Below, one piece after another: positions 1-37,315 of a stretch of 37,315 nucleotides of DNA (the stretch's first letter is position 1; each line of letters starts with the position of its first letter). The stretch spans positions 1-37,315 of the forward strand of contig JAAELY010000137.1 in the NCBI GenBank assembly GCA_024226335.1, written 5' to 3'. Source of the stretch: a bacterium. Lineage in GTDB: Bacteria; Myxococcota_A; UBA9160; SZUA-336. Both the position numbers and the translations under genes were made by a program. The notes under the pieces are model-generated. The model saw only the letters and a program-made list of their open reading frames with translations, searched no databases and was not told the origin of the DNA.

Positions 1-386
1 GGCCCTACGGCGATCTTGTCCATATACGTGTCGGGGGCATGCAGGAAGCCGCCTTCATCGGCGGCGGCAATTACCGAGAGCGCATTCGGTCCACCGGTCG
101 CACAAATGGTCGTGCCTTCAAGTGGATCGAGGGCAATTTCCACCTTCGGCCCGTTGCCGGTCCCGACCTTCTCGCCGATGTAGAGCATGGGCGCTTCGTC
201 CCGCTCGCCCTCCCCGATCACTACCGTCCCGTCCATTTCGATGCGATTGAGCGCTACACGCATGGCATCGACTGCAGCCTGATCGGCCGCCATTTCGTCT
301 CCGCGTCCCATCAGCCCCGTACAGGCCAGCGCGGCCGCTTCTGTCGCGCGCACCAATTCAAGCGCAAGGTTTCGATCGATACTCAC
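1..386 (-). CDS. glpX: Class II fructose-1,6-bisphosphatase GlpX (N-terminal part, cut by window edge)
   Basis: This gene encodes the first ~128 residues of a GlpX-type phosphatase, which hydrolyses fructose-1,6-bisphosphate in gluconeogenesis (some relatives also act on sedoheptulose-1,7-bisphosphate). Reading the minus strand from a GTG at 386 gives a protein starting [16 protein letters not shown], followed by the family's [18 protein letters not shown], the metal/substrate segment [12 protein letters not shown] and the Asp-containing LDPLEGT motif. The position of RNLALEL close to the start codon matches the family and supports the GTG, which has GGGGAG about 8 bases upstream. The gene follows thrC by 23 bases and is probably the last visible member of the lipA-alaC-hom-thrC run. 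The C-terminal two thirds lie outside the window. Confidence 0.93.
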
Positions 387-409
387 CTCAGGTCTCCCCT
401 CTATCTTGT

Positions 410-1762
410 TCAGGATCGCTCGTCGATCTGTCGGTTGATTTCGTCCCGCACACTGTCGTAGCTGGCCGGAAGCACGATTGGCTCATTGGCCAGCTCCGAC
501 TCGATACCCGGCAGTGCCTTCGTGTGATACCGGACTTTGAAGTCAGTGAACTTCAATCCGTGGGCGGTCGAGATGATCACGACCCGCTGGTCGCGCCGGA
601 TTTCCCCACGAGCCAGCAGCTTCTTCAAGGCGGCGAGCGCCACCCCGGTGTGCGGGCAATTGAACAGGCCCGTTCGATCCGCCTCGGCGGACGCATCTAC
701 CAGTTCCTGCTCCGTCGCGTGCTCGACGATCCCATCGAAGCGCTTGAGCACCGCGATGGCACGCTCGTACGACACGGGGTCGCCGATCTGGATGGCACTG
801 GCCAGTGTGGGTCGGGCCTGCACCGGTTCGAATTTTTCGAAGTGATTGATGTAGCTGTGATACAGCGGGTCGGCCGCCTCGGCCTGAGCGCAGACGATGC
901 GCGGCAGCTTGTCGATGATGCCGAGTTCCAGAAAGTCGAGCAGGCCCTTTCCGAGTGCCGAAACATTGCCCAGGTTGCCGCCGGGAATGATGATCCAGTC
1001 CGGCACCTCCCAGTCGAACTGCTGGAGGATCTCCATCCCTACCGTCTTCTGGCCTTCGATGCGCAGAGAGTTCATCGAGTTCGCCAGGTAGATGCCGTCG
1101 CTCTCTGCGATCTTGCGCACGATCTTCATGCAGCCATCGAAATCAGTTTCGAGCGAGAGCGTGATCGCGCCATTGGCAACGGGCTGAACGAGTTGCGCGA
1201 CCGAGACCTTGTCTTTGGGCAAAAGGACGATTGCGGGAATACCGGCGTACGCAGCGTAAGCGGCGAGCGCGGCCGAAGTGTCACCGGTAGACGCGCAAGC
1301 AACTGCACGGACCGGTTTTCCACTCTGTATCATCTGGTTGACGACGGAAACAAGGACCGTCATGCCGAGGTCCTTGAAACTTCCCGTGTGGGTATTACCG
1401 CACAGCTTCAGCCAGAGGTCTTCGAGCTGAAGCTGCTGCCCCAGGCGTTTCGCCCAGAACAAGTTCGTATGTCCCTCGAACATCGATACGACGTTTTCTT
1501 CGTCCACGACGGGGCAAACCAGTTCGCGCTTGCCCCAGACCCCGCTTCCGTAAGGCCATTCAGTCGTGTGTCCGCGAGCGGTAAAGAGTTGTTTCCACTC
1601 CTGCGCCGAACCTCGCTTGAGCTTCTCGAAGTCGTGCTGGACGGTCAGCAGACCCTCGCAGCTCGGGCACTGATAGATCACATCCGTCAGCGGGTAGCGC
1701 CCGCTGCAACCGCGATGACACTCAAACCAGGAATCGAGCTGATCGGAACGAGGTACGGCCAT
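410..1762 (-). CDS. thrC: Threonine synthase
   Basis: Threonine synthase is a PLP enzyme that converts O-phosphohomoserine to threonine. The 450-residue product begins with a small zinc-ribbon-like region (Cys15, Cys19, Cys32, Cys35), as in the longer bacterial and archaeal ThrC forms. The PLP lysine is in GSFKDLG near residue 130, and the later segment [15 protein letters not shown] fits the phosphate-binding loop. I chose the ATG at 1762, four bases after the hom stop. The frame extends to a TTG at 1783, but that would overlap hom and adds residues foreign to the family. The hom-thrC adjacency gives two consecutive steps of threonine synthesis; the homoserine kinase (thrB) that acts between them is not in the window. 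Confidence 0.95.
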
Positions 1763-1766
1763 GGCT

Positions 1767-3071
1767 TCAGATCTCCCGCTCAATCCGCAGCACGTGCGCG
1801 GCTTCGGTGACCTCGCGCATGCTGGCGATCTCGCTCAGTGCCGCGTCCAGATCGGCCTGACGCGAGGTGTGGGTCGTGATCACGACGGGAACGGCGGCCG
1901 ACTCGTGACGCTCCTCCTGGAGCACAGAAGCGATGCTGATACCCAGATCACCTAACGCACCGGTGATGCCCGCCAGAACGCCTGGAGAGTCCACTACGTT
2001 GAAGCGCAGGTAGAACTCACCCGTTTGGTCTTCGGCCGGCAAGAGTCGCTCCGAGCGCAACCTGGGGCGTCCGAGCGGGGGAACTCGACCGGTCGCCCCG
2101 GATACCCGCGCTCGTGCGAGTTCCATCAAGTCGGCGACGACGGCGCTGGCGGTGGGCAGAGAACCGGCACCCGCGCCGTAGTACATCGTTGGACCCGACA
2201 TGACTCCGCGGACCTCGACCGCATTCATCGAGCCACTCACTCCGGCGAGCACACTCGAAGCAGAAATCATCGTTGGGTGGACGTGAGCTTCGACACCTCG
2301 AGGACCCCGCTTGGCCACTGCGAGCAACTTGATGCGCAGACCGAAGCGCCGCGCGTACTCGATATCGACCGGGCCGATGCACTCGATGCCTTCAGTGGCG
2401 ATATCGTCGGGATGTGTCCGCAGCCCGAAGGCGAGCCCGATCAGGATCGCGAGCTTGTGGGCGGAATCGGTACCATCGACATCGAAGGTGGGATCCGCTT
2501 CGGCAAAGCCCAGATCCTGGGCGCGCTTGAGACACGCCGCGTACGGCTCGCCGCCCTCCTCCATTTCCGAAAGAATGTAGTTGCAGGTGCCATTGACGAT
2601 ACCGTGCAGAGTTTCGATGCGATCGGCGTTCAGGCCTTCGCGCAAGGCTCGCAGCACCGGAATCGTCCCGCCCACAGCGGCCTCGAACGCCAGGTCCACA
2701 GAGTTTTCCGCCGCCAGCGCGTAGAGTTCTTCGCCGTGATGAGCGAGGAGCGCCTTGTTCGCCGTCACGATGGATTTCCCAGCCTGTAGCGCGCCGGCCA
2801 CTACGTCCTTCGCGATCTTCGTTCCGCCGATCAACTCCACGATCAGGTCGATCTCGGGATCGTTGGCGAGATCCCGCCAGTCCGTACTCAGTTCGTATTC
2901 GGACAGCGAGACACCGCGGTCGGTTTCGAGATCGATGTCGGCGATGCGCGAAAGACGCAAATCAAAGCCGAGACGATCGCGCAGGTCTTCGGCGTGTTCC
3001 TGGAAGATCCGGACGACTCCGGTGCCGATCGTTCCCATTCCGACGATGCCAACCCGCACGGTTTCAGGCAT
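1767..3071 (-). CDS. hom: Homoserine dehydrogenase
   Basis: This enzyme reduces aspartate semialdehyde to homoserine with NAD(P)H, the branch point to threonine and methionine. The 434-residue protein opens with a Rossmann nucleotide-binding motif ([11 protein letters not shown], residues 8-18). It carries the catalytic-region motif [12 protein letters not shown] in the middle and ends with an ACT domain from about residue 355 ([17 protein letters not shown]), the usual site of threonine feedback. The ATG at 3071 was chosen because it sits immediately before the Rossmann strand and overlaps the end of the aminotransferase gene by 8 bases, which suggests coupled translation. The frame is open further upstream, but that part shadows the aminotransferase gene. 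Confidence 0.95.
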
Positions 3072-4239
3072 TTCGCACCAGCTTTCGGATATTTCGCGCC
3101 GCTTGGCGGATGCGATGAGTATTTTCGACCAAGGCGAAGCGCACATAGCCTTCGCCCGAAGGACCAAATCCGATCCCCGGGGACACGGCTACCTGAGCCT
3201 GCTCGAGTAGCAGTTTCGAGAACTCGAGCGAGCCCTGCTTCTCGAAAGCCTCGGGCAACCGAGCCCAGACGAACATCGTTCCCTGGGGCTTCTCGACCTT
3301 CCAGTCGGCCTGCTCCAGGCCTTCGATCAAGGCATCGCGACGCGAGCGGTAGTCGCTGACGATCTCTGCCACGCACTCTTGAGGGCCGTCCAGCGCGATG
3401 ATGGTCGCGATCTGGATCGGCTGGAAGACACCGTAGTCCAGATAGCTCTTCACCCGGGTCAGTACGCGGATCATCTCGGAGTTACCGGCCGCAAAGCCGA
3501 CCCGCCATCCGGCCATGGCGTGCGATTTCGAAAGTGAGGTAAATTCGATCGCGAGATCGGTCGCGCCGGGCACCTGCAACACGCTCGGCGGAACGTAGCC
3601 GTCATAGCAGATTTCCGCGTAGGCGAGATCGTGCACCAACATCATCTCGTGGCGACGACAGAAGTCGACGAGTTCGGTCATGAACGCGAGGTCGACGGAA
3701 ATCGTGGTCGGGTTGTGCGGGAACGATGCGATCAACATCTTTGGCTGGGGCCAGGCGAGTGCCACGGCCTTTTCGAGCCGCGCGAGCAGTCCGTCTAACG
3801 GCTGAATTGGAACACGGATCAGATCGCCCCCGGCGATCACGACCGAGAAACTGTGGATCGGATAGCTGGGATCCGGGCACAAGACGGTGTCGCCCCTGCC
3901 GATGCTCGCCATCACGAAATGCGACAGACCCTCCTTCGCTCCGATGGTCGCGATCATCTGACTGTCGGCGTCGAGATCGATCTGGTAGCGGCGCTGGTAC
4001 CAGCGGCACATCGCGCGGCGCAGATTCGGCAATCCGCGAGAGGACGAATAGTGGTGGTTGCGGGGATCCTGAACCGCCTCGGCCAGCTTCGCCACGATAT
4101 GCGGCGGTGTCGGATGGTTGGGATTTCCGAAACCCAGATCGATCACATCGTCGCCCGCTCGTCGAGCTTTCAGTTTCAACTCATTGACGATACTGAGCAC
4201 GTACGGCGGCAGTCGGTCGACTTTTTCGAAGCGGCTCAT
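3064..4239 (-). CDS. alaC: Pyridoxal-phosphate aminotransferase, AlaC-like (alanine transaminase)
   Basis: This is a 391-residue fold-type I aminotransferase that probably interconverts glutamate/pyruvate and 2-oxoglutarate/alanine. The internal aldimine lysine is Lys238 in TSLSKSHAMAGWRVG. The PLP-contacting Asp204 and Tyr207 lie in HDLAYAE, the substrate-loop region reads LGFGNPNHPTP near residues 35-45, and a C-terminal Arg is in YVRFAL. The ATG at 4239 forms an ATGA overlap with the lipA stop and is directly followed by the family N-terminus (FEKVDRLPPYV). Position directly before hom is known for AlaC-type enzymes in delta-proteobacterial genomes. Substrate cannot be fixed from sequence: LL-diaminopimelate or aspartate aminotransferase activity are alternatives in the same subfamily. 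Confidence 0.85.
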   Translation of the reverse strand: MSRFEKVDRLPPYVLSIVNELKLKARRAGDDVIDLGFGNPNHPTPPHIVAKLAEAVQDPRNHHYSSSRGLPNLRRAMCRWYQRRYQIDLDADSQMIATIGAKEGLSHFVMASIGRGDTVLCPDPSYPIHSFSVVIAGGDLIRVPIQPLDGLLARLEKAVALAWPQPKMLIASFPHNPTTISVDLAFMTELVDFCRRHEMMLVHDLAYAEICYDGYVPPSVLQVPGATDLAIEFTSLSKSHAMAGWRVGFAAGNSEMIRVLTRVKSYLDYGVFQPIQIATIIALDGPQECVAEIVSDYRSRRDALIEGLEQADWKVEKPQGTMFVWARLPEAFEKQGSLEFSKLLLEQAQVAVSPGIGFGPSGEGYVRFALVENTHRIRQAARNIRKLVRNA

Positions 4240-5153
4240 GCCTGAACCCCCGCGGAGCGCAGTCGATCCAGCGCAGCACCGGCACGGAACGAACTCCGGA
4301 CGAGCGGGCCGCTGGCCACGTGCAGGAAGCCGCGCTCTTCCCCGCTCTTTCTCAACTCTTCGAACTCCGACGGGTCCAGATAGCGATCGACGGGCCTGTG
4401 GCGCAACGTGGGTCGCAGGTACTGGCCGAGTGTCAGACAGTCCACCCCGCACTCCCGCAAGTCGTCCATCACCTCCAGGACTTCGTCCCGGGTCTCCCCG
4501 AGTCCGAGCATCAAGCCCGACTTCGCCAGCCTGGACGATCGTTGCTTTACCCGCCGGAGAAGCGCGAGTGAGCGATCGTAGCGTGCGCCGATGCGCACCT
4601 CGCCGTAGAGGCGCGGCACGGTCTCGATGTTGTGGTTGTACACATCCGGTGCCGCATCGATCACGCGATCGATGCACTCGGTCTCACCGCGAAAATCGGG
4701 TGTGAGAACTTCGACGCTGACCCCGGGCGCGCGCTCGTGCAGGTGCGAGAGCACGGCGACGAACTGGCCGCTTCCCTGATCGAGAAGGTCGTCGCGATTG
4801 ACGCTGGTGAGCACCACATGGCGCAGACCGAGTTCCGCGACCGCTTCTGCGACCTTCTGCGGCTCTGTGGAATCGACGGCCCGTCCGAGCCCGGTCGGCA
4901 CATTGCAGAAGCGACAGGCGCGAGTGCACACGTCTCCCAGCAGCATGAACGTGACCGTTCGGCGTGCGAAACACTCGGCGAGGTTCGGGCAGCGCGCCTC
5001 TTCGCAGACCGAGTTGAGCTCGCGTGCTCGAAGCATGCGGCGCATCGACTCGACCCTTGGATTCCGTTCGGTGTTGCCCCGGCAGTGCACGGGGAGCCGC
5101 GGAGGCCGCTGGCCCTCGCCTCGGCCGACCTCTTGAACGACGGCTTCTGGCAT
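4236..5153 (-). CDS. lipA: Lipoyl synthase
   Basis: LipA is a radical-SAM enzyme that inserts two sulfurs into protein-bound octanoate to make lipoate for 2-oxoacid dehydrogenases and glycine cleavage. All cluster ligands are present in the 305-residue product: the auxiliary-cluster cysteines Cys50, Cys55 and Cys61 (CEEARCPNLAEC), the radical-SAM CX3CX2C at Cys76, Cys80 and Cys83 (CTRACRFC), and the C-terminal RSSF serine motif that ligates the auxiliary cluster. The ATG at 5153 gives the family's usual length. The open frame runs upstream to about 5444, but that part overlaps recG in another frame. No good Shine-Dalgarno sequence is visible, so the start is less certain than the function. 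The gene overlaps alaC by four bases. The usual partner lipB is not in the window. Confidence 0.93.
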   Translation of the reverse strand: MPEAVVQEVGRGEGQRPPRLPVHCRGNTERNPRVESMRRMLRARELNSVCEEARCPNLAECFARRTVTFMLLGDVCTRACRFCNVPTGLGRAVDSTEPQKVAEAVAELGLRHVVLTSVNRDDLLDQGSGQFVAVLSHLHERAPGVSVEVLTPDFRGETECIDRVIDAAPDVYNHNIETVPRLYGEVRIGARYDRSLALLRRVKQRSSRLAKSGLMLGLGETRDEVLEVMDDLRECGVDCLTLGQYLRPTLRHRPVDRYLDPSEFEELRKSGEERGFLHVASGPLVRSSFRAGAALDRLRSAGVQA

Positions 5154-5242
5154 GGACTGTGGCGAGAGTATGGCAGGCTCCGTGCGCGTGCAATCCGTCG
5201 AGGGTCGGATGCCCCAGACCGGCTGAAGTCTCGCCTGAAAAC

Positions 5243-7591
5243 TCACGCAACTGCCCCGAAATCGAGACGGCCGCCCCAGCGCTGTTCGACGCTGGTGCGC
5301 AGAATCGGATTGCCGCGAAGCTCGGGATCCTTGCTCAGGAGATCCCGGGCCGCCGCGCGGGCCACCGGCAGCAACTCGCCGTGCCGGACCAGGTCGGCCA
5401 GTCGGAGTTCGGGCAGGTGGCCAGCCTGGCGAGTGCCCAGCCATTCACCGGCACCGCGAATCCGCAGATCCTCTTCGGCGATCTCGAATCCGCTCTCGCT
5501 GGCCTCCAGGATGGCCAGTCGGCGCGAGGCATCCTCGGTTCGCGGCTCCGAGATCAGCATCGCGCGTCCGGGCAATTGGCCTCGCCCCACACGGCCGCGC
5601 AACTGGTGCAGTTGGGCGAGACCGAAGCGTTCGGCGTGCTGGACGATCAGCAGAGTGGCGTTGTGCACATCTACACCGACCTCGATCACGGTCGTCGAGA
5701 CCAGCACCCGGACTCGACCCGCCGCAAATTCCTGCATGGTCTGGAGCCGCTCTCGCCCGTCCAGGCGACCGTGAAGCAGGCCGACCCGAACTCCCGGAAG
5801 AGCCCGGACCAGGCGCTCGTAACCGCGGCTCGCGTCTTTGAGATCCTGCTTCTCGGACTCCTCGACCAGCGGATAGACGATATAGGCCTGTTCGTCGCGG
5901 GCGAGAGCCTCGCGCAGGGCGTCGAGCGCCTGGCGAGCCGCCTCGGGCGGAATCACGCGGGTTTCCACGGGGGATCGGCCCGGCGGTCGCTCGCGGAGCA
6001 CCGAGTGATCCAGATCCCCGAATACGGTAAGGGCGAGGCTCCTCGGAATCGGCGTGGCCGACATCAGGAGTACGTGCGGATTTTCACCCTTGTCTCCAAG
6101 GGCACGGCGTTGCGCCACTCCGAAACGGTGCTGTTCGTCGATGACCACGAATGCCAGCTTCGGCAGATCGAAGGACTCGGTCAGCAAAGCGTGGGTGCCA
6201 ATCACGATCGCGATCTCACCCAGCGCCAGAAGTCGGCGCAGGGAACGGCGTTGGGGAGCGGGGGTACTCCCGGTCAGCAGCCCGATGTTCAGCCCGAGGG
6301 GTTGGGCGAGTTTGCGGAAGGTCTCGAAGTGTTGCTCGGCCAGGATTTCAGTCGGAGCGAGCACGGCGGTCACGCCTCCGGATGCATGCGCCGCAACCGC
6401 CCCCAGTATTGCGAGTACGGTTTTTCCGGTTCCAACGTCGCCGATCAGCATGCGGTTCATTGGCTGCGCACGAGAGAGATCGCTCGAGATTTCCCGCCAG
6501 ACCCGTTCCTGATCGGAGGTCAATTTGAAGGGAAGCGCGTCGATGGCCTTTTGGACGCCGGGGTGGGCGACCGCCAGAGGTCGACTCGCGCGTCGCGAGA
6601 ACTGGGCTCGCCTCAGTTCGAGGCCGACCTGCAAAAGCAGAAGCTCTTCGGCGACGAGACGCAAGTGATAGGGCGTGCGCCGCTCTCTCAGGAGTTCGGG
6701 ATCGAGATGCGGACTGGGCAGGTGGACCTCGCGCAACGACTCACCCAGATCGGCCAGTCCGTGCCGTCGAGCCGATGTCTCCGGTAGCCAGGCATCGACC
6801 AGGTCCGCTGCGTATTTCGTCGTAGACTCGACGATACGCCGCATGGTTCGCGGCGGCACGCCCTCGACGTGTGAGTAGGTCGGCACGATACGCGGCAGGC
6901 TACCCAGGGGTGCATCGCGATTCAGGAACTCCAGTTCCGGATGGTGCAATTCCTTTGCGTAGCGGTATCTCCTCACATCTCCAGCGACCAGCACACGAGC
7001 CCCGGGCTTGAGCCGGTCCTGGAAGTGTGCGATGCCCCGAAACCATTTGAGTTGCACCGCCGCAGTTCCGTCGCTCACGACGGCTTGCAAGAAACTCCGG
7101 CCGTTGCGCAGTGGAACGACGCCTGAACGCGTGACCGTTCCCTCGAAACAGGCGCTATGGCCAACCTGCAATTCTTCGATCTTGGAGATCTCGCGCCGGT
7201 CCTCATAAGAACGCGGCAAGAAGAAGAGCAGATCCTCGATGCGATGGATCTCTTTGCGCGCGAGGGCCTGGGCGATCTTGGGACCCACCCCCGGGATCTT
7301 CACGGTTTCCTGTGAAAGAGCCCGACGCGCGTAATCGGGATCGAGAAGTGGTCCAAGCCGCTTCGCAATCGGCTCGAGGACCGAAGGCGCCACTCCATTT
7401 TCGGCAATCTTCTGCGCCGCATCTGAGAAGCGCCGCTTCGCTTCCTGAGGAATCCAGAGTTCAGTGGCTGCCGAAAGCGCCGCCAGAAGGGTCTGCTGCA
7501 ACTCGCGGACTCGCTCTGCGCGCTCAGAGCCGCCAAGAACGAACTCGAGTGGCGCGCGAATTCCTCGGACGGCGCTCGAGTACTGAGACAT
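5243..7591 (-). CDS. recG: ATP-dependent DNA helicase RecG
   Basis: RecG remodels stalled replication forks and branched DNA. The 782-residue protein has an extra N-terminal helical region of roughly 95 residues. This is followed by a segment equivalent to the E. coli N-terminus (IPGVGPKIAQALARKEI, then DLLFFLPRSYEDRR), the OB-fold wedge domain (about 140-240), and helicase domains with Walker A GDVGTGKT (384-391), the DEQH box (485-488), motif III SATPIPR and the C-terminal QLRGRVGRG. The long form resembles the roughly 780-residue Thermotoga type rather than the roughly 690-residue E. coli type. It follows carB after an 88-base gap that holds a TATCAT but no convincing -35 box. It is probably intact and functional. 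Confidence 0.95.
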   Translation of the reverse strand: MSQYSSAVRGIRAPLEFVLGGSERAERVRELQQTLLAALSAATELWIPQEAKRRFSDAAQKIAENGVAPSVLEPIAKRLGPLLDPDYARRALSQETVKIPGVGPKIAQALARKEIHRIEDLLFFLPRSYEDRREISKIEELQVGHSACFEGTVTRSGVVPLRNGRSFLQAVVSDGTAAVQLKWFRGIAHFQDRLKPGARVLVAGDVRRYRYAKELHHPELEFLNRDAPLGSLPRIVPTYSHVEGVPPRTMRRIVESTTKYAADLVDAWLPETSARRHGLADLGESLREVHLPSPHLDPELLRERRTPYHLRLVAEELLLLQVGLELRRAQFSRRASRPLAVAHPGVQKAIDALPFKLTSDQERVWREISSDLSRAQPMNRMLIGDVGTGKTVLAILGAVAAHASGGVTAVLAPTEILAEQHFETFRKLAQPLGLNIGLLTGSTPAPQRRSLRRLLALGEIAIVIGTHALLTESFDLPKLAFVVIDEQHRFGVAQRRALGDKGENPHVLLMSATPIPRSLALTVFGDLDHSVLRERPPGRSPVETRVIPPEAARQALDALREALARDEQAYIVYPLVEESEKQDLKDASRGYERLVRALPGVRVGLLHGRLDGRERLQTMQEFAAGRVRVLVSTTVIEVGVDVHNATLLIVQHAERFGLAQLHQLRGRVGRGQLPGRAMLISEPRTEDASRRLAILEASESGFEIAEEDLRIRGAGEWLGTRQAGHLPELRLADLVRHGELLPVARAAARDLLSKDPELRGNPILRTSVEQRWGGRLDFGAVA

Positions 7592-7679
7592 CAGCTGTCC
7601 GTCGATGATACCGGGGCCGAGCCGGAGGATCCAGGCGGAAAGGGGTCAAGCCGCGGGTTTGATTTCTTCAAGGGGAGCC

Positions 7680-10600
7680 TTACCCCGGGTGCACGTCTTG
7701 AAGCGCAAGCGGGCGAACCTCGCCCGCACGCAGCGCGCGAATCGCACCCGCCGCCGCTCGGGCTGCGGCCACAGTCGTGAAATACGGCACGCCGTGCTCC
7801 AACGCCGCTCGACGCATCGAAGCGGAATCAGCGACGGCCGCGGAATCGCCGATCTTGGTCGTCGCAATGACCAGGTCGATGACTCCAGCGCTGAGCAGGT
7901 CGACGGTATGCGGCGACCCCTGCTGAGCTTTGTTGACGTGCTCGGCGTCGAGTCCGGACTCTTTCATGAAGCGCGCCGTACCGCCGGTCGCGACGATACG
8001 AAAACCCTCTTCCTGCAGGGTGCGCAGGGCTTCGAGCGCTGGAGCCTTGTCTTCCGCGCGCAGCGACACGAGCACCGTACCGCCCACCGGCAGATCGTTA
8101 CCCGCAGCGCGTTGTGCCTTGGCATAAGCTCGCCCAAATTCACGATCAATCCCCATGACCTCTCCCGTGCTCTTCATTTCAGGACCGAGCAGGGTATCGA
8201 CACCGGGAAACTTCACGAAAGGAAAGACCGACTCCTTGACCGAAACATGCGACGGTTCGATCTCGGAAGTAAAACCGAGTTCGGTCAAAGATTTGCCCGC
8301 CATGACGCGCGCCGCGAGTTGGGCCAGGGGAACACCGATCGCCTTCGAAACGAACGGCACCGTACGCGAAGCGCGCGGGTTCACCTCGATGACATAGACT
8401 TCGGTGCCGACTACACCGAACTGAATATTCATGAGTCCGCATACGCCCAGCTCCAGGGCCAGCGCACGAGTCGCCCGCCGAATTTCCTCGAGCACGTAGC
8501 GCGGCAGGCTATAGGGCGGTAGCGAACACGCCGAGTCGCCGGAGTGGATTCCCGCCTCCTCGATGTGTTCCATGATACCGGCGATCACGGCGATCTCCCC
8601 GTCGCAGATCGCGTCGACGTCGACTTCAATCGCATTTGCCAGAAATCGATCCACGAGTACCGGGTGCTCGGGACTGACCGATACGGCTTCTCTCATATAG
8701 ACTTCGAGTTCATGCTGATCGTGCACGATCTGCATTGCGCGACCACCGAGCACATACGACGGCCGCACGAGTACCGGATAGCCGATATCTTCAGCGAGCC
8801 GACGGGCGGCCTCCACACTGCGGGCCGTGCTGTTCTCGGGCTGTCTGATACCGAGCCGGTTCAAGAGTTCGGCGAAACGTTCGCGATCCTCGGCCCGGTC
8901 AATCGCATCGGGCGAAGTACCGATGATCCGCACACCCGCGTCGGCCAGCGCGACGGCCAGTCTCAGCGGAGTCTGGCCACCGAACTGTACGATCACTCCA
9001 TCGGGGTTCTCGGTGCGCACGATCGAGAGCACGTCTTCGAAGGTCACCGGCTCGAAGTACAGACGGTCGGAGGTATCGTAATCGGTCGACACCGTTTCCG
9101 GATTGCAATTGACCATGATGGTCTCGTATCCGTCCTTGGCGAGCCCCATCACTCCTTGAACGCAGCAATAATCGAACTCGATGCCCTGCCCGATCCGGTT
9201 TGGACCACCCCCCAGGATCATGATCTTCTTGCGATCGCTCGGTCGAGCCTCACACTCCGATTCGTAGGTCGAGTACAGGTACGGGGTATCCGCTTCGAAC
9301 TCCGCGCCGCAGGTATCGACGCGTTTGTACACAGGCTCGATTCCCTCTCGCCAGCGACGTTCTCGAACCTCCCGTTCGGCCACTCCCGTAAGTGCAGCAA
9401 GCCGGCGATCCGAAAAACCATTGCGCTTGGCCTGGCGCAGATCGCCATTACTCACGAAGAGCATCTCGCCGAGCGTGATTTCACGGATCTGGTTGAGAAA
9501 CCAGGGATCGATGTTGGTCAACTCGGACACCTGCTCGATCGAGCGGCCGCGACGAAACGCCTCGCCGAGCATCCAGAGTCTTTCGGGCTCAGCCACGCGA
9601 AGAGCGCGGTCGAGATCTTCATCCGAGCGCCCCGTCTCCTCGAGCCCGTAGCGATCCGTTTCGAGTGAGCGGATGCCTTTTTGCAGGGATTCCCGAAAGG
9701 TCCTCCCAATCGACATGGCTTCACCCACCGACTTCATCTGTACGCCGAGAGTCGAATCCGCTCGGGGAAACTTCTCGAAAGCGAAGCGCGGGATCTTCGT
9801 CACCACGTAGTCGATGGTGGGTTCGAAGCTCGCCGGAGTTTCCTTCGTAATGTCGTTCGGAATCTCATCGAGTGTGTAACCGATGGCCAGCTTCGCCGCG
9901 ATCTTCGCGATTGGAAAACCCGTCGCCTTGCTCGCGAGTGCCGAACTACGCGAGACCCGCGGATTCATCTCGATGATGACGACCTTGCCATTCTCTGGAG
10001 ACACCGCGAACTGAATGTTCGAACCGCCGGTATCGACACCAATCTTGCGAATGATCTTGATCGCAGCGTCTCGCAGACGCTGGTACTCCTTGTCGGTCAG
10101 CGTTTGCGCGGGCGCCACCGTGATCGAATCGCCGGTGTGAATACCCATGGGATCCAGATTCTCGATCGAGCAGATGATCACGACGTTATCAGCAGCGTCG
10201 CGCATCACCTCGAGTTCGAATTCCTTCCAGCCGATCACCGACTGCTCCACGAGCACCTCGCTCCGTGGAGAAATCCTCAGACCCCATTCCAGCTTCGTGC
10301 GCAGCTCCGATTCATTCATGGCGATCGCGCCGCCTGCTCCGCCCAGCGTGAACGAAGGCCGAATGATCGCCGGGATGCCGATCTCATCGAGGACCTGCTC
10401 GACCTGATCGATCGAATTGACATAACAGGAACGCGGCACCTCCAACCCGATCTCCTGCATCGCCGTGCGGAAACGCGAGCGGTCTTCGGCCATCATGATG
10501 GAATCGAGTTGCGCGCCGATCAGCTCGATGCCGAGTTCTTCGAGTATTCCCATTTCGGCCAGTTCTATCGCCACGTTGAGCGCGGTCTGCCCACCGAGGG

Positions 10601-10865
10601 TCGGAAGGACCGCGTCCGGCCGTTCTTCGCGAATAATCTGCGCCACGGTCTCACCGGTGAGCGGTTCGATGTAGGTGCGCGTAGCGAAGTCCGGGTCCGT
10701 CATGATGGTGGCCGGATTCGAATTGACCAGCACCACTTCAATGCCTTCTTCACGCAGAGCCTTGCAGGCTTGCGTGCCGGAGTAGTCGAACTCGCAGGCC
10801 TGCCCGATCACGATCGGCCCTGCGCCGATCAGCAAGATCTTCTTCAGGTCTTCTCGCTTAGGCAT
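7680..10865 (-). CDS. carB: Carbamoyl-phosphate synthase large subunit
   Basis: With CarA this makes carbamoyl phosphate from bicarbonate, ammonia and two ATP, feeding both pyrimidine and arginine synthesis. The 1061-residue length matches the family. It shows two homologous ATP-grasp halves: the first begins [23 protein letters not shown] and the second [21 protein letters not shown] (from about residue 550), each with its FGGQT/LGGQT loop. The last ~130 residues form an MGS-like allosteric domain ([17 protein letters not shown]), where UMP and similar effectors bind in relatives. The ATG at 10865 overlaps the carA stop by 8 bases. It is the last gene of the pyrimidine run, with TAA at 7680. 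Confidence 0.97.
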
Positions 10866-11991
10866 GGGACGACTCGATCAGCGTGCGGAAGTGCCCAAAG
10901 AGATGTGAAGTATCGTGGGGACCAGGAGATGCCTCCGGGTGGTACTGGACCGAAAAGATCGGTAGTTCGCGGTGGCGCAGCCCCTCGACCGTCTGATCGT
11001 TCAGGTTCAAATGTGTGATCTCCACACCATTTGCGGCCTGCAAAGAGCTGGCCTCGAGAGCAAATCCGTGATTTTCGGAGGCGATCAAGACTCGCCCGGT
11101 GTCTGCATCTTGTGCGGGTTGATTGCTGCCATGGTGGCCGAAGCGCATCTTGACCGTCCGGCCTCCGAGCGCGAGGCCCAGGATCTGGTGTCCCAGGCAG
11201 ATGCCAAATATTGGTCGTTTGCCGATGATTTCGCGCACGATCGGCGCTGCGTATTCGACGGCATCGGGATCGCCCGGCCCGTTGGACAGAAAGACTCCAT
11301 CGGGCTCCTGAGCCAGAACCTCACGGGCCGGTGTGCTCGCCGGGACGACGCGAACATCGAAACCAGCATTGACCATCTGGCGCAAGATATTGCGCTTGAT
11401 GCCGTAGTCGTACGCGATCACCTTGAGTCGCTTTGCATGAGGCTCCGGCGCTTCGAAGGTCCAGTCGGTTCCCTCGGTCCAATCGTATGCTTCGCTGCAG
11501 GTAACCTCGTCGACCAGATTTCGCCCGGCCATGGAGGGCAGTGCGGCGGCCCGTCTGCGCAATTCATCGACGTCGGCATCACCGTGCGCCACGACACCGT
11601 TTGTCGCACCGCGCGTGCGCAGACGCTGCACGACAGCGCGCGTATCGATGCCCGTGATTCCCGGAATTCCGTGCCGCACCAGATAGTCTTGAAGAGACTC
11701 GCGACTGCGCCAGGAAGAGGGAAAGTCGACGTGATCGCGTACGACGAAACCACTCAAGAAGAGACCCCGCGACTCCTCGTCCTCCGGATTACAGCCCACA
11801 TTGCCGATTTCCGGATACGTCATGCACACGATCTGTCCGGCATAGGAGGGGTCGGTGAGAATCTCTTGATAGCCGCTCATGCCCGTGTGGAAGACGACCT
11901 CGCCTACCCCCTCGGCGGGCGCGCCGAAAGCCTCGCCCTCGTAGGCGCTTCCATCGGCGAGAACCAACCAGGCTTTCCCGTTCGAACTCAA
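10858..11991 (-). CDS. carA: Carbamoyl-phosphate synthase small (glutaminase) subunit
   Basis: CarA hydrolyses glutamine and channels ammonia to CarB. The 377-residue product has the N-terminal CPSase domain ([16 protein letters not shown] near residue 40) and a class I glutamine amidotransferase domain. The catalytic triad is visible as Cys265 (GICLGHQ), His351 and Glu353 (YHPEA). The start is an ATG overlapping the pyrC stop by four bases (ATGA). Length and motifs are typical, and nothing suggests loss of function. Confidence 0.96.
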
Positions 11992-13283
11992 GCGAGCCTC
12001 CCCTCGATATCCAGCGCCCAGACACCCCGACCCCCGACCCAGGTACGCAATGCCCGTCCCTGCAGCTCCCGCTGCAAGAACGCCGAATTTCGCGAGCGCG
12101 AATGCAACGAGCCCAGCTCCAACTTCCAGACGAGATCGGGATCGACCAGTGCGATGTCGGCGGGCGAACCCACTTCGAGCGTTCCTCCGCGCAGGCCCAG
12201 TACACGCGCGGGCCGCGTAGAAAGCCGGTCGATCGCGTCGAGCGGACTCATGTGGTCGGTCCGTGCCAATTCCAACGCCACCGGCAGCGCCGTCTCGAGT
12301 CCGACCACGCCAAAAGCCGCGTTACTGAACTCCACGTCCTTCTCGTAATGGGCGTGTGGTGCATGATCGGTCGCGATGCAGTCGATCGTGCCATCGGCGA
12401 GTCCCTCGCGCAGACGCTCGCGATCTCGTGCGGTGCGCAGTGGTGGGGCCATCTTCTTGTTCGTGTCGTAGTTGCGAATCTGCTCATCCGTCAGCAGAAG
12501 ATGGTGCGGAGTGACTTCCGCTGTCACTTTGATTCCCGCGGCTTTCGCTTCGTGAATGAGATCGACCGAGCGAGCCGCCGAAACATGGGCCACGTGCAGA
12601 TGCGCACCCGTCAGGCGCGCGAGTTCGATGTCCCTGGCGACCATGACGGTCTCGGCTTCTGCCGGAGAACCCACCAGGCCGCAACAAGTCGCATGGGCGC
12701 CCTCGTGAACGACCCCCGGACCTTTCAAGTTCAGATCTTCGCAGTGAGCGATCACCGGCCGACCTACGCCGCGGGCGTACTCGAGCGCTCGTCTCATTAC
12801 GAGCGCGCTCATGATCACGGATCCATCGTCGGAAAAGGCGACCGCACCGGCACCGGCCAGGCTCGCCATTTCCGACATGATCTCTCCGCGCAGTCCCTGA
12901 GTCGCAGCTGCAATCACATGTACACGAGCGAGAGCCGACTCGCGGGCGCGCCGGAGAATAAACTCGGTAACCGCAGGCGTATCGTTGACCGGGTCGGTGT
13001 TTGCCATGGCGCATACGGTGGTGTAGCCACCTGCAACCGCTGCGTGGGTCCCCGTGCGAATATCTTCTTTGTATTCCTGACCGGGTTCGCGCAGATGCGT
13101 GTGCAGATCGACGAAGCCGGGGACAAGCCACAAGCCATCGGCTTCGATGATCTCGTCCGCCGGGCCGGAGAGATCCTTTCCCACGCGCTGGATGACGCCG
13201 TCTTCGAACTCGAGATCCCCCAGCTCGTCGCGTCTATTCGAAGGATCCAGAATCCGCGCACCGTGAATGCGAATTCGGCTCAA
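11988..13283 (-). CDS. pyrC: Dihydroorotase (class I)
   Basis: This zinc amidohydrolase cyclises carbamoyl aspartate to dihydroorotate. The 431-residue protein has the metal-binding [10 protein letters not shown] motif (His61, His63), an Asp in AFSDDGS near 154, His in PVIAHCED and HLHVAHVS, and the catalytic Asp in ATDHAPHA. In length and motifs it is the long class I type (B. subtilis PyrC-like) rather than the shorter E. coli type. Because the metal-binding residues are intact, it is likely an active enzyme and not the inactive PyrX-type partner found beside some aspartate transcarbamoylases. It overlaps pyrB by four bases upstream and carA by four bases downstream. Confidence 0.95.
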
Positions 13284-14191
13284 TTTTCGCCTCCGGTCAG
13301 CAAGTAGAGGGTGGCCATGCGCACAGCCACACCATTGGTGACCTGGTCGAGGATGCGGGACGGTTCTGCGTCTGCGACCTCACTGGCGATCTCGACACCG
13401 CGATTGATCGGCCCGGGATGGAGCACGATCGCGTCGGGCTTCGCCAACTGCAGTGTCGCCAGGGTCAGGCCAAAAGTCTGTGAGTACTCCCGGACCGACG
13501 GGAACAGCGCACCTTCCAAGCGTTCCTGCTGGATTCGCAACATCACGATCACGTCAGCCCCATCGAGCGCTTCCGCCATGGAGAAGCAGGGCTTCACGCC
13601 CAGGCCTTCAATCCCAGCGGGCATCATGGTCGGGGGTCCGGCAACCCGCACTTCAGCACCGAGTTTGGTAAACGCGTAGATGTCGGAACGAGCCACGCGA
13701 CTATGCGCGATATCTCCTACGATTGAAATCACGCGTCCATCGAGAGAGCCGAGCGACTGTCGCAGCGTGAAGGCGTCTAGCAGCGCCTGTGTCGGGTGCT
13801 CGTGACATCCGTCACCAGCATTGATGACCGGAACCCGAACACGCTCGGCCAGCATCTGCGGAACGCCTGCGGTGCGATCCCTCACCACCAGGACATCTGC
13901 ACTCATGGCCGCAAGGTTGCGGGTCATATCGGCGAGTGTTTCGGCCTTCGACAGACTCGATCCACTCGCGCTCACATTGATCGCATCCGCCGAAAGCCGT
14001 TTCGCGGCGATCTCGAAGCTGACGCGCGTTCGTGTCGAAGGTTCGAGAAACACATTGATGACGGTGCGCCCGCGCAACGTCGGCACACGCTTGATCTCGC
14101 GTTGCGACACCTCGAGCATGGCCTCTGAGGTTTCGAGAATCAGGTCGATGTCTTCACGAGTCAGGTTTTCAATGCCAAGCAAGTGCCTCAT
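13280..14191 (-). CDS. pyrB: Aspartate carbamoyltransferase catalytic subunit
   Basis: PyrB condenses carbamoyl phosphate with aspartate, the first committed step of pyrimidine synthesis. The 303-residue protein contains the carbamoyl-phosphate loop EPSTRTR (residues 50-56), [10 protein letters not shown] near 137 and the C-terminal HPGPINRG motif. No pyrI regulatory subunit gene is present, consistent with control through PyrR instead. Its ATG overlaps the pyrR stop by four bases, and its own stop overlaps the pyrC start by four bases, so translation of the whole operon is probably coupled to pyrR. Confidence 0.96.
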
Positions 14192-14772
14192 TCGACCACC
14201 ACCTCCAGCTCGCCGGCGTCTGTCTCGCGCAGTACGACCTGCTCACCGCGCGACGTGGGAATGTTCTTGCCCACGAAATCCACGCGGATCGGAAGTTCGC
14301 GGTGCCCGCGATCGACCAGCGTCGCCACCTGGATCGCTTCGGGCCGACCGAAATCGATGACCGCATCCATCGCGGAACGAACCGTGCGCCCGGTGAACAT
14401 GACATCGTCCACGAGAATCACGCGCTTGCCCGTCACAGAAAAGGGCATGCGCGTGGGCTTCGGCATGGGTCGTCGGCCGTGACCGACCACATCGTCGCGA
14501 TACAGGGTCACGTCGAGAGCTCCGAGTGGAATCTCCCGCTTGGCGATTTCCTCCAGCGCCGCGTTGATGCGCTGCCCGACAACCAGACCGCCGCTGAGGA
14601 TCGCGACCAGGGCCAGGTCTTCGGGTTCCGTGTTTCGCTCCAGGATTTCGTGAGCGATTCGCGTCGTAGCGCGCTGGATACCAGCGGGATCGAGAACGAC
14701 CCGACTGCCCGGCGCCGCCTCAGCTGAGGGCGCGGTCTTCGTATCCGCAGCAGATTTCGAGCTGCTTCCCAT
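14188..14772 (-). CDS. pyrR: PyrR: pyrimidine operon RNA-binding regulator / uracil phosphoribosyltransferase
   Basis: PyrR binds a conserved mRNA hairpin when UMP is high and represses pyr genes. Many members also have uracil phosphoribosyltransferase activity. The 194-residue product has a phosphoribosyltransferase fold with the PRPP loop [13 protein letters not shown] (about 118-130) and the TLYRDD segment typical of PyrR. The first ~22 residues are Ser/Ala-rich and not part of the fold. The start is set by the ATG at 14772, which has AAAGGA seven bases upstream. A GTG at 14796 in the same frame lies inside the leader hairpin and is rejected. As first gene of pyrR-pyrB-pyrC-carA-carB, it would control its own expression and that of coupled genes. 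Confidence 0.95.
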
Positions 14773-14780
14773 CTGCAGAT

Positions 14781-14813
14781 CCTTTACCCATCTCACTGGA
14801 TGAGCTTAAAAGG
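14781..14813 (-). promoter_or_regulatory. PyrR-binding hairpin in the pyr leader, overlapping the pyrR ribosome-binding site
   Basis: On the minus strand a perfect 4-bp upper stem (CATC at 14802-14799 with GATG at 14792-14789) closes the hexaloop CAGTGA (14798-14793). This fits the CNGNGA loop of known PyrR-binding RNAs. A perfect 5-bp lower stem (CCTTT at 14813-14809 with AAAGG at 14785-14781) follows across an asymmetric internal loop (TAAGCT opposite GGT). The 3' arm of the lower stem is the Shine-Dalgarno sequence of pyrR, whose ATG is at 14772. Binding by PyrR should therefore hide the ribosome-binding site, as described for mycobacterial pyrR, rather than act by transcription attenuation. 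No U-tract terminator follows. Confidence 0.82.
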
Positions 14814-14882
14814 CACCTGGATTCGGGCGCTTAGCGCGCTTTATTCGAGTCGCGCCTGACACCCCCCGATGTCTTGACGCCA

Positions 14883-14911
14883 ATGCTAATCGAAGGAAAT
14901 GCGGGCGTCAA
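14883..14911 (-). promoter_or_regulatory. Sigma-70-type promoter of the pyr operon
   Basis: The minus strand has TTGACG (14911-14906, five of six matches to the -35 consensus), a 17-base spacer and TAGCAT (14888-14883, four of six at -10). Transcription would start near 14876, giving a leader of about 104 bases that contains the PyrR-binding hairpin. The -35 box overlaps the lepB stop codon. Spacing and placement are good, but this is prediction only. Confidence 0.6.
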
Positions 14912-15726
14912 TCAGCGACGCCGGAGATCGAGCGGCCGATGCGGTCCCAACGAACCTCCTCGACCTGAAAACTCACCACGCTCCAGACCGTATGAAGCAG
15001 ATCCTGTAGGAAATTTCGCTCGGGTTGGGGGCCGAGATCGACGACCCAGGACCAGTGCAACATGAACGCCCGTCCTTTGAGCTGGTCGGGCGCTACGAAG
15101 TGGTTTCTCCAGCGGCGACTGTCTGCGGAGTTGTCGCGGTTGTCGCCCATCATGAAGTAGCGGTCCGGCGGTACGACCCAGGGCCCTCCGGGTCCCCGCA
15201 TCCGGGTCGCCGGAGGAACTCGAATCACCGTGTATTCCGCTCCGTCCGCGTTGCGCTCGCGAAAGCGCAAGGTTCGCTGCTGTTCCCCCGTACTCACTCG
15301 CGTATAGAGGAAGTCCCCTTCGGGAACTTGATCGATCGGCTGTCCGTTGACGAAGAGCCGCCCTTGCTTGATCTCGATGCGGTCGCCGGGTAATCCGATC
15401 ACACGTTTGATGAAATCCTGTCGCGGGTCGTCGGGATAGCGAAAGACGATGACATCGCCGCGCTCGGGTTCACCGACCTCGAACAAGAGGGTCCCCGTGA
15501 TCGGCAAGCGCAACCCGTAGGCGAACTTGTTGACCAGGACGTAATCACCCACCAGTAGAGTGGGAATCATGGAACCCGAGGGAATCTTGAACGGTTCGAC
15601 GACGAACGAACGAATCGCAAGAGCGAGCAGTGCCGCCCAGAAGACGGCCCGCGCAGTATCCGACCAGCCCGACTCCTTGATAGGCTGCAGGCTATCGTGT
15701 TCCGTTTCTTGCTCTTGTTCTTCCAT
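14908..15726 (-). CDS. lepB: Signal peptidase I
   Basis: This membrane-bound serine protease removes signal peptides from secreted proteins. The 272-residue protein has an acidic N-terminal tail (EEQEQETEHD), one transmembrane segment at about residues 25-45, the catalytic serine Ser52 in PSGSMIPT and the general-base lysine Lys107 in DFIKRVIGLPGD. It also has the conserved box E, MMGDNRDNSADSR. I chose the ATG at 15726, which has AGGGGG ten bases upstream; an in-frame TTG two codons earlier is an alternative. It follows lepA, the classic lepA-lepB pair, but with an 83-base gap that may hold its own promoter. Confidence 0.94.
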   Translation of the reverse strand: MEEQEQETEHDSLQPIKESGWSDTARAVFWAALLALAIRSFVVEPFKIPSGSMIPTLLVGDYVLVNKFAYGLRLPITGTLLFEVGEPERGDVIVFRYPDDPRQDFIKRVIGLPGDRIEIKQGRLFVNGQPIDQVPEGDFLYTRVSTGEQQRTLRFRERNADGAEYTVIRVPPATRMRGPGGPWVVPPDRYFMMGDNRDNSADSRRWRNHFVAPDQLKGRAFMLHWSWVVDLGPQPERNFLQDLLHTVWSVVSFQVEEVRWDRIGRSISGVAD

Positions 15727-15753
15727 GACCAATGCGCCCCCTGAGCCGATGCG

Positions 15754-15782
15754 ACGCTATCCCTCCTTGTGAAAACCGTCAA
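15754..15782 (-). promoter_or_regulatory. Possible promoter of lepB
   Basis: In the lepA-lepB gap the minus strand reads TTGACG (15782-15777), 17 bases, then TAGCGT (15759-15754). The -35 box and spacing equal those of the predicted pyr promoter, but the -10 box matches the consensus at only three of six positions. Transcription would begin about 20 bases before the lepB start. This is tentative. Confidence 0.35.
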
Positions 15783-15809
15783 TCTCCCGGTCGCTGAAAC
15801 TCGTCTACT

Positions 15810-17618
15810 TCAGTCACCGCTCGAGAGGACTGCCAGAAAGGCTTCCTGAGGGATCTCGACGCTTCCGATCTGTTTCATGCGCTTCTTTCCCTCTTTCTGC
15901 TTCTCGAGCAGCTTCTTCTTGCGCGTAATATCGCCGCCGTAGCACTTCGCGGTGACGTTCTTGCGCAGGGCTTTCACGCTCACGCGAGCCACGACCTTCG
16001 CCCCGATCGACGCCTGCAAAGCGACTTCGAACATTTGCCTGGGGATGTGTTCCTTCATCCGGCGCACCAGAGAGAGCCCGCGGTTATAGGCGGCATCCCG
16101 GTGCACGATGATCGAAAGAGCATCGATGGGATCGCCGTTTACGAGCACGTCGACCTTGACGAGATCTTCCTTCTCGAAGCCGATCAACTCGTAGTCCATC
16201 GAGGCATAGCCTCGGCTTACGGTCTTGAGTCGGTCGTAGAAGTCGACCGCGACCTCCGGCATTGGCAACTCGTAGCGCAACACGGCGCGCCGATCGCTGT
16301 GCACCGCGAGATCACGCTGGATTCCTCTTCGCTCCTGACACAACTGGATGACGGCGCCCAGGTACTCGGTCGGCATGTGCAGACGCGCGAGAATGCGAGG
16401 TTCGAGGATCTCGTCGAACTCGCCTGCGGGGGGCAAATCGCTGGGCCGATGCAGTTCGATCTCCTCGCCGTTCTTCAGCTTCACGCGGTAGACGACCGTA
16501 GGCGCCGTGATGATCAGATCAAGAGCGTACTCGCGCTCGAGTCGCTCCTGCGCGATTTCCATGTGCAAGAGACCGAGGTATCCACAACGAAAACCAAAGC
16601 CGAGAGCGGTGCTGGTCTCGGGTTCATAGCTGAACGAGGAGTCGTTGAGTTGCAGTTTGTCAATCGCCGCTCGCAGCGCGTCGTAGCCACCTGGATCGGC
16701 CGGATACAGGCCACTCCAGACCATCGGTTGCATCGGCTGGAAGCCGGGAAGGGCTTCGTCGGAAGGACGGGCCGCGTCCGTCACCGTATCGCCGATCTGG
16801 ACACCCTTGGGATCGCGGATGCTGGCGGAGATTACGCCCACTTCGCCGCATTCGATTCGCTTGATTCCCTGAATATCGGGCGCCAGCACACCGAGCAGGG
16901 TCGTGTCGTATTCGTCTCCGCTCGAGACAAGGCGAATGCGAGAACGCGCGTCCAGCGAGCCATCGATGACCCTTACGAGCATGGTCGCGCCCATGTACGC
17001 GTCGTACCAGCTGTCGAAAATCATGCCGCGAAAAGGCGCTTCTGGATCGCCCCCTGGCGCGGGGATGCGTTCGATGATCGCAGACAGGATCGCATCGACC
17101 CCCTGCCCCGTCTTCGCAGAAACCAGAAGAGCCTCATCGGAAGGAACACCGACGATGTCTTCGATCTCCTGCATCATGCGGTCCGGGTCCGCGTTGGGCA
17201 GATCGACCTTATTGATCACCGGAATGATCTCGAGACCCGAGTTCACCGCGACTTCCGCGTTCGCGACGGTCTGAGCCTCGACGCCCTGAGCAGCATCGAC
17301 AACCAATAGCGCCCCCTCACAGGCCGCCAGTGAGCGCGATACTTCGTAGTGGAAGTCCACGTGGCCGGGGGTGTCGATCAGGTTCAGTTCGTAGTCCAAT
17401 CCGTCCGCGCCGTGGTAGCGCATGCGAACCGTCTGCGCCTTGATCGTGATACCGCGCTCGCGCTCGAGGTCCATCTTGTCTAGAAACTGATCCGTGCGAT
17501 CCCGAGCCTGGAGCGTATCGGTCAGTTCGAGCAAGCGATCTGCAAGCGTCGACTTGCCGTGATCGATGTGCGCGATGATCGCGAAGTTGCGGATTCTCTC
17601 CTGGGGAATTCCGCTCAC
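15810..17618 (-). CDS. lepA: Elongation factor 4 (LepA), ribosome back-translocase GTPase
   Basis: LepA/EF4 is a translational GTPase that acts on stalled or initiating ribosomes. The 602-residue product has the G1 motif AHIDHGKST (residues 16-24), G3 DTPGHVDF, G4 [12 protein letters not shown]-like domains III and V, and the LepA-specific C-terminal domain ([24 protein letters not shown]). The GTG at 17618 forms a GTGA overlap with the preceding gene and places [14 protein letters not shown] at the usual distance from the start. The frame is open to 17699, but that part overlaps the upstream gene. Length matches the family (about 600). Confidence 0.96.
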
Positions 17619-18562
17619 GTTTTTTCGCGTCCGACCTGTTCGCGAAAGTACGGAAGTGTCTTGCGAAGTCCCTCGTCGGGGCTCACCTGGGGCTTCCAAT
17701 CGAGAGTCTTGCGCGCAAGGCTGATATCGGGTCGTCGCACTTTCGGATCATCGGGTGGAAGTTCCCCGAAGATGATCTTGCTCTGCGACCCCACGACTCC
17801 AAGGATTCGCTCCGCAACCTCGAGCACCGTCATCTCCTGAGGGTTTCCTATGTTGACGGGCGTCTTCTGATCCGAATTGAGCAGGCGGACAATGCCTTCG
17901 ACGAGGTCGCTCACGAAGTTGATGCTGCGGGTATGGGAGCCGTCACCAAAGACGGTGATGTCCTCACCGCGCAACGCCTGACTGAAGAAGGCCGGGATCA
18001 TTCGACCATCATCGGGACGCATGCCAGGCCCGTAAGTGTTGAAGATGCGTACGATGCGCGTCTCCATGCCGTGGAATCGCTGGTACGCCATGGTCATGGC
18101 TTCGGCGAAACGCTTGGCCTCATCGTACACGCCTCGGATGCCCACCGGATTCACATTGCCCCAGTAGGACTCGGGCTGCGGGTTGATCTCGGGATCGCCA
18201 TAGCACTCGGACGTAGAAGCGAGAAGGAAACGCGCTCCCTTCTCCTTGGCCAGACCGAGGGCTTTGTGTGTACCGAGTGCACCCACCTTCAGGATCTGGA
18301 TGGGCAGGCGCTCAAAGTCGACCGGACTGGCCGGCGAAGCAAAGTGCAGCACGGCATCGAGCTCACCGGGAACGTGGATGAAGTTGGTGACGTCGTGCTT
18401 GACGAAGCGGAAGCGTTCGTTTCCGAACAAGTCTTCCACGTTCTCGAGACGGCCCGTCAGGAGATTGTCCATACAGATGACTCTTGAGCCGTCTGCCAGA
18501 AAACGACGACACAGATGCGAGCCGATGAAGCCCGCACCGCCGGTGATCAATACACTACGCAT
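17615..18562 (-). CDS. NAD-dependent sugar epimerase/dehydratase, UDP-glucuronate decarboxylase-like
   Basis: This is an extended short-chain dehydrogenase of 315 residues. It has the NAD-binding motif GGAGFIGS (8-15), the ASPASP motif at 76-81 that is typical of UDP-xylose synthases, the TSECYGDP segment (118-124) and the catalytic YDEAK (Tyr146, Lys150). Together with [10 protein letters not shown] this points to decarboxylation of UDP-glucuronate to UDP-xylose for envelope polysaccharide. Related dTDP-glucose dehydratases or epimerases cannot be fully excluded. The ATG at 18562 overlaps the rfbD stop by 8 bases, and its stop overlaps the lepA GTG by four. The ORF could start seven codons earlier, but the chosen start precedes the Rossmann strand directly. 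Confidence 0.8.
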
Positions 18563-19439
18563 CTCGTCCCTCTTGCTCCGCATCGAAATAGCTGATTAGC
18601 GCTTCGCGCCAGTGAGGCAGGCGAACGCCAGATTCCCTGGCGCGCTCCAGCCCGAGAACCCCATACGCGGGTCGGGCAGCCGGTCGAGCCATCGCCCGAC
18701 TCGAAACCGGCCGGATCGGGACTCGGGAAACCAGACCCCGGCGGGCGCCTTCCTCGACGACGCCTTGGGCAAGATCGTACCAACTCGCCACGCCCTCGCA
18801 CGCCAAATTGAGAGTTCCCTCGGATCCGGCCGCTACAGCCTCGTACAAACCCCTGGCCAGGGCCCCCGTCCAGGTAGGCCGACCGAGCTGATCGTCGACG
18901 ACCTGAAGTTCGGGACGCTCGGCAGCCGCGCGAAGGATGGTCCGCACGAAATTGGGCCCGGGCCCGAACAGCCATTGAGTGCGGACGATCAGATGCCGGC
19001 AGCCGGAGGCCCGGATGGCCTCCTCACCTCCGAGCTTCGTCTTCCCATACACATTGATCGGCTTTGGCGGCCGGTCTTCCGGGATCGGGCGGCTTCCGGA
19101 ACCATCGAAAACGTATTCCGTGCTGATGTGAGCCAGAAGGATCTCTCGCCCGCAGGCCGCCGCCAACACCTCTGGACCGGCGATGTTCCCGCGCTCGGCC
19201 TCGCGGACCTGCTCCTCGCATAGATCCACCGCCGTGAAAGCCGCGCAATTGAGCAGTACGTCGGGCCGAAAGTCCTCGATGCGCCTCCGAACGGCCTCGG
19301 TATCGACGATATCGAGTTCGGCGCGGCCCAGTCCGAGGGCCTCAACGCCCGCCTCTCCAGCAAGCGCCAGGATCGAACGGCCGAGTTGACCGCCAGCGCC
19401 GCTGATCAGCCAGCGACCCCGCGGGTGAGCCGAGGACAA
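18555..19439 (-). CDS. rfbD: dTDP-4-dehydrorhamnose reductase
   Basis: RfbD/RmlD performs the last step of dTDP-L-rhamnose synthesis. The 294-residue protein shows the nucleotide-binding GAGGQLG (14-20), the family motif NCAAFTAVD with CEE following, STEYVFDG, and the catalytic YGKTK. The only plausible start between the stop of the upstream SPOR gene and the Rossmann strand is a TTG at 19439, eight bases after that stop, with no strong Shine-Dalgarno sequence. It may therefore depend on translational coupling. The frame stays open to 19958, but that part is a GC-rich shadow of the SPOR gene. rfbA, rfbB and rfbC are not in the window. Confidence 0.85.
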
Positions 19440-19446
19440 AGCTTCG

Positions 19447-20256
19447 CTACTCGGTCGTGGTCCAGGTGTCGAATCCGCGCGCCTGGAGCTGAGACCTGAG
19501 CTCCTGGGCCGTCTCTGCAACCTTGGGGCGGACCCGCACGCGGTAGCGGCTCTTACTGTCCTGAGAGCGCGTATTGCTGACGTACGCATCGAAGCCAAAG
19601 CCGCGCAGACTTCGGGCCTGCTCTTCGGCATACGAACTCCGCCCATGCGCTCCGATCTGCACCACGAGATGTCGGGAGTGCGCCCTTCGCCCAACCTTGG
19701 ACGAAGACTTGGCCCGGGACCGCTTCCCGAGCTCGGCCATGATCTGCTCCGGACTCCGGGGTGATACCGTCTCGGAAGAAGTCGACCTGCTCGAAACCTG
19801 GTCAGGTGGAGGGCTCGCCACCCGGGGTCGCGCCGAAGCCGGCCGCACAGCCGATGGCGCAGGCGGGACGACCGGAGGTCGCACGACAGGGGCCTCGGGT
19901 TTGTTGAGATCCTTCGCCGGTTTCGATTCCGCCAACTCCGCCGAGTCCGGGCTCGCACTGGGCTTGGCAGCGATCGTCCGACTCTGAGCAGCTCCGCTCT
20001 CTACAACTGCGGTTCGACGCTTGCGAAATTCCTCGAGCGTCGTGTCATTCACGTCGACCGGCACGGGAGACAGATCGATCTGAACGACGGGATCACTCAA
20101 CCAGCTCACGAGAAGGCGGGGAGTTTCCGTCACCGCGCCTAGCACGACACCCGCAGCAGCACCGACCGACAAGAGCGCAGTCCCGCCGAAGACCTTCAGC
20201 AAAACTCCGCGTCGCCCACGCGGCTTGTCTTTCTTCTTCCGGGTCGTTTTCGCCAT
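19447..20256 (-). CDS. SPOR-domain membrane protein
   Basis: This 269-residue protein has a basic N-terminal tail (KTTRKKKDKPRGRR) and one transmembrane segment at about residues 18-42. A long Pro/Ser/Ala-rich linker (about 90-190) leads to a C-terminal SPOR domain (about 195-265) beginning HLVVQIGAHG and ending YRVRVRPKVAETAQEL. SPOR domains bind glycan strands stripped of stem peptides at the division septum, so a role in cell division or peptidoglycan remodelling is likely. The topology (cytoplasmic N-terminus, periplasmic SPOR) resembles FtsN and DedD. The ATG follows the argS stop with no gap. The particular partner or enzyme it recruits cannot be told. Confidence 0.82.
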   Translation of the reverse strand: MAKTTRKKKDKPRGRRGVLLKVFGGTALLSVGAAAGVVLGAVTETPRLLVSWLSDPVVQIDLSPVPVDVNDTTLEEFRKRRTAVVESGAAQSRTIAAKPSASPDSAELAESKPAKDLNKPEAPVVRPPVVPPAPSAVRPASARPRVASPPPDQVSSRSTSSETVSPRSPEQIMAELGKRSRAKSSSKVGRRAHSRHLVVQIGAHGRSSYAEEQARSLRGFGFDAYVSNTRSQDSKSRYRVRVRPKVAETAQELRSQLQARGFDTWTTTE

Positions 20257-21924
20257 CTACATTCGTTCCGGAGCGCTGATTCCCAGGAGTCGAAGCCCAT
20301 TCGCAAGCGTGATGCGAACAGCTCCAGTGAATACCAACCTCGCGATTGTTAGTTCCTCATCGTCCGACAAAACCCGATGCCGCTTTCCGTCCGATACGTA
20401 GGAGTTGAAGGCGCCCGCCAGCTCGAGAAGATATCGTGCGATCTCTTGTGGTTCCCGAGCAACGGCGGCGTGCACTACGATATCAGGGAATCGACCGATC
20501 AGCTTGGTGAGCTCTGCTTCCTGGGGCGACTCGAGCCGATTGAGTGGGGCTTGCTCTACACTTGTAGGATCTATCCCCCGCTCCTGTGCGGTTCGTTCGA
20601 TACTACAGAGCCTCGCATGGGCATACTGAATCTTGTACACCGGATTGCGATCCGAACGCTCACGCGCGAGCTCCACATCGAAGTCGAGATGCGTATCCGC
20701 TCGGCGATCGATCATGAAGTAGCGAAATGCATCGGGACCGACATCGCCGAGAATCTCGTCGACGGTGACGAACGAGGCCTTGCGAGTCGACATCTTCACG
20801 AGTTCCCCGTCGCGACGGAGGTTGACCCACTGGTAGATCACCAGTTCAATCCGCTCCGCTTCGTCTCCGAGTACGCCGACGGCGGCCTGGACGTACGGAA
20901 ACTGCTCGATGTGATCGGGGCCGAGAATATCGATCAGGCGGTCGAAGCCGCGATTGAACTTATCGCGATGATAGGCGATGTCCGGCAAGAGATAGGTCGG
21001 TTCTCCCGATGACTTCACCAGCACGCGATCGCGGTCGAGCTTGAAGTCCGTCGAACGCAGCCAGACCGCCCCATCCTTTTCGAACACGAGTCCTTTGGAG
21101 CGCAGGTCTTCGACCGCCTGCTCGACCAGTCCCCGGTCGTAGAGTGATCGCTCCGGAAAGTGCGTATCGAATCGAATCTCCAGCCGCTCGAGCGTTGCTG
21201 AAATGAGTTCGAAGATCGCGACCTGTGCCCGCTCCCGGAACTGGGATTCTTCTGCATCGGCCCAGCCCTCGCCCACCTCGTCGAGGAGCGCTTGCGCGAT
21301 TTGCACCAGGTACTCACCCTGGTAGCCATCTTCGGGTAGCTCTTCATCTCGTCCGAGCAACTGCAGGTAACGCGCTCGCAAAGACTGCCCGAGCACACGC
21401 ATCTGGCGGCCCGCATCGTTGTAGTAGTACTCGCGTGAAACTTCGTGGCCGGTCGCTTCGAGCAGACGCGCGATGGCGTCACCCAGTACGGCGTTGCGGC
21501 CGTGTCCGATTGTGAGCGGGCCGGTCGGGTTGGCAGAAACGAACTCGACCATCACGCGTTCGGGATGGGCACTCTGGCTCCGGCCGTAGTCGGCCTCCTC
21601 GGTGTGAACACGGCGAAGCACGTCGTGCCAGCGATCCTGGGTGAGAAAGAAATTCAGGAAGCCGGGTCCCGCGATCTCGGTGCGTTCCACGACGCCCGGA
21701 GAGGCCTCGAGCAACGCCTGGATACGCTCGGCGACCTCACGAGGGGAGCGCTTCAGCGGTTTCGCCAGGGCAAGCGCAGCATTGGTCGCGAAATCTCCAT
21801 GCTCCGGGCTCTTCCCCGGCACGACCTGGACCATCGAATCGAGCGATAGTGTGGCATCGGGCGCGAGTTCTTCGACTACACGCGCCGCCGCCTGCTTGAC
21901 CAGCTCCAGTACCTGTTCCCGCAT
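20257..21924 (-). CDS. argS: Arginyl-tRNA synthetase
   Basis: ArgS charges tRNA-Arg. The 555-residue class I synthetase has the N-terminal Add1 domain, the HIGH-type signature as TIGHGRNA (138-145), the KMSKS-equivalent KMSTRKA near 375 and the C-terminal DALR anticodon-binding domain. The ATG at 21924 gives the family N-terminus (MREQVLELVKQA). Two further in-frame ATGs at 21963 and 21969 would overlap the preceding gene and add a non-conserved arginine/proline-rich tail. No clear Shine-Dalgarno sequence precedes any of them. The gene abuts the SPOR gene directly, an arrangement known from delta-proteobacterial genomes. Confidence 0.95.
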   Translation of the reverse strand: MREQVLELVKQAAARVVEELAPDATLSLDSMVQVVPGKSPEHGDFATNAALALAKPLKRSPREVAERIQALLEASPGVVERTEIAGPGFLNFFLTQDRWHDVLRRVHTEEADYGRSQSAHPERVMVEFVSANPTGPLTIGHGRNAVLGDAIARLLEATGHEVSREYYYNDAGRQMRVLGQSLRARYLQLLGRDEELPEDGYQGEYLVQIAQALLDEVGEGWADAEESQFRERAQVAIFELISATLERLEIRFDTHFPERSLYDRGLVEQAVEDLRSKGLVFEKDGAVWLRSTDFKLDRDRVLVKSSGEPTYLLPDIAYHRDKFNRGFDRLIDILGPDHIEQFPYVQAAVGVLGDEAERIELVIYQWVNLRRDGELVKMSTRKASFVTVDEILGDVGPDAFRYFMIDRRADTHLDFDVELARERSDRNPVYKIQYAHARLCSIERTAQERGIDPTSVEQAPLNRLESPQEAELTKLIGRFPDIVVHAAVAREPQEIARYLLELAGAFNSYVSDGKRHRVLSDDEELTIARLVFTGAVRITLANGLRLLGISAPERM

Positions 21925-21943
21925 TGCGTTATTGCCGCACGGT

Positions 21944-22267
21944 TCAGGGCGCCGCGGCGACATCCTCATTCAACTGCACGACGACTTCGTCAGGACGCAC
22001 CATGCCGAGTACACCACGCGCCACCGTCTCGATCTCGAGTGGATCAAAGCGCAGTCGCCGCGCCTGTTCGGCGAGCTTGACGCGCTCGGTCTTCAGCTCG
22101 AAAACACGTTCATCCGTGGTGCGAACCCGCTCTTGCAGCACGATTAACGAGACCAGACCGTTCTCTCGATCGAGCACTAGCGTCGCGAAGGCCGCGACCA
22201 GGGCGATCAGCGGAGCCGCGAGCAGCGCCCAGCGAATTCGTTCGGGTTTCCTTCGGGACCTAGCCAT
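21944..22267 (-). CDS. FtsB/DivIC-like septum formation protein
   Basis: This is a small bitopic membrane protein of 107 residues with a basic N-terminus ([11 protein letters not shown]), one transmembrane helix at about 12-32 and a predicted coiled coil at about 40-70 (VLQERVRTTDERVFELKTERVKLAEQ). It ends with a short conserved segment containing EIETVARGVLGMVRPDE. This is the layout and signature of FtsB/DivIC, which links FtsL and FtsQ in the divisome. The ATG at 22267 has GGAGG six bases upstream; the GTG one codon before is less likely. It overlaps the preceding gene by 8 bases and lies 19 bases before argS. Confidence 0.85.
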   Translation of the reverse strand: MARSRRKPERIRWALLAAPLIALVAAFATLVLDRENGLVSLIVLQERVRTTDERVFELKTERVKLAEQARRLRFDPLEIETVARGVLGMVRPDEVVVQLNEDVAAAP

Positions 22268-22850
22268 CACCGACCTCCGGGGAGGGAGTCTGTGGGTTCG
22301 CGGCGCCAGCGGACTTTTGAGTCAAACGCCGGATCGCGCGCAGGTAGCGGGGATCGTCCCAGTCCTTGGGTCCGATGAAGCGTTCCACCAGGCGCCCCTG
22401 AGCATCGAGCAGGAAGGACTCCGGGACGCCGTAGGCGTGGTAGGAGTTGTAGACACTCTTATCGGAGTCCATGAGGATCGGAAACCCCAACCCGAACTCG
22501 TCGCGAAAATCTCGGACGGCCGACTCCGCGTCTGGCGAGTCGATGCTGATCGCGAGCATCTCGAAGGGCTCTTCGCGGAGCTTCTGGTACAACCGCTGCA
22601 TCGATGGCGTCTCCTTCCGGCAGGGGGGACACCAAGTAGCCCAGAAGTTGACGAATACGACGCGCCCGCGCAGCTTTTCGAGCGAAATCGCTTCACCATC
22701 GATGCGCTGCAGATCCAGAGCCGGTGCGATCTCTCCGACGCGCAGAGCCGGGCCGCTCGATCCCTGCCAGAAGACGAAGGCGAAAGCGCCCAAGGCGCCC
22801 AGGACAACGACCAGCAGGAGGCTGCGAGCTCCACTGCTTGACCGGGTCAA
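22260..22850 (-). CDS. TlpA/ResA-like membrane-anchored thioredoxin
   Basis: The 196-residue protein has an N-terminal transmembrane anchor (about 10-28) and a periplasmic thioredoxin-fold domain with WCPPC at residues 73-77 and the cis-proline segment [10 protein letters not shown]. TlpA/ResA proteins reduce disulfides, for example in cytochrome c maturation. No such maturation genes are near, so the substrate is unknown. The start is a TTG at 22850 that overlaps the rplQ stop (TTGA), with GGAGG 13 bases upstream. No ATG or GTG lies before the anchor. Coupling directly to a ribosomal gene is unusual, and it may mean that its expression follows growth rate. Confidence 0.85.
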
Positions 22851-23242
22851 GAGCCGGAATCCGCCTCCGACGCCTTGGCCGAGTCGCCTCGATCCACGAG
22901 CTCGATGATCGAAAGCTCGGCGTTATCGCCGGGCCGGGTTCCGAGCTTCATGATGCGCGTATAGCCGCCCGGGCGGTCCTTGTAGCGCGTCGCGAGGCCG
23001 TCGAAGACCTTCGCCGCAACTTCCTTGCTGCGAAGCGTCTCGAGCGCCTGACGGCGCGCGTGCAGCGTCCCGCGCTTGCCCAGGGTGATCATCCGCTCGG
23101 CCAGGCGCCGCACTTCCTTCGCCTTGGGCGTGGTCGTGCGCACCTCTTCGTGGTCGAGTAGCGACGTCACCAGGTTGCGCAACATCGCCCGACGATGGGA
23201 CGGGCTTCGATTCAGCTTTCTATGGTCTTTTCGATGTCGCAT
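22847..23242 (-). CDS. rplQ: 50S ribosomal protein L17
   Basis: L17 sits near the exit-tunnel side of the large subunit. The 131-residue protein starts [20 protein letters not shown], the family signature, and has [19 protein letters not shown] and [15 protein letters not shown]. An acidic, Ser-rich tail of about 15 residues extends past the conserved core. The ATG is 8 bases after the rpoA stop. This is the canonical last gene of the alpha operon, yet its stop codon overlaps the next gene's start. Confidence 0.97.
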
Positions 23243-23250
23243 GGCGATCC

Positions 23251-24276
<1,026 letters not shown>

Positions 24277-24317
24277 TCGTTCCTCCAGGCTCTTCGCTGA
24301 GTGGCGTTTCGCCGGAT

Positions 24318-24944
24318 CTAGCGGGAATACAGTTCGATGATGAGCTGCTCTTGAATCGGAATCGTGATTTCCTCACGAGTGGGCATCTCGACGATTTCAC
24401 CGGTCTGGGTGCTCTGGTCGATCGTCAACCAACCGGGCACCATGCGGGATTCGAGTCCCTGCAGTGCCTCCTCGATACGCGCAGCTTTCTTGCCCCGCGG
24501 GGTGAGGCCAATCTTTTCGCCTTTGCGGACTCGAAAAGAGGGAATATCAACTCGTCGGTCATTGACGGTGAAGTGCCCGTGCATGATTAGTTGTCGGCCT
24601 TCGTTACGCGAATTCACCATACCGAGCCGGTACACGACATTGTCGAGGCGCCGCTCCAGCAACGAGAGCAGGTTCTCGCCCTTGACACCCTTCATATGCT
24701 CGGCCTCTTTGACCGTCTTGCGGAATTGACGCTCGAGCACGCCGTAGATGCGGCGCACTTTCTGCTTTTCGCGCAACTGGAGTCCGTAGTCGGAGAACTT
24801 CGGACGACCCTGGCCATGCTGGCCCGGAGGATAGTTGCGTCGCTCGATCGAGCATTTGTCCGTGAAACAGCGCTCGCCCTTCAGGAAAAGCTTCATGCCT
24901 TCCCGACGACACAGACGACAGACGGACCCCCGATAACGTGCCAC
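24318..24944 (-). CDS. rpsD: 30S ribosomal protein S4 (zinc-binding form)
   Basis: S4 is a primary 16S rRNA binder and an assembly and fidelity factor. The 208-residue protein retains four N-terminal cysteines (Cys9, Cys12, Cys26, Cys31), the zinc-binding C+ type. The S4 RNA-binding domain contains [14 protein letters not shown] and [20 protein letters not shown]. The start codon is GTG with AGGAG five bases upstream. It lies between rpsK (8-base gap) and rpoA (41-base gap). Confidence 0.97.
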
Positions 24945-24952
24945 TTGCTCTC

Positions 24953-25339
24953 CTAGGCCCGACGCCGCTTGGGCGGTCGGCAGCCATTATGCGGGATTGG
25001 CGTGACGTCCCGAATGAAGGTCACCTTGAATCCCGCCGCTTGAAGGGACCGCACTGCGGCTTCGCGCCCTCCACCGGGCCCCTTCACCAGCACGCCGATC
25101 TGGCGCATGCCATGCTCCATGGCCTTCTTGGCCACGTTTTCTGCACAGACCTGCGCTGCAAACGGCGTACTCTTGCGCGAACCCTTGAAGCCCACTTCGC
25201 CAGCTGACGACGAGGACACGGTGTTTCCCGCGACGTCGGTAATCGTGATGATGGTGTTGTTGAACGTCGCCTGGACGTGAGCCACGCCAGTCTGGATGTT
25301 CTTCTTGACCCGCTTCTTGACTTTCTTTGCTTTCGCCAT
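24953..25339 (-). CDS. rpsK: 30S ribosomal protein S11
   Basis: S11 lines the platform of the small subunit near the mRNA exit. The 128-residue protein has a lysine-rich N-terminus and the core [14 protein letters not shown], with a C-terminal [19 protein letters not shown] that is nearly invariant in the family. The ATG at 25339 lies one base after the rpsM stop. The frame is open upstream to 25444, but that part shadows rpsM. Confidence 0.97.
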
Positions 25340-25340
25340 G

Positions 25341-25724
25341 CTACTTCTTCGTCGGGGCCTTCTTCTTGCCCGCAACAGCCTTTCGCGGTCCCTTGCGAGA
25401 GCGCGCGTTGGTGTGCGTCCGCTGTCCGCGAACAGGGAGGCCACGCCGGTGGCGCAAACCTCGATAGCAGCCGATATCCATCAGCATCTTGATGTTCTGC
25501 GTGGTCTCGCGGCGAAGGTCACCTTCGACCTTGAACTTCGCCTCGATCACGTCGCGCAGCTTCGAAACCTCGCTCTCGTCGAGATTGAAGGTCTTCGAAT
25601 CCCGAGGCACACCGGCTTCGTCGCAGATCTTGCGCGCCGAACTCCGGCCGATCCCCAGAATGTATGTGAGCGAAATCTGAATCGATTTCTCGCGCGGAAG
25701 ATCGACTCCCGAAATACGCGCCAT
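25341..25724 (-). CDS. rpsM: 30S ribosomal protein S13
   Basis: S13 forms the head bridge to the large subunit and contacts P-site tRNA. The 127-residue protein starts [20 protein letters not shown] and has the helix-hairpin-helix [14 protein letters not shown]. It contains [22 protein letters not shown] and ends in a lysine-rich tail (KKKAPTKK). It is three bases after rpmJ. Confidence 0.97.
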
Positions 25725-25727
25725 GGC

Positions 25728-25841
25728 CTAGCCCTGCCTCTGTTTATGCTTGGGGTTCTCGCAGATCACGCGAATCACGCCGCGGCGTCGAATGATCTTG
25801 CACTTGTCACACATCTTCTTGACGCTGGCTCGAACCTTCAC
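25728..25841 (-). CDS. rpmJ: 50S ribosomal protein L36 (zinc-binding form)
   Basis: This 37-residue large-subunit protein has the zinc ligands Cys11, Cys14, Cys27 and His32 (MCDKCK and ICENPKHKQ). The start is a GTG at 25841 ([11 protein letters not shown]) with GGAG five bases upstream, only 13 bases after the map stop. A longer in-frame ORF extends to 26111, but that extension shadows map and is not part of L36. infA, which often precedes rpmJ, is absent. Confidence 0.95.
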
Positions 25842-25854
25842 GTCGTCTCCGTTC

Positions 25855-26628
25855 TCAATGACTTCCCGGGACCCTTGTGAGGATCTCCGGTTGTGAATCC
25901 GTAATCGCGACGGTGTGCTCGAAATGCGCGGAACACTTGCCGTCCGCCGTCGCTGCCGTCCAGCCGTCTTTTCGAATCTCGACGGCCTGTTCTCCCTCAT
26001 TGACCATGGGCTCGATCGCCAGGACCATGCCCGCCCGCAACCTCTGCCCTCTACCCCGCCGGCCAAAGTTCGGAAGCTGAGGCGGCTCGTGCAGCAGCCG
26101 ACCAATACCATGCCCTACGAAATCGCGAACGACGGAGTAGCCTTCGCCCTCCGCGATCTCCTGGATTGAGTTACCCACGTCCCCCAGACGATTCCCGGCC
26201 CGCATCGACTCGATCCCTGCGTACATGCTCCGCCGGGTGGTCTCGAGTAGCCTCCTGGCCTCCGGGCTGATCTCGCCCACAGGCACGGTGATTGCGGCGT
26301 CTGCGTGGAACCCTTCGAAGATAACACCAAAATCCAGCTTCAAAAGGTCACCATCCCGCACCTTCCGGGGTCCGGGGATGCCGTGGACGATCTCCTCGTT
26401 CAACGATGTGCAGAGCACGGCTGGAAACGGCGGCACCTCCCCCGGCTGGTACCCTAGAAAAGAGGACTCGAGTTCGCGGGTTTTGATCTCTTCGCGGGCC
26501 GTCTCGTCGATCTCGCCGGTGGTCACACCCGGTTGCACCATATTGGCCAGGGCGACCAGGATCTCGCCCACATGTCGGCCCGCCTCCCGCATGCGTTCCA
26601 ACTCGCGGTCGGACTTCAGATGGATCAT
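25855..26628 (-). CDS. map: Methionine aminopeptidase, type I
   Basis: Map removes the initiator methionine from new proteins. The 257-residue protein has all five metal ligands: Asp99 (LDFGV), Asp110 (FHADA), His173 (GHGIG), Glu206 (IEPM) and Glu237 (FEHTV), plus the substrate-contacting His82. It lacks an N-terminal zinc-finger or SH3-binding extension (type Ia). The ATG overlaps the adk stop by four bases. Confidence 0.96.
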
Positions 26629-27191
26629 GAGCCCCCCTCGAGCAGGGCTACGAGCCGACCCGTGATCTCGTCCATGGTTCCATCACCGGACACCTTGGTC
26701 ACGCTGCCTTCGTAGTGGCTCAGGACCGGTTCTGTATCGCGGCGATACACATCGAGACGCTTGTTGACGGTTTCTTCGTTGTCGTCGGCCCGGCCTTCGC
26801 CGCGCGAAAGAATGCGCCTGCGCAGCTCTTCATCGGGCACGTCGAGCGCCAGAACCTTCACGGGTTCGCGTTTCAGATCCTTCAGAATCCCATCCAGGGC
26901 ATCGGCCTGCTCACCCGTGCGCGGAAAACCGTCGAGAATGAAACCCGGCTCACAATCAGCCTGGGTCAGTCGCTCGCGCACGATCTGAATCACGATCTCA
27001 CCGGGCACCAACTCGCCCGAGTCCATGATCGCCTTTGCTCGCTTGCCGACATCGGAGCCCGACGCGACGGCTTCGCGCAGGATATCGCCCGTGGCGATCT
27101 GCGGAATCGAAAATCGCTCGACGAGTCGCTTGGCCTGCGTGCCTTTGCCAGCACCTGGCGGACCCATCAGAATCAGATTGAGTTCGCTCAT
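26625..27191 (-). CDS. adk: Adenylate kinase
   Basis: Adk interconverts ATP + AMP and two ADP. The 188-residue protein has the P-loop GPPGAGKGT (10-18), the AMP-binding ATGDILR segment and GFILDGFPRT. The lid region after RILSRGEGRADD is very short, so this is the short-lid form without the zinc-type or long LID domain of the E. coli enzyme (214 residues). The ATG at 27191 overlaps the secY stop by four bases. The upstream open frame to 27368 shadows secY. Confidence 0.95.
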   Translation of the reverse strand: MSELNLILMGPPGAGKGTQAKRLVERFSIPQIATGDILREAVASGSDVGKRAKAIMDSGELVPGEIVIQIVRERLTQADCEPGFILDGFPRTGEQADALDGILKDLKREPVKVLALDVPDEELRRRILSRGEGRADDNEETVNKRLDVYRRDTEPVLSHYEGSVTKVSGDGTMDEITGRLVALLEGGS

Positions 27192-28498
27192 TTGCCGCGA
27201 CCTCGGAGACGCGCACCCTGAACGAACGTGTCGTAATTCCGCGAGACCAGGTGCGCTTCGACCTGTGCAACCGTATCCATGGCCACGCCGACACAAATCA
27301 GCAACGACGTGCCACCAAAGAAGAACGGAATGGCCAGCTGGGCCGACAAGAAGTTCGGCAGGACGCACACTGCGGCGAGATAGAACGCGCCGACCAGCGT
27401 TATGCGGTCGAGAACTCGCTGGATGTACTCTGCCGTGCGCTTTCCGGGGCGAATTCCCGGGATATAGCCACCGTTCTTCTTGATGTTATCCGCGACGTCG
27501 TCGGGGTTGATCATGATCCCGGTGTAGAAGTACGCGAAGAACATGATCAATGCGACGTAGATCAGGTTGTAACTGACGGTATTGAACGCCAGGTAATCAT
27601 CGACGAAGTCACCGATCGCCTCCACGCCTCCCCATTGGGAAACCTGCAGAGGAAGCAGAAGAAGTGACGACGCAAAAATCGGCGGAATCACACCCGCGGT
27701 GTTGAGTCGAAGCGGGAAATAGCTCATGCCGCCGGCTACCTGCTGGCGCCCGACGACTCGGCGTGCGTACTGAATCGGGATGCGCCGCTGAGAGCGCTCG
27801 AAATACACGATTACCGCGATGACCGCGAGCATGAAGGCGAGCAGGAGAAGAACGGCGACCGGCGTCAACTGGTCGGTGCGAACCATGTCCCAGACCTTCA
27901 TCACGCCCGACGGCAGGCTCACGACGATGCCGGTAAAGATGATCAGCGAAATGCCATTTCCGATGCCCCGCTCGTTGATCTGCTCGCCTAGCCACATGAT
28001 GAAGGCAGTACCGGAAGTGAACGTCACCACGGCCATCAATCGGAACGCCATGCCCGGTTCGATCACGGTATTCGCTCCGAAGGCTCCACCTTCGAGAGCG
28101 GTGGCCATCAGGAAACCCTGGACCGTCGCAAGGAGGACCGTGCCGTAACGCGTGTAGCGCGTGATCACGCGCCGACCTTCCTCGCCTTCCTTCTTCAACT
28201 CTTCGAGCTTGGGAACCACCGCCGTCAGCAGTTGCAAAATGATCGAGGCGCTGATGTAGGGCATGATGCCAAGCGCAAAGATCGACAGCGACTCGAACGC
28301 ACCGCCGGTAAACAGATTGATGATCCCGAACAGGCCACCACCGGTCTCTTCGAAGAAGCGGCGAATCTCGGCAGGATCGATACCGGGAGTCGGAATCGCG
28401 CAGCCCAGACGGTATACGGCCAGCATCCCAAACGTAAACAGAATCCTTCGATTCAGCTCGGGGATCTTGGCGATGTTTCCGACGGCTCCCGGATTCAC
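27188..28498 (-). CDS. secY: Protein translocase subunit SecY
   Basis: SecY forms the protein-conducting channel of the inner membrane with SecE and SecG. The 436-residue protein shows about ten hydrophobic helices. It has the plug-region IPTPGID, GIMPYISASIILQLL in helix 2, the cytoplasmic-loop QRRIPIQYARRVVGR, and RPGKRTAEYIQRVLDRIT near the C-terminal loops. The start is a GTG overlapping the rplO stop (GTGA). Confidence 0.97.
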   Translation of the reverse strand: MNPGAVGNIAKIPELNRRILFTFGMLAVYRLGCAIPTPGIDPAEIRRFFEETGGGLFGIINLFTGGAFESLSIFALGIMPYISASIILQLLTAVVPKLEELKKEGEEGRRVITRYTRYGTVLLATVQGFLMATALEGGAFGANTVIEPGMAFRLMAVVTFTSGTAFIMWLGEQINERGIGNGISLIIFTGIVVSLPSGVMKVWDMVRTDQLTPVAVLLLLAFMLAVIAVIVYFERSQRRIPIQYARRVVGRQQVAGGMSYFPLRLNTAGVIPPIFASSLLLLPLQVSQWGGVEAIGDFVDDYLAFNTVSYNLIYVALIMFFAYFYTGIMINPDDVADNIKKNGGYIPGIRPGKRTAEYIQRVLDRITLVGAFYLAAVCVLPNFLSAQLAIPFFFGGTSLLICVGVAMDTVAQVEAHLVSRNYDTFVQGARLRGRGK

Positions 28499-28968
28499 GA
28501 CTTTTTGGCCTTCCTTAGGAACTTCTCGCTGGTAATCAGTTCTATGCTGCCGCCAGCAGCCTCGACCTTCTTGCGCGCCCCTTCGCTGATCGCGTTGACC
28601 CGCAGCTTGAGCGCAACCGAAATCTCACCTTCCGCCAACACCTTCACGGGACGACTGCCGTTCGACACGAGACCCGCCTCCGCCAGAGCACTCGCATCCA
28701 CATCGGTACCGGCCGCAAAACCCGACAGAGCTTGAACGTTGACGACCTGACGCTCGTCGCGAAAGATGTTGTTGAAGCCGCGCTTTGGCAGGCGTCGAGC
28801 CAGCGGGATCTGACCGCCCTCGAACCAAGGGCGCTTCTTGGCGCCAGAGCGCGCACCCTGCCCCTTCGTGCCGCGCCCGCAGGTCTTTCCGGAACCGCTG
28901 CCGATTCCGCGTCCCACGCGTCTTCGCGGGCGCTTCGCCCCTCTGTTCGGACTCAGTTTGTCGAGCAT
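28495..28968 (-). CDS. rplO: 50S ribosomal protein L15
   Basis: L15 is a late-assembly large-subunit protein with a long glycine/arginine-rich N-terminal extension. The 157-residue product has RRVGRGIGSGSGKTCGRGTKGQ and FEGGQIPLARRLPKRGF, both family signatures. Its ATG overlaps the rpmD stop by one base (TGATG). Confidence 0.97.
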   Translation of the reverse strand: MLDKLSPNRGAKRPRRRVGRGIGSGSGKTCGRGTKGQGARSGAKKRPWFEGGQIPLARRLPKRGFNNIFRDERQVVNVQALSGFAAGTDVDASALAEAGLVSNGSRPVKVLAEGEISVALKLRVNAISEGARKKVEAAGGSIELITSEKFLRKAKKS

Positions 28969-29153
28969 CAGGACTCCTCCACCTGCACGAGGTGGATCAC
29001 CTTGTTGATCATTCCTCGCACTGCGGGGGTATCTTCGAGTTCAGAAGAGCGGCCGATCTTTCCCAAGTGCAAACCCAGCAACGTCGCGCGTTGATCGCGA
29101 GAAAAGCCGATCCCGCTGCGAACCTGGCGAAGTTTGACGGTCTTGCCGCTCAT
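28968..29153 (-). CDS. rpmD: 50S ribosomal protein L30
   Basis: This small 61-residue large-subunit protein has the L30 pattern: [41 protein letters not shown]. It overlaps rpsE by four bases. Its presence argues against a Candidate Phyla Radiation host, as those lineages usually lack L30. Confidence 0.94.
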
Positions 29154-29635
29154 TGCTGCAACTCCTGAAGGCGTTCCTCAGGCACGCGCAGCTGCTGAAA
29201 ACCTTGGATCGTCGCCCGGATCACGTTATGTGCGCGATTCGTCCCGAGGCATTTCGTGAGGATGTTCTGGACACCCGCAGCCTCACACAGGGCTCTGACC
29301 GCACCGCCCGCAATCACACCAGTACCGCGCGAGGCCGGTCGCAAGACGACGCGTCCAGCTCCTGCTTCACCCATTACCTGATGGGGAATCGTTCCCTCTC
29401 TGAGAGGGATACGAACCAGGCTCTTGCGCGCCTGTTCGATTCCTTTGCGAATGGCTTCGGGAACTTCATTGGCTCGACCGAGACCGGAACCGACGATTCC
29501 GTTGCCGTCGCCAACAACTACCAGAGCTGCGAAACCGAAGCGCCGACCACCCTTGACCACCTTGGCCACGCGGTTGATGTCGACCACCCGCTCCTCGAGA
29601 GCAAAGTCGTTTGGATTGAGTTTTTCGCGTGCCAT
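29150..29635 (-). CDS. rpsE: 30S ribosomal protein S5
   Basis: S5 contributes to decoding accuracy and helicase activity at the mRNA entry. The 161-residue protein contains [22 protein letters not shown]-like [15 protein letters not shown], and [23 protein letters not shown]. The ATG is six bases after the rplR stop. Confidence 0.97.
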
Positions 29636-29641
29636 GTTTCC

Positions 29642-30004
29642 CTACAAGCTCAAGCCGGCTTCACGCGCAGCGTCTGCGAGCGCCTTGACGCGGCCGGTGT
29701 ACACAAAACCGTTTCGATTGAATGTGACTTCGCGGATATCCCGCCCAAGCGCGAGCTTTGCGATCTCCGCTCCCACTTTCTTCGCAGCATCGATGTCCTT
29801 GGTCGACTTGAGACCGTCTCGGACGCCCGGTGACCGCGTAGAGACGCCGGTGAGCGTCTGGCCCGACAACGGGTCCCGAATCTGCGCGTAGATGTGCTTC
29901 GTGCTGCGATAGATCGTCAGAATCGGACGCGTCGTGCGAGCGAGTTGCTTCCGTGTGTGCTTGCGACGTCGCAGCCACAACCTTCGGCGAATCGTAACGC
30001 TCAT
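29642..30004 (-). CDS. rplR: 50S ribosomal protein L18
   Basis: L18 binds 5S rRNA. The 120-residue protein has an arginine-rich N-terminus ([15 protein letters not shown]), [17 protein letters not shown] and the C-terminal [20 protein letters not shown], as expected. It follows rplF by five bases. Confidence 0.97.
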
Positions 30005-30009
30005 CTGGA

Positions 30010-30558
30010 TCAGCCCCCTCCGGCGGCGCCGGCTTTACCGACCTTGCGACGCACGATTTCGTCGGCGTATCGGATGCCCTTGCCCTTATACGGTTCGGGT
30101 GGACGCTTCTTGCGAATCTCGGCCGCGAACTGACCGACCTTCTGCTTGCTCGTACCCGATACGGTCAAACGCGTCGGGCTTTCGCTGGAAACAGCCAGCC
30201 CCTCGGGCACGTCCATCACGACCGGATGCGAATAACCAACATTGATCGTGAGCTTCTTGCCCGAAACTTCGGCGCGATAGCCGACACCGACGATCTCGAG
30301 CGTGCGGCTGAAGCCTTCGGTCACGCCTTGCACCATATTGAACAAGAGGCTGCGCATGAGACCGTGCATCGCCCGGGCCTCTTTCGTGTCATTGGCGCGT
30401 TTCACGCTCGCGAGGCCGTCGTTCAACTCGATCGCGGTGTGCTTCGCCAGCGATTCTTCAAGGTTTCCCCTCGGGCCCTTCACGCGCACGAGTCCGTTGT
30501 CGATCTTGACCTCGACTCCAGAAGCAAGCTTTACGGGTAGAGTTCCTATTCGTGACAT
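30010..30558 (-). CDS. rplF: 50S ribosomal protein L6
   Basis: L6 lies near the factor-binding site of the large subunit. The 182-residue protein starts MSRIGTLPVKLASGVEV and has the duplicated L6 fold. It ends with RKKRPPEPYKGKGIRYADEIVRRKVGK, the family signature. The ATG at 30558 is four bases after the rpsH stop; the open frame to 30759 is a shadow of rpsH. Confidence 0.97.
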   Translation of the reverse strand: MSRIGTLPVKLASGVEVKIDNGLVRVKGPRGNLEESLAKHTAIELNDGLASVKRANDTKEARAMHGLMRSLLFNMVQGVTEGFSRTLEIVGVGYRAEVSGKKLTINVGYSHPVVMDVPEGLAVSSESPTRLTVSGTSKQKVGQFAAEIRKKRPPEPYKGKGIRYADEIVRRKVGKAGAAGGG

Positions 30559-30562
30559 TTTC

Positions 30563-30961
30563 CTACCAGACCCTCGCCATGACCTCGCCGCCAATGCCCG
30601 CGTTTCTGGCCTCTTCGCCAGCCACGATTCCCTTTGGCGTCGAAATGATGGCGATCCCGATGCCATTTCTGACCTTCGGAATCTCGTCTGCTGCGACATA
30701 TACGCGTCGGCTCGGACGGGACACGCGTTCGATCCCCTCGATGATCGGCTCCGCTTCATCCGTGTACCGGATTTCCACGCTGAGCTCGGGCTTCTTCTCG
30801 TTTTGGCCGCCGACTTCGTAGTCGACGATGTAACCGTGCTGCTTCAGAACGCGCGCAATATCGGTCTTCACGCGAGAACTCGGCATCGAAACCCGTAGGA
30901 TTCGCGCGCGTCCTCCGTTGCGGATTCGCGTCAGCATGTCGGCAATTGGATCGGTATTCAT
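30563..30961 (-). CDS. rpsH: 30S ribosomal protein S8
   Basis: S8 binds the central domain of 16S rRNA and in E. coli represses the spc operon by binding near rplE. The 132-residue protein has DPIADMLTRIRNGGRA, SRPSRRVYV and the C-terminal GIGIAIISTPKGIVAGEEARNAGIGGEV. It follows rpsN by 12 bases. Confidence 0.97.
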   Translation of the reverse strand: MNTDPIADMLTRIRNGGRARILRVSMPSSRVKTDIARVLKQHGYIVDYEVGGQNEKKPELSVEIRYTDEAEPIIEGIERVSRPSRRVYVAADEIPKVRNGIGIAIISTPKGIVAGEEARNAGIGGEVMARVW

Positions 30962-30973
30962 CTCGATCTCTCC

Positions 30974-31183
30974 CTACCAGCTCGACTTGGTCATGCCCGG
31001 GATCTTCCCCTCGAGCGCAAGTTTGCGCAGGCAGATCCGGCAAAGATCATATTTGCGGTAGTAGGCGCGTGAGCGACCGCATTTCCCGCAACGGTTGTAA
31101 AACCGGCTCTGGAATTTCAGACTGCCCGTTGCGCGGGCTTTCCGAAGCCGCGCCTGCTGGTGAACTTTCGAGGTCTTGGCCAT
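30974..31183 (-). CDS. rpsN: 30S ribosomal protein S14 (zinc-binding form)
   Basis: S14 lies in the head of the small subunit. The protein has two CXXC pairs (CGKC and CRIC) around [12 protein letters not shown] and ends [15 protein letters not shown], so it is the zinc-type S14. At 69 residues it is a little longer than the usual 61. The extra residues lie between the N-terminal MAKTSK and the RFYNRC segment. Confidence 0.95.
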
Positions 31184-31191
31184 GGTGCCCT

Positions 31192-31749
31192 CTACACTCT
31201 GAACGGCATTCCGAGAGACTTGAGCAGCTCGAAGCCCTCTTCATCCCTCGTTGCCGACGTCACGATGCTGACGTTCAATCCACGGATGCGCTCGACCTTG
31301 TCGTAGTCGACCTCCGGGAAAATGATCTGTTCGGTCAGGCCCAGCGTATAGTTGCCGCGACCGTCTAATGCCTTGGAAGAAACTCCGCGAAAGTCGCGCA
31401 CTCGGGGAAGCGCCACATTGATCAGGCGATCCAGGAACTCCCACATATGCGCTCTGCGCAGGGTAACGTTGCAACCGATTGATTGACCTTCGCGAAGGCG
31501 AAAGTTTGCGACCGACTTCTTCGCCTTGGTAATGATCGCCTTCTGGCCTGTGATCACGGCGAGTTCCGCCGCGGCAGCCTCGAGAAGCTTCGCGTTCGTG
31601 AGCGCTTCGCCCAATCCGACGTTCAGCGACACCTTCTTGATCTGCGGCACCTGCATTGGATTCTTGTATTTGAAACGTTCCTGGAGTTGCGGGATCGAAG
31701 TCTCCCGATACTTCAGCAACATCCGCGGGACATAGGCCGCATCAGCCAT
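31192..31749 (-). CDS. rplE: 50S ribosomal protein L5
   Basis: L5 binds 5S rRNA and contacts P-site tRNA and S13. The 185-residue protein contains [39 protein letters not shown] and [21 protein letters not shown]. The ATG at 31749 overlaps the rplX stop by 8 bases; the open frame to 31848 shadows rplX. Confidence 0.97.
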
Positions 31750-32053
31750 CGATCTGCTCCCCGTGCTTTTTGCTCCAGCGGACCTGCTTGCCATCGACTT
31801 CTCGGAAGCCGACGCGCGTGCGATCGCCGTTGTGGACGAGAGCGACATTGGAGATGGCGATCGGCGCTTCCTTCTCGATGATCCCGCCCTGCCGATTCGC
31901 AGCGTTCGGCTTCTGGTGCTTCTTGACGATGTTCACCCGCTCGACGACGACCCGCTTCTTCTCGATATCGATACGCAGGACCTCACCACGAGTACCGCGG
32001 CCCTTGCCCGCGAGCACCTCGACCGTATCCCCTTTGCGAATCTTCGCTGGCAT
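31742..32053 (-). CDS. rplX: 50S ribosomal protein L24
   Basis: L24 is an early assembly initiator of the large subunit. The 103-residue protein has the KOW motif ([22 protein letters not shown]) and [16 protein letters not shown] chose the ATG at 32053, forming a one-base TGATG overlap with rplN. A GTG at 32056 (GTGA) is equally close and would add one residue. Confidence 0.96.
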
Positions 32054-32421
32054 CACAGCACCTCCGGTGCGAGCGAGACGATCTTCATGAAACGCTTGGC
32101 ACGCAGTTCTCGAGCCACGGGGCCGAAAATGCGAGTGCCGATCGGCTCCTTGTTCGCATCTACCAACACGACGGAGTTGTCATCGAAGCGGATGTAGGAA
32201 CCGTCGGGACGCCCGATTTCCTTCTTCGTTCGAACAATCACCGCCTTGTGCAACTGCTTCTTCTTCACCTTGCTGTCGGGTAGTGCCTCTTTGACCGAGA
32301 CCACGATGATGTCGCCGATCGACGCGTAGCGACGTCGCGACCCACCGAGCACCTTCACGCACAGAACGCGGCGCGCACCAGAGTTATCAGCAACACCCAA
32401 GACGGACTCGGTCTGAATCAC
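32053..32421 (-). CDS. rplN: 50S ribosomal protein L14
   Basis: L14 sits at the subunit interface (bridge B5/B8 region). The 122-residue protein has the pattern [38 protein letters not shown] and [13 protein letters not shown]. The start is GTG, overlapping the rpsQ stop by four bases (GTGA). Confidence 0.98.
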
Positions 32422-32666
32422 GCGAGTTTCTCCTGAACGCGCCAGCGCTTTCGCTTGGACAATGGACGGCTCTCGATCAGGCGAACTTTGTCGCCTGGCT
32501 TGAACTCGTTCATCTCGTCGTGGGCCATAAAGCGCGTTCGTTTCCGGATGTACTTCTTGTAAAGGGGATGCGCGACGGTCCGCGTGACCTCGACGATGAC
32601 GGACTTGTCCATCTTGTCGCTCACGATCACGCCGACCCGCGTCTTTGCCAGGCCTCGGCTGCTCAT
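32418..32666 (-). CDS. rpsQ: 30S ribosomal protein S17
   Basis: S17 is an OB-fold primary binder of 16S rRNA. The 82-residue protein shows [39 protein letters not shown] and [18 protein letters not shown]. It overlaps rpmC by four bases. Confidence 0.97.
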
Positions 32667-32857
32667 ACGCCGTCCTTCAATTGCTTCTCGATCGTCAACA
32701 CTCGCGCCAGATTACGGCGCGCTTCTCGGATCCCAGCGGAGTTCTCCAACTGGCCCGTCGCATGCTTGATCTGCAGACTGAACAGATGGTCGCGGTCCTC
32801 ACGGACGCGATCCTTCAATTCCTCTGGAGTAAGTTTTCGGAGATCGCTCGATTTCAT
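32663..32857 (-). CDS. rpmC: 50S ribosomal protein L29
   Basis: L29 lies at the polypeptide exit and helps form the docking site for trigger factor and SRP. The 64-residue helical-hairpin protein reads [18 protein letters not shown], then [14 protein letters not shown]. It overlaps both rplP and rpsQ by four bases. Confidence 0.96.
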
Positions 32858-33264
32858 TCGGTTCTCTCCAGAATCCGGGTCTTCACACAGAGTTTCGCCG
32901 CCGCTAGCCGCAATGCCTGGCGAGCGACTTCAGGCGTGACGCCTTCCATTTCGTAGAGCACGCGACCCGGCTTCACCTGTGCAACCCAGTACTCGGGATT
33001 TCCCTTTCCCTTTCCCATTCGGGTTTCGGGTGGCCGCTTGGTCATGGGTTTATCGGGAAAGATCCGGATCCAGACTTTTCCGCCGCGTTTTGCGTGGCGA
33101 GTCATCGCAATACGAGCTGCTTCGATCTGGCGGGCAGTGATATTGCCGCGCGTGATCGCCTGCAGGCCAAAATCGCCAAACGACAGATTGGAGCCGCGCA
33201 TCGCTTTGCCGCGGAGTCTGCCCTTCTGGACCTTCCGGTATTTCGTTCGTTTAGGCTGGAGCAT
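32854..33264 (-). CDS. rplP: 50S ribosomal protein L16
   Basis: L16 helps organise the A-site and central protuberance. The 136-residue protein begins [19 protein letters not shown] and has [40 protein letters not shown] and [20 protein letters not shown]. It starts 20 bases after rpsC, the widest gap inside the S10 operon here. Confidence 0.98.
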
Positions 33265-33284
33265 CGCTGATTCTCATTCGCCTT

Positions 33285-33974
33285 CTAGCGCTTCGGAGGC
33301 TGCTTTTGCGCTTCGTCGCCAAGTCCCAATCGGCGATCGTGCATTTCGGAGTCCGGGACGTAGCCATTGAACACCCAGACCTTCACGCCGATGACTCCGT
33401 AGGTCGTCTTGGCATCGGCCGAACCGTAGTCGATCGCGGCCTTGAGAGTATGCAGAGGAACACGCCCCTCCCGATACTGCGTCGTTCGCGACATCTCGGC
33501 GCCACCGAGTCGTCCCGAGACCTTGATCTTCACGCCCTGCGCTCCGAACTTCATCGCAGCACTGATCGACTTTTTCATGGCTCGACGGAAAGCAACGCGT
33601 CGTACCAGCTGAGTCCCGATGTTCTCCGCGATCAACTGGGCGTCGATCTCGGCCTTGCGGACCTCGCGGATGTTGATGAACACCTCGCGGGAGGTCATGT
33701 CGCCGAGCTCCTTGCGCAACGCATCGACATCCGCCCCGCGCTTGCCAATCAAGATGCCCGGGCGTGCGGTGTGGATATTGACCGACATCTTGTCGGCCCG
33801 TCGCTCGATCACGACCTTGCTGATCCCCGCGTGAAAGACCTTCTTCTTGATGAAGTCGCGAATACGCAAGTCCTCGTGAAGAATCTCGGCGAAGTTCCGC
33901 TCCGCAAACCATCTCGACTGCCATCCGTTGATGACTCCGAGCCGGAACCCGTATGGATGAACCTTCTGTCCCAC
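33285..33974 (-). CDS. rpsC: 30S ribosomal protein S3
   Basis: S3 forms part of the mRNA entry channel. The 229-residue protein has the N-terminal [13 protein letters not shown], a KH domain ([20 protein letters not shown]) and the C-terminal domain with [11 protein letters not shown] and [12 protein letters not shown]. The start is a GTG at 33974 with AGGAG five bases upstream; the open frame to 34217 shadows rplV. Confidence 0.97.
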
Positions 33975-33982
33975 GCTCTCTC

Positions 33983-34330
33983 CTAACGCTCGTCCAGAAC
34001 GAGCGCGATGTGACTTGTGGCCTTGTTGATCCAGGCAGCGCGACCCTGGGCACGAGGTCGAATCCGCCAATTGCGCGTGCCCTCGTCCACCGTGACCGTT
34101 TTGACGTAGAGGTTGTCGAGATCGATCCCTGCCGAATGGCGCGCGTTGTGCTCTTCCGCATTCGCGAGCGCAGAACGCAGCAGTTTTTCGATCGGACGCG
34201 CCGCCCTCTTGTCGCACGCCTGCAAGATCCCCAGCGCTTCCGCGGCCGGTCGATTGCGGATCAGATCTGCGACAAGGCGTCCCTTTCGGGCACCCATCGA
34301 AATCTTGCGCAGCTTTGCCTTGACCTCCAT
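33983..34330 (-). CDS. rplV: 50S ribosomal protein L22
   Basis: L22 extends a beta-hairpin into the exit tunnel at the macrolide-binding region. The 115-residue protein has [32 protein letters not shown] and [20 protein letters not shown]. The usual tunnel-hairpin residues are present. It follows rpsS by nine bases. Confidence 0.97.
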
Positions 34331-34339
34331 CGCGCCTAC

Positions 34340-34618
34340 CTACCTCTGCTTGAGCTTTCGATCGCCCGAGTGCACTGCGGGTTTTCGCGTTGGAGCAAAC
34401 TCACCGAGTCGATGCCCGATCATATTTTCAGTCACGAACACAGGCATGAAAAGACGGCCGTTGTGTACGTGCAGGGTCAAGCCGATCATGTCCGGCGTCA
34501 TCATCGACCGGCGTGACCATGTCTTGATGATCGCCTTCGAACCATTGGCCGTCGCTGCTTCGACCTTCTTCGCCAGGGAGTCCTGAACGTAAGGGCCCTT
34601 CTTGATGGAACGTGCCAT
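34340..34618 (-). CDS. rpsS: 30S ribosomal protein S19
   Basis: S19 is in the head and contacts S13 and 23S rRNA. The 92-residue protein reads [39 protein letters not shown] and [17 protein letters not shown]. It abuts the rplB stop with no gap. Confidence 0.98.
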
Positions 34619-35446
34619 CTACTTCTGTCCTCGCCTCTTCACGATAAACTTGTCGGAGCGCGGGTTCTTTCGCGTCCTGTGCCCCTTGGTAGGAACGCCC
34701 CAGGGAGTGACCGGATGACGCCCACCCGAACTGCGACCTTCGCCGCCGCCATGGGGATGATCAACCGGATTCATTGCGACACCGCGAACATTGGGACGGC
34801 GCCCGAGCCAACGCGATCGCCCCGCCTTGCCCAGCACCTGATTCTCGTGCTCCGTGTTGCCCACCTGACCGATCGTCGCGATGCACTCAGTGAGCACGCG
34901 TCGAGTCTCGCCGGAAGGCAGTTTGATCTGTGCATACTTGCCTTCGCGCGCCATCAACTGAGCCCCGGCCCCTGCAGAACGCACCATCTGTGCACCCTTT
35001 CCGGGCTTGAGTTCAATATTGTGGATGATCGTGCCTGTCGGGATCACACGCAGTGGAAGCGCATTCCCCGGCCGGATCTCCGCCTTCTCACCCGTCATGA
35101 GTTCGTCGCCGACCTTCAACCCCTGGGGCGAGACGATGTAGCGCTTCTCGCCATCCGCGTAATTCAAGAGGGCGATCAGTGCGGATCGATTCGGATCGTA
35201 TTCGATCGACGCGACTTTCGCGGGGATGTCCCGCTTGTTTCGCCTGAAGTCGATCGTTCGATACCTGCGCTTGTGACCACCGCCGCGGTGAAACGAGGTA
35301 ATCCTTCCGCGGTTGTTGCGGCCACCTGACTTCTTGATCGAAGAAGTCAGACTCTTTTCGGGAGTCGACTTGGTGACGGCGGCGAAGTCGGAAACCGACA
35401 TTCCCCGTCGTCCCGCCGAAGTCGGCTTGTATTTTCGCGTGGCCAT
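34619..35446 (-). CDS. rplB: 50S ribosomal protein L2
   Basis: L2 is needed for subunit association and peptidyl-transferase assembly. The 275-residue protein has [44 protein letters not shown] and the active-region [22 protein letters not shown], which includes the conserved histidine. It follows rplW by three bases. Confidence 0.98.
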
Positions 35447-35449
35447 CCT

Positions 35450-35740
35450 CTAGACCCCTTCAAAGAACTCGATTGCGTCACCTTCGCGCAGTCGCACTCG
35501 GGCTTTCTTCCACGACGGCTTGCGGCCGACTTTCTTCCCCATGCGACGCAACTTGCCGCGCATGCGAAGTGTACGAACGTCGACGACTCCGACGCCGAAC
35601 AACTGTTCGACGGCTGACCTGATCTCCGGCTTGTTTGCATCCGGATGGACCGCGAAGGTCACGACGTTATGCGACTCGCGCTCGATCGTACTCTTCTCCG
35701 TGATCAGCGGTTTGATGATGACCTGTCGCGGATCTTTCAT
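35450..35740 (-). CDS. rplW: 50S ribosomal protein L23
   Basis: L23 is the main docking protein at the tunnel exit for trigger factor and SRP. The 96-residue protein starts MKDPRQVIIKPLITEKSTI and includes FAVHPDANKPEIRSAVEQLFGVGVVDVRT and GRKPSWKKARVRL. It overlaps rplD by four bases. Confidence 0.97.
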   Translation of the reverse strand: MKDPRQVIIKPLITEKSTIERESHNVVTFAVHPDANKPEIRSAVEQLFGVGVVDVRTLRMRGKLRRMGKKVGRKPSWKKARVRLREGDAIEFFEGV

Positions 35741-36309
35741 TGGAGCCGCTCCACGATGGCGTCGACCGCGTCGCGCATCAAGATGAGGTTCTTCCGGGCC
35801 AGTACGTCACGAACGTTGAGACCGGCGACCGGCAGAACGTTGACCGATTTCAAGTTCCGCCCGGCGAGCTCGAGCTTGTGATCTCGTTCTTTTGTGACGA
35901 TCAAAGCATCGGGCGTTTCCATCTCGGCGAGCTTGCTCGCCAGAAGCTTCGTCTTGACTTCGGGAAGGTCGATTGAATCGACTACCCAGACTCGATCCTC
36001 ACTCTTGCGCAGAGAAAGAACCGAACGAAGAGCGGCCTTTCTCACCTTCTTGGGAATGCGTTGCTCGAATGTTCGCGGCTGCGGGCCAAAAACGACTCCA
36101 CCACCCGCGAACTGCGAGGCACGCGTCGTCCCCTGGCGAGCCCGACCGGTACCTTTTTGCTTGAACGGCTTCTTGCCACCACCCGAAACCAGAGCGCGAT
36201 TCTTCGTGGCAGACGTGCCTCGACGCCGGGCATTGAGTTGTGCCACTACCACCGTGTGCAGTAGATCCCGCCGAACCGGGCCGCCGAAGATTTTCGGATC
36301 GAGGTCCAT
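35737..36309 (-). CDS. rplD: 50S ribosomal protein L4, short N-terminus
   Basis: L4 lines the exit tunnel and in E. coli also represses the S10 operon. The 190-residue protein has the long extended-loop region SGGGKKPFKQKGTGRARQGTTRAS and the GGGVVFGPQPR motif, both intact. The N-terminus MDLDPKIFGG starts at a point that in most L4 proteins is preceded by about 16 further residues (first beta strand with a GxxxG-type turn). The ATG has AGGA six bases upstream, formed partly by the rpsJ TAG stop. No earlier start exists in frame before rpsJ. The gene lies directly after rpsJ, where rplC should be. Confidence 0.95.
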   Translation of the reverse strand: MDLDPKIFGGPVRRDLLHTVVVAQLNARRRGTSATKNRALVSGGGKKPFKQKGTGRARQGTTRASQFAGGGVVFGPQPRTFEQRIPKKVRKAALRSVLSLRKSEDRVWVVDSIDLPEVKTKLLASKLAEMETPDALIVTKERDHKLELAGRNLKSVNVLPVAGLNVRDVLARKNLILMRDAVDAIVERLQ

Positions 36310-36317
36310 GATAATTC

Positions 36318-36632
36318 CTAGAGTTTGATCTCGACGTCCACGCCCGCCGAAAGTTCCAGCTTCATGAGCGCGTCTACGGTTTGGGGAGTCGGATCCAGAA
36401 TGTCGATCAGCCGGCGATGCGTCCGAGTCTCGAACTGTTCGCGCGACTTCTTGTCGATATGAGGCCCGCGAAGCACGGTGATCTTGCGAATAGAGGTCGG
36501 TAGAGGAATCGGCCCGGCGGTGCGCGAACCCGTGCGAACCGCCGTATCGAGAATCTCTGCGGCACTCATATCGAGCAATTTGTGATCGAACGCCTTCATA
36601 CGGATCCGAATCTTCGGGGATGCGTCAGCCAT
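36318..36632 (-). CDS. rpsJ: 30S ribosomal protein S10
   Basis: S10 is a head protein and, as NusE, a transcription antitermination factor. The 104-residue protein has [47 protein letters not shown] and the C-terminal [13 protein letters not shown]; it is complete. The ATG follows the tuf stop by six bases (AGGAAG forms the Shine-Dalgarno sequence). It is the first gene of the S10 operon, but is followed by rplD rather than rplC. Confidence 0.98.
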
Positions 36633-36638
36633 CTCTTC

Positions 36639-37315
36639 CTACTCGATGATTTCTGCGACGACGCCGGCACCTACGGTGCGACCGCCTTCGCGAATTGCAA
36701 AACGGAGTCCCTGATCCATCGCAATCGGCATGATCAAGTCCACGTCGATCGTGATGTTGTCTCCAGGCATGACCATCTCGGTGCCCTCAGGAAGCTCCAC
36801 GACACCCGTTACGTCCGTCGTGCGGAAGTAAAACTGAGGCCGATAGCCCTTGAAAAACGGCGTGTGACGACCGCCCTCCTCCTTCGTCAATACGTACACC
36901 TCGGCCTTGAACTTCGTATGAGGAGTGATCGAGCCGGGAGCCGAAAGTACCTGCCCCCGCTCCACCTCGTCCTTCTTCGTGCCACGAAGAAGACAACCCA
37001 CGTTGTCTCCCGCCTGGCCCTGGTCCAGAAGCTTCCGGAACATCTCCACACCGGTCACCGTCGTCTTCGTCGTCTCGCGGATGCCCACGATCTCGATCTC
37101 GTCACCCGTGTTTACGATCCCCTGCTCCACACGACCCGTCACTACCGTGCCGCGACCCGAAATCGAAAACACGTCCTCGATCGGCATCAGGAACGGCTTG
37201 TCCAAGGCTCGCTCAGGCTGCGGAATCGTCGAGTCCAATGACTCCATCAGCTCATCGATGCACTTGTTCGCATCGTCGTCCGAAGGATTCTCGCCAGCCT
37301 TCAATGCGCTGCCAC
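36639..37315 (-). CDS. tuf: Elongation factor Tu (C-terminal part, cut by window edge)
   Basis: EF-Tu delivers aminoacyl-tRNA to the ribosome. The last ~224 residues are present, entering at [14 protein letters not shown], just after the GTPase domain. Domain 2 ([26 protein letters not shown]) and domain 3 ([46 protein letters not shown]) follow. A TTG inside this frame at 37304 is not the true start; the coding frame runs off the window. The tuf-rpsJ junction is the standard str/S10 boundary. Confidence 0.97.

Follow-up and report, generated by a model that had tools for sequence, protein, structure and literature searches.

A putative PyrR-binding hairpin enclosing the pyrR Shine-Dalgarno sequence is conserved in a class of Gram-negative bacteria

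In Thermus, PyrR is reportedly linked to an attenuator with a leader ORF, described by Van de Casteele et al. in 1997. The pyr attenuators of Bacillus are represented in Rfam by RF00515. A 2026 review presents PyrR control as a Gram-positive trait, with pyr control in Gram-negative bacteria relying mostly on reiterative transcription or termination (PMC13328217). Translational repression by PyrR has been published for Mycobacterium smegmatis (Fields and Switzer 2007, title cited in PMC13328217); this kind of control is therefore already known, and it is hardly documented in Gram-negatives. Here, a hairpin lying directly on pyrR was analysed in a 37,315-nucleotide stretch of bacterial DNA, referred to as the window. 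The hairpin is very likely a PyrR operator RNA acting on translation initiation, through which PyrR-UMP would repress pyrR and lower the expression of pyrB-pyrC-carA-carB.

The features of the locus are collected in Table 1. Read on the minus strand from 14812 to 14781, the hairpin RNA consists of CCUUU, a UAA bulge, GCUCAUC, the loop CAGUGA, GAUGGGU and AAAGG, followed 3' by AUCUGCAG and the pyrR start codon. In the minimum free energy fold, a lower stem of 5 bp and an upper stem of 7 bp, two of them G·U pairs, are separated on the 5' side by a 3-nt bulge (UAA), and the CNGNGA hexaloop caps the upper stem, so that the hairpin carries the hexaloop, upper stem, 5' bulge and lower stem of a PyrR-binding-loop RNA. 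An outer stem, CAGGU/AUCUG, is added by the fold in the window genome. The energy of the hairpin is -12.4 kcal/mol (z = -1.6), a weak signal on energy alone. An earlier note, made from the letters of the window, had described a CAGTGA hexaloop fitting CNGNGA on a perfect 4-bp stem, an asymmetric internal loop and a perfect 5-bp lower stem whose 3' strand, AAAGG, lies just before the pyrR ATG. Hexaloop and AAAGG strand (14785-14781, with an 8-nt spacer) are present on the minus strand, as are the four perfect upper and five perfect lower pairs; the asymmetric (6x3) loop was replaced by three further pairs (U·G, C-G and G·U), which are backed by covariation, and the UAA bulge. A GTG inside the loop (14796) was considered as the pyrR start and rejected: in relatives the start lies 3' of the hairpin, and most of them lack an in-frame start codon at that point.

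Table 1. Features of the pyr locus in the window.
Feature	Position	Strand	Evidence or remark
Promoter, sigma70-like, TTGACG-N17-TAGCAT, end of lepB	14883..14911	-	1 found vs 0.2 expected in shuffles
PyrR-binding hairpin (putative)	14781..14812	-	Sequence, fold, 56/56 relatives, covariation, single genome match each with R1 and R2
Hexaloop CAGTGA (CNGNGA)	14793..14798, +/- one or two bases	-	Class alignment, relatives
AAAGG, 3' strand of lower stem and pyrR Shine-Dalgarno	14781..14785	-	8 nt upstream of ATG 14772
pyrR, 194 aa, A/P/S-rich N-terminal extension of ~23 aa	14188..14772	-	NCBIfam NF003549, PDB PyrR relatives
pyrB, aspartate carbamoyltransferase	13280..14191	-	Start overlaps pyrR stop (ATGA)
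pyrC, dihydroorotase	11988..13283	-	TTGA overlap with pyrB
carA	10858..11991	-	TTGA overlap with pyrC
carB, 1061 aa	7680..10865	-	Named by position and N-terminal sequence; ATGCCTAA overlap with carA

The overlapping start and stop codons that had been noted from pyrR through carB were confirmed at all four junctions, with overlaps of 4, 4, 4 and 8 nt for pyrR/pyrB, pyrB/pyrC, pyrC/carA and carA/carB, respectively. Across 30 class loci the pyrR/pyrB spacing was -4 in 23, -1 in six and +2 in one, so that the genes overlap in 29/30. Translational coupling along the operon would be the expected consequence of such overlaps.

Conservation was assessed in the class to which the window genome belongs. 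LpxC is present in this class, which is therefore regarded as Gram-negative. The search for PyrR covered 60 genomes, the window genome included, and the class set spans 10 families. Of the relatives, 56 have a pyrR start that could be read, and in all 56 a hairpin lies immediately 5' of pyrR; the CNGNGA loop was a search condition for these 56 relatives and was found in all of them. The 3' strand of the stem is AAAGG in the relatives, with a few instances of AAGGG, AAAGT, AAAGC or a shifted AAGGA, and the Shine-Dalgarno sequence of pyrR falls within the hairpin stem in the window and in all 56. An ATG, GTG or TTG opening into PyrR follows the hairpin at 5-14 nt in every one of these relatives.

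When 45 class sequences were aligned, loop columns 17, 19, 21 and 22 and the TTTTAA segment were invariant, and the two N positions of the loop were free to vary. Pairing was retained in 96.5% of the cells of the class alignment and fell to 49-64% when the partner was slid by 1-3 columns. Cells with a double change numbered 45, against 18.0 in shuffles, and the covariation score was 0.299 against 0.176. The retention of hexaloop and hairpin in relatives with pyrR at this position (56/56) and the compensatory changes in the upper stem (0/500 shuffles scored as high) bore out what the earlier note had expected of a genuine operator. Sequence variation is concentrated in the upper stem. Hardly any is seen in the lower stem within the class, and within-class covariation accordingly gives no proof that the lower stem pairs. 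Such constraint is as expected if the strand doubles as the Shine-Dalgarno sequence. Hairpins from other phyla show upper-stem covariation too, and there the lower-stem pair 4-32 also covaries (CG 31, UA 14).

Upstream of the hairpin, on the assumption of a sigma70-type promoter and with transcription starts predicted from sequence, the same kind of promoter-like element as in the window was found in 43/57 class loci. In 39/57 loci the hairpin begins 8-24 nt after the -10 of a TTGAC-like/TAnnnT element; the mRNA would then usually start with the hairpin, too close for an antiterminator or an upstream anti-sequestor to fit in. The element lies 50-68 nt before the hairpin in four class loci, among them the window, where the distance of 68 nt is greater than in most relatives; this gap may hold an extra element. 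Downstream, no terminator-like site was found near the window hairpin, no run of five T occurs within 150 nt in any of the 57 class loci, and no leader ORF separates hairpin and pyrR, the frame being open into PyrR in all 56 class loci measured.

These observations bear on two alternatives. The hairpin could be the anti-antiterminator of a Bacillus-type transcription attenuator, with PyrR promoting an intrinsic terminator before pyrR, and its consensus is indeed that of the Bacillus leaders; with no run of five T within 150 nt downstream at 57/57 loci, the hairpin followed at 5-14 nt by the start codon and preceded, usually at 8-24 nt, by the -10, and no match to RF00515, this is extremely unlikely. 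Alternatively, the hairpin could cover the Shine-Dalgarno sequence of a short leader ORF, with termination averted when that ORF is translated, as in Thermus. This is the architecture of most related non-actinobacterial loci, among which the class PyrRs nest in the PyrR tree, yet it is very unlikely here, as the ORF after the hairpin opens into PyrR itself at all 56 class loci, no terminator-like T-run is seen, and no short ORF overlapping an intrinsic terminator was found at the window or class loci. The arrangement is instead that of the mycobacterial type, with the Shine-Dalgarno sequence in a stem and neither an intrinsic terminator nor a leader ORF before pyrR. The proposal in the earlier note of a translational mode in place of Bacillus-type attenuators thus fits the anatomy, including the close promoter.

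Two covariance models were used for genome-wide searches: R1, a class model with the window sequence included in its training, and R2, built from 55 hairpins of other groups that were found by pattern among the named-genome matches listed and that were either labelled with other phyla or of leader-ORF layout. Searching the 5.75-Mb genome with R2 returned one match at E<=10, the window site (E 1.3e-4, 41.8 bits), and R1 likewise returned one match. The hairpin is therefore beyond chance, and the genome shows a single operator; no further copies that could form a regulon were found with R1 or R2, with no sign of one at other pyr genes. Among 22 named genomes tested with R2, a sole genome, that of L111, holds more than one copy (two, at G210:C18:6327 and G210:C88:331).

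A scan with the Rfam PyrR model, which the earlier note had proposed as a check, did not pick up the site: the window gave no Rfam match at E<=1, and the gathering threshold of RF00515 (54 bits) was not reached. The miss is explained by RF00515 modelling a 115-nt attenuator form. RF00515 detects Bacillus-type and Smithella leaders (L098, L103 and L109 were detected) and gave no match on the one actinobacterial locus of the direct type tested, L106. Annotation based on Rfam thus probably under-reports the translational type of PyrR operator, and an entire Gram-negative class carries a conserved, covarying putative operator of this kind undetected by Rfam.

The PyrR protein of the window scores 207.6 bits against NCBIfam NF003549 (cut-off 138), has solved PyrR structures among its relatives, and retains R38, H41, R155, R158, K169 and N170. 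We take these positions, with those of the GKNxP patch, to include the RNA-contact residues of B. subtilis PyrR defined by mutants. PyrRs of the class (window 14703-14772; L009-L064) carry a variable N-terminal extension rich in A, P, S and G, of about 9 to 93 aa, which is absent from most of the actinobacterial PyrRs found here.

PyrR is also present in many other genomes of the same phylum. Neither R1 nor R2 gave a match in the phylum outside the class, and the hairpin is absent from 11 pyrR-pyrB loci of its other classes, at which the pyrR-pyrB pair is kept (L241-L244, L246, L247, L249, L253, L258, L259 and L266). The PyrRs of these 11 loci form one clade in the PyrR tree; they have lost the GKNxP patch (K169, N170 and P172 in the window protein), and H41 of the TRIAH motif is also eroded. 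In the 56 class PyrRs and 69 other hairpin-linked PyrRs, the patch is 95-100% conserved. The joint absence of RNA and protein patch is the best available sign that the hairpin is read by PyrR, and the neighbouring classes that have neither offer a natural experiment for finding the residues that recognise the RNA. A reading in which the hairpin limits translation by itself, or senses some other signal (as a thermosensor, or through another RNA-binding protein) with its likeness to the PyrR loop merely inherited, could draw on its stability, which alone might limit initiation. It is highly unlikely, since the loop bases are kept while the stems change by compensation and since loss of the hairpin accompanies loss of GKNxP, tying the RNA to PyrR.

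Under the preferred reading, that of a PyrR operator over the pyrR Shine-Dalgarno sequence, the pyrR-pyrB-pyrC-carA-carB mRNA would start at the promoter located in the end of lepB. At low UMP, the hairpin would open or lose to the ribosome, AAAGG would pair with the 16S tail and pyrR would be translated, the overlapping start codons handing ribosomes from gene to gene. When UMP is high, PyrR-UMP would bind the CNGNGA loop, the upper stem and the UAA bulge and hold the hairpin closed; with AAAGG hidden, initiation at pyrR would drop, and PyrR would limit its own synthesis. Expression of the downstream genes would fall through lost coupling, perhaps with mRNA decay or Rho-dependent polarity. 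Binding by PyrR, its UMP dependence, the degree of repression and the coupling are predictions of this model.

A pattern scan of named genomes recovered this hairpin from many phyla; the matches listed fall into two main layouts. In layout (a) it lies directly on pyrR; these matches come mostly from Actinobacteria, and also from single MAGs labelled Deltaproteobacteria (L147), Verrucomicrobia (L153) and Dehalococcoidales (L165). In layout (b) it lies on a short ORF that precedes pyrR and mostly runs through an intrinsic terminator; among the matches listed, this was seen in Nitrospinota, Smithella and other Syntrophia, Nitrospirae, Chloroflexi, Omnitrophota, Poribacteria, Zixibacteria, Ignavibacteriae and Thermus. 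In many Gram-negative phyla the hairpin covers the Shine-Dalgarno sequence of an ORF of about 15-50 codons before pyrR, mostly running through an intrinsic terminator and often encoding ..FF.. (L102-L105, L108, L110-L112, L114, L117, L124, L126-L129, L134, L135 and L138; further loci are L146, L148, L150, L154, L156, L158, L160, L175, L176 and L270-L293). As the pattern scan required a start codon, R2 matches in the phylum of a Smithella locus were taken as a set with less bias. Of these R2 loci, 19 have a terminator as well as a start codon; the ORF extends across the terminator in 16/19, compared with 12/38 for the other two frames (Fisher p 0.0002); some of the remaining R2 loci, which have no such ORF, may be Bacillus-like. 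Layout (b) resembles the Thermus attenuator as published, and a Thermus-like, translation-coupled PyrR attenuator is apparently widespread in Gram-negative phyla. The view that the translational mode is little documented outside Gram-positives, also put forward in the earlier note, stands in that the mode is known from mycobacteria; it needs amending in that hairpins sequestering a Shine-Dalgarno sequence occur in many Gram-negative phyla, mostly over leader ORFs.

In a PyrR tree of 159 columns the class forms one clade (100/98), which falls in a group supported at 96/93 and otherwise made up mostly of layout-(b) members; the placement of the class beside the neighbouring layout-(b) group has a support of 88/87 only. 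The actinobacterial direct loci fall in a separate group, which also holds Chloroflexi and is supported at 99/93. Because the two sets of direct loci lie in separate groups, the direct mode probably arose at least twice, and independently in the class. From hairpin to PyrR core, the median distance is 90 nt for class loci, 111-120 nt for leader loci and 19 nt for the other, mostly actinobacterial, direct loci; the N-terminal extension fills the space held by leader ORF and terminator in layout (b). L277 (G384:C37), a locus of the neighbouring group, has a leader ORF that passes a terminator-like hairpin and continues in frame into PyrR; it may represent a step from leader-ORF attenuation towards direct control of translation. 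We tentatively suggest that direct autorepression in the class arose independently from a leader-ORF attenuator, by fusion of the leader to pyrR, which would have left the disordered extension, and loss of the terminator. If true, the usual PyrR mode outside Bacillota would be control of ribosome loading and not Bacillus-type antitermination. The tree provides a path, open to testing, by which translation-coupled attenuation could have turned into direct repression of translation.

Compared with known systems, the window resembles the pyrR operator of M. smegmatis, as far as the cited title describes it, in having a PyrR-loop hairpin directly over the pyrR Shine-Dalgarno sequence, a layout shared with the actinobacterial direct loci found here. 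The class differs from M. smegmatis in being Gram-negative, as judged from LpxC, and in its separate place in the PyrR tree; its Shine-Dalgarno strand is AAAGG, whereas that of Actinobacteria is usually AAGGGAG, and its PyrR has an A/P/S-rich N-terminal extension. With the Bacillus pyr attenuators (RF00515) the window shares CNGNGA, the UCC..GAG top of the upper stem, the TTTAA bulge region and a lower stem ending in AAGG, but it has no antiterminator or terminator and gives no match to RF00515. As in the Thermus type, the hairpin covers a Shine-Dalgarno sequence, so that PyrR would act on ribosome loading; the ORF of the Thermus type is a short leader that extends over a terminator (compare L103 and L127), whereas the ORF in the window is pyrR itself.
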